Shown: positions 1 through 64,000 of the stretch, piece by piece
How positions within the stretch are numbered: position 1 is the stretch's first letter
How the letters are laid out: the number at the start of each line of letters is the position of its first letter
Assembly (NCBI RefSeq): GCF_001192795.1
Contig: NZ_DF968181.1
Span: 648,342 to 712,341 of the forward strand
From: Flexilinea flocculi
GTDB lineage: Bacteria > Chloroflexota > Anaerolineae > Anaerolineales > Anaerolineaceae
Reading direction: 5' to 3'
DNA length: 64,000 bases
Notes under the pieces: model-generated
The model's input: only the letters and a program-made list of their open reading frames with translations
What the model was told of the DNA's origin: nothing
Database searches by the model: none
Made by a program: the position numbers and the translations under genes

Positions 1-832
1 TCGCTTCAATATCAGTAAAAGTCTTTTCCAAACCACTCGCTGAATCCCACATTCCAAGTTCACGGATGCCGGGAGTGTCTATGATCATTCCGCCTGATGG
101 CAACAATATCAATTCTCGGCGCGTTGTTGTATGACGGCCTTTATCGTCACCGCGGATTTCTTGGGTATCCTGATGGTTTTTACCAAGTAGCAGATTGATC
201 AAAGTGGATTTTCCAACACCAGAGGATCCAAGCATTGCTGTTGTTACTCCTTCTTTGAGATATGGCAGAATTTTTTGATATCCGTCTTTTCCCATACTCG
301 ATGTAATCAGCACATCGGCGCCGTTTGCTGTCAGCTCAACCTCGTATTGTTTGCTCTTGACATCATCACAAAGGTCGGCTTTCGTCAGTACAATCACTGG
401 AACAGCGCCGCTGTTCCATCCGATGGAGAGGAAGCGTTCCAGGCGTCTCAAATTGAAATCATTGTTCAGGGACATGCAGATAAATAACGTATCAATATTG
501 GCAGCTACAACCTGTTCCGTGAAATTGGTTCCGGCATTTTTCCGCATGAAAACACTTTTCCTCGGCAAAATTTGATGAATGACTGCACGATTGCTGTTTT
601 CGATGCTGTTGAGCATGACGAAATCTCCTACAGCAGGGTATTCTGAAGGAGTATTAATCTGGTAACGGTACTTGCCTGAGATTTCCGCGATCTGTTCACC
701 GCATGATGTAATGACTCGATAAAACCCTTTTTCCTGTGACACGATGCGTCCGACAGAATATTCCGGATATTGGCGCATCAAGGTTTCATATCGATCGGTC
801 AGACCATATTTTGCCAGGTCGATCGTGCTCAT
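1..832 (-). CDS. rsgA: Ribosome small-subunit GTPase RsgA (3' end cut by window edge)
   Basis: Circularly permuted GTPase that helps mature and check the 30S ribosomal subunit. About 277 codons are visible. After an OB-fold-like N-terminus, the G motifs come in permuted order: TKAD (G4, residues 150-153), then the P-loop GSSGVGKS (202-209), GRHTTT (232-237) and DTPG (252-255). The order G4 before G1 is diagnostic of the RsgA/YjeQ family. The C-terminal zinc-binding domain should lie beyond position 1. The ATG at 832-830 is preceded by GAGG about 8 bases upstream, which supports this start. No neighbour in the window is co-directional and close enough to form an operon; OsmC lies 300 bp upstream on the same strand. 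The identification is secure from the motif order. Confidence 0.93.
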   Translation of the reverse strand, partial: MSTIDLAKYGLTDRYETLMRQYPEYSVGRIVSQEKGFYRVITSCGEQIAEISGKYRYQINTPSEYPAVGDFVMLNSIENSNRAVIHQILPRKSVFMRKNAGTNFTEQVVAANIDTLFICMSLNNDFNLRRLERFLSIGWNSGAVPVIVLTKADLCDDVKSKQYEVELTANGADVLITSSMGKDGYQKILPYLKEGVTTAMLGSSGVGKSTLINLLLGKNHQDTQEIRGDDKGRHTTTRRELILLPSGGMIIDTPGIRELGMWDSASGLEKTFTDIEA

Positions 833-1132
833 AAAATGGCCTCGTTTAGGAGTGAGTCTGAAATTTGTTCGATGTGGTTAATGATAATAATCGTCATCAT
901 TTTTTTTCTCAAAATAATCGTAAAAAATAGAAACAAAAGCAATTTTTTCCCCAAATGTCGAATCGCTGGTCAATAGTTCGATTCGTAGAAACGGAAGAAA
1001 ACCGAGATTTTCGATTTTCTTCCGTTTGAGTATCTTATGAATTATGGCAACGATACATAAAATCTGATCGATGCTTTGAAAAAGAGTTCCTTGGATCTAC
1101 AACAAGAATCCAGATTGGAAAACAGCTTCCCC
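833..1132. other. Intergenic stretch with degenerate family 1 arm and a stem-loop
   Basis: The 300 bp between rsgA and the OsmC gene contain no convincing ORF. Around 925-970 there is a decayed family 1 repeat half, ending in a TCGAATCGCTGG-like outer arm. A perfect 13-bp inverted repeat follows at 989-1001/1015-1027 (AAACGGAAGAAAA and complement). It lies just beyond the OsmC stop on the minus strand and may act as its transcription end, although it has no strong U-tract. Confidence 0.5.
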
Positions 1133-1552
1133 TTATACGATTAGTTTTGCAGAAAGGTTAATTTCTACTGCAGAAAGCGCCTTGGATACTGGACAATCCT
1201 TCTTTGCAGATTCAGCTAATTTGAGGAATTCAGATTCCTGAATACCTGGGACAATTCCTTCTGTCGTTAAATCAATCGCTGCGATAATCGGACCGGCTTT
1301 TAAATGCACCTTTGCAGTAGTATGCAGTTGTTTTGGCGGAAAACCGGCATCTGTGAGTAATGCAGATAGGAACATGGTAAAACAGCCTGCATGAGCTGCG
1401 CCGATCAATTCTTCCGGATTCGTTCCCGGCGCTTCTTCAAATCGGGAAGAAAATGAATAGGAACCTTCATAAGCTCCGCTTCCTAATTTCATCGTTCCCC
1501 GACCTTCTTTTAATGTGCCTTTCCATTCGGCATGGGCAGATCTCACGGTCAT
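1133..1552 (-). CDS. OsmC-family organic hydroperoxide reductase
   Basis: Small thiol peroxidase of the OsmC/Ohr superfamily, 139 residues, the usual length. The two reactive cysteines are at C57 (in AHAGCF) and C120 (in KKDCPVSK). The C-x-x-S spacing after the second Cys and the AHAGCF context favour the OsmC subgroup over Ohr. It probably reduces organic peroxides in the cytoplasm, a common defence in anaerobes exposed to oxygen. The start is well defined: GAAGGAG lies 6-8 bases upstream of the ATG at 1552. It is monocistronic, flanked downstream by a stem-loop and upstream by a repeat-filled gap. The substrate cannot be read from sequence. Confidence 0.9.
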   Translation of the reverse strand: MTVRSAHAEWKGTLKEGRGTMKLGSGAYEGSYSFSSRFEEAPGTNPEELIGAAHAGCFTMFLSALLTDAGFPPKQLHTTAKVHLKAGPIIAAIDLTTEGIVPGIQESEFLKLAESAKKDCPVSKALSAVEINLSAKLIV

Positions 1553-1675
1553 GATAATCTCCTTCTTTCAATAATTAGAAAAGTGTACTAAGCAATTCAA
1601 TATGAGCAAAATTACAATAGAGGCAATCGTACTCAATTGATTAGCAGCGATCCGTAATACGGAATTAATTCTTTA

Positions 1676-1770
1676 TTGTTCTTATGCTTTTACGTGAAGT
1701 AAAAAAAGCATAAGAACAACCTATTTCCATCCTTTATTCGATAGAGCAATCCATATTTTGAATTGCTGAA
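1676..1770. repeat. Family 1 hairpin element (copy a)
   Basis: Perfect 16-bp stem: TTGTTCTTATGCTTTT at 1676-1691 pairs with 1704-1719, around a 12-base loop containing ACGTGAAGT. The right outer arm follows (CCATATTTTGAATTGCTGAA, about 1751-1770). It lies between the OsmC gene and the liv operon. Confidence 0.75.
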
Positions 1771-1897
1771 GCGGACTGCTTTCTATTGATTTAATAAGTT
1801 TATCATTGGAACCGAAATTAATTGCAATTGCAATTCGAAATGATCTGCTTCCCGAAAAATGTACTGTTACGAATGTTAGTCGCATAGAAGATTAGGA

Positions 1898-1999
1898 GGA
1901 GCGACGACATACGGGAACGGTATACAGAAGAACAAATCATCCGCACACTCAAAGCCCATAAAAGGAGGAGAAGTATCCGGGAACTTTGCCGTGAATAGT
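1898..1999 (+). pseudogene. Remnant of an IS3-type OrfA transposase N-terminus
   Basis: The frame at 1913-1996 reads RERYTEEQII, then RTLKAHKRRR, then SIRELCRE, and ends at TAG 1997-1999. YTEEQII-x-LK followed about ten residues later by ELCRE is the typical N-terminal helix-turn-helix of IS3-group OrfA proteins. The normal continuation (HGIS..TFY.WK) is absent, the frame breaks, and no OrfB or terminal repeats are seen. AGGAGG precedes it at 1895-1900 but no ATG is in place. This is an old, non-functional fragment in the 900-bp gap upstream of livJ. Confidence 0.5.
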
Positions 2000-2095
2000 C
2001 CCATTGTCCTTGAATATTCCGCGTGAGATTGAATCCCGTAGCGGCGGGAAATTAGCTGTTTATCTAATCTATCGTCAGGGTCTCGTATCGTAAGG

Positions 2096-2155
2096 GCGAA
2101 GCATCCGACATGAGCGATTCATGGTGAAGATCGAGACGGTTGTCGGACGCTTCGC
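2096..2155. repeat. Isolated inverted repeat with GCGAAGCATCCGAC arms
   Basis: GCGAAGCATCCGAC at 2096-2109 pairs with GTCGGACGCTTCGC at 2142-2155, with one G/T-type mismatch over 14 bp and a 32-base loop. It belongs to neither main repeat family here. The rest of the gap 1553-2342 holds only the copy a repeat and the transposase remnant. Confidence 0.5.
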
Positions 2156-2342
2156 CTCTGCAACGGATGTAATGTTGGAATGGCAAACAACAGGGTGATT
2201 CTATGAAAAAAAGTACCGTAAGTGTTTAATGCAAAAAAAAAAGTGAAAAAACGATCGCTACCCCCAAACAGGTTTCCCTTTTTCTTTATTCCAAGTTGCA
2301 TTTACTATTTCTGTTCACGCAAATTTCGAATTGATGAAAATA

Positions 2343-2371
2343 TTGTCAATCCTGATCTTGCATGCTATAAT
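2343..2371 (+). promoter_or_regulatory. Housekeeping-type promoter of livJ
   Basis: TTGTCA at 2343-2348 and a consensus TATAAT at 2366-2371 are separated by exactly 17 bp. The predicted start near 2378 leaves a leader of roughly 78 bases before the livJ ATG. It is the best-formed promoter in the window. Confidence 0.7.
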
Positions 2372-2455
2372 TTTTCAGGTACAAACACATCAATGCGCTA
2401 TATTGTTTTAAACGCCAGACGGTTCATCGTTTTGGCATAAATATAAGGGAGGAAT

Positions 2456-3616
2456 ATGAAAAAGTTTGCTTCATTATTTGTTCTTGTAGTTGTTTTTGCA
2501 GCAATGCTGACTGGCTTTGCATACGCAGCGGATGACGAGATTACCATCGGCGTTTTTGAACCTGTAACTGGCGAAAACGGCGGTGGCGGTTTCCAGGAAG
2601 TCCTTGGTATCCGCTATGCAAATGAAGTCTATCCAACAGTCGAAGTCGGTGGAAAGACCTATAACATAAAGCTTTTTGAGGTTGACAACAAGAGTGATAA
2701 GACTGAAGCAGTAACCGCTGCTCAAAACCTCGTTAGCCAGGGTGTTAAGGCAGTAGTTGGTTCCTATGGTTCCGGTGTTTCGATTGCTGCGGGTGAAATC
2801 TTTGCTGAAGCACAGATTCCTGCGATGGGCGCATCTTGTACCAATCCTCAGGTTACATTAGGCAATGATTACTATTTCCGCGTTGCTTTCCTGGATCCTT
2901 TCCAGGGTACTGTTATGGCAAACTATGCATTTCAGAATGGCGCCAAGACTGCAGCTGTCATTACACAACTCGGCGATGATTATTCCTCAGGTTTGGGAAG
3001 CTTCTTTGTGAACGCGTTTACAAAATTGGCTGGTGAAGGTTCTGTCGTTTCTCAGGAACAATTCCAGACCAATCAAACCGATTTCAAGGCAATCCTTACC
3101 AACGTAAAAGCAGCCAATCCGGATGTAATTTTTGCTCCATCATCCATTGCCACAGCTCCGTTGATTATCAAACAGGCTCGTGAATTAGGAATTACCGCAA
3201 AAATTATGGGTGGCGATACATGGGAAAATGTGACCATTATCGAAAATGCTGGTGCAGATGCCGAAGGTATTGTTCTTTCCACATTCTTTGATGAAGCAGA
3301 TCCTGCTACCGATGAAGCGAAGAAATTCGTTCCCGGATTTAAAGAATATCTTGTCAAGAATAATCAACCAGACGTGATTCCGGCAGTTTCTGCTCTTGGA
3401 TATGATGCTTATCTGGCGATTTTAACAGCAATCAAAAATGCCGATTCAGTTGATTCAGTTGCCATTCGCGATGCATTGGTAACAACCGAATTTAACGGTG
3501 TAACTGGTCAAATTTCATTCGATGAGAATGGTGACGCTGTAAAACAACTGGCAGTAATTAAGACAGTCGAAGGCGGCGCATTCAAATTCTTGCAGACAGT
3601 GACGGTTGCAGAATAA
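2456..3616 (+). CDS. livJ: Branched-chain amino acid type ABC transporter, substrate-binding protein
   Basis: Extracytoplasmic ligand-binding protein (LIVBP/periplasmic-binding type I fold), 386 residues. It starts with a clear Sec signal (MKK, hydrophobic core, cleavage near YAA|DDE) but has no lipobox cysteine. Family hallmarks are the opening ITIGVFEPVTG, VKAVVGSYGSGVS and DAYLAILTAI. GGGAGG sits 6 bases before the ATG. It heads the liv locus: a hairpin at 3699-3723 and a 328-bp gap separate it from livHMGF, an arrangement that would allow more binding protein than permease. The ligand could be branched-chain amino acids, another amino acid or an amide; sequence alone does not decide. Confidence 0.9.
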   Translation: MKKFASLFVLVVVFAAMLTGFAYAADDEITIGVFEPVTGENGGGGFQEVLGIRYANEVYPTVEVGGKTYNIKLFEVDNKSDKTEAVTAAQNLVSQGVKAVVGSYGSGVSIAAGEIFAEAQIPAMGASCTNPQVTLGNDYYFRVAFLDPFQGTVMANYAFQNGAKTAAVITQLGDDYSSGLGSFFVNAFTKLAGEGSVVSQEQFQTNQTDFKAILTNVKAANPDVIFAPSSIATAPLIIKQARELGITAKIMGGDTWENVTIIENAGADAEGIVLSTFFDEADPATDEAKKFVPGFKEYLVKNNQPDVIPAVSALGYDAYLAILTAIKNADSVDSVAIRDALVTTEFNGVTGQISFDENGDAVKQLAVIKTVEGGAFKFLQTVTVAE

Positions 3617-3698
3617 TTTGTAACTATGTTGGGAAAATGGTGTTGCCTGGACTCGCTTTCTTTAAGTTTCTGGGCAACACAGAATTATCCAGCGAGAT

Positions 3699-3723
3699 AA
3701 AAAGGTGCCACAGGCACCTTTTT
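3699..3723 (+). terminator. Intrinsic terminator/attenuator after livJ
   Basis: Perfect 11-bp stem AAAAAGGTGCC/GGCACCTTTTT with a 3-base loop (ACA) and a T-run. A weaker 8-bp stem (3640-3647/3673-3680) precedes it. Because livHMGF lies downstream on the same strand, partial termination is plausible. Confidence 0.8.
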
Positions 3724-3786
3724 AGGTATTGATTACGATATTCTTCCATGCGAAAGATTCTGCAATGACTACCATAGCGAACCAGT

Positions 3787-3905
3787 AATTTAAGATTTAG
3801 AAATATCTTTTATTGAGAGAAAGCGTTTGTTTCGGTCTTGTTTTGTCTACAAAGCAAAAACTACACCACAACCAATAAGCTTTCTCATATTTCGAATCAA
3901 TGATA
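3787..3905. repeat. Degenerate family 1 element (copy b)
   Basis: Decayed copy between livJ and livH: TTTAGAAATATC-like left arm, imperfect hairpin around 3832-3860 with TTGTTTTGTC and AAGCAAAAAC, and right arm TCATATTTCGAATCAATGAT (about 3886-3905). Nothing else is visible in this 328-bp gap apart from the terminator. Confidence 0.45.
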
Positions 3906-3944
3906 GTGTAAGCGAGTCTTAGCTGAAAAGGAGAAGTTGATTCT

Positions 3945-4826
3945 ATGAGTTTAGCTACTTTTTTGCAACATTGTCTGACCGGAATCTCTTTAGGCGGTGC
4001 ATATGCTTTAATTGCAATTGGTTACACGATGGTCTACGGGATTTTGAGGTTGATAAACTTTGCTCATGGCGATCTTTTTATGATTGCCGGATATCTGATG
4101 ATTTTTACATTGGCCGATTTTCCATGGTATATTGCAATACCGATTGTATTAATTGGAACAGTCGTTATTGGAATTGTGATTGAACGATTGGCTTATAAAC
4201 CGCTGCGATCTGCTCCGCGTATGTCGATCATGATCTCAGCGATTGGCGTTTCGTTATTATTGCAGAATCTTGCGACATATTTGTTTACTGCACTTCCAAG
4301 AGGTTATCCTGAAATTCCCTATTTAAAACGAATTTTCCAATTTGGCACTCTTTCGGCATCTTTTGTAACTTTTCTCACACCGATCTTAACCATGGTACTC
4401 GTTTTTCTCATGGTGATGATGATCAATAAAACAAAAATCGGTATGGCGATGAGAGCAGTTTCAAAAGATTATGAAACTGCTGAGATCATGGGAATAAAGA
4501 TTAATTCTGTCGTCAGTTTTACATTTGCAATAGGATCTTTGTTGGCAGCTATCGGATCGATCTTATATTTTACGGATCGAATGTCGGTAAATCCATTCAG
4601 CGGATCACTTCCTGGTCTTAAATGTTTTGTCGCCGCAGTATTAGGAGGAATCGGAAGCATCCCTGGTGCAATGATCGGTGGTTTTATACTTGGAATTGGT
4701 GAAACGTTTTTAGTCGCGCTGGGATTCTCGACATTTAGTGATGCGTTTACATTCATATTGCTGATTGTCATGTTGTTAGTAAAGCCTACCGGATTATTTG
4801 GTGAAAAAGCTACGGAGAAGGTATAG
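3945..4826 (+). CDS. livH: Branched-chain amino acid type ABC transporter permease LivH
   Basis: Inner-membrane permease of the LivH/LivM class, 293 residues, hydrophobic throughout with about eight predicted membrane segments. The signature stretch TMVYGILRLINFAHG near residues 27-42 is typical of LivH. GSIPGAMIGG and IGETF late in the protein match the EAA-like loop that contacts the ATPases. AAGGAG lies about 12 bases before the ATG. livM follows 5 bases later, so the two are co-transcribed and form the heterodimeric channel. Confidence 0.92.
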   Translation: MSLATFLQHCLTGISLGGAYALIAIGYTMVYGILRLINFAHGDLFMIAGYLMIFTLADFPWYIAIPIVLIGTVVIGIVIERLAYKPLRSAPRMSIMISAIGVSLLLQNLATYLFTALPRGYPEIPYLKRIFQFGTLSASFVTFLTPILTMVLVFLMVMMINKTKIGMAMRAVSKDYETAEIMGIKINSVVSFTFAIGSLLAAIGSILYFTDRMSVNPFSGSLPGLKCFVAAVLGGIGSIPGAMIGGFILGIGETFLVALGFSTFSDAFTFILLIVMLLVKPTGLFGEKATEKV

Positions 4827-4831
4827 TATCT

Positions 4832-5923
4832 ATGAAAAAATCAACCAAGACACTCTTCAATATCATAGCGGTTTCAATAATCCTTGCAATTCTGATTTTT
4901 TTAGAGATGAATAAACGCAAATTCAGCTATGATATCTCCATCATTGAAAGAAGTATGATCTATGCAGTTGCTGCGGTTGCCATGAATTTAACCAACGGGT
5001 TTACCGGGCTATTCTCCTTAGGTCAAGCTGGTTTTATGGCGATCGGCGCTTATACTGTGGCGCTTTTGACAATTCCTGTCGAAGCACGAGCTGGCGTTTT
5101 TTATGTCACAGGTATGAACGAATTCCTGTCGAAAATTGAATTGCCATTCATTCCGGCTTTACTGTTGGGAGGATTATTTGCTGCAATCCTGGCTGGGTTA
5201 ATCGGAATCCCGGTGTTGCGGTTAAAAAGCGATTATCTGGCGATTGCTACGTTAGGTTTCTCGGAAATTATTCGATCGATTATTGCAAGCCCGCAGTTGA
5301 ATATGATTACAAACGGTTCGTATGGACTGAAAAAGATACCCCGTTTTTCATCGATATTTGTCCCAATAGCTCTATGTTGTTTGTGTATTCTTATTATTGT
5401 TCTGCTGATTAATTCTTCCTATGGACGCGCTTTCAAAGCGATTCGTGAGGATGAAACTGCAGCCGAAGCAATGGGAATTAATCTTTTTAAACACAAACTG
5501 ACCTCGTTCATGATCAGTTCATTCTTTACCGGAGTCGCAGGCGGTTTGCTGGCCAGCTATATGGGAACGATTGATTCCGGTACCTTTAAGATAACCCTGA
5601 CTTACGATATATTACTGATCGTTGTGTTGGGTGGAATGGGAAGCGTGACAGGAAGTATTTTAGGTTCGTTTTTGGTCACGGCAGGCCGTGAATGGTTGCG
5701 ATTCTTTGATCAACCGCTTAAAGTAGGAAATTGGCAGGTTCCTCTGTTTCGAACGGGATTCCGGATGGTTGTTTTCTCGGTTCTATTAATGGTTGTGGTT
5801 CTCTTCTATTCGAAAGGATTAATGGGATCCAAAGAATTCAGTTGGGAAGGCCTTGTGAGATTTTTCAAAAATTTATTCACGCGCAAACAAAAATTGAATG
5901 GAGGTGTTTCGAATGGGAAATAA
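4832..5923 (+). CDS. livM: Branched-chain amino acid type ABC transporter permease LivM
   Basis: Second permease of the importer, 363 residues. The family landmarks are NGFTGLFSLGQAGFM, SDYLAIATLGFSEIIR and GGMGSVTGSILG (the cytoplasmic coupling loop). It is slightly longer than compact LivM proteins because of an external insertion after the third segment (near ARAGVFYVTG). GGAGAAGG precedes the ATG by about 9 bases. Its last 11 bases overlap the start of livG, indicating translational coupling. Confidence 0.92.
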   Translation: MKKSTKTLFNIIAVSIILAILIFLEMNKRKFSYDISIIERSMIYAVAAVAMNLTNGFTGLFSLGQAGFMAIGAYTVALLTIPVEARAGVFYVTGMNEFLSKIELPFIPALLLGGLFAAILAGLIGIPVLRLKSDYLAIATLGFSEIIRSIIASPQLNMITNGSYGLKKIPRFSSIFVPIALCCLCILIIVLLINSSYGRAFKAIREDETAAEAMGINLFKHKLTSFMISSFFTGVAGGLLASYMGTIDSGTFKITLTYDILLIVVLGGMGSVTGSILGSFLVTAGREWLRFFDQPLKVGNWQVPLFRTGFRMVVFSVLLMVVVLFYSKGLMGSKEFSWEGLVRFFKNLFTRKQKLNGGVSNGK

Positions 5924-6755
5924 TGTTTTAAGACTCGAGCACTGTACCATGCAGTTCGGTGGTGTCGTTGCCGTCGATAACTTTTCAATGGAAGTCAACG
6001 AACACGAAATTGTGGCATTAATTGGACCGAACGGCGCCGGAAAAACAACTGCATTCAACTTTGTAACAGGTGTTTATGAGCCAACAAATGGTAAGGTCTT
6101 TTTCCATGATGAACTGATGGTGGCTAATCATCCGGCTGGAAAAATGAAAAAACTATATAAAGGCGATCCGGATCAGATTTGTGAAAAAATCGTTCGAAAA
6201 ACTCCAGATCAGATCACCAAACTGGGAATTGCACGGACGTTTCAAAATATTCGTTTGTTTAAAGCATTAACCGTTTTTGAAAATGTTCTGATCGCAAAGC
6301 ATATGCATGCAAAATCCGGACTGCTAAAAACTGCGATGCATTTGAATTACAGAGAAGAGATTCAAATGCGGAAAGAAGCTATGGAATTATTGGAAATGCA
6401 GAATCTTGCTGCATATCGGAACGACATTGCTTCTTCCTTACCCTATGGGCAACAGCGTCATTTGGAAATTGCTCGTGCACTTGCGACTAATCCGACATTA
6501 TTGCTTCTGGATGAACCGGCTGCCGGGATGAATCCGCAGGAAACCGATGAGCTGGCAGCTTTTATCAAAAAAACGAAAGAGGATTTTAATCTGACAGTTT
6601 TTCTGATTGAACATCATATGGACCTGGTGATGGGTATTTCTGACCGGATTTATGTGCTCGATTTTGGTAAAATGATCGCACATGGTTTGCCTGCCGATAT
6701 TCAAAACAATGATCGTGTCATTCAAGCGTACCTTGGGGTGGAAGAAAATGCTTAA
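5913..6755 (+). CDS. livG: Branched-chain amino acid type ABC transporter ATP-binding protein LivG
   Basis: ABC ATPase, 280 residues from the chosen ATG. Walker A GPNGAGKT is at 38-45, the signature region reads SLPYGQQRHLE (an LSYGxQR variant usual for LivG), and Walker B is LLLLDEPAAGMNP. It is longer than typical LivG (about 255) because of a roughly 25-residue insertion between Walker A and the Q-loop (around GKMKKLYKGDPDQ). An in-frame ATG 15 bases upstream exists, but GGAGG at 5900-5904 is 8 bases from the ATG at 5913, which fits better and gives an 11-base overlap with livM. Confidence 0.92.
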   Translation: MGNNVLRLEHCTMQFGGVVAVDNFSMEVNEHEIVALIGPNGAGKTTAFNFVTGVYEPTNGKVFFHDELMVANHPAGKMKKLYKGDPDQICEKIVRKTPDQITKLGIARTFQNIRLFKALTVFENVLIAKHMHAKSGLLKTAMHLNYREEIQMRKEAMELLEMQNLAAYRNDIASSLPYGQQRHLEIARALATNPTLLLLDEPAAGMNPQETDELAAFIKKTKEDFNLTVFLIEHHMDLVMGISDRIYVLDFGKMIAHGLPADIQNNDRVIQAYLGVEENA

Positions 6756-7464
6756 GATCAATCACTTAAAAGTCTCTTATGGCGGAATTAAGGCTTTAAA
6801 TGATATTTCATTTGAAGTTCCGGCGGGGAAAATCGTTACTTTGATTGGTGCAAATGGAGCCGGCAAGAGTACCACATTACGCTCGATCATTGGATTAGTC
6901 AAAACTGACAGCGGAGAAATCCTTTATAACGATACCAATATCGTCGGCTTGCCAACCAATAAGATTGTCGGACAGGGGATTGCGCTGGTTCCGGAAGGAC
7001 GCCGTACGTTTCCCGATATGACTGTTTTGGAAAACTTGAAAATCGGGGCTTATCTGCGAACCGATAAATCTCAGATTCAGGAAGATATCGATTGGATCTA
7101 TTCCATTTTTCCCCGACTCAAAGAACGTCACTGGCAGCAAGCCGGTACCTTATCCGGCGGTGAACAGCAGATGCTGGCGGTTGGCAGGGCGTTAATGAGC
7201 CGTCCGAAATTAATGATGATGGATGAACCTTCCCTGGGTTTGGCACCGATCGTCGTTCAAGAGATCTTCTCAATTATTCGGAAAATCAATCAGGATGGCG
7301 TCACAATCTTATTGATTGAACAGAATGCCAACATGGCGCTGCGGACTGCTGATTTCGGTTATGTCCTTGCGACCGGGCATATTACGATGCATGGGACCGG
7401 CAAAGAATTATTGGAGAATGAAGAAATCAGAGCCGCCTATTTAGGCAAGAAAAAGAAGAAGTGA
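6748..7464 (+). CDS. livF: Branched-chain amino acid type ABC transporter ATP-binding protein LivF
   Basis: Second ATPase of the importer, 238 residues. Walker A GANGAGKS is at 34-41, the signature is LSGGEQQM and Walker B is MMMDEPSLGL. LVPEGRRTFPDMTV is a typical LivF stretch. The ATG at 6748 overlaps the livG stop by 8 bases and gives the normal LivF N-terminus (MLKINHLKVSYGG); an earlier in-frame ATG would add 22 unlikely residues. The gene ends the operon and is followed by a strong terminator at 7485-7530. Confidence 0.93.
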   Translation: MLKINHLKVSYGGIKALNDISFEVPAGKIVTLIGANGAGKSTTLRSIIGLVKTDSGEILYNDTNIVGLPTNKIVGQGIALVPEGRRTFPDMTVLENLKIGAYLRTDKSQIQEDIDWIYSIFPRLKERHWQQAGTLSGGEQQMLAVGRALMSRPKLMMMDEPSLGLAPIVVQEIFSIIRKINQDGVTILLIEQNANMALRTADFGYVLATGHITMHGTGKELLENEEIRAAYLGKKKKK

Positions 7465-7484
7465 CGGATTTCAATTCGGATTTT

Positions 7485-7530
7485 AAAAGGGTATTGTTGA
7501 CCGACTTTTAGCAAGACAATACCCTTTTTT
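7485..7530 (+). terminator. Intrinsic terminator of livHMGF
   Basis: AAAAGGGTATTGT (7485-7497) pairs perfectly over 13 bp with 7516-7528, followed by a T-run. The loop is 18 bases. Confidence 0.85.
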
Positions 7531-7655
7531 GATTATTCAGTTGCGTATGGAAGGCTATACGAGTTCTGCTATTTGGAATATAAACCAGCCTTTTGAAATT
7601 CTCTTGGGAATTCTCATTAATTACTAATGAATTATATGGATGGACAAAAAAATAT

Positions 7656-8171
7656 ATGGAAACAAATGATAACGAACGGTTTGACTTTTTTACGTATGAT
7701 CGTGATATCGCTTTTCTTCGGAGGGCAATTGCTGTATCATTTCAATCCAGAAAGGATGGAAACACTCCATTTGGCGCCATCCTGGTGGATTCAATGGGTA
7801 ATGTCCTTTTAGAACAGCCGAATATGGAAATTACAACGCATGATTGCACGATGCACGCCGAATTGGGGCTGGTACGAGCAGCTTCTCAGATGTACCCGAA
7901 AGAATTCTTGTGGAACTGTTCTCTGTATACATCTTGTGAACCTTGCGCAATGTGCACCGGTGGAATTTACTGGGCGAATGTTGGCCGGATTGTTTACGCG
8001 ATGACCGAAAAGGAATTGTTAGGTCTGACTGGAAGTCATGAACAAAACCCGACTTTTGACAGCGATTGCCGATCAATCCTTGCCCATGGCCAAAAAAAGA
8101 TTATTGTAGTCGGTCCTTTTCCTGAACTGGTGAAAGAGGCTGCGGCTGCGCATGAGGGATATTGGAGCTGA
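7656..8171 (+). CDS. Nucleoside/guanine deaminase-like zinc enzyme (CMP/dCMP deaminase fold)
   Basis: Zinc-dependent deaminase, 171 residues from the first in-frame ATG. Catalytic HAE (H67, E69) and PCxxC (C97, C100, with C94 just before) are intact. The C-terminal half (GGIYWANVGRIVYAM, then LTGSHEQNPTF) resembles bacterial guanine deaminases and related nucleoside deaminases more than TadA. Its placement beside adenine deaminase, a xanthine-dehydrogenase-like enzyme and a purine-type ABC importer supports guanine to xanthine conversion, but this is inference. The open frame extends upstream to a TTG at 7593. No strong SD is seen for either start. Its last 71 bases overlap the convergent iron-sulfur subunit gene. 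Confidence 0.75.
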   Translation: METNDNERFDFFTYDRDIAFLRRAIAVSFQSRKDGNTPFGAILVDSMGNVLLEQPNMEITTHDCTMHAELGLVRAASQMYPKEFLWNCSLYTSCEPCAMCTGGIYWANVGRIVYAMTEKELLGLTGSHEQNPTFDSDCRSILAHGQKKIIVVGPFPELVKEAAAAHEGYWS

Positions 8172-8622
8172 CAGCCTGCACGGCATCCACAATTGCCTGA
8201 TAACCGGTACAACGGCAGAGATTCCCGGAAATTGCCCGCCTGATTTCTTCTTCAGTCGGATGCGGATTTTTATCCAGCAGCGCTTTCGCAGACAAGATCA
8301 TCCCCGGTGTGCAGAACCCGCATTGAACGGCTCCGTAATCGATAAAAGCCTGCTGCAGTCGACTTAACTCTCCTTTTGCAGCCAGTCCCTCGATGGTGAG
8401 GATGTCTGCACCTTCGGCTTGAACGGCCAGGACGAGGCAGGAGTTTATCGGATTTCCATTCAACAAGACGGTGCAAGCTCCGCATTCTCCTTCTCCGCAT
8501 CCTTCTTTTACACCGGTAAGCTGGAGATTTTCCCGCAGAAAATCGATCAGCCGCAGCTCACTGCGAATCTCTTTTTGAACTGTGATGCCGTTGACCCGGC
8601 ATGAAATTTTCCTTAATGCCAT
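8101..8622 (-). CDS. xdhC: Xanthine dehydrogenase-type iron-sulfur subunit
   Basis: Two-[2Fe-2S] electron-transfer subunit of a molybdenum hydroxylase, 173 residues. The plant-type cluster uses C42, C47, C50 and C62 (GCGEGECGAC...SC). The second cluster uses C101, C104 (CGFC), C136 and C138 (CRC). The ATG at 8622 gives the family N-terminus (MALRKISCRVNG); two upstream in-frame ATGs (8640, 8661) lack better ribosome sites. The C-terminus runs about 20 residues past the conserved end, and that tail overlaps the convergent deaminase gene. It is the last gene of the purine operon. The symbol follows E. coli usage (XdhC as the Fe-S subunit). Confidence 0.85.
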   Translation of the reverse strand: MALRKISCRVNGITVQKEIRSELRLIDFLRENLQLTGVKEGCGEGECGACTVLLNGNPINSCLVLAVQAEGADILTIEGLAAKGELSRLQQAFIDYGAVQCGFCTPGMILSAKALLDKNPHPTEEEIRRAISGNLCRCTGYQAIVDAVQAVSSNIPHAQPQPLSPVQEKDRLQ

Positions 8623-8750
8623 TGATTCCCCCGAATTCATCTTGAAATTCTTACAAGCCATAAAATCGAAATATAAACGAGAATCCTTGATGTTTTTTTT
8701 GCGAAAAACGCTATTCCATCAATTTTTCCCGATGGATCTAATTTCCTGAC

Positions 8751-9584
8751 CTACATTCCCAATCGCTGTAATAAGAATTGAAGAATGTTCCCGGCTAACT
8801 CATGACGGTACGCTGCAGTTGCGCGCACATCATCAATCGGTGAAATTTCTTTCCGGATTAACCGGATAGCTTCATGGACTGCGGTTTCCTCCATTTCATG
8901 ATTCAGAAGAAATTGTTCGGTTCGAAGTGCCCGCATGGGTATCGGTGCGGCTGATCCGACTGAAATACGGATCGTTTCAAATTTCCTTTCCCGGATTTCC
9001 GCATAAACCGCTACACTGAGTATCGCGATCGCCAATGCGTTTCGTTTCCCAACTTTGTAGAAGCAGGATTTTCCTGATTGCTGCGGGATGATCAATGCGG
9101 TTAGGATTTCGTCCGGTTTGATGATTGTTTTCCCCGGGCCTGTAAAGAAATCACATAGTGCAATCCATCGTTTCCCTGATTCACTTACCAGTTCCACTTT
9201 TGCGTCCAAAGCCAACAATGCGACGATGCCATCTCCGGCAGGAGAACCGGTGACTACATTACCGCCGATAGTTGCTCGATTGCGGATCTGCGGCGCGCCC
9301 ATTTCATACGCCGCTTGTTTCAGAGCAGCACAAAAAGGATAGGCGTCCAATTCTTGTTCCAGCATCGCGAATGTTGTCAATGCGCCAATCCGGAGGCAAT
9401 TCTCCTCATGAGAAATACCTTTAAGAATCGATATTCCGCATATATCAATCAATGGATCGGCAGATAGTTTGTTGCGCGCTCTTTTTACCAGTAAATCGGT
9501 GCCGCCGGCGATAATGGCTGCGTTCCTCTTCGAATGCAACAAACTGACTGCTTCTTCCATACTGCTGACTGACAATACATCCAT
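8751..9584 (-). CDS. xdhB: Xanthine dehydrogenase-type FAD-binding subunit
   Basis: FAD-binding (CoxM/XdhB) subunit, 277 residues. The two flavin-binding loops are AGGTDL (26-31) and ATIGGNV (104-110), followed by the usual C-terminal CO-dehydrogenase-flavoprotein domain. It has no extra [4Fe-4S] insertion like that of 4-hydroxybenzoyl-CoA reductase. It would pass electrons from the iron-sulfur subunit to NAD or another acceptor. It is separated from the upstream 165-residue gene by a family 1 repeat and from the iron-sulfur gene by 128 bases, so the tail of the operon is less compact than its middle. Confidence 0.85.
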   Translation of the reverse strand: MDVLSVSSMEEAVSLLHSKRNAAIIAGGTDLLVKRARNKLSADPLIDICGISILKGISHEENCLRIGALTTFAMLEQELDAYPFCAALKQAAYEMGAPQIRNRATIGGNVVTGSPAGDGIVALLALDAKVELVSESGKRWIALCDFFTGPGKTIIKPDEILTALIIPQQSGKSCFYKVGKRNALAIAILSVAVYAEIRERKFETIRISVGSAAPIPMRALRTEQFLLNHEMEETAVHEAIRLIRKEISPIDDVRATAAYRHELAGNILQFLLQRLGM

Positions 9585-9652
9585 CGGATTTTCTCCTATG
9601 TGTTCTTCTTTTTGTAAACAAAAGCTCTAATTTAAAAAACAAATATTCTTCT

Positions 9653-9754
9653 GATTCGAAATATGAGGAGGATTACTTCTTGTTGTATTTATTTTTCAAC
9701 TTTGCGAAAAAAAAGCAACAACAAGTTTTCTCTCTTTATTCGAAATTTCGAATT
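9653..9754. repeat. Family 1 hairpin element (copy c)
   Basis: Left arm GATTCGAAATATGAGGAGGA, stem TTGTTGT (9680-9686) with ACAACAA (9718-9724), an inner T5/A-run pairing around a CTTTGCG tip, and right arm ATTTCGAATTA. It abuts the stop of the 165-residue gene and is one of the few copies lying inside a probable operon. Confidence 0.65.
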
Positions 9755-10250
9755 AATCCCATCCATTGATCAGATAATTCGGAATATGATCAAATTTTTC
9801 TAAGTAACTCCCGTCTGGAAACTCTTCAAAATCAATCATGTAGTAATTGAAATTTTCGTAGACAAACGGTACTTCATAAACCATCCCTTTTAATCGGGCA
9901 GCCTGATCGTAATATGCCGTGCCGCTCAGGTTGTCCTCAGCCATCTCAATCCGCTTGAAATTGATCCATAATGGCGTCAGATATGGATAGGAACGTTCTT
10001 TCAGAAATGCTTCAACAAATTCTTTTTCTGTGATCGTTTTCCGGTAATCTTGTGTGAGAAAAGAATAGATTCCTTCCGGTTTTGAATAATGATGATTGAT
10101 TTCCTCAGCGAAAGCTCTAGCCCGTTTTTCGGCAGCGCTTTTCGATGGAAAATTGAAACCATGCTGAAACAGGAATCCGGAAAGTCCCAGAAGAATCCCT
10201 GCGCCAACGATCAGTAAAATTCTTTTTACAATTTTCTGCCGTTTGTTCAT
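9753..10250 (-). CDS. Membrane-anchored protein of unknown function in the purine operon
   Basis: 165 residues, not recognised. One N-terminal membrane segment (about residues 10-29, basic before it) is followed by an extracytoplasmic domain of about 130 residues rich in aromatic residues (YYMIDFEEFPDGSY). There is no lipobox and there are no cysteines. It overlaps the upstream permease gene by 4 bases (ATGA), so it is translationally coupled to the transporter and probably works at the membrane with it. The fold resembles small anchored alpha/beta domains of the NTF2 or DUF4878 kind only in general layout. No function is assigned. Confidence 0.7.
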   Translation of the reverse strand: MNKRQKIVKRILLIVGAGILLGLSGFLFQHGFNFPSKSAAEKRARAFAEEINHHYSKPEGIYSFLTQDYRKTITEKEFVEAFLKERSYPYLTPLWINFKRIEMAEDNLSGTAYYDQAARLKGMVYEVPFVYENFNYYMIDFEEFPDGSYLEKFDHIPNYLINGWD

Positions 10251-11188
10251 CGTTCCATTCTCGAATAGGGTTTCGTATATGCGCTGGGAAATTCAGCCTT
10301 TTTAGAGACGGTAATCAAAGCGATAATAGTTACCAGGTACGGAAGCATGAGAAGAAATTGATTCGGGATCGGTACACCGATTGCCTGAAAGCGAATTTGT
10401 AAGGCGCTGGCTATTCCAAACAGCAGGGAACCTACCATCGCCCGCAGCGGATTCCAGCGGGCAAAGACTACAACGGCAACGGCAATGAAACCACGTCCGG
10501 CAATCATTGTATCCGAAAAAGAATTCATATAGGCAATCGACATAAAAGCGCCCGATAATCCGGCAAATGCACCACCGATTATTACCGCTGTGTATCGTAC
10601 TTTTGAAACATTAATTCCCTTGGAATCGGCTGCCCGCGGATGTTCGCCGACAGCTTTCACATTCAGGCCGAATGTGGTTTTTTCAAGGACAATCCAGGAA
10701 AAGACTGCCAGGATATAGGCAAGATATACGATCAGATTGTGCTGAAAAAATATCGTTCCAATATAAGGAATACTGCTCAATAACGGAATGTCGAATTTCG
10801 TCAGTGATTCAACCTGCGGCGGAAGTTTCTGAATTCCGAAAATGATCCGGTATATGAATGAGGAAAAACCGATGCCTAAAATGGTCAGCGCTGTTCCGGC
10901 AATCACCTGGTTTGCCCGGACTGTGATGCTGAGAAATGCCATGAAGGCACTGCAAATCATCCCGACGATAATCCCGCCAAGAAATCCAATGAAAAGGTTT
11001 TTTGAGAAATAGGCACAGACAAAACCGGCCATCGCGCTCATGGTCATCGTTCCTTCCAGCCCGAGGTTCAAGATTCCGGATCTTTGCGTGTAGATTTCTC
11101 CAAGCGCCGTCAATAAAATTGGTGTGGCAAGGCGGATGGTACTGGCAAATATACTGACGAAGAAAGTAGCGGTAAAGATGTTATCCAT
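10247..11188 (-). CDS. BMP-family nucleoside/purine ABC transporter permease (second)
   Basis: Hydrophobic permease of 313 residues of the YufQ/NupQ type, related to the LivH/RbsC permeases. Characteristic stretches are TPILLTALGEIYTQRSGILNLGLEG at the N-terminus (here read as separate motifs TPILLTALGE and ILNLGLEGTM), then VKAVGEHPRAADSKGI and GRGFIAVAVVVFARWNP. It overlaps the first permease gene by 8 bases and the 165-residue gene by 4. It forms the channel with its partner for a nucleoside or nucleobase, given the adenine deaminase and xanthine-dehydrogenase-like genes in the same operon. Confidence 0.88.
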   Translation of the reverse strand: MDNIFTATFFVSIFASTIRLATPILLTALGEIYTQRSGILNLGLEGTMTMSAMAGFVCAYFSKNLFIGFLGGIIVGMICSAFMAFLSITVRANQVIAGTALTILGIGFSSFIYRIIFGIQKLPPQVESLTKFDIPLLSSIPYIGTIFFQHNLIVYLAYILAVFSWIVLEKTTFGLNVKAVGEHPRAADSKGINVSKVRYTAVIIGGAFAGLSGAFMSIAYMNSFSDTMIAGRGFIAVAVVVFARWNPLRAMVGSLLFGIASALQIRFQAIGVPIPNQFLLMLPYLVTIIALITVSKKAEFPSAYTKPYSRMER

Positions 11189-12245
11189 TGTGTTGATACC
11201 TGCGTTTTCTGAAAAAGGTTTGGATGCTTTCGGTTCTAAATGCAGTTCGGGTAATCACAAAAACAACAATCAGTCCCTGAATAATATCAACCAGCGAATA
11301 AGGAATTCCGGTCAGATTCTGCATCGTATTACCGCCGACAATCAGAACTGAAAAGAAATAAGCCGAAATTGCGATTCCCAGCGGATTCAGGTTTCCAAGC
11401 AAGGCAATGACAATTGCGATCGATCCATAACTGCCGGCCAAATCGGTCATCAATCGTAAGTGGATTCCATGGATTTCATTCCATCCGGCGATTCCGGAAA
11501 GTCCTCCTGAAAGCAACATCGTGATGACGATAATCTTCTTGTTATCAATACCCGCATATCGTGATACGTCATTTCCCTGACCGGCTAATTCAATTTTAAA
11601 ACCGAGCGTAGATCGCCAAAACAGGAGCATCAAGAATAGAATTGCGATAGCTACGAATATGCCGGTATGCAGCCTGCCGCCGACGATCAATTTTGGCAGA
11701 CGCAAAACCTTCTCGATCACCGCAGATTGCGGATAACCGAAACCGTTCGGATCCATCATCGGACCGTAGACCAAATAGGCAAGCAGGTAAGTGGCAATAT
11801 AATCCAGCATGAGTGTTGTGATGACTTCATTCGCGTTAAACCGAGCCTTTAACCAGCCAGCCAGACCTCCCCAGAGTGCACCACCAATAAATGCAAAAAT
11901 AAAAGAAAGAATTATCGTCGGGATCGGTGGTAATTTAAAATAAAGGCAGACAATGACGGAAAGAATTGTACCGATTGTGAACTGGCCGCCGGCACCGATG
12001 TTCCAAATCTGATTTTTGAATGCAATCGATACTCCCAGAGCCATCAGCATCAGCGGGATGGCTTTCACAAACGTTTCCGATATCCGGTATGAGTTGCTGA
12101 AGGCTCCTTCCAATAATGCAGCGTATGCCGCAATTGGATCATTCCCTGAGATGATGATCAAAATTGCGCCAGTCAGCAAGGCTCCTGAGACCATCAACAA
12201 AGCGGGAAAAATTGCCTGAATTATTTTATTGATTTTCTTTGACAC
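11181..12245 (-). CDS. BMP-family nucleoside/purine ABC transporter permease (first)
   Basis: YufP/NupP-type permease, 354 residues, with about nine membrane segments. Diagnostic stretches are WNIGAGGQFTIG, FNANEVITTLMLDYIA and AGWNEIHGIHLRL. It overlaps the ATPase gene by 20 bases, consistent with coupled translation. In characterised relatives this class carries nucleosides or purine bases; the local operon agrees with that, but the ligand is inferred. Confidence 0.88.
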   Translation of the reverse strand: MSKKINKIIQAIFPALLMVSGALLTGAILIIISGNDPIAAYAALLEGAFSNSYRISETFVKAIPLMLMALGVSIAFKNQIWNIGAGGQFTIGTILSVIVCLYFKLPPIPTIILSFIFAFIGGALWGGLAGWLKARFNANEVITTLMLDYIATYLLAYLVYGPMMDPNGFGYPQSAVIEKVLRLPKLIVGGRLHTGIFVAIAILFLMLLFWRSTLGFKIELAGQGNDVSRYAGIDNKKIIVITMLLSGGLSGIAGWNEIHGIHLRLMTDLAGSYGSIAIVIALLGNLNPLGIAISAYFFSVLIVGGNTMQNLTGIPYSLVDIIQGLIVVFVITRTAFRTESIQTFFRKRRYQHNG

Positions 12246-13767
12246 CGGTGTTTTCCCCCTGTCGTTTCCCCATCATTAACAATCCGATCGTTTCCGGTTG
12301 TGATCCTTTTGGCAATATACCCATTAGCTCGCCGTTATAAATAACAGCGATGCGATCTGACAATTGTATGATTTCTTCAATATCGGCTGAAATCAATAAT
12401 ATTGCTGCCCCTTTGCTGCGTGCTTCGAGCAGACGTGAGCGCACATATTCTGTCGCTCCGACATCCAAACCACGCGTGGGCTGGTTCGCGATCAGAACGG
12501 AAGGCTCATCAGCAAGTTCACGGGCTAATATCACTTTTTGCTGATTGCCACCGGAGAGATCTCTGGTAATATCTTCCGTGGAATTCGTCTTGATCTGAAA
12601 ATCCTGGATCATCTTTTGGGCATGATTTTTTATGTTTTTGTAATTCATCAATCCATTTTTTGCATAGGGCTGCTGGCAGAATCGTTTGATGATCAGGTTT
12701 TTGCTGACGCAGAATCCCATCGCTAAGCCCATGTTTTGCCGGTCTTCCGGAATATGAGCAACACCTTGATGGATAAAAAACGCAGGTGGTTTATTTTCGG
12801 CTTCTATTCCGTTGATGAAAATTTTTCCGCCTTCAGCCGGACGCAGTCCAGTCAGCGCCTCAGCCAATTCTTTCTGACCGTTTCCGTCAACTCCTGCCAA
12901 ACCGACAATTTCTCCCTCTGAGACAGAAAGTGAAAAGTTATTTACTGCAGGAAGTCCTTTGTCGTTTTTGACCCTGAGATCTTTCATACCCAATCGTTCT
13001 TTACCTGGTTTTACGGCAGCCGGATTGAAATCAAACAGAACATCCCGTCCTACCATTAAACGGGAAAGTTCCTCTTTCGTTGTAGCGGGTGTGACTTTGA
13101 AAGAACTGATCATTTTTCCATCTCGCAGGATGGTAACATCATCCACTACGGATAAGATTTCCTCGAGTTTATGCGTGATCAGGATCATAGATTTTCCATC
13201 ATCCCGCATTTGCCGCAAGATGGAAAATAGCGTTTCCGCTTCCTGGGGTGTTAAGACTGCCGTTGGTTCATCAAGAATCAGGATATTCGCTCCCTGGTAA
13301 ATTGTCGTTAAAATCTCGACACGCTGCTGTTGTCCGACAGAAAGCTGCCAGATCCGGGCATAAGGATCTACCATCAGATGATATCTGTCTGAAAGCTCTC
13401 TGATTTCCGCGGCTACTTTTCGGGTGTCAAGGAATATCCCGCGGCTGGATTTTCGTCCGAGCATGATATTTTCGACCACCGTTAAAGGACGAGCAAGCAT
13501 AAAATGCTGATGAACCATGCCGATTCCGGACGAGATTGCTTTTAAAGGTGAAACGATATCCGTTTTTTGTCCATGGATGTAGATTTCTCCTTCTTCCTGA
13601 CGGTATAACCCGTAGAGAACGTTCATTAACGTCGTTTTCCCGGCTCCGTTTTCTCCGAGAAGTCCATGAATTGAGTTTTCCCTCAACTTAAAATCAACGG
13701 CATCATTGGCTTTGAGATGGCCGAAGATTTTCGTAATATTCCGCATTTCAACCGCGAATTTTTCCAA
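12226..13767 (-). CDS. BMP-family nucleoside/purine ABC transporter, double ATPase
   Basis: Tandem ABC ATPase of the RbsA/YufO type, 513 residues. The N-terminal domain is complete: Walker A GENGAGKTT, signature LSVGQQQRVE, Walker B ILILDEPTAVL. The C-terminal domain has the usual degenerate Walker A of this family (GVDGNGQKEL), a signature LSGGNQQKV and ANQPTRGLD in place of a canonical Walker B. Only the first site is expected to be fully catalytic, which is normal for the family. It follows the binding-protein gene after a 121-bp gap containing a long hairpin. Confidence 0.92.
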   Translation of the reverse strand: MEKFAVEMRNITKIFGHLKANDAVDFKLRENSIHGLLGENGAGKTTLMNVLYGLYRQEEGEIYIHGQKTDIVSPLKAISSGIGMVHQHFMLARPLTVVENIMLGRKSSRGIFLDTRKVAAEIRELSDRYHLMVDPYARIWQLSVGQQQRVEILTTIYQGANILILDEPTAVLTPQEAETLFSILRQMRDDGKSMILITHKLEEILSVVDDVTILRDGKMISSFKVTPATTKEELSRLMVGRDVLFDFNPAAVKPGKERLGMKDLRVKNDKGLPAVNNFSLSVSEGEIVGLAGVDGNGQKELAEALTGLRPAEGGKIFINGIEAENKPPAFFIHQGVAHIPEDRQNMGLAMGFCVSKNLIIKRFCQQPYAKNGLMNYKNIKNHAQKMIQDFQIKTNSTEDITRDLSGGNQQKVILARELADEPSVLIANQPTRGLDVGATEYVRSRLLEARSKGAAILLISADIEEIIQLSDRIAVIYNGELMGILPKGSQPETIGLLMMGKRQGENTGVKENQ

Positions 13768-13796
13768 ATCGCCTCATCTTTTTCTTTATATCGGAA

Positions 13797-13859
13797 GCGG
13801 AAATTTGAAAGACTTTATCAACGAATATTATCCGTAAAACAGCGCTTTCAAACTTCCGC
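13797..13859 (-). promoter_or_regulatory. Intercistronic hairpin between binding protein and ATPase genes
   Basis: GCGGAAATTTGAAAG (13797-13811) pairs with 13845-13859 over 15 bp with one G/T mismatch; the loop is 33 bases. It lies between the bmpA-like gene and the ATPase gene inside one operon. It could stabilise the upstream message or reduce read-through, raising binding-protein yield. There is no U-tract, so it is not an intrinsic terminator. Confidence 0.55.
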
Positions 13860-13888
13860 CTTATTTCATAGAATATTGTCGTTTTCGA

Positions 13889-14890
13889 TTATTTTGCAGC
13901 TTCGAAATCCGGCAGTTCAATCTTTCCGTCTTTTAAGTCCTGATACGTCTGTTGAACCTGTGCTTGAACATCTGCAGGAACCTTATCGGAAAGTTCATAG
14001 AAAGGCGCATAGGTTAAACCGCCATTCGGAATATTGATCCAATAGAAAAGCGGATCGGTTTTAAAGAATGCACCGCTGATGACATCATCGATGATGTTTT
14101 TGATAATCGGAGCCCATTGATAAACAACGCCGGATAAGACATTGTCCGGGGCAAGCGTATGCTGATCGGCGACATTGCCAAGTGCAAATTTACCTTTTTC
14201 TTTTGCCGCTTCAAGGACACCGAGACCGATACCATCGCCGGAATGCCAGATGATATCGACACCATCATCATACATACTGATTGCAGCTTCTTTTGCGGCT
14301 GCAGAATCATTCCAGTCACCGGTATAAACTTCTTCAATCACAATATCCGGATTGACTGATTTAGCGCCATATTTATAACCTTCATGTCCGCGGAAGATTT
14401 CAGAGACATCTGCTCCACCCACGACGCCGATTTTCCCGGTTTCACTCATCAGGCCGGCCAGAACACCCATCAAATATCCGCCGGTGTCCAGTTCGACATC
14501 ATATACAGCCGTATTCGGCAGCGTCAAATAACCAGTGCCCAGACAGAAAGCTGTTTCAGGGAACATTTCGGCAACTGCAATTAAAGGTTCCTGGAATTGA
14601 AAACCATGCCCAAAAATGATGTCATAACCCTGACTGGCAAAATCCATCAGCGCTGGTTCGATATCTGCAACTTCATAGACTTTCTCAACAACGGTCACTT
14701 CGATTTTATCGGCATATTCATCCGCGACTTGCATCATTGCATCGTACATGGCCTGATTGAAGCTCATGTCATCAGCCTGACCTGGCAGAATCAGAGCGAC
14801 TTTCAGTTTCTCATCGGCAGCGGAAACAGAAGCAGTAACAAGGAGCGATAACACCAATAGCACAAACAACACTTTTACAGTTTTCTTCAT
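13889..14890 (-). CDS. BMP-family nucleoside/purine ABC transporter, substrate-binding protein
   Basis: Basic-membrane-protein (BMP/PnrA) family binding protein, 333 residues. Sec signal: MKKTVK, hydrophobic core, cleavage near VSA|ADEK. No lipobox cysteine is present, although most family members are lipoproteins. Family landmarks are LPGQADDMSFNQAMYDA, DIIFGHGFQFQEPL, GVVGGADVSEI and IIWHSGDGIGLGV. The second ATG (14890) is chosen because GGAGG lies 5 bases before it; an ATG four codons upstream has no site. It follows the molybdopterin subunit gene by 18 bases. The ligand is likely a nucleoside or purine base from context. Confidence 0.88.
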   Translation of the reverse strand: MKKTVKVLFVLLVLSLLVTASVSAADEKLKVALILPGQADDMSFNQAMYDAMMQVADEYADKIEVTVVEKVYEVADIEPALMDFASQGYDIIFGHGFQFQEPLIAVAEMFPETAFCLGTGYLTLPNTAVYDVELDTGGYLMGVLAGLMSETGKIGVVGGADVSEIFRGHEGYKYGAKSVNPDIVIEEVYTGDWNDSAAAKEAAISMYDDGVDIIWHSGDGIGLGVLEAAKEKGKFALGNVADQHTLAPDNVLSGVVYQWAPIIKNIIDDVISGAFFKTDPLFYWINIPNGGLTYAPFYELSDKVPADVQAQVQQTYQDLKDGKIELPDFEAAK

Positions 14891-14908
14891 ATGTTCCTCC
14901 ATGAAAAA

Positions 14909-17029
14909 TTATTTGTTTTTGAGAGCTGCTAAGACACTCTCATTATCTAACGGCAGAGCGTTTAACTTTGCTCCGCTAATCGATTCGACTGCTGCATTGA
15001 TGGCCGGTGCAATCACAACGGTTGCCACTTCGGCTGCTCCTTTCGCCCCCATTGGGCCCGATTTTTCGTATGAGTCTACTGAAATGTTCCTGATCGGCGG
15101 GACATCCATTGCAGTGGGCATAATATAATTGGTAAAACTTTGATGCTGCGGAATACCGGCTTGATATTGCATTCCTTCACCGAAAGTATATCCGAGTGAC
15201 ATGACGATTCCGCCTTGAATCTGCCCATCCATGGAAAGCGGATTAATTATGTGTCCTGCTTCGGTCGCTGCGAAGATGTCAAGCAGCCTGATCTGACCAC
15301 TCACCGGATTGATTTGCAGCTTTACTGCCTGGGCAATAAACGTATACATTGCATGCGGAAAACCAGGATTCGGAAAAGAAAAACTGGATTCTGGAAAAGT
15401 CGCAGATCCGATGGCTTTGGGATTGTCTGCCTTCTCTTCTTTTTTTCTGCGAAATTCTTTAGCTGCGGCGATGATTGCATTCCCTGCAATAAAAACTGAT
15501 CGTGATCCGGCAGTAGATCCGCAGTCATAGGTGGTATTGGTGTCTGCCATGATTATTGTTACATTTTCCATTCGACAATCTAATACATCGGCTGCGATCG
15601 CTGTGAGTGCGGTCTTGCTGCCCTGTCCGATATCTACCAGACCGATTCGGATCACATAATGGCCTTTCTCGTTTTCAGAAATCTCGACTTTTGCAGAATC
15701 GGGAATTCCTTTTCCCAAGCCGCAGCTTAGGTAACCGGCTGCAACGCCATATCCGATGGCTGGATCTTGATTCTGTTTGTGTTCCTGCCATAATTGTGAA
15801 TTTTCAACTGCTGTCAATGCTTCGCGCAGTCCGACGACATGTTCCATTTTCTGACCAAGCGTGCCGATGGATCCCTCTGTCAGCGCATTTTTTCGTCGGA
15901 TTTCCAGCGGATCGATTCCTAATTGACGGGCAGCACGGCTGATCAGTGTTTCCGTTGCGAACGCTCCCTGTGGCGCACCAAATCCGCGCATGGCATGTGC
16001 CGGCGGTTTGTTGGTATATGCCAGATACACATCCAGTTTGACATTTGGAATCTGATATGGACCTCCAAAATGTTCGCTGAACAATCCCATTACAGCCGGA
16101 CCAAGACCCGCATATGCTCCGGTATCGAGCCAAGCTTTGCCTTCAAAAGCTTTAAAAAATCCATCTTGTGTGAATCCGAACTTGATGTGGATATCTGCGG
16201 CATGACGTTTATACGTTCCGATAATAACTTCTGTGCGATCAAAAACAATTTTGGCCGGTTTTCCAGTCTTCAGTGTTACCAGCGCAGCAAAAACCTGATT
16301 AATATGTCCATCTTTGCCGCCAAATCCTCCGCCGACAGTTGCCGCTTGGACCTGTATCTTATCAAGCGGGAGGCCAAGCGCACGGGCAATTATGCGCCGA
16401 TCGTGGAAGACATTCTGGCTGGATGTCAGCATTCTTAAGATATCGCCGTCCATATAAGCAAAGGCTGCATCGGGTTCCAGATATCCATGATCTTGAACCG
16501 GAAGAGAAAAATCATCCTCGAGAATCAGGTCACATGCAGCAAATGAATCATCCGGATCCCCTTTTGTATGATGAAATTCACTTAAAAGGTTCCCTTGATC
16601 AAATAATTTTTCTGAATTTGGAAGAATTGCTTCACGCGGGTTGTCAACAACTGGTAATTTTTGGTAGGATATTACAACTGATCGGGCTGCCTGTTGCGCT
16701 GCTTCTCTTGAATCAGCGGCGACAATGGCGATCGGTTCACCAAAGAAACGCACTCGATCCGAGGCCAGAACTGGCTGGTCATTAATGATATCCTCAATGA
16801 TATTTTCGGAAAGATCCGCAGCAGTAAAGACATAAACGTCATCCGAAACGCTGCTGGTATCCAGTGCGGTAATCATTGCATGCGGTTCGCTTGAGCGGAT
16901 GACGGCTAATTCCAGCATTCCGGGCATCGAGTAATCTCCGGCGTACCTGGCTTTTCCGGTTACTTTTTCCCAACCGTCAACCCTGCCAAGCCTTTTTCCG
17001 ACATAATTTGACAGATTTGGATCGTCCAA
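14909..17029 (-). CDS. xdhA: Xanthine dehydrogenase-type molybdopterin subunit
   Basis: Large catalytic subunit of a molybdenum hydroxylase, 706 residues, a little shorter than E. coli XdhA. Cofactor loops are recognisable: GGGFGGK (about 240), RGFGAPQ (about 345), GQGSKTAL (about 475), GSTAGSR (about 500) and GAKGAAE near the C-terminus, whose glutamate is the general base. It would hydroxylate hypoxanthine or xanthine, passing electrons through XdhC and XdhB. It starts 3 bases after the adenine deaminase stop. No molybdenum-cofactor sulfurase or XdhC/CoxI-type maturation gene lies in the window. Substrate is inferred from the operon; other purine or N-heterocycle substrates are possible. 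Confidence 0.85.
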   Translation of the reverse strand: MDDPNLSNYVGKRLGRVDGWEKVTGKARYAGDYSMPGMLELAVIRSSEPHAMITALDTSSVSDDVYVFTAADLSENIIEDIINDQPVLASDRVRFFGEPIAIVAADSREAAQQAARSVVISYQKLPVVDNPREAILPNSEKLFDQGNLLSEFHHTKGDPDDSFAACDLILEDDFSLPVQDHGYLEPDAAFAYMDGDILRMLTSSQNVFHDRRIIARALGLPLDKIQVQAATVGGGFGGKDGHINQVFAALVTLKTGKPAKIVFDRTEVIIGTYKRHAADIHIKFGFTQDGFFKAFEGKAWLDTGAYAGLGPAVMGLFSEHFGGPYQIPNVKLDVYLAYTNKPPAHAMRGFGAPQGAFATETLISRAARQLGIDPLEIRRKNALTEGSIGTLGQKMEHVVGLREALTAVENSQLWQEHKQNQDPAIGYGVAAGYLSCGLGKGIPDSAKVEISENEKGHYVIRIGLVDIGQGSKTALTAIAADVLDCRMENVTIIMADTNTTYDCGSTAGSRSVFIAGNAIIAAAKEFRRKKEEKADNPKAIGSATFPESSFSFPNPGFPHAMYTFIAQAVKLQINPVSGQIRLLDIFAATEAGHIINPLSMDGQIQGGIVMSLGYTFGEGMQYQAGIPQHQSFTNYIMPTAMDVPPIRNISVDSYEKSGPMGAKGAAEVATVVIAPAINAAVESISGAKLNALPLDNESVLAALKNK

Positions 17030-17032
17030 TAG

Positions 17033-18799
17033 TCAATCCTCTTTTTGTAGTATCAGATTCGTAATGCAATGGTCATGTACGTTGATCAGTCCGAAATCAG
17101 TTAAACCCAATTCCGGTACTGTCGGCAGAGAAATGAAAGATAGTGTCATAAAAGGAGCTGCCATCGTAATGCCCAAACGATAAGCTGCTTCATTTAACTG
17201 ATTCATGCGTTCCATCACTTCTCGCGCTGGAAGGATAGACATCAGGCCTGCAAGCGGCAAAGGCAATGCGTTGACAATTTGACCATCACAGACAGCAGCA
17301 AAACCGCCTTTCATGTCACGCAGTGTTTTTGCAGCAAACAGCATATCCTGATCGTTACAGCCAACGATGACAATGTTGTGATGATCATGAGAGACCGATG
17401 AGGCAAGGGCGCCCTTTTTTAGTCCGAATCCCCTAACCAATGCGGTTGAAACGTGTCCATTCTTTCCATACCGTTCAATGACTGATAGTTTTAGAATATC
17501 CCGACCAGGATCAGCTTCGATCTGCTCATTGTGTATAGGCATCCATTCGTGATCTTCCCGATTAATGATCTGATCCGGAATGAGCGTAATAATTCGACAA
17601 AGGGCACGTTTCCCGGATGCAGGTATTTGAAAGTTTTCTGCGGAAAGCGAAGCGGAAAGTTTCACCGTATCAAATAAGTCGGCAGGGTATGGTTTTATAG
17701 GAGCCGGAAAGGCAATTCCATTTTCTGCAACCAATTGTCCGCCTTTAAACACCCGTGCCGGTTTAATGGATCGAATATCTTCAAGCAAGACAATGTCGGC
17801 GTAACGGCCTGGTGTGAGCGATCCCAACATCGCCTCAACATGAAAATGTTTTGCCGCGTTAATCGTTGCCATCTTTATTGCCTCGACCGGATCCAGCCCT
17901 ATATCGATGGATTTCTGAATGTTATAGCTGATGTGACCTTCCTGAACAATATCATTGACATGTTTATCATCGGTACAGAACATCAGATTTTCAGTGGGCA
18001 AACCGTTTTCAATGACACCTCTCATCAATCGTTCGGTATTCCGTTCGCTGCTTCCTTCACGTATCAGGGCGCAAATTCCTACCCGCAGCCTGTCCCTTAA
18101 TTCTTCAAAAGTGACACATTCGTGATCATCAGCCAGATGACCTGCTGCATAGATGTTTAATTCGGCAGGAGATAATCCGATTGCATGTCCGTTGCAAATA
18201 CGGCGGGATTCCAGTGTGGCCAGGATTTTTTCAAGATATTCCTCACGCATTCCGAGCACTTTTGATGGATCTAATTCACCCAGACTGAGCGTTTCATCCA
18301 ATTTCAACAGTGTTTTGACTTCCTCAACTCCCAGGACAGCTCCGGCTGTTTCAAGTCCCGGGGCTGTTGGAACGCGGGATGGTACTTCCAGATAAATCCG
18401 AAATGGCAGCTTATCTGAATCTTTAATGAGAGCCAGCAGCCCATCGATTCCGGCAACGTTCGCGATTTCCATTGCATCCACAAAAAGCGTTGTGGTTCCC
18501 CATGGAACGATGACTTCCGAAAGCGCTTCCGGAGTCAATAAGGTCGTTTCGATATGGATATGTGTATCGATAAATCCTGGAATGGCGAATTGATTTTCCC
18601 CGTCTATACGTTTTTTTGCCGGATGATTCTGCTGAGGGTTAATGGCAATTATGCGGCCATGATAAATTGCCAGGGAGGCAGGGCGTATTTCATTGGTGTA
18701 GACATCCACCAAACGGATGTTTTCAAGAATAAGATCGGCTTCCTGCATTCCGCTTGCCGCCTCTAATTCTCTTTTGAATTCAGATAGATCATATTGCAT
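17033..18799 (-). CDS. ade: Adenine deaminase
   Basis: Amidohydrolase converting adenine to hypoxanthine, 588 residues as expected. Metal site: H80 and H82 (DTHIHIE), NGHA, ADDHE and FCTDDKH. The C-terminal domain specific to adenine deaminases is present (SHDHHNIVIVG, MILPARE-like MSILPAREVMERM). It is the first gene of the minus-strand purine operon, with xdhA 3 bases downstream. The ATG at 18799 has only a weak purine-rich site upstream. No purine riboswitch is recognisable in the leader. The assignment is firm because this family is distinct from other deaminases. Confidence 0.93.
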   Translation of the reverse strand: MQYDLSEFKRELEAASGMQEADLILENIRLVDVYTNEIRPASLAIYHGRIIAINPQQNHPAKKRIDGENQFAIPGFIDTHIHIETTLLTPEALSEVIVPWGTTTLFVDAMEIANVAGIDGLLALIKDSDKLPFRIYLEVPSRVPTAPGLETAGAVLGVEEVKTLLKLDETLSLGELDPSKVLGMREEYLEKILATLESRRICNGHAIGLSPAELNIYAAGHLADDHECVTFEELRDRLRVGICALIREGSSERNTERLMRGVIENGLPTENLMFCTDDKHVNDIVQEGHISYNIQKSIDIGLDPVEAIKMATINAAKHFHVEAMLGSLTPGRYADIVLLEDIRSIKPARVFKGGQLVAENGIAFPAPIKPYPADLFDTVKLSASLSAENFQIPASGKRALCRIITLIPDQIINREDHEWMPIHNEQIEADPGRDILKLSVIERYGKNGHVSTALVRGFGLKKGALASSVSHDHHNIVIVGCNDQDMLFAAKTLRDMKGGFAAVCDGQIVNALPLPLAGLMSILPAREVMERMNQLNEAAYRLGITMAAPFMTLSFISLPTVPELGLTDFGLINVHDHCITNLILQKED

Positions 18800-19039
18800 C
18801 GCGGGTCTCTTTTTTTAAATTAGGATACCTGTTCTGGTTTGAAAAAAGGCATTAAGGAGTAAATTTATTAAAATAAAGCAGTACGGCGTGGATAAGTTTC
18901 TTCAAGAAAATTATACACTACCTAAAGAATAATCTTTTATAACGATTCAAAATCAGTATTTCGATTTTTGGAAAATCGGAGAAACGAATAAAAATTCTCA
19001 GAAATTATTGAAGGCTTTTACCTTAATGAATGATGATCT

Positions 19040-19275
19040 ACATGAAATGATTTGAAAACAAGTCGAATGGAATGGATGAAACCTGTCATTGTTATTACCC
19101 TGTAGTGGGTGAAACAATCTTTTACCACATGAAGAAAGATTGCTTAGTCGGGTTTATGTCCTTCTCGCAATTGCAGATCAATCCATCAATCATTCATCAT
19201 AAAAATGTAAGACGCAAAGCGTAAATACAACATAACAACAATTATTCCTTTCCATATTTCGAATCACTGATTATT
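19040..19275. repeat. Composite repeat: degenerate family 2 palindrome nested in family 1 (copy d)
   Basis: Begins with ATGATTTGAAAACAAGTCGA and GAATGGATGAAACCTGTC, then a decayed family 2 palindrome (about 19108-19182; AAAGATTGCTTAGTCGGG, CTTCTCGCAATTGCAGAT). A family 1 right half follows (GACGCAAAGCGTAAAT, CATAACAACAATT, CCTTTCCATATTTCGAATCACTGA). The same order recurs at 26045-26278. No promoter or ORF is convincing in the 554-bp gap between ade and the AraC gene. Confidence 0.6.
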
Positions 19276-19298
19276 GAAAGGAACTGTTTCTTAATAAC

Positions 19299-19333
19299 AA
19301 AAAGTTTTACATTTCAGAATGTAAAACTTTTTT
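19299..19333 (-). terminator. Intrinsic terminator after the AraC-family gene
   Basis: Perfect 15-bp stem AAAAAGTTTTACATT (19299-19313) with 19319-region partner through 19333 and a 4-base loop TCAG, T-rich on both strands. It is 20 bases from the stop of the regulator. Confidence 0.8.
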
Positions 19334-19353
19334 GTTGGCTGTCAGGATCCTTT

Positions 19354-20214
19354 TTACTTTTTTTGAATTGGGAGCCATACTTCACTTTTATACAGTGGAG
19401 AATTGATATCACCTTCCGGATAAACTTCGATATCTGGTCCATTGGAATATTCATATCCTGATGTTGGCAGCCATTCAGTCAGAATTCTTTTTTCCAATTC
19501 CTGGATCGCATCCGGCATTGCTCCGATACATTCAAAGATTGCCCATAGGGACTCAGGAACCATATAAGAGCAGAATTCATCCGGAATTTCTTTGGCGGTA
19601 GCTGCGGCAATATAATAATCGAATTCTTTTCCATCATTTTCCATCGCACAGACGCCTAAAATCCCTGAGGGTTCGGAATTCATGATGGCGCAAAGTTTCT
19701 CAGACAGACCCGATTGCATGAATTGATTCCAAAATTGCGGAATCTCTGTAAAATTTTCTTCAACGTTCACCGGCAGGCGTTTTTTGATTCCTGCAATTTT
19801 GAAAGCAGCTTTTTTTTCAATACGATAATTCATTTCTGATCCTCCAGTAACAGATAATTGAAATCGAATACGTGGATATGCTTTCAGATTCACACCTTCA
19901 GCCCGAGCATTGGAAGGTGCAATTCCATGGACATTCTGAAATGCTCGATTGAATGCAGTAGGGCTCTCGTATCCAAATTTGAGAGCTGTATCGATTACTT
20001 TCATGTCTGTATGCTGCAGATCAAATGCTGCTTCGGTCATTTTCCTTCTGCGCACATATTCGGATAACGGAATCCCGGCGATGTAGGAGAATATACGTTG
20101 AAAATGAAATTCCGAACAACAGGCGATCTGTGCTGCATGACGATAATCAATTACACCTGTCAGGTTTTCTTCAAGATATGAGACTGCACTATTCAACCTG
20201 TCAAGCCAATCCAT
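19354..20214 (-). CDS. AraC-family regulator with GyrI-like effector-binding domain
   Basis: 286 residues. The N-terminal ~105 residues form the two-HTH AraC DNA-binding domain (IACCSEFHFQRIF as first recognition helix; FGYESPTAFNRAFQNVHGIAPS as the second and family signature). Residues ~127-286 form a GyrI-like/AraC effector-binding domain (YRIEKKAAFKIAGI..., ending EVWLPIQKK), as in SbmC and Rob C-terminal domains. AGGAG lies about 9 bases before the ATG. Such proteins usually sense hydrophobic or drug-like small molecules. It lies next to the tRNA-Gly and not obviously with a target operon. Confidence 0.9.
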   Translation of the reverse strand: MDWLDRLNSAVSYLEENLTGVIDYRHAAQIACCSEFHFQRIFSYIAGIPLSEYVRRRKMTEAAFDLQHTDMKVIDTALKFGYESPTAFNRAFQNVHGIAPSNARAEGVNLKAYPRIRFQLSVTGGSEMNYRIEKKAAFKIAGIKKRLPVNVEENFTEIPQFWNQFMQSGLSEKLCAIMNSEPSGILGVCAMENDGKEFDYYIAAATAKEIPDEFCSYMVPESLWAIFECIGAMPDAIQELEKRILTEWLPTSGYEYSNGPDIEVYPEGDINSPLYKSEVWLPIQKK

Positions 20215-20314
20215 CGTTTCGCTCCTGATTTCAAGATTTTAGCAGGATCAATTCTTTTTATCCTCGCAATTTTTGCACAAAACGGCGAGATTGATATTCC
20301 TTGAGGAGTATAAA

Positions 20315-20340
20315 AAAAACAGCCCATCAGGACTGTTTTT
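20315..20340 (-). terminator. Terminator of tRNA-Gly
   Basis: On the minus strand AAAAACAGTCC pairs with GGGCTGTTTTT (one mismatch) around TGAT, followed by further T residues. It begins two bases after the tRNA 3' end. Confidence 0.75.
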
Positions 20341-20341
20341 G

Positions 20342-20412
20342 AGCGGGCAACGAGATTCGAACTCGTGTATGTAGCTTGGAAGGCTACCGTTCTGCCACTG
20401 AACAATGCCCGC
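20342..20412 (-). tRNA. tRNA-Gly (anticodon TCC)
   Basis: The minus strand folds as a cloverleaf: acceptor GCGGGCA (20412-20406) with TGCCCGC (20349-20343), D-arm with CAGTGGCAGAACGG, anticodon loop CTTCCAA giving TCC, and T-arm loop TTCGAAT. Discriminator base T (A on plus) and no encoded CCA. 71 nt. Confidence 0.93.
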
Positions 20413-20559
20413 GATTTGCTGTTCCTTAATTGACCGAACCTTGAACTTTCTTTTTTTCTTCGGCCAATTTCGTTGAACGGCTATTATTTTATCACAACAT
20501 TTAAATTTATTGCAATAGATTGAAGTAATTCTTCAAAAAAGTTGGTCAAAACTTCCTGG

Positions 20560-22032
20560 TCAGTTAATTTTACGAATAGCGTCGTCCAATTCTGAAAAAT
20601 CGACATCCAAAAGTCTTGGCTGATCCAGATGCAGGGCATTTACTTTCCCGTTGCTGCCGATTAAAAATGTTACCAATCCTTTTGGAATATATGGATCACG
20701 CCATGTGATCCTGAAGGTATCGTAATGCCAGTGTTCCAGATCAGCTGTAAAAGCAGGCGTGTGTGAAAAGCGCAACACCAGGTTGTTGTTTTCTTGCTTT
20801 ACAGAGAGCTCTCCATAAGCGCTGTCCTGATAGATTCCTGTATATTGATTCAGAGCAAGGGATGGATTGGTGTTCGGAATTTTTTCAGGTACAGACAGTT
20901 GTTTATTGGATTCCGGATCTTTTTTCCATGCTTCAACCCAGTCAACTGGTTCGAATCCTGCAAGCATATCCAGTGCTGTGTAAAGCGTGCTGTAATACGT
21001 TCTCCGATCTTCACTGTTGGTCAGAACAACCACGCCGCTGTTTATTTCAGGCAGCATCTCCATGCGTCCGCGCATACCGTCCACGCCTCCGGAATGCCCG
21101 ACACTTTTCATTCCGCAATAATCCTGTACTCGCCAACCTAATCCAAACGTTGGAAATGTTGACCGCATTCGTGGATGAATGATGGTTTCTTCCTGAGATT
21201 GGGTGTATAACATATGTGGCTTGTGAATAAAGTCTATCGATTCCGGAGATAAAATGCTACGGTTTTCAAATGAACCGTGGTTGAGGAACATCAGCAGATA
21301 TTGCGCAAGATCGTGCGAGGTGGAGTGAACCGACGCAGCCGGTCCGACGTTGTCATGATCCCGATATGGGATGATCGATAATTTGCCATCAATCATCGCA
21401 TGTGGTGTAGCAATGTTTCCGATGCCGGATAATCGCAAAGAGGCAATATTTGGAAAGGTTCGCAACATATGTAAAGGAGAAAAAATATTCTGGGTTACAA
21501 AATCATCCCAGGTTTGTCCGGTTATTGCCTGAATGATAAGACCGGCTGCCAGAAAACACACATTCTGATACGCCTGATTGCTTCGGAAGCTACTGACTGG
21601 ACGAAGAAATCGCAGCTTTCGGATGATCTCTGTTCTTGAATAATCGGAACCATACCAGATTGTTCCTGCGCTTTCACTTCTTAAACCACAGTTATGGATC
21701 AGCAGATCAAGTACGCGGATTTCTTTCGATGCAAAATCATCGTATAGTCGAAATTCAGGAAGATATTTACTCACAGGGTCTTCCCAATCAAACGCTTTTT
21801 GCTCGTGTAATATTGCCAGTGATGCTGAAACGGTCGATTTCGACATCGATGCGATTGCATAGGATGTCTGATCATCCACAGATTCGTTTTTCCCAAGTGT
21901 ACGGGTACCGAATCCTTCTGAAAAAATAATCTCTCCGTTTTGAATAACGGAGACAGAAACGGCTGGAGTTGAAAACATCTGCATTGCATGGAAAATCGTT
22001 TGTCGTAATTTGTTTGCATAAAAGACGTTCAT
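20560..22032 (-). CDS. Serine hydrolase of the beta-lactamase/class C PBP superfamily
   Basis: 490 residues. The catalytic domain covers ~1-370 with SxxK at S62-K65 (IASMSKST), the Y-x-N/S-type motif near SNQAYQNVCF and the HSGG box (VGHSGGVDGM) replacing KTG, as in Pfam Beta-lactamase (PF00144) hydrolases. The C-terminal ~100 residues form a beta-rich domain (LNQYTGIYQDSAYGELSV) of the DUF3471 kind. No signal peptide is seen, so it is probably cytoplasmic. It could be an esterase, a D-aminopeptidase-like enzyme or a peptide hydrolase; the sequence does not distinguish. GGAGG precedes the ATG by about 11 bases. Confidence 0.85.
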   Translation of the reverse strand: MNVFYANKLRQTIFHAMQMFSTPAVSVSVIQNGEIIFSEGFGTRTLGKNESVDDQTSYAIASMSKSTVSASLAILHEQKAFDWEDPVSKYLPEFRLYDDFASKEIRVLDLLIHNCGLRSESAGTIWYGSDYSRTEIIRKLRFLRPVSSFRSNQAYQNVCFLAAGLIIQAITGQTWDDFVTQNIFSPLHMLRTFPNIASLRLSGIGNIATPHAMIDGKLSIIPYRDHDNVGPAASVHSTSHDLAQYLLMFLNHGSFENRSILSPESIDFIHKPHMLYTQSQEETIIHPRMRSTFPTFGLGWRVQDYCGMKSVGHSGGVDGMRGRMEMLPEINSGVVVLTNSEDRRTYYSTLYTALDMLAGFEPVDWVEAWKKDPESNKQLSVPEKIPNTNPSLALNQYTGIYQDSAYGELSVKQENNNLVLRFSHTPAFTADLEHWHYDTFRITWRDPYIPKGLVTFLIGSNGKVNALHLDQPRLLDVDFSELDDAIRKIN

Positions 22033-22054
22033 CTCGGTGAAATCCTCCGGTGTG

Positions 22055-22140
22055 TCCGAATTTCGAAATTAAAATTTACTATCTGATAGAATGAAAAACA
22101 TCACAACAATAAAGAATCCTACCCAAATTTCGAATTACTG
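22055..22140. repeat. Partial family 1 element (copy e)
   Basis: Left-arm trace CCGAATTTCGAAATTA, then CATCACAACAATAAAGAATCC and right arm CCCAAATTTCGAATTACTG. Only half of the inner hairpin is left. It lies in the divergent gap between the serine hydrolase and rsmG genes. Confidence 0.5.
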
Positions 22141-22170
22141 TGGATTCATAGAAAAATCCTCGTTTTTCAG

Positions 22171-22176
22171 TATAAT
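22171..22176 (+). promoter_or_regulatory. -10 element of rsmG, implying a leaderless transcript
   Basis: A consensus TATAAT ends 7 bases before the rsmG ATG (22184), where transcription should begin. No SD-like sequence lies between. The -35 region is weak (TTCATA-like at 22145-22150). Confidence 0.5.
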
Positions 22177-22183
22177 TTGATTC

Positions 22184-22897
22184 ATGGAAATTTGGGTGAA
22201 ATATGCTCTTGAATATCTCAATATTTCTCTTTCGGTGTATCAGCAGGAACAGTTTGCCGTTTATGAACAATTGCTGCTGGAATGGAATGAGAAATTTAAT
22301 CTGACCGCAGTACGCGATATCGGAGGTATTCGAATTAAACACTTTCTCGATTCGTTGACCTGCACAAAGGCGTTGGGTGATTTGAATGGAAAAAATCTGG
22401 CGGATATTGGCACCGGCGCAGGTTTTCCGGGAATCCCTCTTAAAATTCTTTTCCCTGAAATGAATCTGTTATTGGCGGATGCGACAGGGAAAAAAGTGAA
22501 CTTCTGTCAGCATGTGATCCAAACATTAGGATTAAAAAATTCTCGGGCAATTCAAGCCCGTGCTGAGGAAATGGGTTTATCCAAAGAGCATCGGGAACGC
22601 TATGATGTGGTTGCGGCGCGTGCGGTGGCGAGATTGCCGATTCTGTGCGAATATCTTCTTCCTTTGGTCAAGATTGGAGGTGTAATGATTGCCCAAAAAG
22701 GGGAAACAGCTGCGGATGAGCTGGCACAATCCAAGAAAGCCATTCAAATACTCGGAGGAAAAAATCAGAGCATTCTTTCCGTTTCAATGCCATTCTTTGA
22801 GGATCGCCGGTACTTGGTTCTCATCCAAAAAGCCTCCGCTACACCATTTAATTACCCTCGAAGGACGGGGCTGCCATCGCAAAAACCAATTCTTTGA
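22184..22897 (+). CDS. rsmG: 16S rRNA (guanine-N7)-methyltransferase RsmG
   Basis: SAM-dependent methyltransferase that modifies G527 (E. coli numbering) of 16S rRNA, 237 residues. Family landmarks: LLEWNEKFNLTAV (32-43), IKHFLDSL, the SAM loop DIGTGAGFPGIP (74-85), and VAARAVARLPIL. The start is clear from the family N-terminus. It has no SD, and the -10 box lies only 7 bases upstream, suggesting leaderless translation. The gene stands alone here, divergent from the serine hydrolase and convergent with recF, not next to parA/parB as in many bacteria. Confidence 0.95.
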   Translation: MEIWVKYALEYLNISLSVYQQEQFAVYEQLLLEWNEKFNLTAVRDIGGIRIKHFLDSLTCTKALGDLNGKNLADIGTGAGFPGIPLKILFPEMNLLLADATGKKVNFCQHVIQTLGLKNSRAIQARAEEMGLSKEHRERYDVVAARAVARLPILCEYLLPLVKIGGVMIAQKGETAADELAQSKKAIQILGGKNQSILSVSMPFFEDRRYLVLIQKASATPFNYPRRTGLPSQKPIL

Positions 22898-23018
22898 ATA
22901 AATATCAAGACGGTTCGTTAATCAGCAATCTGGAATACGAAAAGACTTCAATCCATATTGAGGATTGCTACCCTTTAATGATCTATTTTGCAGGACGCCT
23001 CTCGGCTTTTCCTAAAGA

Positions 23019-24221
23019 TTATTTTTGGATCGTTCCACCGGTGACATTCCAAACGACATGTTTTTGAATAAATGACTCTGTAAAATGGCTGAGATCCGAT
23101 GTCGTCAGTATTCCTTGATTGCAAGTATTCAGCCACTCTTGTAAATCATTTCTGCGTTGATGATCCAATTCTGCCAGAGTCTCATCCAGCAGCAACAGTG
23201 GATACACACCGGTTTTTGTTTGCATCCAATTGATTTCCGCCAATTTTAGGGATATCAGGGCTGTACGTATTTGGCCGCGAGATCCGTAAGTACCTAAATC
23301 AATTTCGTTTCCGTTGATGCGAAAATCATCGCGATGCGGTCCGATGGTTGACAGTCCTCTTTCAATTTCCTTGTTACGAATAGAATTCAGACGATGATGA
23401 AATCCTTTTTCAATCTCGTCTGTGGAAAAACTCGATCGATCTGGGCAATTCGACATGACATATTTGGAAGGTTCATTTCCTGTTGAGTCCTTTGCCGGAT
23501 CGTATGAAGGTTGATAATTGAGGCATAATTTTTCCTGGTTTGCAGTCAGTCTCAAATGGGCTTCCTGAGCGAATTCTTCCAACTTCAGCAGTGCATGAAT
23601 TCTGTGATAAATGATGAACGATGCTCTTTTTGCCATCAGATCATCCCAATAATCTAATTGCTGCGGATCAGCTTTTCTTTCGCTTATCAGTTTTAATAAT
23701 GCATTTCGCTGTGAAATGATCTGGTTATATTCGGTTAACGCTTGCGCATAACCGGGGATCGATTGCGAAAGAGTCAGATTCAAATACCGCCGCCTTTCCT
23801 GTGGGCTGCCTTCCAGGATGGCGGTCATTTGCGGAATCAGCAGAACAGCAGGAAATGTGCCGATAGCTTTTTGCGCGCTGGTTTTAATGCCATTCAGCAA
23901 AATTTCTTTTCGGACACGTGTGTTGAAATTAGCTGTTTCCTGAATAATTCTGATTTCGAGTTTGTGTTCAGTGTTTGATTTTTGAAATTGTGCAACGATT
24001 CTGGCAACAGCAACCGGTTCTTTCAATTCCTCAAATCGGATTAATTGGCGGTCATTTTCAGCGAGCTGAGAAGAAAATGCGGCGCAATAAAATAGCGCTT
24101 CAAGAATCGTCGTTTTCCCCTGCGCATTACCGCCAGATAAAAGCAGAATTCCGCGCGGAATTTCTGTCTCCACATGATGATACGATCGAAAATTGCTGAG
24201 GGTGAGGTTGGTCAGAAACAT
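23019..24221 (-). CDS. recF: DNA replication and repair protein RecF
   Basis: SMC-like ATPase that loads RecA at gapped DNA, 400 residues. Opening LTNLTLSNFRSYHHVE is the RecF start, Walker A GGNAQGKT is at 30-37, and the late motifs SRGQ (YGSRGQIRTALISLKLAE) and LLLDETLAELD (Walker B) are present. def lies 17 bases upstream on the same strand, so the two probably share a transcript. It is not next to dnaA/dnaN here. It is somewhat longer than average because of a charged insertion near residues 250-265. Confidence 0.94.
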   Translation of the reverse strand: MFLTNLTLSNFRSYHHVETEIPRGILLLSGGNAQGKTTILEALFYCAAFSSQLAENDRQLIRFEELKEPVAVARIVAQFQKSNTEHKLEIRIIQETANFNTRVRKEILLNGIKTSAQKAIGTFPAVLLIPQMTAILEGSPQERRRYLNLTLSQSIPGYAQALTEYNQIISQRNALLKLISERKADPQQLDYWDDLMAKRASFIIYHRIHALLKLEEFAQEAHLRLTANQEKLCLNYQPSYDPAKDSTGNEPSKYVMSNCPDRSSFSTDEIEKGFHHRLNSIRNKEIERGLSTIGPHRDDFRINGNEIDLGTYGSRGQIRTALISLKLAEINWMQTKTGVYPLLLLDETLAELDHQRRNDLQEWLNTCNQGILTTSDLSHFTESFIQKHVVWNVTGGTIQK

Positions 24222-24238
24222 ACGTCCGATGAGAAAAA

Positions 24239-24787
24239 TCAGACCGTAGTCTTTGATTCATTGTTTTTATCAGATGGAGCAGCTTCCTCGTCTTCTGTTT
24301 CTTCCTGATTGATTTGTCGGACTTCTGTGGCACGATCCACGTAACAAATTCCGTCCAAGTGGTCAATTTCATGCTGGAAAATCCTTGCCAACCAGCCGCT
24401 GGCTGAAAGGTTTATCGGGCGGCCATAGATGCTGAGCGCCTTAATTCGAATGGATTTTGCTCTTTCCACTTGTCCGACCAGACCTTTGATTGAAAGGCAT
24501 CCTTCTTCGGCTATAACAGTTTCTTCTGAACGCCATACGATTTCCGGATTGATCAGCTTGTAGACTTTTTTCTCAGCGCCTTCAGTCGCTTCATCTTCAT
24601 AATTTTCAACCACAATCAGACGAATCGATTCACCGATCTGTGGCGCCGCCAGCCCAACTCCAAAACTATCGCGCATCGTCTCCAGCATATCGTTCGCCAA
24701 AATTCGAATTTCATTGTCAACTTTCGAAATTTTATGGGCTTTTCTTCGTAAAATTGGATCCCCGAGCTGGACAATATCTAAAATCAT
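24239..24787 (-). CDS. def: Peptide deformylase
   Basis: Metal-dependent removal of the N-formyl group from nascent proteins, 182 residues. All three motifs are intact: GVGLAAPQ (43-50), EGCLS (95-99, C97) and HEIDH (139-143). A charged C-terminal tail of about 25 residues extends past the usual end. AGGAG precedes the ATG by 10 bases; a three-codon mini-frame (ATG AAA TAA) overlaps that spacer. fmt, which adds the formyl group, is elsewhere in this window (44415), not in the same operon. Confidence 0.95.
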   Translation of the reverse strand: MILDIVQLGDPILRRKAHKISKVDNEIRILANDMLETMRDSFGVGLAAPQIGESIRLIVVENYEDEATEGAEKKVYKLINPEIVWRSEETVIAEEGCLSIKGLVGQVERAKSIRIKALSIYGRPINLSASGWLARIFQHEIDHLDGICYVDRATEVRQINQEETEDEEAAPSDKNNESKTTV

Positions 24788-25019
24788 TATTTCATTTCTC
24801 CTGTTACAATTGGTTTTTGATGCAAATCCAATTGAGTATATTAAAGTGTCTTTTTTTTATTTTACCTTAGCAAAGGATGGCGATCATACCGGATTCTGAT
24901 CAATGTGATCAATCGAAGTATCATAATTTCATGCTGGTGTGGAGTCGGTCATCTGTGCAAAAGCTCGATTGATGAAGGAGTCGTCTGCTGTCAGTTGCTC
25001 AAAAGTTTGAATCGCCTAT

Positions 25020-25898
25020 CTACTCAGTTTTCACTTCCGATTGGCTGGATGATTGCTTTAGAGCAGTAACAAGCTCATGAATAAAAAATTGTTGTTTGTC
25101 CGTTTCCAATTGTTTCTGGAGCCTCTCATATTCTTCCACTCGCTGCAGAATGAGCTGCTGGACTTTTTCAGGTTCTGGAACAAAATCAAAGTCGACTTCA
25201 GATTCTCCGACAACGATCACCAGCGTGCCAAAATTGAGCAATAATTGGATGATGCCTTTCTTTCGGAAACGAACACTTTGTATTTTTCCCATCATCGCGA
25301 TGTTGATGTCTTTTTTCGCGAAAGGTTTTTTATTGATGTCCTTAACACTGTCAGGTTCGATGATGTACAAATCATTGATCCAGTCAAAAAAACTATACAC
25401 AATCCACAGGAACATACAAACCATTACGATGAGACAGATCGGTACGATGCCAGGATAAGCGATAATCGGCCAGTTTTCTTCTTTGCCGGCAATCAGGAAG
25501 AACAAAAAAACCAGAAAAATCAAAACAGGTCGATAAGCAAGATTGACAAAAAAAGCCCAATGGGCACGATAGATTATTTTTTTAGGCAATTCTTCCCGCA
25601 ATTCTTTTTTCGTATCTTGGGGAGTAGATTGATGATCCGGATTGGATGCAGCAGCCGAAGTCAGGTTTGTTGGCGCTTTCCTCCATCTCAGCCATACACG
25701 AATCGCATAGATAAAGAATCCGATGATTGCAGCGCTGGCTATTGCAGGAGCTGCTGTGATTTTGTAGAACAGAATCCAGCATAGAAGCAGACAAGCAGCT
25801 AACAGGATCATTCCTTTCAGCATCTGAATGATCAGTATTCGTAAATGATTCAGGTCAGAATTCTGCATTGAATCTTTTTTCTCCTGCATTTTGGACAT
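25020..25898 (-). CDS. Membrane protein with PH-like (bacterial PH) domain
   Basis: 292 residues, not tied to a named family. Predicted membrane pairs are near 27-68 and 120-175. Between them is a polar Gln/Ser/Pro stretch. From about 178 to 245 a PH-like domain can be read (DLYIIEPDSVKDINKKPF..., FGTLVIVVGESEVDFDFV, ending in an amphipathic helix VQQLILQRVEEYERL). This layout resembles YdbS/YdbT-like membrane-flanked PH proteins. The charged C-terminal helix may form a coiled coil. AAAGGA lies upstream of the ATG. It lies 230 bp upstream of def, perhaps an independent unit. Confidence 0.7.
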   Translation of the reverse strand: MSKMQEKKDSMQNSDLNHLRILIIQMLKGMILLAACLLLCWILFYKITAAPAIASAAIIGFFIYAIRVWLRWRKAPTNLTSAAASNPDHQSTPQDTKKELREELPKKIIYRAHWAFFVNLAYRPVLIFLVFLFFLIAGKEENWPIIAYPGIVPICLIVMVCMFLWIVYSFFDWINDLYIIEPDSVKDINKKPFAKKDINIAMMGKIQSVRFRKKGIIQLLLNFGTLVIVVGESEVDFDFVPEPEKVQQLILQRVEEYERLQKQLETDKQQFFIHELVTALKQSSSQSEVKTE

Positions 25899-26044
25899 TA
25901 ATATTGTATCCTTTATAAATCTAAGTATATCTCATCTGAATCTGAACCAGCAATCCGACAGCTATTCGATATATGGGAATTCAGAAAAATGAATCATATA
26001 TGTCTAAAAATATTAAATGTTTTATCTTAATTGATGATGTTATA

Positions 26045-26278
26045 TAACTAATGATTTGATAACAATTCATATGGAATGAATGAAACCTGTTGTGGGGGCA
26101 AAGCACTCTCCTGAAAATGAGAAAAGGCAGCCATACGAAATAGATTGCTTTGTCGGGCTGACGCCCTCCTCGCAATGACAGATTAATTCATGAAACAATC
26201 CTCATATAAATCATTTACGCGAAGCGTAAAAGATCCTATTACCAAAGAATCCCTTCCATATTTCGAATGGCTGAATAA
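26045..26278. repeat. Composite repeat: family 2 palindrome nested in family 1 (second copy)
   Basis: Same module order as at 19040: ATGATTTGATAACAATTCAT, GGAATGAATGAAACCTGT, a decayed family 2 palindrome (about 26095-26185; AGATTGCTTTGTCGGG, CTCCTCGCAATGACAGAT), hairpin tip TTACGCGAAGCGTAAA (26216-26231), and right arm CCTTCCATATTTCGAATGGCTGA. The 410-bp gap between the PH protein and clpC holds nothing else convincing. Confidence 0.6.
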
Positions 26279-26308
26279 AAATCCAATTTCTTTCTATGAA
26301 AGAAGGCT

Positions 26309-28795
26309 CTATTTTTCGAATTGTTGCGTTATTCCTGTATTGTTTGCTGCTTTTTTCTCATTCATCCGCAAAAAATCCAGTTCTTCCGCAGATTCTTTCT
26401 TGACGATTTTAATATGATCACCCTTTTTAAGTGTTCCGGAAAGCCATTGAATGGAGATTGGGCTTTCAATATATTTTTGCAGTGCGCGGCGTAGTGGTCT
26501 TGCTCCAAATGCAGGATCATATCCGATTTTTGCCAGCCATTTCTTTGCTTCCGGATCGAGTTCGATTTCTAATCCATTTTCATTAACACGCTGCCGTATT
26601 TCATTCATCTGAAGATCGACAATCTTTTCCATGTCTTCGATGGATAATTTTGAGAACATGATAATTTCATCGATACGGTTTAGAAACTCCGGTCTGAAGG
26701 TTGATTTCAGTGCCTTATCAATCTTTAATTTTGATTCTCGATCTTCATTGTCCTGTTCAGAACCAATGAAACCAAGCGTACCGGCTTTGTTGATATATTC
26801 CGTGCCAAGGTTGCTGGTCATTACCAGTACGGTATTCCGAAAATCAACCTGTCTGCCTTGTCCATCTGTTAATCTTCCGTCATCGAGAATCTGGAGCAGA
26901 GAATTCCATACTTCCGGATGGGCTTTTTCGATTTCATCAAAGAGGATAACCCGATATGGACGGCGGCGGATTGCTTCCGTCAGTTGACCGCCCTCTTCAT
27001 ATCCGACATATCCTGGAGGAGCTCCAAACAAACGCGAAACGGTGTGTTGTTCCCGATATTCACTCATGTCGATACGAACCAGAGCGTCTTCATCATCAAA
27101 CAGAAATTTCGCAATCGCTTTTGCCAGTTCTGTTTTCCCGACGCCGGAAGGTCCAATGAATATGAATGAACCAATTGGGCGACTAGGATCTTTTAATCCG
27201 GAACGTGAGCGTCGGATAGCATCTGCTACAGCATGAATGGCTTCATGTTGTCCAATAATGTTTTCATGCAAACGTTCTTCCATGTGAACCAGACGATCTG
27301 TTTCATTTTCCAGCATCTGATTGACCGGTATTCCAGTCCAAAGAGCGACAATTTGAGCGATATCATCTACATCGACTTCTTCATCCAGATGATGTTCCTG
27401 TTCCCATGCGTCTCTTTTTTTAGAAAATTCATCCTGAATTCGAAGACGTTCTGCTTTGATCTTGGCCGCTTTTTCATAATCTCGTTCCACTCCGGCTTGT
27501 TCTTCTTCTGCTGCCAGTTTGTCAATTTCCGTTTTCATCGCTTTCAGATCATCCGGAAGACTGAATAAGGCAACCCGCAGTTTTGCGGCTGCCTCATCGA
27601 TCAAATCAATGGCTTTATCCGGGCGTTTTCGATCGGATACAAATCGTGATGACAATCGTACGGCTGCTTCCAATGCTTCCGGTTTATATAACACTTTGTG
27701 ATGTTGTTCATATTTTCCTTTCAGACCTTGCAGCATTTTCAATGTAACAGCTTCAGAAGGTTCTTCCACATAAACAGAAGCAAAACGTCTCTCTAAAGCA
27801 GTATCTTTCTCAATGTATTTGTGGTATTCATCCAGGGTAGTCGCACCGATGCATTGCAGTTCACCGCGGGAAAGGGCTGGCTTCAACATGTTGGATGCAT
27901 CAATAGATCCTTGAGAGGCGCCGGCTCCGATGACAGTATGCAGCTCATCGATGAAAAGAATAATCTCACCGTTCGATTTTTGTACTTCCTCGATGATAAT
28001 TTTGATACGCTCTTCAAATTCACCACGAAATTTCGATCCGGCAACCATTGCTCCCATGTCAAGTGAAATTACTTTCTTGCCTGAAAGTAATTCGGGGACG
28101 TCATTAATGGCGATTTTTTGTGCCAATCCTTCCACAATCGCAGTTTTACCGACACCAGCTTCCCCGATTAAAACCGGATTGTTTTTTGTTCTGCGGCAAA
28201 GAATCTGCATAACCCGTAAAATCTCTGCTTCACGGCCGATTACAGGATCCAATTTTCCTTCTCTTGCTCTTTGAGTCAGATCAACCGAATATTTTTGAAG
28301 GGTTTTATATTTAATTTCACCGGCTTGTTCTGTAATGTGTTTCCCGTCGCGCATTTTTACAATGATTTCAAAAACTTTGGCGCGTGTAATTCCCAACTCC
28401 TCGAGCAGTTTTGCTACGGCAGTTCCTTTTTCGTTGAGAATTGCCAGGAAAAGATGTTCAGTTGAAGTAAATTCATCTTTTAACCGGTTCGCTTCGGTGT
28501 ATGCCTGGTCTACGATTCTACGTACATTCGGTGTGATAAAAATTTGTCCGGATCCTCCGCCATATATATTGGCTTTTGTCGTAGTTCGGAGAAGAAAATC
28601 TAATCGATCAGCCAAAGTTGCAGTTGATACATTCATTTCATCCAGAATTTGTGAAACGATACCTTCTGGTTGTTCAATCAGCGCCAGTAAGAAATGCTCT
28701 GTATCTATTTGGTTTTGTCCATATCGCTGCAAGATTTCTACTGCTCGTTGCGCAGCGTCCTGTGCTTTTTCCGTAAAGCGGTCAAATCGCATCAT
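26309..28795 (-). CDS. clpC: ClpC-type AAA+ unfoldase (Clp protease ATPase)
   Basis: HSP100 chaperone that unfolds substrates for ClpP, 828 residues. Order: two N-terminal Clp repeats (1-145), AAA-1 with Walker A GEAGVGKT (211-218), a short middle domain with UVR-type helix ([17 protein letters not shown]), AAA-2 with GPSGVGKTE (about 553) and sensor-2 region GARPLRRA. The short UVR-containing middle domain marks ClpC, not ClpB. The LGF loop region near the end of AAA-2 ([13 protein letters not shown]) contains GF as in ClpP-binding loops. No CtsR/McsB operon surrounds it and no CIRCE box is seen. Two adjacent ATGs are possible starts. Confidence 0.93.
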
Positions 28796-28986
28796 AATTT
28801 TTTCATTATCCTTTAACTCTCAGAATATTTTTTTGTTCCGCTTGTCTTTTTCAATCATAAGAGCTTAATTTCCTAATTTCAAAAAAAAACCGACAGGTTT
28901 ATTTTAACGGTCTCATATTAGAACCGTATTAGAAAAAATTTGCAATTCTAACAACAATTCAAAACATGGAAAAATATTTTGAAAAA

Positions 28987-29065
28987 AAAAGATCTTGTTA
29001 TCGTGTTTGCGCAAAGCGCAGCTACAATGCAATAACAATGATTCCTTTCCACATCTCGAATTTCT
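28987..29065. repeat. Family 1 hairpin element (copy f)
   Basis: TTGTTAT/ATAACAA outer part of the stem, with GTTTGCGCAAAGCGCAG at the tip, then CCTTTCCACATCTCGAATTTCTGG. Located in the 576-bp gap between clpC and the CBS protein. Confidence 0.6.
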
Positions 29066-29165
29066 GGAAAAACCAGACAACTCATAGAATGCAAGTTTTA
29101 AACCAGAATTTCAGTATTTTAGAGTTTTCGATCAACGATTTCAAATATGGACATTTTATTAATGA

Positions 29166-29251
29166 GTAAGATTGTTGTCGGGTCGTTTTTGCTTGAAACG
29201 TAAAAACAATACAACAACAATTAATTCTATCTATATTTGAAATTGCTGGAT
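29166..29251. repeat. Family 1 hairpin element (copy g)
   Basis: TTGTTGT at 29172-29178 pairs with ACAACAA; GTTTTTGCTTGAAACGTAAAAAC forms the inner hairpin (read as GTTTTT/AAAAAC). Right arm CTATATTTGAAATTGCTGG. Together with copy f it fills most of the gap 28796-29371; no ORF there is credible. Confidence 0.65.
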
Positions 29252-29371
29252 TTCAATAAGTTCACTGAATAATACAGAACCAGAAATCACACTATTTTTC
29301 GATTAGAAAAAAATTGATAATCTGATCAGGTCGAAGGCGAAATGTCTTTATAAATTCAGGAAAAGCATTCT

Positions 29372-30082
29372 TTATTTTTCTCCAATCCGTAAAACATCCC
29401 AGGGGGTTATCATTCCCTGAAGCCAGCCGTCAGGTTTGCCGTCTGAAGTGAGAAAGACTACTGCCAATCGTCTGTTATTTCTCTGATAAGTTTTTTCAAA
29501 TAATTCCCTGATTTCGATGTAAAGCGCATCTTTTGGCGCAAATTCATAATATTCGTTCCGATGTTTTTCTACTGGCAAGATGTCAATAAAATCTCCTATT
29601 TTCATATCCAAATGGATTCCTTTGCAGTTGTGTGCGATCATATACGAAAAAATCGTGCTCTTGCTGAAAACTCCATAGAGTTTGCCTTCGTCGATAATCG
29701 GGACATGGGTATATCCATTGTCTTCCATTTTTTTCATGATCGAGAAGGCCAAATCGTCCAATTTCGCCTTCATGATATTTTCGATTTTTATTGCAAAATC
29801 CATCGCTTTTAGCGGATGTTCGATTTTTTCGATAATCTCCATCAATGTTTTTATGACTTCTTCGGACGGTTCAATGGGATATTGGCCGTTCGTCATGGGA
29901 AGATGAACCAGAAGATTACGGATTTCACGAATCGTATCAAGATCTTCTTTGAATTCTCTCCCTTCACGGGAATTACTGAAATTGACCACAGGACTTTCAA
30001 ATCTTTTTCCATTGCCTGTATATTTATCTTTAACAAGCTGCTCCAGTTTTTTGAATAGATCAAGAAATAAATCTGCCTGCAT
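29372..30082 (-). CDS. Twin CBS-domain protein with HEPN-like N-terminal helices
   Basis: 236 residues, soluble. The C-terminal half is a CBS pair (IENIMKAKLDDLAFSIMKKMEDNGYTHVPIIDEGKLYGVFS for the first, read at ~103-143; second ~165-236 ending GMITPWDVLRI), which normally binds adenine nucleotides. The N-terminal ~100 residues are helical and contain REIRNLLVH, giving R55-N56-x3-H60. This fits the Rx4-6H motif of HEPN domains, though the helices are too divergent to be sure. AGGAG lies 7 bases before the ATG. It is a single-gene unit bordered by repeats on both sides. Role unknown; nucleotide-sensing regulation is plausible. Confidence 0.75.
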   Translation of the reverse strand: MQADLFLDLFKKLEQLVKDKYTGNGKRFESPVVNFSNSREGREFKEDLDTIREIRNLLVHLPMTNGQYPIEPSEEVIKTLMEIIEKIEHPLKAMDFAIKIENIMKAKLDDLAFSIMKKMEDNGYTHVPIIDEGKLYGVFSKSTIFSYMIAHNCKGIHLDMKIGDFIDILPVEKHRNEYYEFAPKDALYIEIRELFEKTYQRNNRRLAVVFLTSDGKPDGWLQGMITPWDVLRIGEK

Positions 30083-30235
30083 CGTTTCTCCTAATATCGT
30101 AGATATGGATTAATCAGTTCACAACATCCAGAAGATTCAAATCCTCGGCTGCAGAATCTTTTGAAAGAAAAGGAATGTTATGAAGAGTGTTAATAATTAC
30201 AAAAAGCTGCCTGTCAGAATAGTCCTTTTGTGATA

Positions 30236-30352
30236 GTAATTCGAGATATGGGTAGTTTTTAATGTTGTTGAGATGTTTTTATGTAAAGTGCAAAAACATC
30301 TCAACAGCATTTTTCCCCGATTGAATCGAAAAGCAATTCCATATTTCGAATA
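30236..30352. repeat. Family 1 hairpin element (copy h)
   Basis: Perfect 15-bp stem TGTTGAGATGTTTTT (30266-30280) with 30292-30306, extended outward by four more pairs with one G/T. Loop ATGTAAAGTGC. Outer arms AATTCGAGATATGG and TCCATATTTCGAATAA. Confidence 0.8.
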
Positions 30353-30410
30353 ATTTTTTTGTAATGATCCTAATTATAACTTTTGGTTTCAGTATATATT
30401 TATTTATCGG

Positions 30411-30516
30411 TGATTCGAAGCTTGGAAAGGATTAATAATTGTACGTATGATTTTTCACTTCGCGTAAAATCATACGTACAAAAAAGAAATCTTTTGATAT
30501 TTTGAGTTACTGACTG
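30411..30516. repeat. Family 1 hairpin element (copy i)
   Basis: Perfect 16-bp stem TTGTACGTATGATTTT (30439-30454) with 30466-30481; loop TCACTTCGCGT. Arms GATTCGAAGCTTGGAAAGGA and TTGATATTTTGAGTTACTG. Its stem sequence is unrelated in the middle to those of copies h and j but pairs perfectly. The gap 30083-30593 holds copies h and i only. Confidence 0.8.
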
Positions 30517-30593
30517 GAATGGATTTAAATACAGTAAATAAAAATTTCTGTTCGAAAAGATGGAATATTTTTTAAAGAGGGAAGGCAGAAAAG

Positions 30594-30680
30594 ATGGAAA
30601 AAATGATTCTTCTCGGTCTGTTGATGGCAGTCATGTGTATCGCAGCCGGATATTTCATCCGAAGATCAACAAAAAAGTAA
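30594..30680 (+). CDS. Possible 28-residue single-span membrane protein
   Basis: A short frame with a good ribosome site: GAGGGAAGG ends 8 bases before the ATG. The peptide is MEKM, then a hydrophobic stretch (ILLGLLMAVMCIAAGYFI), then RRSTKK and a TAA stop. The positive C-terminus gives an N-out or hairpin-free single span. Codon choice looks normal. It has no recognisable family. It lies on plus upstream of a decayed frame and convergent with the EAL gene. The combination of SD, hydrophobic core and basic tail makes it credible; expression evidence is absent. Confidence 0.4.
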   Translation: MEKMILLGLLMAVMCIAAGYFIRRSTKK

Positions 30681-30684
30681 AGAG

Positions 30685-30890
30685 GTGAAAAGGCTGGCAG
30701 GTTCATTCCATTTGTCTGATATGATGACATGAGAATGTCAGCGTCTGTTGAGAGAATTACGTGCTTTCTTTTTATCCTACTTCCAATTGACCAACCAGCG
30801 TGAAATCTATGATGCAATTGGAAGTATCGACTTGCATTGAGAATCGATTGCGGAAAATCTTCACAAGAACAATGAATTTTCTCCAAATTA
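30685..30890 (+). pseudogene. Decayed small frame interrupted by two TGA codons
   Basis: From a GTG at 30685 one frame reads protein-like sequence (VKRLAGSFHLSDMMT) to TGA 30730-30732. It resumes with ECQRLLRELRAFFLSYFQ, LTNQREIYDAIGSIDLH to TGA 30838-30840, and continues with ESIAENLHKNNEFSPNYKL into the end of the EAL gene. Both stops are TGA and could come from CGA or TGG by one transition. The helical, charged composition suggests a former small gene coupled to the 28-residue one. An inverted repeat (30779-30789/30815-30825) lies within it. Weak evidence. Confidence 0.25.
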
Positions 30891-32549
30891 CAAATTGATA
30901 ATTTGTATGGCGATTTGTTCTGAAGCAGTCATTCCGATCATATCGCTTGCTTTGATGGCAAATGAATCCGAATCATTGACCATCAAATTCGAAGTTTGAT
31001 CCAATAGTTGTTCGAAATCCTTTTGGGGCATGGGTTTCCCATACAAGTATCCTTGTGCGAAATTACATCCGACACTCATTAGGAATTCAGCCTGACTATT
31101 CGTTTCTACTCCTTCACAGATGATACGAATATTAAGAGCGTTTGCCATCGAAACGATATGGCTCAGGATTTCTCTTGTCCGTTCCGAATCACAGGAATCA
31201 GTCAGAAAGAAGCGATCCAATTTCAAAATATCGATCGGAACAGCGTTCAACATCAGTAAAGAGGAATAACCTGCGCCGAAATCATCGATCGAAGTCAGAA
31301 ATCCTAATTGACGAATTTCGTTCATGATTTTTTGTGCATTTTGAATATCCGAAAAAGCGGTTTCTGTTAATTCCAGTTCGATCATTCCGGTGGGCAGATC
31401 AAATTTCAAGAATAATTTTCGCAAATCTTCAACATATTTTTCATCATTCAGATGAACTCTGGACTGATTGACGGAAATTGGGACAATTCGTTTCCCCGCT
31501 TTTTCCCTTTTTTCAAGAAAAGACAGTACAGTTTTTAAAACAAAAAAATCCAGTTTTAAAATAAAACCGTTATTCTCGAAAATCGGAATAAATTGAGCCG
31601 GTGATAAGAATCCGATTTCTTTGCTGTTCCAGCGTATTAACGCTTCCGCTCCGACCAGTGACTGGTCTTTCATATGATATTTGGGCTGGAAATAGACTTC
31701 AAATTCCTGCTGTTGAAGTGCCTGTTCCTGAAAATTACGAATTGACTCCCGTAAGTTAATTTGAGCAAGCATCTGCTCATTAAAAAATACTATTGGAGAA
31801 AAATTAACATCCGCTTCCTTTCTTGCCACGGTAGCGGCATTGATGGCTTTTTTGATGTCGATTGCGCAATTTTGCGGCAGAAGACAAATTCCGAAAGTCC
31901 ATTTTAAAATGAGCGTTTGACTTTTTATCGAAAATCCTTCATATTTTTTTTCAATTCCTTCCAAATCCTTTTTAAGGAATTCTTTTTCCTGATAAGGAAT
32001 TAAACAGAGGAAATAATCAGAATTTGCCCTTGCCGCATACCCGTTATGTGAACGACATTCTTCTCCGACGATTCTGGCACAATAATTGAGAATATTATTA
32101 GACGTTTCCTCTCCGTAACAATTTCGAATAATATCAAAGCGGTTGATATTTGCGGAAAGGACTGCAAATTTTTTCTCATGTTCTCTGGCAATGATTTTGG
32201 GCACATTTTCTTCAAACCAGTGCAGATTATGCATGCCTGTCAACTCATCGATATAAGCGATCTTAAAAAAGTGATGTTTTTCTTCCCGCAGGAACATAAA
32301 ATAAATAATAAGCAACAATGAAAAGATACAAATTGTAAGAGCCAGTAAGATGAAAACGATTTTTGGCTGCGCGGAAAATATGCTTTTCATTTCAGAAATC
32401 ATTGTTTCAAAATAAGCGGTATGTACTGTTTTCTCTTCTGTCTGATTTACCTGTGGAAAAAATGAAAATGAGGATAAAAAAATAGCGGAAAACACTGAGG
32501 GTAAACTGTAGATTTGTTTCCGTTGAGCTTTATTTTTTATAAATTTCAT
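30888..32549 (-). CDS. Membrane-bound cyclic-di-GMP phosphodiesterase with decayed GGDEF domain
   Basis: 553 residues from the ATG at 32549, which has GGAGAG upstream; the frame stays open to 32714. An N-terminal hydrophobic segment (~17-32) and a second one (~64-86) flank a short external loop. The GGDEF domain (~96-255) has NSDYF (176-180) in place of the GG[D/E]EF signature, so cyclase activity is unlikely. The EAL domain (~285-530) keeps its catalytic set: AEALIRW, ELTETAFSD, DDFGAGYSS, LKLDRFF and CEGVET. It should hydrolyse c-di-GMP. It is bordered by repeats on the 5' side. Confidence 0.88.
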   Translation of the reverse strand: MKFIKNKAQRKQIYSLPSVFSAIFLSSFSFFPQVNQTEEKTVHTAYFETMISEMKSIFSAQPKIVFILLALTICIFSLLLIIYFMFLREEKHHFFKIAYIDELTGMHNLHWFEENVPKIIAREHEKKFAVLSANINRFDIIRNCYGEETSNNILNYCARIVGEECRSHNGYAARANSDYFLCLIPYQEKEFLKKDLEGIEKKYEGFSIKSQTLILKWTFGICLLPQNCAIDIKKAINAATVARKEADVNFSPIVFFNEQMLAQINLRESIRNFQEQALQQQEFEVYFQPKYHMKDQSLVGAEALIRWNSKEIGFLSPAQFIPIFENNGFILKLDFFVLKTVLSFLEKREKAGKRIVPISVNQSRVHLNDEKYVEDLRKLFLKFDLPTGMIELELTETAFSDIQNAQKIMNEIRQLGFLTSIDDFGAGYSSLLMLNAVPIDILKLDRFFLTDSCDSERTREILSHIVSMANALNIRIICEGVETNSQAEFLMSVGCNFAQGYLYGKPMPQKDFEQLLDQTSNLMVNDSDSFAIKASDMIGMTASEQIAIQIINL

Positions 32550-32728
32550 GTAGTTATCTCTCCATATATCGCGGAATAGGTAAAAAACATAATAAATCAG
32601 AACACTATAAATCTGTTTATACGAATTTGCAGTGCAATAATTTGGACTGGATTGATTTGAATCAACAATTTCGCGTGTGTAATTATTTTCAATCATTATC
32701 CCATGTATCAACATGGCCTTCCCAAATT

Positions 32729-32850
32729 CAGCAATTCGAAATATGGATTAACCCTTCGAATAAAAAGAAGAAATTTGTTGATCTTATGGTTTTGAGTTTT
32801 GCTTGAAACCATAAGATCAACAAAGATTCTTTTCCTTTATCGAATTGCTG
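32729..32850. repeat. Family 1 hairpin element (copy j), near-complete
   Basis: Outer arms CAGCAATTCGAAATATGG (from 32729) and ATCGAATTGCTG (to 32850). Inner perfect 19-bp stem TTTGTTGATCTTATGGTTT (32774-32792) with 32806-32824 and loop TGAGTTTTGCTTG. One of the best-preserved copies. Confidence 0.85.
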
Positions 32851-32880
32851 TGCCGATTTCTGATCAACCATATCATTCAG

Positions 32881-33000
32881 CAAGCAACAATTCGAAGAAT
32901 GGTAAGGATTAATTGTCTTATTGTTTTTTATGCTTGGTACAAAAACAACATAATAACGATTTTTTCTCTCTTTTCTCAAAAGGCTTTTCATAATATGGAA
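32881..33000. repeat. Family 1 hairpin element (copy k)
   Basis: Left arm CAAGCAACAATTCGAAGAATGG. Stem TTATTGTTTTTT with AAAAACAACATAA (one bulge) around TATGCTTGGTAC. Right arm decayed (TTTTCTCAAAAGG). Confidence 0.6.
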
Positions 33001-33268
33001 TTAATGCCCGGTAAGTTAAAAAGGAAATCTCATTCAATCGATTATTCTATTGTTCGTGGTTATTAAAAAGAAAATTTTAATGTTAAAAATGTTAGTTGTA
33101 TAATTCTTCCTATGTATTTTAATTCAATTATCTTTTTTTTTCTATAGCTTTTTTTCTTAAAACGGATAAAGGGGTTTGAAATTAATTTCATTTACTTTTT
33201 GCTGATTGAGGGTAAGAAATTGAACTCGAAAAATTGTATGAATACCAAATTTTCGATTGTGGCTTTTC

Positions 33269-33398
33269 GAAATTCAGCAGTTCGAAATATCAATGAACCT
33301 TTTAAAACATTAGAGAAAATTATGTTCTTGTGTTGTTTTACGCTCTGTTCAAACGCAACACAAGAACAAAGAATCCTCCCCTGAACCCGAATAGCTAT
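33269..33398. repeat. Family 1 hairpin element (copy l)
   Basis: Left arm CAGCAGTTCGAAATATCAATG. Perfect 13-bp stem TGTTCTTGTGTTG (33323-33335) with 33356-33368, tip TTTTACGCTCTGTTCAAACG. Right arm weak (ACCCGAATAGCTATTC). Copies j, k and l occupy most of the 1-kb gap 32550-33550 between the EAL gene and the cytochrome; the remainder shows only the promoter below. Confidence 0.7.
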
Positions 33399-33463
33399 TC
33401 TTAAAAAAATGGCTCTTTTATTAATTTGTGTTTATAATCACAATGTTCGATAAGATTTAGACA

Positions 33464-33492
33464 TTATCAAAGAAGGCTATCGTCGTTATAAT
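33464..33492 (+). promoter_or_regulatory. Probable promoter of the cytochrome/flavocytochrome pair
   Basis: TTATCA (33464-33469), 17 bp, TATAAT (33487-33492). It lies 58 bases upstream of the cytochrome ATG. Confidence 0.5.
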
Positions 33493-33550
33493 TAAACTAA
33501 CCTTGAAAAAAGCATGTTAATTGACTTTTATTTTTAGAGAGGATCGGCTT

Positions 33551-34690
33551 ATGAAAAAAACGGCTGTTTTGTCAATTTTAGTTTTCGTATTCGCAATCGC
33601 TACCGGAGTCTTAGGTTATCTGTATTCGACAAAGATGGTTGAAAAACCTGAAGCTGCTGAATCTGCGCAGCTTCCGATCAGTGAAATGACCGATAAGTGG
33701 GCTTCATCTGCTCACGCTGATTCCTCGTCATTAGCTTTTCGTGACTGGGATGAGACTGAAGACAAAAAAGTCCCGCCAACCTGCGCAAAATGTCATTCAT
33801 CATCTGGCCTGAAAGATTATTTCGGGTTAGACGGAACCGCAGTCATGGCTGTTGATAATCCGGCAAAGATTGGTAATGTAGTGGATTGTTCTGCCTGTCA
33901 TAACAGTTATGTCGAAACAGCTACGACGGTCAAATTCCCATCCGGAATTGAAATGGCAGCTGCTTCAGACGTTGTTCCTTGTTGGACATGCCATCAGGGT
34001 ATGCAAGGAGGAATTAATGGCGATCTGGATAAGAAAATCGGATCAACAGAGCCGGACGCAAAGGCAGAAGGTCTTGGATTTGTGAATCCGCATTATCTTG
34101 CGGTAGGCTCGATGTATTTGGGCTCTGAGGCAAATGGCGGCTATCAGTATGAAGGGAAAACTTACGCCGGACATTTCGAACATGCTGAAGGCGTTCAATC
34201 CTGCACTGAATGTCATGATCCACACTCATTGCATCTGGCTGACCCCGGATACAAAAAATGTCAAACCTGTCACGCAGAAGTGACTGCATGGCCGGATCAA
34301 CAGAAAATCCGCCGTACCAAACAGGATTATGACGGTGATGGAGATGTAACCGAACCGACTTACGATGAAATTAATGGGTTGACTGAAAAATTGATAGCGG
34401 CGATTGTCCAATATTCAAAAGATATTTCAAAAGCTCCAATTGGTTACACCCCGAATTATCCTTATTGGTTTGCTGATCTTAATGAAAACGGAACTCAGGA
34501 TGAAGGGGAAGCGGGCTATAAGGATTGGACACCCAGGATGATGCGCGCTGCTTTCAACTATAAGTTCGTATCAACTTCAGCAGGCTACATTCATAATCCG
34601 GTTTACTCAGCTCAATTACTGATTGACTCTATCAGCGACCTTGCAAGCGGAGATTCCGCAATTGCCCTTGATAAATTTGCTCGACCATAA
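33551..34690 (+). CDS. Exported five-heme c-type cytochrome
   Basis: 379 residues. N-terminal signal or anchor (MKKTAV, hydrophobic to ~27). Five CxxCH heme sites: C78-H82, C113-H117, C144-H148, C218-H222 and C237-H241. Residues 259-267 (DYDGDGDVT) look like a calcium-binding EF-hand or dockerin-type loop, and NENGTQDEGE resembles a second one. The layout recalls ammonia-forming nitrite reductase or octaheme-type proteins only loosely; no CxxCK is present, so NrfA is excluded. GAGAGG precedes the chosen ATG. It is co-transcribed with the flavocytochrome 15 bases downstream, from which it probably receives electrons outside the membrane. Confidence 0.85.
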   Translation: MKKTAVLSILVFVFAIATGVLGYLYSTKMVEKPEAAESAQLPISEMTDKWASSAHADSSSLAFRDWDETEDKKVPPTCAKCHSSSGLKDYFGLDGTAVMAVDNPAKIGNVVDCSACHNSYVETATTVKFPSGIEMAAASDVVPCWTCHQGMQGGINGDLDKKIGSTEPDAKAEGLGFVNPHYLAVGSMYLGSEANGGYQYEGKTYAGHFEHAEGVQSCTECHDPHSLHLADPGYKKCQTCHAEVTAWPDQQKIRRTKQDYDGDGDVTEPTYDEINGLTEKLIAAIVQYSKDISKAPIGYTPNYPYWFADLNENGTQDEGEAGYKDWTPRMMRAAFNYKFVSTSAGYIHNPVYSAQLLIDSISDLASGDSAIALDKFARP

Positions 34691-34705
34691 TAAAAAGAGG
34701 AATTC

Positions 34706-36079
34706 ATGAATGCTGCTGTGATACGCTCTACCAGAAGAGCTTACCTGTCAAAAATTCGATTAAAAAAGACTTTATGGTTGATTTTGTTTTTTGTTGTCAT
34801 TTTGTTCCCAGTTGTTGTAATTCTCGTTACGAATCTTCAGAATAACACCTGGCGTGAATGGCAGCGTGACCTTGCTTCCTGTTGCGGGTATCTTGGTCTC
34901 TCCTTAATGATTTTGTCGTTTATCCCAATTACCCGCGAACGCTATGTCACAAATTCATTTAACATGGATTCTGTGTATAAATTTCATCATGCTTTTTCGA
35001 CTATCGGATTTTGGCTGGCGACTGCTCATTTGGTGATTTTGTGGATCAACAATTTCTCAATTGCATCTTTGTTAAATGTGTTTAGCAGTCTGCCTCTCTA
35101 TTCAAAAGCAGGTACATTGGCGCTTTTTGCAGCAGCATTGCTGGTTTACTTTTCGTATTCGCGAAAAGAATTGAAAATAAACTATGATTTCTGGAAAATT
35201 GGACACTCGTTGATTGCCATTGCCATGGTTGTTTTCGGTATGATCCACATTCTTGGAATCAATTACTATACTAAAAATCCATTGATTTACGGATACTATG
35301 TGTTGCTTGTTTTTCTGGCAGTCTGTGCGATATTTTGGCTGCGATTAAATGCCGGCTTGATTGAATTACAGAAACCGTACAAAATTGTGGATGTGCGTGT
35401 GATGAATAATTCAACCACGGAAATCACATTGGAATTTGTCGGCTCAGAAAAACAGAAACCAGTAGCTTATCGCGCAGGACAGATTGCCTGGATTACGGTT
35501 CGTCGGTCACCTTTTGCATTCCGGAAGCATCCATTCTCGATTGCTTCATCGGATGTGAATCAAAAAATTGTCAAATTTGCGATTCGTGAATTGGGCGATT
35601 TTACATCCACGATCAAGGATATGAAAGTAGGCGAGAGAGTTTATATTGAAGGTGGCTTTGGCACATTTGATCTTGATAAACTTGGTGATGAGGGATTTGT
35701 CATCATAGCCGGTGGAATTGGAATTGCTCCTGCGATGAGTATTGTCCGGACAATGGCTGAAAAAGGGGATAAACGCAAAGTCGTCTTATTTTACGGCAGC
35801 CGTGATGTCGATAGTATTGGCTTTTATCAGGAATTAACCGACCTCTCTAAAAAAATGAATTTGGAGGTTGTACATGTCCTGGAACGGACGGATGATCCAA
35901 AATTTGAAAAAGGATATATCACTACGGATGTGCTCAGACGTCATTTCCCAAAGAATAAAGATCGATACGATGTATTCATCTGTGGACCTGCGCCAATGTT
36001 GGAAATTGTCCAAAAATCGATGAAGGAGATGGGAATACCGAAAGATAATATTTGGGAAGAATATTACAATATGGCATGA
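34706..36079 (+). CDS. Ferric-reductase-like flavocytochrome (NAD(P)H:heme transmembrane oxidoreductase)
   Basis: 457 residues. About six membrane segments in the first ~215 carry His pairs placed like a bis-heme ferric reductase: H94/H95 with H108, and H167 with H181. The cytoplasmic half is an FNR-type module: flavin motif RKHPFS (273-278), NAD loop GGIGIAP (336-342) and CGPAPML (about 425). It would move electrons from NAD(P)H across the membrane to the five-heme cytochrome encoded just upstream. A terminator follows at 36139-36174. The final acceptor is unknown; Fe(III), nitrite-like compounds or extracellular electron transfer are possible. Confidence 0.85.
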   Translation: MNAAVIRSTRRAYLSKIRLKKTLWLILFFVVILFPVVVILVTNLQNNTWREWQRDLASCCGYLGLSLMILSFIPITRERYVTNSFNMDSVYKFHHAFSTIGFWLATAHLVILWINNFSIASLLNVFSSLPLYSKAGTLALFAAALLVYFSYSRKELKINYDFWKIGHSLIAIAMVVFGMIHILGINYYTKNPLIYGYYVLLVFLAVCAIFWLRLNAGLIELQKPYKIVDVRVMNNSTTEITLEFVGSEKQKPVAYRAGQIAWITVRRSPFAFRKHPFSIASSDVNQKIVKFAIRELGDFTSTIKDMKVGERVYIEGGFGTFDLDKLGDEGFVIIAGGIGIAPAMSIVRTMAEKGDKRKVVLFYGSRDVDSIGFYQELTDLSKKMNLEVVHVLERTDDPKFEKGYITTDVLRRHFPKNKDRYDVFICGPAPMLEIVQKSMKEMGIPKDNIWEEYYNMA

Positions 36080-36138
36080 TCCATTATCGTGAATCGATTG
36101 GGTCAGTCTTTTCCGATGATTAAGTAGTATTTTTATTT

Positions 36139-36174
36139 GGAGGCACAAGATAAAATTATTGTGTCTCCTTTTTT
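36139..36174 (+). terminator. Intrinsic terminator after the flavocytochrome
   Basis: GGAGGCACAA (36139-36148) pairs with TTGTGTCTCC (36159-36168) with one mismatch, followed by six T residues. Confidence 0.8.
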
Positions 36175-36179
36175 CTTTA

Positions 36180-36345
36180 ATGCTTCGATTGCTTCATCAG
36201 GCTCTTATGCCCTTCTCTCAATGGCAGATTGCCATGTGAGCTCTATAGTGTTGAATCCTGTTATTACGAGTCACGAAGGAACGAACTTTGTCATTGCGAG
36301 CCCCGTATGAGTGAAGCAATCTCCAGTCAAATGGAAATCATACCA
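36180..36345. repeat. Degenerate family 2 palindrome fragments
   Basis: TGCTTCGATTGCTTCATCAGG, CTTCTCTCAATGGCAGATTGCC and, further on, TTTGTCATTGCGAGCCCCGTATG and GAAGCAATCTCC (each read as short motifs) are decayed pieces of two units. The rest of the gap to 36506 shows a TATAAT at 36444-36449 without a convincing -35 box and no ORF. Confidence 0.5.
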
Positions 36346-36506
36346 ACCGGTTTAGCGGGTGATTATGTATTATTTTGAAATTATCATTGTCCCCTCGAAA
36401 CAAAAATCCTATATTTTAATCGCTGTTTCTTATGAGGAAACGATATAATCAATAGAATAGACTTCATATATTCTGAGTAAGGCGCTGCGATTTTTGGAGT
36501 AATCGA

Positions 36507-37994
36507 ATGGATTCATATGATGTTGTTATCATCGGAGCAGGCGTCGTTGGCTGTCTGACCGCCCGTTTTTTATCTCGTTATCAATTACGCATTCTGGTTA
36601 TTGAAAAAGAGTCTGATGTTGGTGCAGGGACATCCTCTGCGAACTCGGCTTTGATCCATGCTGGCTACGATCCGGTTCCAGGAACATTAAAAGCTGCAAT
36701 GAATGTCCGTGGGAACAGTATGTGGGATGATCTTGCTGGTGAACTGGATTTTGATTTTGAACGATGTGGCGATTATGTTGCTGCAATCGGAGATGAGGAA
36801 TTTCAAAAATTGTTTGTTTTGAAAAAACAGGGTGAACAGAACGGTGTCCCTGGATTGAAAATCTTATCTCCTGATGAAATCCGGAAAAGAATTCCAAACA
36901 TAAATCATGATGTCAGCGGAGCGTTGTATGCTCCGACAGCCGGGATTTGTGATACTTTTGCCGTAACCATTGCAGCTGCTGAAAACGCTCAAGCCAATGG
37001 GGTTGTGTTCAAATTCAATACCTGTTTTGAATCTTTCCTCATGGAAAACCATCAAATATTCGGAATTCGGACAGATCAGGGAGATATTTGTTGCAAATGG
37101 GTAATCAATGCTGCTGGTCTGTATGCCGATGAAGTAATGCATATGGCTGGCAGTCATCCGGAATTTCAAATCCATCCACGACGAGGTGAATACTGTGTTT
37201 TTGATCCAGCTTGTTTTCAGCTGGACACAGTCCTGTTCCCGGTTCCTTCGGAAAAAGGGAAAGGGGTTTTATTTTTTAAAACGACACATGGCAATACGAT
37301 TGTTGGTCCTACTTCAGAATTTATTGACAGTAAAGACGATAAAGCTGTATCCATTCAGGGTTTACAATACCTTGAAGAACAAATGAAAAAAATCATCCCT
37401 GCAGCCGATCTGCGATGGACCATCGCATCATTTGCCGGTTTACGCGCTTCTGGAAACGCAGTGTGTAAAAATCGTGATGTGGATTATACGGGCGATTTTA
37501 TTGTCGAAGCAGATGATTCGATCAAAGGACTAATTCATTGTGCTGGAATTGAGTCTCCGGGATTGACCGCATCTCCGGCTATTGCTGAAAGGGTTTTGCA
37601 ATTATTACGAGATTCAGGGCTGGTGATGATTGAAAAACCGGTCTGGAATCCTTTCCGGAAACGGAGGCCTTGTTTTCGGCGTTTGACCAATGAAGAACGC
37701 AATCAACTGATCGCAAAAGATCCACGATATGGAAGAATTGTCTGTCGCTGCGAAATGGTCACAGAAGGGGAGATCGTCGCGGAAATTCATGCTCCGATTG
37801 CTGCCCGTACGTATGATTCGATTAAGCGCAGAACATGGTGCGGAACAGGACGCTGTCAGGGGGGCTTTGATTTAATTCGTGTTGTTGATATTTTGGCAAG
37901 AGAATTAAATCTCTCCCTAGAAAAAATTAATAAAAAAGGGGTTGGCTCAGAATTTATTGTTTCTGAGACAAAGAATCAAGGGAGCGGGAAATGA
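36507..37994 (+). CDS. FAD-dependent glycerol-3-phosphate dehydrogenase-like oxidoreductase with [2Fe-2S] tail
   Basis: 495 residues. N-terminal FAD fold VIIGAGVVG (7-15) and a DAO-type domain up to ~370 (SSANSALIHAGYD is typical of GlpA/GlpO relatives). The C-terminal ~90 residues carry CRCEMVTEGE and WCGTGRCQGG, a BFD-like four-cysteine [2Fe-2S] domain as in anaerobic GlpA. TTTTGGAG lies upstream of the ATG. The next gene starts within its stop (ATGA). Together with the following two genes this makes the common anaerobe trio that oxidises glycerol-3-phosphate or a related 2-hydroxy substrate. Substrate inferred. Confidence 0.82.
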   Translation: MDSYDVVIIGAGVVGCLTARFLSRYQLRILVIEKESDVGAGTSSANSALIHAGYDPVPGTLKAAMNVRGNSMWDDLAGELDFDFERCGDYVAAIGDEEFQKLFVLKKQGEQNGVPGLKILSPDEIRKRIPNINHDVSGALYAPTAGICDTFAVTIAAAENAQANGVVFKFNTCFESFLMENHQIFGIRTDQGDICCKWVINAAGLYADEVMHMAGSHPEFQIHPRRGEYCVFDPACFQLDTVLFPVPSEKGKGVLFFKTTHGNTIVGPTSEFIDSKDDKAVSIQGLQYLEEQMKKIIPAADLRWTIASFAGLRASGNAVCKNRDVDYTGDFIVEADDSIKGLIHCAGIESPGLTASPAIAERVLQLLRDSGLVMIEKPVWNPFRKRRPCFRRLTNEERNQLIAKDPRYGRIVCRCEMVTEGEIVAEIHAPIAARTYDSIKRRTWCGTGRCQGGFDLIRVVDILARELNLSLEKINKKGVGSEFIVSETKNQGSGK

Positions 37995-39271
37995 TACCGA
38001 TCCATGATTATGATCTGATCGTTGTTGGCAGCGGTCCTGCCGGGCTTGCAGCGGCTGTCTCCGCTAAAAAAAACGGCGTGGATTCTGTATTGATTATTGA
38101 TCGGGATGTTGAGCCAGGAGGAATCTTGCTGCAATGTGTTCATAGCGGATTCGGGCTTGAGACTTTTGGAGAAGATTTGCCAGGACCTTCTTACGCGCAG
38201 CGATATATCCAGGATGCCGAATTGCTGCATATCGATTTCTTGATGGATACGATGGTTCTGGATGTTACAAAAGATTTTTCTGTAACCGTCAGTAATGAAA
38301 AATTTGGAATTCAAATATTTCTGGCAAAAGCAATTGTTCTGGCGATGGGCTGCAGAGAACGGAGCCGTGCCCAAATTCACCTCTCGGGAACTAGACCTGC
38401 AGGTGTTTTTACCGCCGGAACGGCACAACGTTGGGTAAATGTCGAAGGATTGATGCCCGGGAAAAATTTTGTCATTTTAGGATCCGGAGATATCGGTATG
38501 ATCATGGCTCGCCGATTGACACTGGAAGGCGCTCATGTCAATCGGGTAGTTGAAATCATGCCTTATTTGAATGGATTGTCTCGTAATTATGTACAATGCC
38601 TTCAGGACTATGATATACCTCTGTTTTTAAATCATACGATCAACAACATCTATGGGAAAAAACGTGTTGAAGCTGTCGAAATTGTGCGCGTGGATCAAAA
38701 TCGCAAAGTGCAACCAGAAACGGCGGAGATCATTCCCTGCGATACGGTACTGTTGTCTGTTGGTCTGATTCCCGAAAATGAATTGACGCGGAAAATTGGT
38801 GTAGCGATGGATCCGATAACGGGCGGCGCAATGACAGATAATTGTTTCGAAACCAGTTCCCCGGGAATTTTTGTCGCCGGTAATGTCGTTCATGTATATG
38901 ATCTTGTAGATTACGTCACTCATGACGGAACAATCGCGGGAGAGCAAGCTGCAAGGTTTATTCAGGGTCATCGCAAAATACACCAGAAAAGGATTCCTGT
39001 CATTGCAGAGGATTCTCTTCGCTATGTTGTACCTCAAAAAATATGTCCTGAAACCCTGCAAGAAGCGGAAATCCAGCTCTTCATGAGGGTTTCATTTCCG
39101 ATGGAATATCCTGTTCAAATACGAGCTTATTCGGATCAAGGGGATATTTTCAGGAAAACACTTCCCTACGTTCGTCCGGGAGAGATGGTGTCCATACAAA
39201 TTCCAAAGACAGCCCATGATCTCATCCAGGCTTCCGATGCCATCAGGCTTCAAATCTTGCGAAAAGAATAG
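37991..39271 (+). CDS. NAD(P)/FAD-dependent oxidoreductase, partner of the GlpA-like protein
   Basis: 426 residues with two dinucleotide folds: GSGPAG (13-18) for FAD and ILGSGDIG near 155 for NAD(P). PGGILLQCVHSGFG and GIFVAGNVVHVYDLVD are typical of this pyridine-nucleotide-disulfide-like class, but no CxxC redox pair is seen, so it is not a thioredoxin-reductase-type enzyme. It overlaps the upstream gene by 4 bases and is followed after 11 bases by the DUF1667 gene. It probably passes electrons between NAD(P) and the GlpA-like subunit. Confidence 0.82.
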   Translation: MIPIHDYDLIVVGSGPAGLAAAVSAKKNGVDSVLIIDRDVEPGGILLQCVHSGFGLETFGEDLPGPSYAQRYIQDAELLHIDFLMDTMVLDVTKDFSVTVSNEKFGIQIFLAKAIVLAMGCRERSRAQIHLSGTRPAGVFTAGTAQRWVNVEGLMPGKNFVILGSGDIGMIMARRLTLEGAHVNRVVEIMPYLNGLSRNYVQCLQDYDIPLFLNHTINNIYGKKRVEAVEIVRVDQNRKVQPETAEIIPCDTVLLSVGLIPENELTRKIGVAMDPITGGAMTDNCFETSSPGIFVAGNVVHVYDLVDYVTHDGTIAGEQAARFIQGHRKIHQKRIPVIAEDSLRYVVPQKICPETLQEAEIQLFMRVSFPMEYPVQIRAYSDQGDIFRKTLPYVRPGEMVSIQIPKTAHDLIQASDAIRLQILRKE

Positions 39272-39282
39272 CGGGAGGATAA

Positions 39283-39651
39283 ATGATGAATTCGCAAAAT
39301 CTGATTTGTATCACTTGTCCGCGCGGATGTTCTCTGACAGTTTCGTATGACGATCAGGATCAAATGATCATCACGGGCAATCACTGTCTACGCGGGACTG
39401 CATATGCAAAAGCGGAACTGACTGATCCGCGCCGGATGATAGCTTCTACTGTACGAATTCACGGAGGAATTCACAAAATGCTTCCGGTTTCCACCAATGC
39501 TCCTTTTCCAAAAGCAAAAATTATGGATTTGATGGCTTTATTGAAATCGATCGAAATTGATGCTCCCGTTAAAATGGGTGATGTTCTGATCGAAGATGTT
39601 CTTGGCACAGGGATTGCTGTGATTGCGTCCCGCAGCATGAATCAATTGTAA
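39283..39651 (+). CDS. DUF1667-family small cysteine protein
   Basis: 122 residues. Four N-terminal cysteines, C9, C12, C16 and C35 (ICITCPRGC... NHCLRG), suggest an iron-sulfur cluster or zinc site. The C-terminal half (MLPVSTNAPFPKAKIMDLM... APVKMGDVLIEDVLGTG) is the conserved DUF1667 region. It almost always follows the two oxidoreductase genes seen here and is thought to be a third subunit of that complex. GGGAGG precedes two consecutive ATGs. Confidence 0.85.
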   Translation: MMNSQNLICITCPRGCSLTVSYDDQDQMIITGNHCLRGTAYAKAELTDPRRMIASTVRIHGGIHKMLPVSTNAPFPKAKIMDLMALLKSIEIDAPVKMGDVLIEDVLGTGIAVIASRSMNQL

Positions 39652-39654
39652 TGT

Positions 39655-39720
39655 GATGAATCAGTTCGATTATTGATTTGAATAGTCAATCCATTTTTCG
39701 AATTACGGATTATCGAAAAA
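39655..39720. repeat. Family 1 arm fragment
   Basis: GAATCAGTTCGATTATTGA and TCAATCCATTTTTCGAATTACGG resemble both outer arms brought together without an inner hairpin. Confidence 0.4.
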
Positions 39721-39753
39721 GCTTTTCCTGAATTACTTACCTTTTGAAAAAAA

Positions 39754-39933
39754 GTCCATTTTTACGCTCAAATTTGGAGGTTTCTGGAACTAAATCGGGA
39801 TACTCAGGAGTACACACATGACAATTTGTCAATGCGATCATAGAGAAGCAATCTCTTTTTGTGTGGCAATCTTTCCACAATAGGGCAGAGAGATTGCCAC
39901 GCCCCTCCAGGGCTTGCAATGACAGGATTCTCA
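39754..39933. repeat. Single family 2 unit with upstream leader module
   Basis: A leader (GTCCATTTTTACGCTCAAAT at 39754, then GGGATACTCAGGAG and ACACACATG) precedes a slightly decayed palindrome (TTGTCAATGCGA to CTTGCAATGACAGG, about 39826-39931). The same leader occurs before the array at 56312. The remainder of the gap to 40066 shows no clear promoter. Confidence 0.65.
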
Positions 39934-40066
39934 CCACGCCCAAGAATTCCTTCCATCGTATTCGGACTGTTTTAAAGAATAAAAAATGGCATGAATCTTG
40001 CACAAAATGAATTGATATTCTTTTCGCTTTTTGAAGAGGACTGCCGAATCATAAAAAGAGGATGTT

Positions 40067-42115
40067 ATGGATGAAAATCATGAGACAAAAAAAATCTATT
40101 CTGCAGGATATGCGGGAACTCTCACAGGAAAAAGTCATGAGATCAACGACGAATTTGTCACTTTTTATGAAAAAGAACCGGAAGGAATTGTCGGCGCTTC
40201 AAATGTATACGTCCTCTGTGATGGATTATCTGGAACCTGGCATCCGGAAGTAGCAGCAAAATTTTGCGGGAAAAAAATTATCTATTCCTATTTTAAAAGT
40301 CATGATTTTGTTGATGCGAATAAACTTGCGTTAGCAATACGAGAAGCAAATAATGAAATCTTCGCCTATGCAAAGGTGCAAGAACAGATGATGGGGGCAT
40401 CTGTCATTGCAGCTGCTGTGACCGATGGAAAAGTTGTTATCGGCAATCTTGGTGATAGCCGCGCTTATATTATTCGTAAGGGAAAAGTTTTTCAGATCAC
40501 AGAAGACCAGGAAACGATTGAAGAGAAAGTCCAAAAAGGAGAAATTTCAAATGAGGATGCTTTCTCCTTGCAGACAGGAGAAGCACGTCTCCATTCTCTG
40601 GGTTGTGAAAAAGACATTGTGATTGACGTCTATGACGGTATTGAAGTTAAACCGGACGATGTAGTATTACTTTGCAGCAAAGGATTGACTTCGTACATTG
40701 GGAAGAAAGAAATCTTGGAAGCTGTTCAGGCTGATTCTCCTCGAGAAATTGTGGATGCATTACTTGCTGTTGTCTTGAAGGCAGAGAGCAAACTGGATGC
40801 ATCTGTTGCTGCAATTAAAATTTATGATGAAGAATATATTCAGACTGTTGTACGGAATGAAGGCAGTGCTCCTGTGCTAACCGATTTAAACAGAGAAATG
40901 AAGGATTTTGAAATCGCTCAAAAATCCCGATCAAAAATTGAATTTCCAAAAATTAAGAATGTGAAAAAAGACAAACTTCCGCTTTATATTATTGGAGGGT
41001 TGTTATGTTGTCTTGTTGCAGTAGGGATCATTTGGTTTTCTTCTTCTTCATTGGGAGGTTCCTTATTTGGATCCCGAGCGACTGCGACAGATACGATTGA
41101 TCCAGTGCAATCTACTTTGGCAGCGATTCAACAAACAGCTCAGGCTGAACAGATTTTATTACTTTCTGCAACACCCACGATGACGCCTGTTCCGACCCAT
41201 ACTGAGACCGCAATCGTTACAGTTGCGTTTATTGATTTTGATACGGTCAAAGCAAGCCCAGCGGATTTTACAGAGGCATCCGTTCTTCTTGAACCTACCA
41301 GTACGGTCATCGCTCCGACAGCTGTTCCCGAAGAAAAAAAACCGATTGTGTCAGAAATCGATCAGTCAGAAATGATGTACGTGAAATCAGGCGATTTCCT
41401 TCTCGGTACCAATGATGTCTATGCTGCAGGATCTGAGGAAGGTCCTCAAGTTGAAGTATATCTGGACGCATTTTGGATGGATAAGACCGAAGTGACGAAT
41501 CGGCAGTATCTGATGTGTGTTGAAGCGGGAACTTGTGAGGAATCCCCTTATATGACCTTACGCAATTCAGATTATGCTGATTTTCCTGTGACATATGTAA
41601 GCTGGGAGAATGCAAAAACCTATTGTGAATGGGCAGGAAAACGACTTCCAACTGAAATTGAATGGGAAAAAGCGGCTCGCGGAAGCGATGGACGAATTTA
41701 TCCCTGGGGTGAAGAAGAACCAACTTTAGAAAATAAACTGGCAAATATTCCTTATTATTCAGACAGCGAAAAAAATCTTCCTCCCGGTTTATTTAAAACA
41801 GGCAGTTTCCCCGACGGTGCCAGCCCTTATGGAATTTTAGATCTGGCAGGCAATGTTTGGGAGTGGACATCTTCCTATTACGATGCAGGATATTACCAAA
41901 TGCTTAGTGAAAAAAATACAGAAGAAGGGGATGTTGTGGACAATCCTACCGGTGCTGAAACAGGTTCAGCCTATGTGATCCGTGGTGGATCAGCAGCCGA
42001 GACAGAAGTAAACAATTATCTCAGCTATACCCGCAGTACCTATCGGGGTTATGTCAACATGTCCAGCAGTTATTATATTGGATTTCGCTGTGTAATGCCT
42101 GATTCTGAAGAATAA
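40067..42115 (+). CDS. PP2C-type phosphatase fused to an extracellular formylglycine-enzyme-like domain
   Basis: 682 residues. Residues 1-~255 are a PP2C/SpoIIE-like Ser/Thr phosphatase: N27-D28, D52-G53 (LCDGLSG) and GNLGDSRAY are the metal-binding stretches. A single membrane span follows at ~303-325, then a Thr/Pro-rich linker (TPTMTPVPTHTET). Residues ~430-680 are an FGE-sulfatase (SUMF1) domain: FWMDKTEVTNRQY, PVTYVSWENAKTYC, RLPTEIEWEKAARG, GNVWEWTSS and YYIGFRC. It lacks the paired active-site Cys of true FGE in the expected C-terminal segment, so it may be a binding or structural domain. The phosphatase faces the cytoplasm and the FGE domain faces out. AGAGG precedes the ATG. Confidence 0.88.
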   Translation: MDENHETKKIYSAGYAGTLTGKSHEINDEFVTFYEKEPEGIVGASNVYVLCDGLSGTWHPEVAAKFCGKKIIYSYFKSHDFVDANKLALAIREANNEIFAYAKVQEQMMGASVIAAAVTDGKVVIGNLGDSRAYIIRKGKVFQITEDQETIEEKVQKGEISNEDAFSLQTGEARLHSLGCEKDIVIDVYDGIEVKPDDVVLLCSKGLTSYIGKKEILEAVQADSPREIVDALLAVVLKAESKLDASVAAIKIYDEEYIQTVVRNEGSAPVLTDLNREMKDFEIAQKSRSKIEFPKIKNVKKDKLPLYIIGGLLCCLVAVGIIWFSSSSLGGSLFGSRATATDTIDPVQSTLAAIQQTAQAEQILLLSATPTMTPVPTHTETAIVTVAFIDFDTVKASPADFTEASVLLEPTSTVIAPTAVPEEKKPIVSEIDQSEMMYVKSGDFLLGTNDVYAAGSEEGPQVEVYLDAFWMDKTEVTNRQYLMCVEAGTCEESPYMTLRNSDYADFPVTYVSWENAKTYCEWAGKRLPTEIEWEKAARGSDGRIYPWGEEEPTLENKLANIPYYSDSEKNLPPGLFKTGSFPDGASPYGILDLAGNVWEWTSSYYDAGYYQMLSEKNTEEGDVVDNPTGAETGSAYVIRGGSAAETEVNNYLSYTRSTYRGYVNMSSSYYIGFRCVMPDSEE

Positions 42116-42124
42116 GCAGCAGTT

Positions 42125-42800
42125 CCTATGAAAATAGAATTCAATTTTCATTATCGGATGTGTAGTTTCTTTCATCTGCTGTTCGAAATATCAATTGATA
42201 TGTCATTGCGAGGAGGTCGTCAGCCCGACGAAGCAATCTTTTTCCGGATGGCGCTCTGCCCTACATGTAGCGGGGAGATTGCCACGCCCCTTCGGGGCTC
42301 GCAATGACAGGTTCCTTATAGCAATTCCTATGAAAATTGAATTCAATTTACATAATCGGATGTGTAATTTCTTTCATCTGCTGTTCGAAATATCAATTGA
42401 TATGTCATTGCGAGGAGGTCGTCAGCCCGACGAAGCAATCTTTTTCCGGATGGCGCTCTGCCCTACATGTAGCGGGGAGATTGCCACGCCCCTTCGGGGC
42501 TCGCAATGACAGGTTCCTTATAGCAATTCCTATGAAAATAGAATTCAATTTTCATTATCGGATGTGTAGTTTCTTTCATCTGCTGTTCGAAATATCAATT
42601 GATATGTCATTGCGAGGAGGTCGTCAGCCCGACGAAGCAATCTTTTTCCGGATGGCGCTCTGCCCTACATGTAGCGGGGAGATTGCCACGCCCCTTCGGG
42701 GCTCGCAATGACAGGTTCCTTATAGCAATTCCTATGAAAATTGAATTCAATTTACATAATCGGATGTGTAGTTTCTTTCATCTGCTATTCGAAATATGAA
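42125..42800. repeat. Tandem array 1: 202-bp unit, three full copies and a partial fourth
   Basis: Units start at 42125, 42327, 42529 and 42731, exactly 202 bp apart. Each has CCTATGAAAAT, an EcoRI-type GAATTC, CATCTGCTGTTCGAAATATC (a family 1 arm) and a full family 2 palindrome (42201-42309, 42403-42511, 42605-42713). Units 1 and 3 share ATAGAATTC and TTTTCATTATCGG; units 2 and 4 share ATTGAATTC and TTTACATAATCGG. The fourth unit breaks off into the family 1 hairpin that holds the IS element. Short frames across the array are not genes. Confidence 0.9.
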
Positions 42801-42842
42801 AAGAATTGTTTGTTGTTCTTATGGTTTTACGCTTCGCGCAAA

Positions 42843-44148
42843 GATTATGCAACCCTTTTTCTGTAAATTAGAGTCTGAAATATCCATAGATCTTTAAGAA
42901 TTCATAAACTTGCCAGTACAAAAATGTTTTCCGATCTGCCATTCTTCGCAGGTCTCCATCAGTAATGCCGAGACCAACCTGAGACAAGAAGCTTGATTTG
43001 GAAACACACCAACCACTCTTGTCCGTCTGCGAATCTCTTTATTAATCCTCTCCAGACTATTGGTTGTTCGTATCGTTCTTCGATGTTCCAATGGAAAATC
43101 AAAAACCAAAAAACCCTCAAAAAGGTTATTTTCGAGCCAAGATGAAAGCCGCGGAGCAGAAATAGCATACTTCTGGATGGCGCTCTGCAAGAGCTCTTCT
43201 GCTGTCTTTCGATCAGGAGCATTAAATATGGCTCTGATGTCTGCTGCCACTTCCAATCTCATCGATTGTCTGGGCAGATAAGCTCCGGCATTCTGTTGCA
43301 GATGGAACTGACACCGTTGCCAGGGAATACCGCCAAAAACTGCTCTTCTGGCTGCCCCTAGACCTTCATGGTCATCACTGATAATCAGCTTTATTCCGTG
43401 TAACCCTCGCTCTTTTAGACTCTTTAAAAATGCTTTCCAATGTGTTTCATGCTCACTAAGCGAAACTGAAACCCCAAGTATTTGCCGTTCGCCTTCTGGC
43501 GTAATGCCAGAGGCCACCAAAACCGCTGCATCTCTTACTTGTCCTGCTTCACGAATCTTCTCATATCGGGCATCCACAAAGAGATAGCTGATCTCTCCTA
43601 ATGGCCTTTCACGCCATTCTTGCAGTACTTCGTCCAATTGCGCTGTTGCCCGGCTGACTTGTGTGGCTGAGACCTCAATCCCACAAAGCTGTTCCGTAAT
43701 GGTTTTTACCTTCCGAGTCGATACTCCCTGTACATACATTTCAGCCAGTGTGATCGTAAGGGCTCTTTCACTTCGCAGTCCCTTTTCCAGAGCACTGGGA
43801 TAAAAACCACCCTCTCTAACCTGTGGAACTGCAAAGGTAATGTTTCCTATCCTGGTCTGTATCGTCTTCGGTTTGAAACCATTTGCATGTCCCTTGCGAT
43901 CCTTTGTGCGTTCGTACTGTTCAGCTTGTAAGTACCTTGATCTTTCTACTTGCATGGCGTTATTTATCAGCACTCGCATCATTTCTGGAATTGCTTCCAA
44001 TCCTTTTTCCGCTATTTCCTCTGTAAAGGTATAATTATTTGGGTGAGTCATTTCTAGTCTCCTTTTATGGTTTGGTTACTATAAGGATACTTCTGACTCA
44101 CCTCTTTTGTTAAGGTTCTTTATTTTACAGAAAATATGTTACACCAAC
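42843..44148 (-). mobile_element. Intact IS256-type (Mutator) insertion sequence, 1306 bp
   Basis: One transposase gene (42894-44051, minus) between imperfect 31-bp terminal inverted repeats, 42843-42873 and 44118-44148, 22 of 31 positions matching, with core TTTTCTGTAAA. It is flanked by an 8-bp direct repeat CGCGCAAA (42835-42842 and 44149-44156), the target duplication length expected for this family. The complete ends, uninterrupted transposase and identical duplications suggest a fairly recent insertion. Confidence 0.92.
42894..44051 (-). CDS. IS256-family (Mutator) transposase
   Basis: DDE transposase of 385 residues, full length for the family. The catalytic residues appear intact: D in YLFVDARYEKI, D in LIISDDHEGL and E in TTNSLERINKEIRRR. 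The C/H motif between the second and third acidic residues (WQRCQFHLQQNA) is also present. The gene sits 51 bases inside the left terminal repeat and 97 bases inside the right one. No frameshift or stop is seen, so the element could be active. Confidence 0.95.
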   Translation of the reverse strand: MTHPNNYTFTEEIAEKGLEAIPEMMRVLINNAMQVERSRYLQAEQYERTKDRKGHANGFKPKTIQTRIGNITFAVPQVREGGFYPSALEKGLRSERALTITLAEMYVQGVSTRKVKTITEQLCGIEVSATQVSRATAQLDEVLQEWRERPLGEISYLFVDARYEKIREAGQVRDAAVLVASGITPEGERQILGVSVSLSEHETHWKAFLKSLKERGLHGIKLIISDDHEGLGAARRAVFGGIPWQRCQFHLQQNAGAYLPRQSMRLEVAADIRAIFNAPDRKTAEELLQSAIQKYAISAPRLSSWLENNLFEGFLVFDFPLEHRRTIRTTNSLERINKEIRRRTRVVGVFPNQASCLRLVSALLMETCEEWQIGKHFCTGKFMNS

Positions 44149-44237
44149 CGCGCAAAACCATAAGAACAACAAATTCTTTTTCTATATTCGAAAAGTCAAT
44201 CTATATTTTAAATTGCTGAAGAATTAGGCAGAAATAT

Positions 44238-44330
44238 AAAATATAGGAAACATGAATTATGATCGTGCTATCTTTGTACTCCGCGTATAAACAGCACGAT
44301 CAGTATTTTTTCTCTTTCCATATTTAAAAA
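44238..44330. repeat. Family 1 hairpin element (copy n)
   Basis: Perfect 10-bp stem TGATCGTGCT (44260-44269) with 44293-44302, tip GTACTCCGCGTAT, then CTCTTTCCATATTTAAAAAAC. Outer arms are weak. It lies between the IS element and fmt. Confidence 0.6.
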
Positions 44331-44353
44331 ACCATTTATATTTAAATCGGGTA

Positions 44354-44381
44354 TTGTCAGGGATGTAAGGTAGAATATTAT
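44354..44381 (+). promoter_or_regulatory. Promoter of fmt
   Basis: TTGTCA (44354-44359), 16 bp, TATTAT (44376-44381). Transcription would begin about 44388, exactly at an in-frame ATG. Confidence 0.55.
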
Positions 44382-44414
44382 TCCGCGATGATAAAAAATG
44401 TTACAGAGGGAAAA

Positions 44415-45341
44415 ATGAGAGATGAATTACCACGAATTGTCTTTATGGGATCGCCCGAAATTGCGGTTCCTGCATTTCATGCATTAGCTGAATCATATCC
44501 TGTAGTAGGTGTCGTTACCCAGCCGGATCGTCCGGCAGGACGGGGAAAGAAGCTTTTAGCTCCGGCTGTGAAAGAAGCTGCGGCCGAGTTCGGAATTCCT
44601 GTATTTCAACCACAAAAGCTGCGTGAACCCGGGGCAATCGAACAGCTCACTGAATGGAATCCGGATCTGATTGTGGTGATGGCTTATGGTCAAATTTTAC
44701 GAAAGAATGTGTTGGAGCTGCCTCGCTTTGGATGTATCAATGTTCATGCCTCTCTGCTTCCGCGTTGGAGGGGTGCATCTCCGATACAGTCTGCGCTATT
44801 AGCCGGAGATTCTCAAACAGGCGTGACGATTATGAAAATGGATGCAGGGATGGATACTGGACCGGTATTGAATACACAGACATTGGCGATTGATCCGAAT
44901 GACACTGCTGCAACACTTTCGGAGAAGATAGCGATACTTGGTGCTGACTTGTTATTAGCGACGCTGCCTGGCTATCTGAACGGGACAGTGATTCCAACCC
45001 CCCAATCAGAAAGTGGAATTACTTATGCGTCCTTGATCGATAAAAAAGATGGATTGCTCGATTTCTCCCAGTCGGCGGAAGAATTGGAAAGAAAAGTGAG
45101 GGCGTTTAATCCCTGGCCTTCCGCATTTTTCTATGTAGACGATGTTATGATAAAAATTCACCAGGCTCATGTGGAAAAAAATGATCAGGAGATGGAAATC
45201 GGAAAACGTTGTCTGAAAAACGACTTACCTGCCATCATGACGGGAGATGGATTTCTTGTTTTGGATGAAATTCAATGTTCGGGAAAGAAAGCGATGAATT
45301 GTAAAGCATTTTTAGCTGGAAAGCGCGGCTGGTTCCAATGA
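44415..45341 (+). CDS. fmt: Methionyl-tRNA formyltransferase
   Basis: Formylates initiator Met-tRNA using 10-formyl-THF, 308 residues from this start. Family motifs: RIVFMGSPEIAVP, the hallmark NVHASLLPRWRGASPIQ (catalytic N and H) and DAGMDTGPV (catalytic D), then the C-terminal OB domain. GAGGG lies 7 bases before this ATG. An in-frame ATG at 44388 sits 6 bases after the -10 box and would give nine extra residues from a leaderless message; both could be used. panE-like follows after 7 bases. Confidence 0.95.
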   Translation: MRDELPRIVFMGSPEIAVPAFHALAESYPVVGVVTQPDRPAGRGKKLLAPAVKEAAAEFGIPVFQPQKLREPGAIEQLTEWNPDLIVVMAYGQILRKNVLELPRFGCINVHASLLPRWRGASPIQSALLAGDSQTGVTIMKMDAGMDTGPVLNTQTLAIDPNDTAATLSEKIAILGADLLLATLPGYLNGTVIPTPQSESGITYASLIDKKDGLLDFSQSAEELERKVRAFNPWPSAFFYVDDVMIKIHQAHVEKNDQEMEIGKRCLKNDLPAIMTGDGFLVLDEIQCSGKKAMNCKAFLAGKRGWFQ

Positions 45342-45348
45342 GGCAATT

Positions 45349-46377
45349 ATGAAAATTCTTTGTATCGGTGCGGGTGCGATTGGATCCTATATTGGCGGGA
45401 GTCTGCAAATGGCAGGCAATGATGTCGTCTTTATTGAACGGCCTTCTCTGATTTCTGATTTGAAAAAAAACGGCATCTGGATTGAATCGATCGACGGGAA
45501 ACGTCATCATGTGACGGATTTCCAGGTTTTTGGAAATGCGGAAGAAGCGCTGAAAAATGGCGCTTTTGATTTTGCGTTGATTGCGATTAAATCGTTTGAC
45601 ACAGAATCATTAATTTTATCCTTGCAGAAACTGAAAGAAATTTTTCCGCCGGTGCTCAGTCTTCAGAACGGTGTCGAAAATGAAGAGAAACTGGCAGCGT
45701 TTTTAGGCGAAAAACGCGTCATTCCGGTATCTGTCTGTACTGCCATCAGCCGCGGCAAAGAGAACAGCATCAAAGTGGAGAAACTGCGTGGAATTGGTAT
45801 TGGATCTTCTTTCCCTTTATCCAAAAGAATTGCAGCAGAATTTAAGCGAGCCAATTTGAAACCGAAATTAATCGAGGATTCCAAAGGTATGAAATGGTCC
45901 AAGATGATTTCAAATCTCCTGGCGAATGCCTCTTCAGCGATTCTGAATATGACTCCTGCTGAGATTTTTACAGATTCTATTAGTTACAAGCTGGAAATTC
46001 GTCAGTTGCGGGAAACATTGGATGTGATGCGGGCATACGGAATCCAGCCGGTGGATATCCCCGGTGTACCCATTCGATTATTATGCTTTGCAGTGCGTCA
46101 TTTACCGACCTGGATTGTCAAACCGCTGCTGAAAAAAGCAGTGGGGTCAGGCCGCGGAGGAAAAATGCCTTCATTTTATATCGATCTATATGCCGGAAGA
46201 CAGCAGAGCGAGGTTGAATTTTTAAATGGCGCAGTCTGTCGCTATGCAAAACAAAAAGGAATTCCTGTTCCGGTCAATGAATTGTATTATCGGACGTTAA
46301 TGGACATGGCAGGCGGCAGGCTGGATAAAGCTGCTTTTGATCATGCCCCGGCTCGCCTTGCGGAGGGCATCTCCTGA
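45349..46377 (+). CDS. 2-dehydropantoate 2-reductase-like (PanE/ApbA family) protein
   Basis: 342 residues. N-terminal Rossmann fold CIGAGAIGSYIGG (4-16); conserved SLQNGVEN; the helix MKWSKMISNLLANA provides the catalytic lysine and SEVEFLNGAV the glutamate of the ApbA C-terminal domain. It would reduce ketopantoate with NADPH in pantothenate synthesis. The family also contains relatives acting on other 2-oxo acids, and residues ~215-270 (PIRLLCFAVRHLP...) form an atypical extension, so the substrate is not certain. It forms an operon with fmt. Confidence 0.8.
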   Translation: MKILCIGAGAIGSYIGGSLQMAGNDVVFIERPSLISDLKKNGIWIESIDGKRHHVTDFQVFGNAEEALKNGAFDFALIAIKSFDTESLILSLQKLKEIFPPVLSLQNGVENEEKLAAFLGEKRVIPVSVCTAISRGKENSIKVEKLRGIGIGSSFPLSKRIAAEFKRANLKPKLIEDSKGMKWSKMISNLLANASSAILNMTPAEIFTDSISYKLEIRQLRETLDVMRAYGIQPVDIPGVPIRLLCFAVRHLPTWIVKPLLKKAVGSGRGGKMPSFYIDLYAGRQQSEVEFLNGAVCRYAKQKGIPVPVNELYYRTLMDMAGGRLDKAAFDHAPARLAEGIS

Positions 46378-46429
46378 TGGTTATCGGCTTTGACGCAGAC
46401 ACTCACTCTTGTTTCAGAAGAATTTGTAC

Positions 46430-46490
46430 TGCCTGTATTCCAGTAAGTCGAAATATGAACAAGCTTTTCGAATAGAGAATCGCTGGCTTG
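46430..46490. repeat. Family 1 arm fragment (copy o)
   Basis: CCAGTAAGTCGAAATATGAAC and TCGAATAGAGAATCGCTGGC are outer-arm remnants in the convergent gap between the PanE-like and PBP-like genes. No hairpin is left. Confidence 0.4.
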
Positions 46491-46502
46491 TATTCCAATA
46501 AT

Positions 46503-49070
46503 CTATTGAATGGTAATAAAAGTATGCGCCTGGTAAAACCTTTGTGATTTCGTGATCACTGAGATACGAATATCATAAAGACCTGGGTCAAGAACTTGTA
46601 TATCCAAAGAACCGATATTCTGACTTCCTGTTTGTAAACCATTCCCGACAAAGCCTTCAATCCAGCGCTCAGGGAAAAATCCGTTGCCATGTGCGATCTG
46701 ATAAAACAGAATTTCTTCCGGAATGTGATGTTCGATGATAATGTCTGCCTTTGTCGTGCCGGCATCTGCTTTTCGAAATATCGCATAGGGCTGCGGACTA
46801 AGGATCGATAAGACCGCGTCTTCTCCATCCGTCTGTCCGACCGGATCGTACTCATTCGGGATTAATTCCACTTTGTTGATTTCTGCCCAGTTTTTTGCAA
46901 AGGCTGGGATGTTCATAAAAGTTTTTCTTATCACATTTTGGGGCGGAGTCAGTGATGTGGCAAGCAGTTGATTGTCACGATTGATCGGGACATTGACAAA
47001 TAGGTTATCCGTTTGACTAGGCTCATTGCCCGATAAAAACACTTCACTGGCTGTTTCCGGACAGGCATCGCCGGGAAGCAATCCGGAGGGAACGCAAACA
47101 ATTTGATGTGAGATATTTTCTGGAATTTCCCATCCGATAACCGGTTTTCCGGTGTGTGCGGTTTCCATGATGGTTTGCCACAAATGGATGGCGCTGAGTG
47201 AAACAATCTCAGCTGAATCTGTCTCCTGTTTTTCCCCAACCCAGACAGCAGTGGAAATTTGCGGCGTGAACCCTGCCATCCAGGTATTCTTTTCCCCATA
47301 GATTCTGCCGATTTTTGTGGCTGCCGGACGATCCAGGTAGGCAAAAGCCTGTTCTTCTTCGCCAAATATGTGATAAATGAGATAAGCCAGTCCTTTATCG
47401 AGAAGCGGGATCGATAACGCCGGCTGAAGATCTATACGCTTGCCATTTTTATCGTTAACGAACAGAACGGATATGTTTTTTGTTGTCTGATTTGACTGGG
47501 TTTGTGTCAGATTGCCTTCATTGGCAAAAGGAATCAAAGCTGCAGCCAGAGATTCAGTTGTTACAGCGCCTCCGGAAAATATCACTTGATCGGCATTGCC
47601 GACAGGCAGCTCATTGAGGCCAAATTTTTCAGCAAGATTCCATACTTTCTCAGGGCGCAGCGCAGAGAGCAATTCTGCGACTGGATCAAGCAGATCCTGC
47701 GTCATGGCTGTCCGTAACCGGACGGGACCGTGAATTTTCCGGTCCGGATTCTGGTAACCAGGCGGAACAGGCGAACCCGGGTCGATTAAATCCCATAGCA
47801 TCGAAGAAGCCGAATACCCCATATTCAGCGCTGCAAGCGCGATCCATGGAGTCAGACTGCTCCCTGGTTCATGCGGTGTAAATACATTGTGAAACGTTCT
47901 ATTTGAAGAAATGGAACTATCAGTGTCAATGGCGGCCAATAACTGTCCGGTTTTCACATCCATGACGGTAACAGAGACTGGATTGCCGGATAAAACTTTT
48001 TGTATTTCTTGATACTGCGATTCATTCAATGACGTTGAATCTGCTAAAGGGCATTGTTTATCCTGATCCTGATTCGCAATGGTCAGACACTCTAAAACCT
48101 TCTGTAACTTATAATCAAGCGTTGAAAAAATTGAAAAACCTCCTCTTTCAACTTTTTCTTGTCCAAATTTCTCATAAGCAGCCGAAAGCGATTTTTGAAT
48201 AATCGGATTGTCTTGAACCTCGTATTTTTTTTCAGGCGGCTCAAAAATTATGAAATTTATTGATCTCAAAATTTCAATTTCTTCATCGGTGAGCGCGTTA
48301 CGTCGAATTAAAGTTTCTACTTCCGAAAGATAGGAATCCTTTACGGCGCCCTTTGAATCGATTGGATTTAGCGCCGGCGCTTTGAGAATTGCGCATAAAA
48401 GAACGGATTCCGGTAATGTCAGTGATGTCGCTGACTTATTAAGATATATTTTTGCGGCTGCATCGGCGCCAAATGAGAGCTGTCCGAAATATGCGGAATT
48501 TAAGTACCAGGTCAGAATTGCTTTTCTGCCATAAATCTCCGTTATTTCACGCGCGAGTATCCGCATGAAAATTGCTTTTTGAATACCGGTTCCAAGTTGA
48601 TCATCGAAGACATCCTCGACAAGGTCTTCCGCAATCGTTACAGGATCGGGGTTCAAAAAATATTTCCATCCCGCAGACCCTGAATGGTTCCAAAAATCCG
48701 GATCACGGGAGGGAATTACAATTCGAATGAAGTCCGATGAAAAGTTTTTCCCTCCGGGTTCATCGATGGACAAATGTTCTGCCTGGATGTCAGGGTATTG
48801 CAATGACAACAGGGGATGAATTCCCTCACGATCGTAAATGACTGTTGGATTATTTGGGCTTTCAAAGCTGGCAGCAAAATTTTCAATAGATGGAAGTTTC
48901 TGACTTAAAACAGCAAATCCAATCGAAAGTGAAACAACAACACCGATAAAACAAAGTGAGAATGCGATTGCTGTCACTTTCCATAGACCACGAAATCTTC
49001 CTGGGGATTTCCCATGAAGATTCTGCCTGTGGTATCTGATGCCGATAATCTTTGAAGTTTTCATCCTCAC
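46503..49070 (-). CDS. Penicillin-binding protein 1A-like protein, probably catalytically inactive
   Basis: 855 residues with the architecture of a bifunctional class A PBP: membrane span (~32-54), glycosyltransferase GT51 region (~75-260), transpeptidase region (~310-630) and a long C-terminal Ig-like tail. The catalytic residues are replaced. The GT51 EDxxF motif reads SRDPDFWNH (R122 for Glu), and its second acidic site is lost (AILTWYLN). SxxK reads SSLT (404-407), SxN reads TQD (457-459) and KTG reads KIG (586-588). The frame is intact, which argues for a retained non-enzymatic role. The first start codon is GTG (49070) directly after a TATACT box; an ATG lies two codons on. Confidence 0.85.
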   Translation of the reverse strand: MRMKTSKIIGIRYHRQNLHGKSPGRFRGLWKVTAIAFSLCFIGVVVSLSIGFAVLSQKLPSIENFAASFESPNNPTVIYDREGIHPLLSLQYPDIQAEHLSIDEPGGKNFSSDFIRIVIPSRDPDFWNHSGSAGWKYFLNPDPVTIAEDLVEDVFDDQLGTGIQKAIFMRILAREITEIYGRKAILTWYLNSAYFGQLSFGADAAAKIYLNKSATSLTLPESVLLCAILKAPALNPIDSKGAVKDSYLSEVETLIRRNALTDEEIEILRSINFIIFEPPEKKYEVQDNPIIQKSLSAAYEKFGQEKVERGGFSIFSTLDYKLQKVLECLTIANQDQDKQCPLADSTSLNESQYQEIQKVLSGNPVSVTVMDVKTGQLLAAIDTDSSISSNRTFHNVFTPHEPGSSLTPWIALAALNMGYSASSMLWDLIDPGSPVPPGYQNPDRKIHGPVRLRTAMTQDLLDPVAELLSALRPEKVWNLAEKFGLNELPVGNADQVIFSGGAVTTESLAAALIPFANEGNLTQTQSNQTTKNISVLFVNDKNGKRIDLQPALSIPLLDKGLAYLIYHIFGEEEQAFAYLDRPAATKIGRIYGEKNTWMAGFTPQISTAVWVGEKQETDSAEIVSLSAIHLWQTIMETAHTGKPVIGWEIPENISHQIVCVPSGLLPGDACPETASEVFLSGNEPSQTDNLFVNVPINRDNQLLATSLTPPQNVIRKTFMNIPAFAKNWAEINKVELIPNEYDPVGQTDGEDAVLSILSPQPYAIFRKADAGTTKADIIIEHHIPEEILFYQIAHGNGFFPERWIEGFVGNGLQTGSQNIGSLDIQVLDPGLYDIRISVITKSQRFYQAHTFITIQ

Positions 49071-49076
49071 CGATTA

Positions 49077-49082
49077 AGTATA
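49077..49082 (-). promoter_or_regulatory. -10 box directly before the PBP-like gene
   Basis: Minus strand TATACT ends 6 bases before the GTG at 49070. The -35 region is weak. It fits a leaderless start or a very short leader. Confidence 0.35.
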
Positions 49083-49125
49083 GTCAAAAAATAGAAAACC
49101 ATCGATTTTTACCGACAGAAGTCTG

Positions 49126-49225
49126 CGATTCGAAATTTTGGGAGGATTCTTTATCGTTGTGATGTTTTTGCGTGCCACGCCAAATCAAGGCATCATCAAA
49201 TTTTCTTTTCCTTCATACCGGAAAA
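49126..49225. repeat. Degenerate family 1 element (copy p)
   Basis: CGATTCGAAATTTTGGGAGGATT, then an imperfect hairpin TCGTTGTGATG with GGCATCATCAA around TTTTGCGTGCCACGCC, then TTTTCCTTCATACCGG. Confidence 0.5.
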
Positions 49226-49261
49226 TAAGGATGCAATATCGTTGTCTCTAAAAGGGAAATT

Positions 49262-50071
49262 TTACAGAGTAATTGCAGCGACTATGAAAAAAAGTGTTGT
49301 TACGAAATAGGCAAAATAACGTGATTTTTTGGAAACTGAATCGAATAATTCGAGGCCATCTTGAGCACTGTTGACACGGACTTCAAGTACAGGTCCGCTT
49401 AAAAAGGCAATAATAGCACCTGCGATCAATCCGCCCAGGTGTCCCCAATTGTCAAATCTGGAGTTCATTCCAATCATCAGATTAAGAAAAATGATCAATA
49501 ATATATTATAGATGGCTCGGCGATAATTATGAAACAGTTTTTTATTCTTATAGATAAGAAAACCTTGGGCTGCGATCATTCCAAATAGAGCAGTTGAGGC
49601 GCCAACCGAGTAGGACATCGGAGAAGCCACGTAGGAAAGAACATTTCCGGCAAAACCGGTAATCAGATAGAATAATAAGAAATCTCGATGTCCATAAAAC
49701 ATTTCCAAATCTGGTCCAATTGCGTATAACGCATACATATTGAATAAGATGTGCGTAATCGAACCATGAAGGAAAATCGGTGTTATCAGCCGCCACCATT
49801 GATGATATTGATCGATGAATGGTCCAAATTTTGCGCCTGCTGCCAGTGGAATATCTGCTCCGAGAAGACTTTCTGAAAGTACCTGCGCTATGTATACAAG
49901 AACAGTAACACCTAAAATAATCCAGGTCACCACAGGTTTTCTCGGTGGAAATTTTATTGTTATTGGCTGCTGAGGCGCCGATTGATCAGATGATGGCGGA
50001 AGATCTTCACCAGGAAGATTGGTATTTTGGGCTTCATCTTCAAGATTCTGATTGTTTTGAAATTCGTTCAT
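49262..50071 (-). CDS. Rhomboid-family intramembrane serine protease
   Basis: 269 residues. After a polar Gln/Asn/Pro-rich cytoplasmic tail (~1-45) there are about six or seven membrane segments. Catalytic S159 lies in GASTALFG and H211 in NWGHLGG; oxyanion residues H102 and N111 are in LHGSITHILFNMY. This is the full active set of GlpG/YqgP-type rhomboids. The ATG at 50071 is 2 bases after the gmk stop, giving tight coupling; an earlier ATG at 50110 inside gmk would add 13 residues and seems less likely. Confidence 0.92.
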   Translation of the reverse strand: MNEFQNNQNLEDEAQNTNLPGEDLPPSSDQSAPQQPITIKFPPRKPVVTWIILGVTVLVYIAQVLSESLLGADIPLAAGAKFGPFIDQYHQWWRLITPIFLHGSITHILFNMYALYAIGPDLEMFYGHRDFLLFYLITGFAGNVLSYVASPMSYSVGASTALFGMIAAQGFLIYKNKKLFHNYRRAIYNILLIIFLNLMIGMNSRFDNWGHLGGLIAGAIIAFLSGPVLEVRVNSAQDGLELFDSVSKKSRYFAYFVTTLFFIVAAITL

Positions 50072-50073
50072 TC

Positions 50074-50700
50074 TTACTCTACAAGAATTTTTGTCCTGGT
50101 CGTTCTGCAATGTTCTGCCTGAATGATGGACAATACTTTATCGGTTGTTGTCTGCAAATCATCATTGATTACCAGATAATCAAAATTAGGAATGGTTTTC
50201 ATCTCATATTTTGCTGTTTCAATTCGATGGCATAATTCTGATTCGGAGTCACTTCCACGATTGATTAATCGATCATACCATGTCTGTGGATCAGGTGGTA
50301 CGATGAAAATGGAAATTGCGTCGGGGTAAACCTTTTTAACTTTTTCAGTTCCCTGAATATCAAGGCGCAATAGAACATCATGGTTGTCTGCTAAGCCTTT
50401 TTCCATCTCAAATTTGGGCACGCCTTTATAATCATCATATACTTGTGAATATTCAACCATTTCTTCATTTTCGATCATGGTTTGAAATTGATCTCTTGAA
50501 ATGAAGTGATAATCAACTCCGTCAACTTCTCCAGGACGAATTTTTCGAGTATTGCAGGTGACAACAAAATGAAACTGATAATCATCTCGTTTTAATAATT
50601 CTTTTATAACGGAATCTTTCCCTGCTCCGGAAGTACCAGAAAGGATAATTACAATTGGTTCAGAATCCTTAATTTTAAAAAATGGCACTGCTGCTTCCAT
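50074..50700 (-). CDS. gmk: Guanylate kinase
   Basis: Phosphorylates GMP to GDP, 208 residues. P-loop SGTSGAGKDS (21-30) has Asp after the lysine where Ser, Gly or Thr is usual, followed by Ser. Family motifs: TCNTRKIRPGEVDGVDYHFI and LRLDIQGTEKVKK (the usual LxxIDxQGA stretch), then the lid with INRGSDSESELCHRI. AAGGA precedes the ATG by 7 bases. It is transcribed with the rhomboid gene. A gmk next to unusual partners instead of rpoZ is not rare. Confidence 0.93.
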   Translation of the reverse strand: MEAAVPFFKIKDSEPIVIILSGTSGAGKDSVIKELLKRDDYQFHFVVTCNTRKIRPGEVDGVDYHFISRDQFQTMIENEEMVEYSQVYDDYKGVPKFEMEKGLADNHDVLLRLDIQGTEKVKKVYPDAISIFIVPPDPQTWYDRLINRGSDSESELCHRIETAKYEMKTIPNFDYLVINDDLQTTTDKVLSIIQAEHCRTTRTKILVE

Positions 50701-50737
50701 CGAAAATCCTTAAAAACAAGAATCAATAAAAAAAACA

Positions 50738-50840
50738 GTGTTTCGAAATAGGAGGGTTTAATTTGTAATTTTGTTGTTTTTGTATAAAACACAGAAACAA
50801 TAGAATTATTATATTATCTCTCTCTTTATTCGAATCGCTG
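50738..50840. repeat. Family 1 hairpin element (copy q)
   Basis: Left arm GTTTCGAAATAGGAGGG, stem TGTTTTTGT with ACAGAAACA (8 of 9 pairs), right arm CTCTTTATTCGAATCGCTGC. It lies in the divergent gap between gmk and the LRR gene. Confidence 0.6.
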
Positions 50841-50997
50841 CTAATAATTCGAATCATTCCAGTTTGATTATAATTGAATCGTTGAACGATTGATTCGTTC
50901 TTGAAAAATGAATTACTCATACAAGAAATAAGATTTCTTTTTTCGATATAATAATTTTTGAAACAAGAAGAATGTTGAGGTCAGTTTTGGAATAACT

Positions 50998-52044
50998 ATG
51001 AAAAATTTGGTAAGAGGACTCTTATTTGCTTTTCTTTCTCTCATCCTAATTCCAGGTGTCGTAGTTGATGCATCTAATCCTCTGGATTTTTTAACTTATG
51101 AAATAAATGACCAGACTGTAACTATCACAGGCTTTCAGGGAAATCCCGTTGATCTGGTGATTCCTTCAGAGATCGACGGATATCGTGTAGTCAGTATCGG
51201 AGATGCTGCATTTTCTTTCTGTAATAGTCTGGTCAGTATCACGATTCCTGAAGGTGTACTCCACATTGGCTCCGGAGCTTTTATGTCTTCTGAAGCATTA
51301 AAGAGCGTTGTACTTCCATCGACACTTCAGGATCTTGGTGACATGACTTTTTATGGTTGTTTCGGATTGACAAGCATCACACTTCCCGAAAATCTGAAAA
51401 AAATTGGAACGGGTACTTTTGCATATTGTTATCGATTGACCAGCTTGATCATTCCGAACAGTGTGACCAGTATAGGTGATTACGCATTTTCTCACTGCAA
51501 AGGTTTGACGAAAATCACCATTCCAGACAGCGTGACCGATATGGGGAAAGCCCCTTTCGAAGAAAGCGTCCAATTGGCTGCAATTTCAGTTTCAGTCAAT
51601 AATATCGGTTTTATTGATATCGAAGGCGTTTTATACGACCGAAAAACCGAAAAATTGATCTCATTTCCCTGCAAGAAAAATGTTACACGGTTCATGGTAC
51701 CCGAGGGTGTCAATGCTATTGGTGACCATGCCTTTGAAGGTTGTAAGATGTTGGTGGATATCGTGATACCAAATTCGGTAACGAGCATCGGCGATTCAGC
51801 TTTTGCAGATCTTGACCAGATGTATCAGGTGAAAATACCGGAAGGGGTTGCCAGTATTGGGAAAAAAGCTTTTGAATATTGCTATGGATTGACCATTATC
51901 CACATTCCGGACAGTGTAACCAGTATCGGGGGAGGCGCATTTAAAGATTGTCCGAATCTCTCCATTCGCTGTAATTCCGGATCTTATGCAGAAGAATTTG
52001 CTATAGAAAACAACATCCGATATAAAATCGTGGATGGATCATAA
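50998..52044 (+). CDS. Secreted BspA-type leucine-rich-repeat protein
   Basis: 348 residues. Signal peptide MKNLVRG with hydrophobic core to about residue 22 (cleavage near VVDA). The rest is ~11 copies of a ~23-residue LRR_5 repeat with consensus ITIPxSVTSIGxxAFxxC. A break between ~175 and 240 (FIDIEGVLYDRKTEKLISFPC) is the usual BspA island. There is no sortase motif, S-layer domain or membrane anchor, so it is probably secreted. Such proteins bind host or matrix components in many gut and sludge anaerobes. Single-gene unit. Confidence 0.88.
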   Translation: MKNLVRGLLFAFLSLILIPGVVVDASNPLDFLTYEINDQTVTITGFQGNPVDLVIPSEIDGYRVVSIGDAAFSFCNSLVSITIPEGVLHIGSGAFMSSEALKSVVLPSTLQDLGDMTFYGCFGLTSITLPENLKKIGTGTFAYCYRLTSLIIPNSVTSIGDYAFSHCKGLTKITIPDSVTDMGKAPFEESVQLAAISVSVNNIGFIDIEGVLYDRKTEKLISFPCKKNVTRFMVPEGVNAIGDHAFEGCKMLVDIVIPNSVTSIGDSAFADLDQMYQVKIPEGVASIGKKAFEYCYGLTIIHIPDSVTSIGGGAFKDCPNLSIRCNSGSYAEEFAIENNIRYKIVDGS

Positions 52045-52104
52045 CGATAAAACGGATCTTCAATTCGATTTTTTATTTCCGTTTTATAGAAGAATGCTTT
52101 TTTC

Positions 52105-52165
52105 TCAAAGCAATTCGAAATTTGGAAAAGCTTTTAAGAGCGAGAGCATATTTTTGAATCACTGA
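52105..52165. repeat. Family 1 arm fragment (copy r)
   Basis: AAAGCAATTCGAAATTTGG and TTTTTGAATCACTGATTTTTCC; the inner hairpin is missing. A loose 10-bp hairpin (52047-52056/52078-52087) precedes it just after the LRR stop. Confidence 0.4.
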
Positions 52166-52192
52166 TTTTTCCAAGGATATTTTTTCATCCTT

Positions 52193-53620
52193 TCAGCTCA
52201 GGATTCCTCCATCTGTCATCCGATAAAGATCAGAAAAAGCCTTCTCGATTTCAGATTCTTGAACTTTTTCTCCACTATCTTTATTATCTAATTCCCCGTT
52301 GGCCGCTTTTTCCAATGCCAGATCTTTAATGGATATTTTCCGCCGATAGGCTTCTTTTACAAGCGCTGCGCCAGCTGAATATCCGATTAAAGGATTCAGA
52401 GCAGTGACAATAATCGGATTTGCTTCAAGCCAATGAGCTGCTTTCTCGGAATTTGCCTGAATTCCTTTTACACATTTATCCGTAAATGCGTGAATGCTAC
52501 CAATCATGATTTGCTGCGCTTCAAATAAATTATGAGCGATCACGGGCATCATTACGTTTAGTTCCAGTTGTCCAGCCTGAACTGCCTGGCTGATGGTTGT
52601 ATCGCAGCCGATCACATGGAACATGGCCATATCCAGCATCTCTGCCATGACAGGGTTGATTTTCCCGGGCATGATACTGGATCCGGGTTGGAGTGCGGGA
52701 AGTATGATTTCATTCAGACCGGTTTCCGGCCCTGATGAAAGGAGACGAAAGTCATTCGCAATGCGAATAAGTGTCAGCGCTGATGTTCGTAATGCTGCAG
52801 AAAAATCTGCCATATCGGCCATCGATTGCATCCGTTCAAACAGATTTTCCGAACAACGGAATTCGATACCGGTATATCTGGAAAGTTCTCTGACCATCCG
52901 TTCATGGAATTCCGGGTGAGCATTCAGTCCGGAACCAACTGCCGTTCCGCCGATTCCCAATTCCCGAAGATCATCTGCAGCTCGTTGAATACGGATAATG
53001 TCTTTTCGGACCGCTTCTGCGTAAGCGCCAAATTCTTGTCCTAATCGGATAGGAACTGCATCCTGCAAATGTGTGCGGCCGGATTTCAGAATCGATTGAA
53101 AATCTTTTGCTTTTTCCCTTAATGCTGCTTCCAGATTTTCTAACTGATCAGTCAATTCTTTGAGTCTTAACAAACAACCAATCCGAATTGCAGTCGGAAT
53201 CACATCATTTGTCGATTGAGCCATGTTAACATGATCATTCGGGCTGATTTTAAGATTTTGAGCCAGTTGGCTGGCGCGATTTGCGATGACTTCATTCAGA
53301 TTCATATTATGGCTGGTTCCGGCACCGGCTTGAAAAGGATCAACCACAAATTGATCCGTCCATTTCCCGGATAAAATTTCATCTGCAGCCTGGCAAATGG
53401 CAGTTTTTATCTGTGGATCTAATAAACCGAGTTCGCAATTTACTGTTGCTGCTGCTTTTTTGATATACGCTGTAGATTCAATGAATGAATACCAGGGCTT
53501 TAAGCCGGATACTTGAAAATTTTCGACTGCACGCTGTGTCTGTGCTCCATATAAGGCATCAGCTGGAACTTGAACTGGACCCAGTGAATCCGACTCGATT
53601 CGAAAGCGTTTCTGGTCCAT
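52193..53620 (-). CDS. aspA: Class II fumarase/aspartase family lyase, probably aspartate ammonia-lyase
   Basis: 475 residues of the fumarase II/aspartase superfamily. Signature loop GSSIMPGKINP (about 315-325) carries the catalytic serine; the substrate motifs are SGRTHLQDAVP and STNDVIPTAIR. DPFQAGAGTSHNMNLNEVIANRA reads more like aspartases (AGAGTS-x-NMN-x-NEVIANRA) than fumarases (GSGTQSNMN-x-NEV); MPGKINPVMAEM is also aspartase-like. A fumarase cannot be excluded. It starts inside the stop of the L,D-transpeptidase gene (TAATG) with GGAGG just upstream. Confidence 0.75.
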   Translation of the reverse strand: MDQKRFRIESDSLGPVQVPADALYGAQTQRAVENFQVSGLKPWYSFIESTAYIKKAAATVNCELGLLDPQIKTAICQAADEILSGKWTDQFVVDPFQAGAGTSHNMNLNEVIANRASQLAQNLKISPNDHVNMAQSTNDVIPTAIRIGCLLRLKELTDQLENLEAALREKAKDFQSILKSGRTHLQDAVPIRLGQEFGAYAEAVRKDIIRIQRAADDLRELGIGGTAVGSGLNAHPEFHERMVRELSRYTGIEFRCSENLFERMQSMADMADFSAALRTSALTLIRIANDFRLLSSGPETGLNEIILPALQPGSSIMPGKINPVMAEMLDMAMFHVIGCDTTISQAVQAGQLELNVMMPVIAHNLFEAQQIMIGSIHAFTDKCVKGIQANSEKAAHWLEANPIIVTALNPLIGYSAGAALVKEAYRRKISIKDLALEKAANGELDNKDSGEKVQESEIEKAFSDLYRMTDGGILS

Positions 53621-54879
53621 TATGCACCTCCCTGCCCATAATAAGCCGGGTCTGTCGGGGTGTTTCCTGATGGATCATGGATATAGGTATAATCCCCAAC
53701 CTTCGCCCAATTGAAAAGCCAATGCGCATCTCCAATTGACATATTGATACAGCCATGCGATTGCTCATAACCATACCAGGCACGCCAGTACGCTCCATGG
53801 AAAGCGCGCGCCTGGTCAAAATACATCGTGAAAGGGACGTCTTCCAAATAATAGTAATCGGATTTATCTGCTTCAAAAGAGCCTGTCATATCCTCCGATT
53901 CTTTCTTTTCATAGATCTGAAAAATTCCAGGCTGTGTATAAAATGGTTTCATACCTGAAGCGATCAAAGCGGCATAAACCAGCGAATAGTTATCGTAAAC
54001 CATCAAAACCTGCTGATATAAATCAACTTCGATCCAACGTCCCCCTTTAATTTCTTCTGGCGGAGTGGTATTAAACAATGCAGCGCGAAAATGAATTCGA
54101 TCCAACCATTGGTTTTCACCAACTTGATACCAGGTTGTATCCTTCCCTTCCACGATATCGAATACTGGTAAAACATCTTCGCGATTATAGTAGACCGCTG
54201 TGTTGATTCCGCCATTGAAATCTGGTTTGATGTATGGGTTCAATCCTTCAAAAACCCATCCAAAGTATTGTGCTGGAGTGGTTTTAAAGGTTCTGCCGAG
54301 TGTGGTGTAAGACACTGCTGCAGGTGATGCCCGCAGCCAAAATCCTTTTTTTGATTGAACAAAATGTCCGTTGTCAGCATCAATCCGGTTCTGAAAAGAG
54401 ACGTAACGGATGGTTCCGCCCGCAAGGTATTCGATCGGATTTGTTCCGGCGGCTGCATCCTCATATGTAGCATATAAAGGAATAACCTCAGCGTTTTCCA
54501 CGTTTAATTTTGCATATTGATAGGGGACATTTGATAAGTCTTCATCGATTTTCCCTGCAATAAATGGCAGCGATGGGTAACTTAGGCCTTTTTTTGCCAG
54601 ATCGGTCAAATATTGTGCAGGCCCCAACGGATTGCAGATTTCAGGATCGATTGGATAGACATCCGGAAAACAAATAGCGTCTGAATTATTATTTGGATTC
54701 AAGGTTGGTTCTGCAGATGCAGTTGGACTAACTACAACAGAAGGAGTATGCTGAACAGCACCGGTTGGTTCGGCGTTGATAATTTGAGTGGTCTCTTGTG
54801 ACAAACCGGATTTAAAGGTTGTTAATATCATAAATCCGCAAAGAATGATACTTGTAAAAAAATTTTTGAAATCTTTCAT
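53620..54879 (-). CDS. L,D-transpeptidase (YkuD family), exported
   Basis: 419 residues. N-terminal hydrophobic signal or anchor (~8-24), a Thr/Pro-rich linker (~30-66), a central region of unknown fold (~80-280), then the YkuD domain (~282-415). The catalytic motif is intact: H361 (FHGAYW) and SHGCINM with C377. It makes 3-3 crosslinks or attaches proteins to peptidoglycan. The presence of an active L,D-transpeptidase in a window whose class A PBP looks dead is notable. The downstream aspartase-like gene overlaps by one base. Confidence 0.88.
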   Translation of the reverse strand: MKDFKNFFTSIILCGFMILTTFKSGLSQETTQIINAEPTGAVQHTPSVVVSPTASAEPTLNPNNNSDAICFPDVYPIDPEICNPLGPAQYLTDLAKKGLSYPSLPFIAGKIDEDLSNVPYQYAKLNVENAEVIPLYATYEDAAAGTNPIEYLAGGTIRYVSFQNRIDADNGHFVQSKKGFWLRASPAAVSYTTLGRTFKTTPAQYFGWVFEGLNPYIKPDFNGGINTAVYYNREDVLPVFDIVEGKDTTWYQVGENQWLDRIHFRAALFNTTPPEEIKGGRWIEVDLYQQVLMVYDNYSLVYAALIASGMKPFYTQPGIFQIYEKKESEDMTGSFEADKSDYYYLEDVPFTMYFDQARAFHGAYWRAWYGYEQSHGCINMSIGDAHWLFNWAKVGDYTYIHDPSGNTPTDPAYYGQGGA

Positions 54880-54918
54880 TGATAATCTTTCTGAAAAAAG
54901 ACAGGTATCTTGTTCCTC

Positions 54919-55045
54919 ATCAGCAATTTGAAATATGGCGAGAATTATTGATTGCCGTGTTGTATTTTCGCAAAACGTAATAACAACATTGCAACAAGTT
55001 TTTCGATTGATTCGAAAGGTTGATATATTTTTTGAAGTGCTGATT
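54919..55045. repeat. Family 1 hairpin element (copy s)
   Basis: Left arm CAGCAATTTGAAATATGGCG, imperfect stem TTGCCGTGTTGTATT with AATAACAACATTGCAA (two mismatches and a bulge), tip TCGCAAAACG, right arm TATTTTTTGAAGTGCTG. Confidence 0.65.
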
Positions 55046-55099
55046 CCTCATTTTCGATAATTTTAACCTGAATTTCTGGAATCTTCGATTTTCAGGCTG

Positions 55100-55215
55100 C
55101 AAATCAACGATTCGAAATATAAAAAGAATCGTTGTTATTCTACTAATTTATCGCTCTGTATAAAACCATCGCAATAACAATGAATTCTTCCGATTTTTCG
55201 GATCGTTGAACCAGC
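55100..55215. repeat. Family 1 hairpin element (copy t)
   Basis: Left arm CAACGATTCGAAATATAAAAAG, 8-bp outer stem TTGTTATT/AATAACAA around a tip containing TTATCGCTCTGTATAAAACC, right arm TTTTTCGGATCGTTGAAC. Copies s and t account for most of the gap 54880-55314; a TATAAT at 55235-55240 may serve the next gene. Confidence 0.6.
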
Positions 55216-55314
55216 AAGGGCTGAAATTCTACGATATAATCAAAAGAAAAAAATAAGCGTTATCCCTCTATATGTCATTCATTCCGGGGATATGGATTTG
55301 ATGAGGATTATTGA

Positions 55315-56049
55315 ATGAAAATTACGATGGTTGTGCCTACATATAACGAGTACGAGAATCTTCCAAGGTTGGTCAAAGAGGTATTGTCTCTGCCGCTTGA
55401 AGATATTTCGTTATTGATTGTGGATGATAACAGTCCGGATGGGACAGGTGAGCTGGCTGAACAACTTGGAAAAGAATATAACGGAAAAGTGAAGGTACTC
55501 CATCGCCCTGGAAAATTAGGATTGGGAACTGCATATAATCAGGGATTTCAACGCGCTATAGCCGATGGCGCTGACTATATCGGGCAAATGGATGCCGATT
55601 TTTCGCATCCCATCGAAAAGATCCCAGAGATGGTTGATAGATTGAAAAATTATGATGTCGTGATCGGTTCACGCTATGTTCGCGGCGGAAAGCTGGATGA
55701 AAAATGGCCTTTTTACCGCAAATGGTTATCCGGTTTTGGAAATTTCTACGCCCGAACCATTTTGGGTTTACAAATCAAGGATGTAACCGGCGGCTTTAAA
55801 ATTTGGCGTCGTGAGACATTGGAAGCCATGCCGTTAGATCGAATTAAAGCGAATGGATATATGTTTCAAGTTGAAATGAATTACGTCTCTTCAAAACTGG
55901 GTTTTAAACCATTTGAAATCCCTATTTATTTTAAAGAACGAACGCACGGCACTTCGAAAATGAATTTTGCTATTCAAAAAGAGGCAGCAATTCGCACTTT
56001 GAAGATTATCAAGATTTACAAAGATATTAAACCGATCCGTAAAAAATAA
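55315..56049 (+). CDS. Polyprenyl-phosphate glycosyltransferase (dolichol-phosphate mannose synthase-like)
   Basis: GT2-family enzyme, 244 residues. Opening MVVPTYNEYENL, VDDNSPDGTG (36-45, sugar-nucleotide binding), and the metal-binding MDADFSH (92-98), followed by GSRYVRGG and GGFKIWRRETL. These match the Dpm1/PpmI subgroup, which transfers mannose or another hexose from a nucleotide sugar to polyprenyl phosphate. There is no C-terminal membrane segment, so it is the soluble Dpm1-like type. GAGG lies upstream of the ATG and a strong terminator follows. Confidence 0.88.
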   Translation: MKITMVVPTYNEYENLPRLVKEVLSLPLEDISLLIVDDNSPDGTGELAEQLGKEYNGKVKVLHRPGKLGLGTAYNQGFQRAIADGADYIGQMDADFSHPIEKIPEMVDRLKNYDVVIGSRYVRGGKLDEKWPFYRKWLSGFGNFYARTILGLQIKDVTGGFKIWRRETLEAMPLDRIKANGYMFQVEMNYVSSKLGFKPFEIPIYFKERTHGTSKMNFAIQKEAAIRTLKIIKIYKDIKPIRKK

Positions 56050-56091
56050 TACGTCATTTTCATCGAGAAAACGTATCAACAGCAATCCTGG

Positions 56092-56120
56092 AAAAAAGTT
56101 ATCGATCCGATAACTTTTTT
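56092..56120 (+). terminator. Intrinsic terminator after the glycosyltransferase
   Basis: Perfect 13-bp stem AAAAAAGTTATCG (56092-56104) with 56108-56120, loop ATC, ending in a T-run. The A-run also makes it usable from the opposite strand. Confidence 0.85.
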
Positions 56121-56236
56121 GCGTATTAATGAAAAAATGTCTTGTTATGCAGGAAAAAAAAAGTAACTCCAGCCAAAAAGTAGGACCTCCGCTGCTCAAA
56201 TCAATGCAGACTGAGAACTGCATAGTGCATGGGTTT

Positions 56237-57065
56237 GTCCATTTTTACGCTAAAATTTGAATTTTTCAAGGTGCTTATTCGAGATACTCAGGAGGACACA
56301 CATGGCAACATGTCATTGCGAAAGTGGCGTCAGCCAGACGAATCAATCTCTTTTTGTGTGGCACCCGTTACATAATGGGGCAGAGAGATTGCCATGCCCC
56401 TTCGGGGCTCGCAAAGATAAATATCACCACAATGGGGCTCGCATGGCAACTTGTCATTGCGAGGAAGGCGCCAGCCCGACGAAGCAATCTCTTTTCGTGT
56501 GTCACTGTTTACACAAACACGATGGGGCAGGGAGATTGCCACGCCCCTTCGGGGCTCGCAATGACAAACATCACCCCTATGGGACTCGTATTGCAATTTG
56601 TCATTGCGAGGAGGGCGTCAGCCCGACGAAACAATCTCTTTTTGTGTGGCACCCGTTACATAATGGGGCAGGGAGATTGCCACGCCCCTTCGGGGCTCGC
56701 AATGACAAATATCACCCCTATGGGACTCGTATTGCAATTTGTCATTGCGAGGAGGGCGTCAGCCCGACGAAGCAATCTCTTTTCGTGTGTTACTGTTTAC
56801 ACAAACACGATGGGGCAGGGAGATTGCCACGCCCCTTCGGGGCTCGCAATGACGAATATCACCACTATGGGACTCGTATTGCAATTTGTCATTGCGAGGA
56901 GGGCGTCAGCCCGACGAAACAATCTCTTTTTGTGTGGCACCCGTTACATAATGGGGCAGGGAGATTGCCACGCCCCTTCGGGGCTCGCAATGACAAATAT
57001 CACCACAATGGGGCTCGCATGGCAACTTGTCATTGCGAGGAAGGCGCCAGCCTGTGTCAATAGCC
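56237..57065. repeat. Tandem array 2: alternating 141/147-bp family 2 palindromes with leader
   Basis: After a leader (56237-56310: GTCCATTTTTACGCTAAAAT, GAGATACTCAGGAGGACACA, ATG at 56302) palindromes start at 56312, 56453, 56600, 56741, 56888 and 57029. Spacings are 141, 147, 141, 147 and 141. The shorter type carries GGCACCCGTTACATAATGGG in its middle arm, the longer CACTGTTTACACAAACACGA. The sixth unit is cut after about 30 bp. The frame from 56302 is open to 57063 because both lengths are multiples of three. The rest of the gap 56050-57089 shows only the terminator. Confidence 0.9.
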
Positions 57066-57089
57066 GAGGGTTATAATTTCGAACTGCTG

Positions 57090-58106
57090 TTAGGGTGACG
57101 TGAAATCGCTTTTCGTCAGAAAACTTACAAATTCTCCCGTGGAAATCCCAGAAAATATTTTTTCGAAATTGATTCTATTCAGATGGCGATACAGAGATTC
57201 GGATTCATACGGAATTCCTGTCAATTCTTTTTCAATTTGATAAGGATCTTCCGGGGTGAAAAAATCACCAAACAAATGGATTTCCTGAATTATTCCATCG
57301 GTGGTTTGCAGAAATACTTCGACATTTCCGATCTGAAATCGTCTTTTACAATGGATATTATAGATAGGCGATTTCCCATAATTCCATTCCCACGTTCGGT
57401 ATCGCTCCTTTGCGATTGTATCAATTTTGTGAAGGTCTGACGCCGTAAACTCGGTCTTACAAATGTCCCCTGATTTCCCTATTATTTCGTGGAGCAACGC
57501 TTCTCGAAATGCGTAAATATTGATAAATTGCGGCAGAAAGGGTTTTAAATTTGTTACTCGGCTGCGAACCGACTGAATCCCTTTGTTTTGAAATTTTTCC
57601 GGTTGCACCTTTAACGCTTGTGCGAGTATTGACAAATCAGAATCAAACAATAATGTCCCGTGACAAACTGAACCGAATTGATTGTGATAATATGCATTTC
57701 CGGATATTTTTAAACCGTTCAGAAGAAGATCATTGCGACCGCTTAGCGCTACCGGGGCCCCAAGGTTTCTCAGCGCATTTACAACCGGCATTGTAAAAGT
57801 GTGAAAATCGGTCATCTGTTTTTGATCATGAGGGATGATGAAGCTGTAGCATAAATTTCCGAAGTCATGGTAGACCGCTCCTCCACCGGAAAGGCGGCGC
57901 ACAACCTGGATGTTGTGTGTATTCACATACGATTCATTGATCTCATCATGGGTATTTTGATGACGGCCAACGATGATCGAGGGCTTGTCAATAAAAAAAA
58001 ACAGCACATTTTCCTGTAGATCCATTCCGGAAAGGATATATTCCTCCATTGCCAGATTGACTGCTGGATCTGTGTTTTCATTGGGAATAAAGCGCATCTG
58101 ACTCAA
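57090..58106 (-). CDS. lplA: Lipoate-protein ligase
   Basis: Salvage of free lipoate onto E2 and H-protein domains via lipoyl-AMP, 338 residues. Motifs: VVRRLSGGGAVYHDFGN (lipoyl-AMP loop, R70-R71), GRNDLLLNGLKISGNA with catalytic K133, and a C-terminal accessory domain (~250-330), as in full-length LplA. Its start overlaps the upstream dihydroorotase-like gene by 4 bases (ATGA). No lipoate-dependent complex gene is in the window. Confidence 0.92.
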   Translation of the reverse strand: MSQMRFIPNENTDPAVNLAMEEYILSGMDLQENVLFFFIDKPSIIVGRHQNTHDEINESYVNTHNIQVVRRLSGGGAVYHDFGNLCYSFIIPHDQKQMTDFHTFTMPVVNALRNLGAPVALSGRNDLLLNGLKISGNAYYHNQFGSVCHGTLLFDSDLSILAQALKVQPEKFQNKGIQSVRSRVTNLKPFLPQFINIYAFREALLHEIIGKSGDICKTEFTASDLHKIDTIAKERYRTWEWNYGKSPIYNIHCKRRFQIGNVEVFLQTTDGIIQEIHLFGDFFTPEDPYQIEKELTGIPYESESLYRHLNRINFEKIFSGISTGEFVSFLTKSDFTSP

Positions 58107-59167
58107 ACTTCCTTTAACTTCTGCGATGCATTATCGGATTCTTGATTTTGGATGATTTCTCCATTTTCAAAGACGGTCTTGCCTTGAATTACGGTTTTAA
58201 GTACTTTTCCGGGTAATTCCAAACCGGCAAAAGGGGACCTCTTTACGTTTGATTGGAAAACGGCAGGATCAATCTTCCATGTATGATCAAGATCGATTTC
58301 AATCCAGGAATCGGTCGGTTCCGGAATGTTAAAGATCCGCATCGGATTCGTGCAGCAGCGGGCAATGACATCTTCCAAAGTCAGGAACCCGCCTTTTACT
58401 GCGTATAGATATAAAGAGAGTGCTGTTTCTAAAGCGGAATATCCCTTACAGGCAAGTTTCCCTTCCAATCCATTAACACCAATTCCCAGGTGATCTGAAG
58501 AAAAACAATCAATCATATGAATATTTTTCCAAATCGCTTTGCGGTCTTCCTCGGTTCTGAGATTTGGGATGAGCGCCAGGTTTTCTGCAGATAGTTTATG
58601 GCTGTGTTTTTGGCTCAGAAAAAGATGATGCGGCGCCGCTGAACATGTTACATTCGTTCTCAATTCTTTTGCCTCGCGAATCAGTTCAATCTGTTCCTTC
58701 GTGGATACATTTAGAACGTGAATTGGCTGGTTGTGAATTTTTGAAGTAAAGAGAATGGCTCCAAGTTGTTTGATATTGGCATCGACACAGATGGGTTTAT
58801 CGTCCGGCCAGGATCGAAATACGGAATTTAATGCATGCATATTGTTTAGTATCGACAAATTATCTGTGGATGAACCGGACAATAAAATGGCAGCTGCGTT
58901 CGCGATTTCTTCCAAGTTGCGGGCATTATTCATAGTAGCCGCTGCAACGAATCCGATCTCACAGATCGATGATCGGGCAGCAAAGTTAGTTTCAAAATTC
59001 AGACTTAAAGAATCGGATAAATTGACTTCAGAATCCGGATGAACAAGAATCGTTGTAAAACCGCCTGCAACGGCTGCGGATGTCAGGCTGGTCCAGTCCT
59101 CTAATTGATCTGATGTTGCTCCAAAGCGATGGGTTTGGATATCGATTAAGCCGGGTAAAGTATGCAT
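58103..59167 (-). CDS. Dihydroorotase-like amidohydrolase lacking key metal ligands
   Basis: 354 residues, related to class I dihydroorotases and allantoinases. It starts directly at the conserved LPGLID, so the N-terminal half of the beta-sandwich (~50 residues) is absent; AGGAAGGA upstream of the ATG supports this as the true start. The HxH motif reads IDIQTHRFG (Q11 for the first His), and HxxHVST reads HVLNVST (N153 for a metal His). APHHLFL, a late SSDHLG Asp and the C-terminal GKTVFENGE strand remain. Two lost ligands make normal dihydroorotase activity doubtful; it may be a PyrC'-like structural partner. Coupled to lplA. Confidence 0.75.
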   Translation of the reverse strand: MHTLPGLIDIQTHRFGATSDQLEDWTSLTSAAVAGGFTTILVHPDSEVNLSDSLSLNFETNFAARSSICEIGFVAAATMNNARNLEEIANAAAILLSGSSTDNLSILNNMHALNSVFRSWPDDKPICVDANIKQLGAILFTSKIHNQPIHVLNVSTKEQIELIREAKELRTNVTCSAAPHHLFLSQKHSHKLSAENLALIPNLRTEEDRKAIWKNIHMIDCFSSDHLGIGVNGLEGKLACKGYSALETALSLYLYAVKGGFLTLEDVIARCCTNPMRIFNIPEPTDSWIEIDLDHTWKIDPAVFQSNVKRSPFAGLELPGKVLKTVIQGKTVFENGEIIQNQESDNASQKLKEV

Positions 59168-59333
59168 CTGATTCCTTCCTGTGAATATTGTCGATTATGC
59201 TTTTGTTCACTTTGTATTTATGAGGCAAATTCGTCAAACGATTTTAATTGGAAAAAATGTTCTCGCTTTTCGATCTCTTCTTTGTTTCGATAATTAAGTA
59301 TATCGAATTCAATTCTTTTGAAGGCAAACTTCT

Positions 59334-59455
59334 TCAGCAATTCGAAATTTGAGAAAACCTTATAAGAAAAAAATAGAAAGCCTGTTGTTGTGTTTTTTTT
59401 TACTCCGCACAATCAGCGCACAACAACGAATGATTCCTTTCACATTACGACTCGC
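59334..59455. repeat. Family 1 hairpin element (copy u)
   Basis: Left arm CAGCAATTCGAAATTTGAG; GTTGTTGTG (59384-59392) pairs with 59419-59427; tip includes ACTCCGCACAATCAGCG; right part CCTTTCACATTACGACTCG. It fills most of the 308-bp gap between the mazG-like and dihydroorotase-like genes. Confidence 0.65.
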
Positions 59456-59475
59456 AAAAAGCTTTAAAATTTGGG

Positions 59476-59781
59476 CTATTCTTCCCAGGTTCTACCGTAA
59501 TTGACTTCAATTTTTCTGAGTACTGCATCCTCAAGATCGATCTCGCTGATTTTTGCCAACTGCATAAGGTAAAGAAAAACATCAGCCAATTCAGATGCCA
59601 GTTCATCTTTATGGAGAATTTCATCGGTCCATTGAAAATGTTCTAATACTTCAGCCGCTTCAATACTGAGGCTGCATGCCATATTACGCGGGGTTTGTTT
59701 CCGTTTTGTATCCTCGTCAAACCAGCCTTTTGCTCTGACGAGATCTGTCATCATTTGCGATAATTCCTCAATCGTTCTCAT
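59476..59781 (-). CDS. MazG-like nucleotide pyrophosphohydrolase
   Basis: 101 residues, a single-domain all-alpha NTP pyrophosphatase. The metal-binding ExxE...ExxD pattern is E41, E44, E64 and D67 (LSIEAAEVLEHFQW and SELADVFLYL). The EHFQW stretch resembles the RS21-C6/dCTPase branch. It probably hydrolyses non-canonical or excess dNTPs. GGGGA precedes the ATG. It follows the NBR1-type lipoprotein gene by 45 bases, probably at the end of the prfA operon. Confidence 0.85.
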   Translation of the reverse strand: MRTIEELSQMMTDLVRAKGWFDEDTKRKQTPRNMACSLSIEAAEVLEHFQWTDEILHKDELASELADVFLYLMQLAKISEIDLEDAVLRKIEVNYGRTWEE

Positions 59782-59826
59782 TAAAATCCCCGGCTCTATT
59801 TTTGAATTGAAAAGAATCGTCTTTCT

Positions 59827-60987
59827 TCAGTCACCGGATGGCATGGAGCAGTATTCCGGTAGATTTTTTCCGTTTCTTCCGCCGCATATACTACCAAAAG
59901 CCATTTTCCCATCTTCCGTTACTGAGTAAAACTGATTTTTATTTGCCAGCATACGCCAAGTGAATGGTGCGGCTCTGTTTTGCCATGGCCAGGCAAATTT
60001 CCCCTCCAGTGTTCTTCCGTTTTCCATTACAGTTGCTTCGATCAGAACCGGTTCACCCTGCGCATCATAAAAGAATCCAAGGACTTCTTTTCCCGTCTGT
60101 GTGAACCAACTCCATGTTGTATTGATTGCCACAGGATCAAAAGGATCGCGAATGAGCCATTTGCCTGTCCAATCGAAGGAAACAAGTTCAGGTGTCGGAG
60201 ACGCAGTCGGTGTCAAGGTCAAGTCAGGAGTTTGACTTAATTGTACAGCAGCGGTGTTGGTCTCGGCAATCTGCTCCGGATTCAATTCCACTTTAAACTG
60301 AATCCAAAATTTTGGCGTCACAATTTCATTTTCGGAATTGATCAGGAAAAAATCAGCGACATATTCTCCAGGGATATCGGGTGCCTGAAGCGGAATGGCA
60401 AGATCAACTATCCCGCCATTTCGCACATTATATTGACGCGGTCCCCAGGAACTGATGGCAAAATCAACCAAATCTGTCTCTTGAATAAATATCGCTCGTG
60501 CCATTTGAGGGGATCCGAAAGGATTTGAATATCCGATAACGATCCGATATTCATCATTCCAAATCTGATTTCCTGCATTTTTAAGACGCCAGCTTTTTAT
60601 GAACATTTCGTTAGGAGAAAAAATAGTTCCATCCGGAATAGTAACGTCTGTGATGACCTCCAAAAAATCCGTATCTGATTCCGGGAACAAAGAGATGTCA
60701 GCAGAAACCTCTGTCGGCGTAGATACCGGTTTTATTGTTTCAGTTGCGGCTATTGTGGAACTGGGTGAAACAGTGGACATCGCCTGAGCTGGCGTGGCCG
60801 TTATTGTCGATGTTTTTGAAGGTCTGCTTGTAACAAGGACCGGCATGGTAATCGTTTTTACAATAAACAGGTCGTTGATTTTTTCTCGCACATTATCACG
60901 AATCACCGTTGGAGAACAACCGCTTAAAATGGGTAATGGAAGAATCAGAAAAACGATGAGAATCCAAACGAGCTTATTTTTTAACAT
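59827..60987 (-). CDS. Lipoprotein with NBR1-type Ig-like domain
   Basis: 386 residues. Lipobox LSGC with C24 after a hydrophobic signal. A Thr/Ser/Pro linker (~45-95) leads to an NBR1/FW-type Ig domain (~105-235; PNEMFIKSWRLKNAGNQIW, then SSWGPRQYNVRNGG and PGEYVADFFLIN). A second linker (~245-270) and a beta-rich C-terminal domain (~273-380) follow; the latter ends with several cysteines. This kind of protein is common in Chloroflexota. Function unknown. It overlaps tsaC by 7 bases. Confidence 0.82.
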   Translation of the reverse strand: MLKNKLVWILIVFLILPLPILSGCSPTVIRDNVREKINDLFIVKTITMPVLVTSRPSKTSTITATPAQAMSTVSPSSTIAATETIKPVSTPTEVSADISLFPESDTDFLEVITDVTIPDGTIFSPNEMFIKSWRLKNAGNQIWNDEYRIVIGYSNPFGSPQMARAIFIQETDLVDFAISSWGPRQYNVRNGGIVDLAIPLQAPDIPGEYVADFFLINSENEIVTPKFWIQFKVELNPEQIAETNTAAVQLSQTPDLTLTPTASPTPELVSFDWTGKWLIRDPFDPVAINTTWSWFTQTGKEVLGFFYDAQGEPVLIEATVMENGRTLEGKFAWPWQNRAAPFTWRMLANKNQFYSVTEDGKMAFGSICGGRNGKNLPEYCSMPSGD

Positions 60988-61604
60988 GCATCAATTTCTT
61001 CTGATGAAATTGCCCCTTCTCTTAAGATTTTTATTGGATCAAGTGTGCAGTCGACTACGGTTGACGCGATGCCACTGCCTTTGACCATTCCTCCATCGAT
61101 GATGAGATCCAGTTGATCGCCAAGGATTGGTTGGAATTCTTCAACAGTTTTTGCTGCAGGATGACCCGAAAGATTAGCTGATGTAGTGGCAAGTGGCCCA
61201 GTTTTTCGAATTAAATCTCTGATAAATGGGTGATCCGGAATTCTGAGCCCGATTTTGTCATTGTTGGAAATATTTGGCGGAAGATTGGTTTTCTTCGATA
61301 CGATGATTGTCAATCCTCCCGGCCAAAATTTCGCTGCAAGCGATGTGGCTTTGGGAGAAAAATTTTCTGCTATCAACAGTGCTTGAGAAGCATCACCTAA
61401 TAAAACGGCAATTGATTTATTAGTATCTCTTTCCTTTATCTGATAAATTCTGCTGATCGCAGCTGCATTCCAGGCGGAAGCGGCGATACCATAGACGGTA
61501 TCGGTTGGTATTGCAATAATTCCTCCTGAAAGTATGATTTGACTGGCAGATTCAAGAGCAGCCTGTTGCTGCTCCTCAGATGCGATTTGTATAATTTTGC
61601 TCAA
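60981..61604 (-). CDS. tsaC: Threonylcarbamoyl-AMP synthase (TsaC/Sua5/YrdC)
   Basis: Makes threonylcarbamoyl-AMP for the t6A37 modification of ANN-decoding tRNAs, 207 residues. YrdC fold motifs: IPTDTVYGIA, IKERDTNKSIAVL, PGGLTIIV, GLRIPDHPF, TTSANLSG and ASTVVDC. It is the short form, lacking the C-terminal Sua5 domain. It starts 2 bases after prmC ends. The order prfA-prmC-tsaC is a widespread translation-factor cluster. Confidence 0.93.
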   Translation of the reverse strand: MSKIIQIASEEQQQAALESASQIILSGGIIAIPTDTVYGIAASAWNAAAISRIYQIKERDTNKSIAVLLGDASQALLIAENFSPKATSLAAKFWPGGLTIIVSKKTNLPPNISNNDKIGLRIPDHPFIRDLIRKTGPLATTSANLSGHPAAKTVEEFQPILGDQLDLIIDGGMVKGSGIASTVVDCTLDPIKILREGAISSEEIDAC

Positions 61605-61606
61605 AA

Positions 61607-62461
61607 TTACTCCTGTGTTTCAATCGAAAGAATTCTTGGCATGCCTGAATAATCATCTTCCACTTCAATTTTTGCACTTGGGAAAAAGGCTTTTGCTGTT
61701 TTGAGTGCAAGATTTTTTTGTGAGTATTCAATTTCACATAATATCATTGCTTTCGGAAGCAGTTTGTTTTGTATGTCATTGAATAATTTTCGATATTGTT
61801 CAAATCCATCGCTGCCCCCATCCAGTGCAAGGATTGGTTCAGTTTTTGCAACGTCCAATTCTTTGCAGCGCTGTGTCGGAATATAGGGCAAATTCGCGCA
61901 AACCAGACCAAAAAATCCTCCCAATGGGCTGGACAGATCTCCCTGGACAAGAAGATTCTGTTTTTCAAATCCCATTCGAGAAGAATTCTTTTTGGCAATC
62001 AGCAGTGCATGATAGGATAGATCTACGGAAGTAAAATATATTTCCCGATTCTGCATCGATTTCAGAATCGATAACGCTATGCAGCCGGATCCCGTGCCGA
62101 TGTCTGCCGCGTTCGTTATATCTGAATTCTCTCCTAACCAGCGGATCGCTTTTTCAACAAGCATCTCGGTTTCCGGCCGGGGGATTAGCACATCTGCTGT
62201 GACGATGAAGGAATTTCCAAAAAAGCCCCATTCTCCAAGGATATAAGGAAGCGGCTCATGCTTTATGAGCCGCTCTGTCATTTCAAGAATGTTTTGTTTT
62301 TCGGGTTCAGTAAGTTTTTTGTCTGGATGTGACAGAAGGAGAGGTCTGTGAAGTCCGGTTGCTTTTTCAAGGATTTCCTGAGCATCCAACGATGGCGTAT
62401 CACTGATATCCTTGGATAGCAGCGCTTGCCGGATATACTCCAACGCTTCGCCAATTGTCAT
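61607..62461 (-). CDS. prmC: Release factor glutamine methyltransferase PrmC
   Basis: Methylates the Gln of the GGQ motif in release factors, 284 residues. N-terminal helical domain, IPRPETE (93-99), SAM loop DIGTGSG (120-126), and ANLPYIP with N190-LPY193 in place of the usual NPPY. The Pro-to-Leu change occurs in other PrmC proteins and should not abolish activity. prfA, its substrate gene, is 8 bases upstream. Confidence 0.94.
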   Translation of the reverse strand: MTIGEALEYIRQALLSKDISDTPSLDAQEILEKATGLHRPLLLSHPDKKLTEPEKQNILEMTERLIKHEPLPYILGEWGFFGNSFIVTADVLIPRPETEMLVEKAIRWLGENSDITNAADIGTGSGCIALSILKSMQNREIYFTSVDLSYHALLIAKKNSSRMGFEKQNLLVQGDLSSPLGGFFGLVCANLPYIPTQRCKELDVAKTEPILALDGGSDGFEQYRKLFNDIQNKLLPKAMILCEIEYSQKNLALKTAKAFFPSAKIEVEDDYSGMPRILSIETQE

Positions 62462-62469
62462 TTTTTGAT

Positions 62470-63528
62470 CTATTCCTGATTTGATACCGATAACCGTTCC
62501 GTCTCATCTTTGAGTATTAATTCATCAATAAAAAGATCCAAATCTCCATTCATTACTCCGGAAAGATTAAAGGAAGAAACATTGATTCGATGATCTGTGA
62601 CACGCGATTGGGGATAATTATACGTTCGAATTTTTTCAGAACGGTCGCCGGTTCCAACCATCGAACGGCGCGTTGCATCCAGCTCATCCTGACGTTTTTG
62701 CTGTTCCATATCATACAGTCTTGCGCGCAGGATACTCATCGCCCGGGTTTTATTTTGGAGCTGTGATCTTTCATCCTGACAGGTAATGACCATCCCGGTA
62801 GGATTGTGAATTAATCGGACTGCAGTGGAGTTCTTTTGAACGTTCTGCCCGCCGGCGCCGGCAGATTTGAATACTTCTATCTTAATATCCGATTCCGGAA
62901 TCTGAATGTCCAAATCTTCCACTTCTGCCAGGACAGCTACGGTTACAGCGGATGTATGTATCCTTCCCTGGGATTCAGTGATCGGAACACGCTGTACTCG
63001 GTGAGTACCGGATTCAAATTTGAGTCGTGAATAGGCTCCTTTGCCTTTCACCATGAAGGTGATTTCTTTATATCCGCCGACTCCAATTTCATTTGCGGAA
63101 AGAATTTCCAGATGCCAGTGGCGGGCTTCCGCATAATGGCTGTACATTCTGAAAAGATCAGAAGCAAAAATGGCTGCCTCGTCGCCACCTGTTCCTGCAC
63201 GAATTTCGATGATGACATTTTTTGAGTCGCGTGGATCTTTTGGAATCAGAAGATTGCGGATTTCTTTTTCGAGTTCTGTGACTCTGGGAATCAATTCTTC
63301 CAATTCTGCAGCAGCAAGCTCTGACATTTCCGGATCTTTTTCAAGTTCCCTTGCTTCGTCAATCCTTTCCAAAGTCAGTTTGTAGAGCCGGCCTTTTTCC
63401 ACGATTTCCTCAATCTCTGCTCTTTCTTTCATTAACTCCGCTGTTTTTTGAAAGTCATCCGTGTTTTGTTCAATTAAATGATTAATCTCCTCATAACGTG
63501 ATTCGATCGCGTCTATTTTTTCAAGCAT
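62470..63528 (-). CDS. prfA: Peptide chain release factor 1
   Basis: Recognises UAA and UAG, 352 residues. Tripeptide anticodon PIT (182-184) within RVPITESQGRIHTS marks RF1. GGQ is at 226-228 (SAGAGGQNVQ, where GGQHVN or GGQNVN is usual). AGAGGAA precedes the ATG. It is first in an operon with prmC, tsaC, the lipoprotein and the mazG-like gene. Because RF2 reads UGA, this factor is not relevant to the TGA-interrupted frame at 30685. Confidence 0.95.
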   Translation of the reverse strand: MLEKIDAIESRYEEINHLIEQNTDDFQKTAELMKERAEIEEIVEKGRLYKLTLERIDEARELEKDPEMSELAAAELEELIPRVTELEKEIRNLLIPKDPRDSKNVIIEIRAGTGGDEAAIFASDLFRMYSHYAEARHWHLEILSANEIGVGGYKEITFMVKGKGAYSRLKFESGTHRVQRVPITESQGRIHTSAVTVAVLAEVEDLDIQIPESDIKIEVFKSAGAGGQNVQKNSTAVRLIHNPTGMVITCQDERSQLQNKTRAMSILRARLYDMEQQKRQDELDATRRSMVGTGDRSEKIRTYNYPQSRVTDHRINVSSFNLSGVMNGDLDLFIDELILKDETERLSVSNQE

Positions 63529-63584
63529 GATTCCTCTTCGTCAATCGGGATCTGATTTTCCCGGATAGTGATTTTTTTTATCAT

Positions 63585-63710
63585 CAGGTCGAAATTTGGA
63601 AAACCCTTTTAAGAAAGGATAGAAATTCTGTTGTTGTGTCGTTTTGCGCAGAACGTAAAAATGACACAATACCAAATCATCTTTCCATATTTCGAAAGGT
63701 TGTTTTTCTA
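63585..63710. repeat. Family 1 hairpin element (copy v)
   Basis: Left arm GGTCGAAATTTGGAAAACCC; stem TTGTGTCGTTTT (63633-63644) with AAAATGACACAA (63657-63668), one mismatch; tip GCGCAGAACGT; right arm CTTTCCATATTTCGAAAGG. Confidence 0.7.
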
Positions 63711-63770
63711 CCGGATTTCCGGCAAAAGCAATTATAACAGGTGAATAAAGATCAATAAAAAACTTCTTAA

Positions 63771-63860
63771 GCAATTCGAAATATCATCATGTTATTTGAA
63801 CCAATCGGGAAAAACAACACAACAGCAGCTTATCCTTCCTAAAGTTCAAATTGTTATTTC
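63771..63860. repeat. Partial family 1 element (copy w)
   Basis: Left arm AAGCAATTCGAAATATCATC, then AACAACACAACAGCAGC and a decayed right arm (CCTTCCTAAAGTTCAAATTG). The gap 63529-63979 shows copies v and w and no ORF. Confidence 0.5.
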
Positions 63861-63979
63861 AGATACCTGGAAAAAATCCCAATAGGGTCTGATTTAAAAA
63901 ATCTGCCTTCGATTGAAACAAAAGTGTTTCATTATCGTATTAATCAATAGAATCGATTACAAAAAGAAATGGAGAACTT

Positions 63980-64000
63980 ATGAAATTGCAGACAATGAAT
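63980..64000 (+). CDS. Start of a gene running off the window
   Basis: ATG at 63980 with GGAG 6 bases upstream opens a frame of seven visible codons (MKLQTMN). Too short to identify. Confidence 0.4.

Follow-up and report, generated by a model that had tools for sequence, protein, structure and literature searches.

Non-catalytic roles of PBPs have been described, in the cases that we found, for laboratory mutants of class B PBPs. According to the accessible part of the source, catalytically inactive PBP 2B of Bacillus subtilis fulfils a structural role (PMC5656894). It resembles the family reported here in that its presence matters apart from catalysis, but it is a class B division PBP with one laboratory mutation, whereas the present proteins are class A PBPs in which both domains are naturally dead (catalytic motifs lost). 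A partly non-catalytic division role is also described, via active-site mutants, for C. difficile PBP3 and SpoVD in the available portions of two studies (PMC12539705, PMC12713402); unlike the dead family, both are class B proteins with intact active sites. The class A PBP1 of C. difficile required both of its activities for growth, as stated in the accessible text of one of these studies (PMC12539705), and this counts against a non-catalytic role for a class A PBP.

Two other systems offer partial likenesses. The degenerate LytM factors EnvC, NlpD and ActS are likewise wall-enzyme homologues without catalysis that became activators of wall enzymes, but they have an unrelated M23 peptidase fold and activate amidases (PMC8360153, accessible part). 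LpoA and PBP1A pair a protein containing a TPR-like domain with a class A PBP, recalling the TPR module described below; however, LpoA sits in the outer membrane as a lipoprotein, and it is the C-terminal domain, not the TPR-like one, through which it stimulates an active enzyme (PMC4111904, accessible part). Its likeness to the TPR protein of the present family is taken here as one of domain type. The active Anaerolineae class A PBPs with SSITQQ or STITQQ motifs (e.g., L082, L086, L241-L250) share lineage, domain order and the tail behind the transpeptidase (TP) domain with the dead family, but differ in that the transpeptidase motifs and the GT51 (GT) Glu were intact in 57/57.

Here we report on a gene in a 64,000-nucleotide stretch of Flexilinea flocculi DNA, referred to as the window. 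If our reading is true, it represents a class A PBP family that is dead by nature in both domains, and a search of open-licence PMC (titles and abstract starts) found no such family described; a pseudoenzyme review (PMC10211241) gave no match for peptidoglycan or penicillin. Evolution appears to have separated the functions as an experiment would: a class A PBP persists in old lineages with both activities removed, and any non-catalytic job of a class A PBP thereby becomes directly testable.

A full-length class A PBP gene with all catalytic motifs replaced

The frame at 46503-49070 on the minus strand was open throughout (855 codons, GTG start), and open frame, Pfam matches and motif comparison identified it as a dead class A PBP gene. 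Hydropathy predicted one TM helix, at the N-terminus (residues 37-55; 48906..48962, minus). Behind it lay a degenerate GT51 domain (residues about 110-260; 48291..48743, minus) and a degenerate transpeptidase domain (residues about 366-640; 47151..47975, minus), both placed by profile alignment to solved PBPs and by weak Pfam matches above the gathering score, namely Transgly (PF00912) with 57.4 bits over residues 145-244 and Transpeptidase (PF00905) with 25.3 bits over residues 366-524. Then came the post-TP tail (residues 640-750; 46821..47153, minus), containing C659 and C670 and compared for conservation between dead and active proteins, and the C-terminal segment (residues 750-855; 46506..46823, minus), compared with relatives. 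Relatives such as L013, L015 and L018 carried an extra Ig-like domain (Big_7/BiPBP_C) at the C-terminus; the window protein was without one, and a Pfam search with its residues 640-855 gave no match. The order of TM anchor, GT51 and transpeptidase is the class A PBP layout, indicating descent from class A PBPs, and the window protein was nested among active orthologues in trees. The NCBIfam scores of the window protein were 162.3 bits for PBP_1a_fam (cut-off 508.75) and 125 bits for PBP_1c (cut-off 494.2); an intact class A PBP of the same genome (L034) also fell below both cut-offs (484.6 and 422.8), so that these thresholds do not separate dead from active proteins here. The window gene passes both Pfam cut-offs, a caution that domain matches alone can mislead annotation into naming a peptidoglycan synthase or penicillin target. 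A promoter and terminator scan gave signal near chance, and an AlphaFold2 model built from two sequences had a mean pLDDT of 28.8.

None of the GT51 enzyme motifs (motif-1 Glu, STITQQ, RKxxE) and none of the transpeptidase motifs (SxxK, SxN, KTG) were found in the window protein. In alignments with homologues, R122 took the position of the motif-1 Glu (48705..48707), SSLT at 404-407 that of SxxK with its Lys lost (47850..47861), and KIG at 586-588 that of KTG (47307..47315; all minus strand), just as an initial sequence-only reading had written. The same reading had taken TQD at 457-459 for the SxN position, two residues too early; the Ser and Asn columns held D459 and L461 (D-L-L; 47688..47696, minus). 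Two further GT51 motifs, absent from that reading, were also gone: D142-D149 stood at the GxSTITQQ position (48624..48647, minus; aligned with L034 and homologues) and read xxVTIAED (V144-T-I-A-E-D149), and RKxxE was replaced by KAIFM (K165-A166..M169). Profile alignments to the solved class A PBPs 7u4h and 4oon, which are sequence-profile and not structure-based, were colinear and gave the same motif columns. The orthologue in a second genome (G010), 77% identical to the window protein, carried the identical set of dead motifs, so sequencing error is unlikely. The main claim of the sequence-only reading, a full-length class A PBP with an intact frame and every catalytic motif replaced, was confirmed, with the gene on the minus strand.

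Only two GT51 matches were present in the genome, the window gene and L034. The latter retained EDKYF, STITQQ, SAIK, SYN and KTG, so the check for another active class A PBP returned one that is intact by its motifs. Five transpeptidase-domain matches were found: L034, the window gene and three PBPs without GT51, which were classed as class B by exclusion. There were two SEDS matches.

Distribution of dead and active orthologues

Motifs were counted in 78 dead homologues of at least 826 aa, which came from the window's order, Anaerolineales, and represented eight of its families (34 from f1, 12 from f12, 8 from f5, 8 from f14, 6 from f8, 4 from f9, 4 from f13 and 2 from f6), and in 9 more dead proteins from other orders (f33, f46, f58). 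The active set comprised 57 orthologues, some cut by contig ends, of which 10 were from the order (f3, f4, f10, f11, f15) and 47 from other orders. Left out were partial or broken loci (L005, L007, L020, L073/L274, L273 and the partial active L164), very divergent ones (L055, L057, L060, L068, L071), loci L221-L240, second copies of loci, and class A paralogues of PBP1a or PBP1c type.

The SxxK Lys was present in 0/78 dead proteins of the order and 0/9 of other orders, and in 10/10 and 47/47 of the active proteins inside and outside the order; the counts for the full transpeptidase motif set were the same. The GT motif-1 Glu was found in 2/78 and 5/9 of the dead proteins and in all active ones (10/10, 47/47). 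Single motifs were not lost everywhere, with KTG intact in 7/78, the STITQQ Gln pair in 3/78 and SxN in 1/78 (L259). The five dead proteins from other orders that kept the GT Glu had lost STITQQ and RKxxE, and their GT inactivity is less certain because of the retained Glu. The first STITQQ Gln was M or V in 6/47 active proteins from other orders. No counted protein combined one complete domain with loss of the other. The window gene is not a local pseudogene, and the dead form spans eight families of the order. The notion that the dead form is universal in the order was rejected, since 10 loci in f3, f4, f10, f11 and f15 were motif-intact; the first sign against it had come from G052, whose orthologous locus scored high for GT51.

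Among the 20 loci L221-L240, the 16 that belonged to the phylum's other classes, where best matches were sampled, were intact, three from f12 were dead and one from f18 was active. Some rows from f2 and f7, partial or divergent and outside the counts, look dead, and the five divergent rows named above also lacked the motifs. These five were the most divergent members (L055 and L057 from f9, L060 and L071 from f2, L068 from f1); the KTG columns were mostly gaps in the f9 rows, and the motifs were unrecognisable in the f2 rows. An apparent intermediate, L259 (G246, f5; 754-3693), kept SxN as SYN and had lost SxxK, KTG and STITQQ. In another genome of the window's genus (G002), the orthologue L007 fell into overlapping frames of 624 and 227 aa, the result of either gene breakage or faulty assembly. 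A class A PBP profile search of 121 phylum genomes (E 0.001) gave no match in 13, eight of them from f63.

Selection and retained residues

Between the window gene and its G010 orthologue, dN was 0.137 and dS 0.951 (YN00). Three closer dead pairs with dS <0.5 gave dN/dS of 0.065/0.35, 0.086/0.494 and 0.035/0.242 (ratio 0.14-0.19), and all seven dead pairs for which YN00 gave a value had ratios of about 0.09-0.19, indicating purifying selection. For the active PBP1a, comparison of G000 with G010 gave 0.105/2.173 (YN00) and 0.112/1.414 (NG86), with dS saturated; its ratio (0.05 by YN00, 0.08 by NG86) was below the 0.14 of the dead pair from the same two genomes. The last 142 codons of the G000-G010 dead pair had the lowest dN but not the lowest ratio (YN00 0.32/0.107), because dS is low there. 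With its catalytic residues lost and the protein retained under purifying selection, the family has the sequence characters of a pseudoenzyme.

Mean pairwise identity was calculated from at most 400 pairs drawn at random in each group, and the values depend on the depth of each group. In the GT domain it was.42 among the dead proteins of the order versus.64-.72 among active orthologues, and in the TP domain.37 versus.61-.70. In the tail (640-750) the corresponding values were.50 and.50-.57, and in the segment 750-855 they were.41 and.46-.50. The nine dead proteins from other orders had.43 (GT),.40-.42 (TP),.45 (tail) and.42 (750-855), and a smaller set of 45 dead and 47 active proteins showed the same direction of regional conservation. 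In the post-TP tail, conservation roughly equals that of active orthologues, while the GT and TP domains are relaxed.

By residue count, the pairs C328...C340 (48051..48089, minus) and C659/C670 were each kept in 87/87 dead proteins. Both pairs also occurred in all 10 active proteins of the order, and in 17/47 (C328/C340) and 40/47 (C659/C670) of the other active orthologues. P75 (74/78), W426 (70/78) and D459 (67/78) characterised the dead order clade; of these, P75 and D459 occurred in 0/10 active proteins of the order. C340 and W647 had been candidates for residues specific to dead proteins and were dropped; both were present in 10/10 active proteins of the order, and C340 also in 17/47 others.

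Probable function and alternatives

We consider it rather probable that the protein is a non-catalytic pseudoenzyme, derived from a bifunctional class A PBP, that acts as a scaffold or allosteric regulator of peptidoglycan synthesis. As an inert, membrane-seated copy of a peptidoglycan synthase, it would act by binding the real machinery (the active class A PBP, SEDS-class B PBP pairs, or both), with the post-TP tail probably carrying the retained interaction. We infer the partner and the direction of regulation; loss, retention, selection and genomic pairing are seen in the genomes themselves. Of the non-enzymatic roles that the sequence-only reading had proposed, retention as such is well supported because of the conservation across eight families, dN/dS well below 1, the invariant Cys pairs and the separate intact class A PBP; the beta-lactam decoy that it had also named is disfavoured.

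An unlikely alternative is a ligand sensor, in which the dead GT groove or TP cleft would bind lipid II, stem peptide or glycan, without turning it over, and signal the state of the wall to a partner, for instance the TPR protein. The cleft is partly kept in the dead proteins of the order: the KTG Lys was found in 63/78 (Thr in 9/78) and the KTG Gly in 69/78, and the new Asp at the SxN Ser (67/78) occurred together with the Lys in 61/78, both being missing in 9/78. From this pairing we infer that a D459-K586 salt bridge may close the old transpeptidase cleft. However, the GT and TP domains relaxed the most, the opposite of what ligand binding predicts, and the KTG Lys was not among the residues listed for the nine dead proteins from other orders (f33, f46, f58).

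It is improbable that enzymatic activity was kept or evolved with other residues, such as the D459/K586 pair. The frequency of that pair would suit such an activity, and residual GT activity is least excluded in the proteins that hold the motif-1 Glu (five of nine from other orders, two of 78 from the order). But D459 was missing from 11/78 and K586 from 15/78, and the newly conserved positions in the comparison of 45 dead and 47 active proteins did not, on our reading, suggest a new catalytic set. That the gene is an early pseudogene or has lost all function is very improbable: the gene was not found in several genera, the G002 copy is split in two frames, and the GT and TP domains diverge faster than in active orthologues, but the long open frames in eight families, the dN/dS of the dead pairs and the invariant cysteines strongly disfavour relaxed decay. 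In PBPs, acylation by a beta-lactam needs the Ser nucleophile with its Lys, and a decoy titrating the antibiotic, which would have the fold of a penicillin target in its favour, is barely credible with Ser at the nucleophile position in 44/78 dead proteins and the partner Lys in 0/78.

Number of inactivations

In the 58-row tree, the 29 dead members of the order formed one clade (98, starred), and together with the dead f33/f58 rows another (95, starred). A clade of their own (97, starred) was made up of the nine active rows from the order, which grouped with the dead rows of the order and f33/f58 with a support of 84, not starred. The dead f46 rows (99) lay inside f46 (99), beside active f46 members, and two inactivations were needed on this tree. 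In AU tests, for which the groups had been named after the tree had been inspected, a single origin gave p 0.06 with 29 rows including the in-order actives and p 0.233 with 27 rows; uniting the dead rows of the order and of f46 gave p 0.127 and 0.0836, and all dead rows without L134 and L003 gave p 0.039. The fewest dead/active changes were three in an earlier tree and in the 29-row mixture-model tree, and two in the 27-row, 58-row and 29-row simple-model trees. Four subsets required 2, 2, 1 and 3 changes; the single change came from the subset without f46 rows, in which the dead rows of the order and f33/f58 formed one group with a support of only 26. In the 27-row tree the f46 row L134 fell beside the dead rows of the order and not with f46; in the 58-row tree the window's genus was on a very long branch. 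On these trees two inactivations are favoured, a single origin of the dead form is not rejected (p 0.06), and three inactivations are possible. The position of f33/f58, at odds with the taxonomy codes, may be due to long branches, gene transfer or ancient paralogy.

Gene neighbourhood and a candidate TPR partner

Seven loci of the window's genus were compared (the window, L033 and L181-L185). A rhomboid protease gene (49262..50110, minus) was upstream and co-directional in 7/7, and a guanylate kinase gene (50074..50700, minus) was upstream in 6/7; on the other flank of the window gene were convergent panE-like and fmt genes. A UppP-type gene was directly upstream in three of the seven (L181, L182, L185), and that of L181, the sole one of the three checked with Pfam, matched BacA with 282.9 bits.

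Of nine other loci of the window's family (f1), eight had directly upstream a gene whose product, 603-647 aa long, is a TPR protein with a single predicted TM helix, L192 being the exception. Among 85 genomes of this family, both genes were found in 36, the TPR gene only in 4, the PBP gene only in 15 (six of them in the window's genus) and neither in 30; PBP-positive here means by score, and 34 family members were motif-checked. The two genes were on the same strand and within 200 bp in 32 of the 36 genomes holding both. Fisher's test of co-occurrence gave p 6e-8, a value that treats related genomes as independent and so overstates the evidence. The TPR partner was found in 0/8 genomes of the window's genus, and this TPR gene was directly upstream in none of 20 loci from other orders. 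In most of the window's family, the likely partner of the dead PBP would be this TPR membrane protein. A more specific account is tentative and rather doubtful: that a class A PBP became, probably on two or more occasions, a dedicated non-enzymatic part of wall synthesis, with a two-gene TPR module in the window's family, a working tail and a cleft closed by D459 and K586.

Neither the dead PBP nor the TPR protein was matched at the cut-offs in 28 genomes of genera g11, g16, g17 and g155 (f1), indicating that the dead PBP gene is dispensable somewhere. The 13 g16 genomes without either gene were 1.7-2.4 Mb in size. Of the two remaining genomes with neither gene, G011 had a PBP fragment (L020) below the cut-off.

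The L,D-transpeptidase nearby (53620-54879), which the sequence-only reading had called intact, does keep its SHGC motif. Its cluster lay near the dead PBP gene in 6/7 loci of the genus and 0/35 other loci compared, so it explains nothing across the family. The window also encoded a protein of 682 aa that matched PP2C-like phosphatase and FGE-sulfatase domains (40067-42115, plus), a Mutator-family transposase (42894-44051, minus) and a BspA-type leucine-rich-repeat protein of 348 aa (50998-52044, plus).
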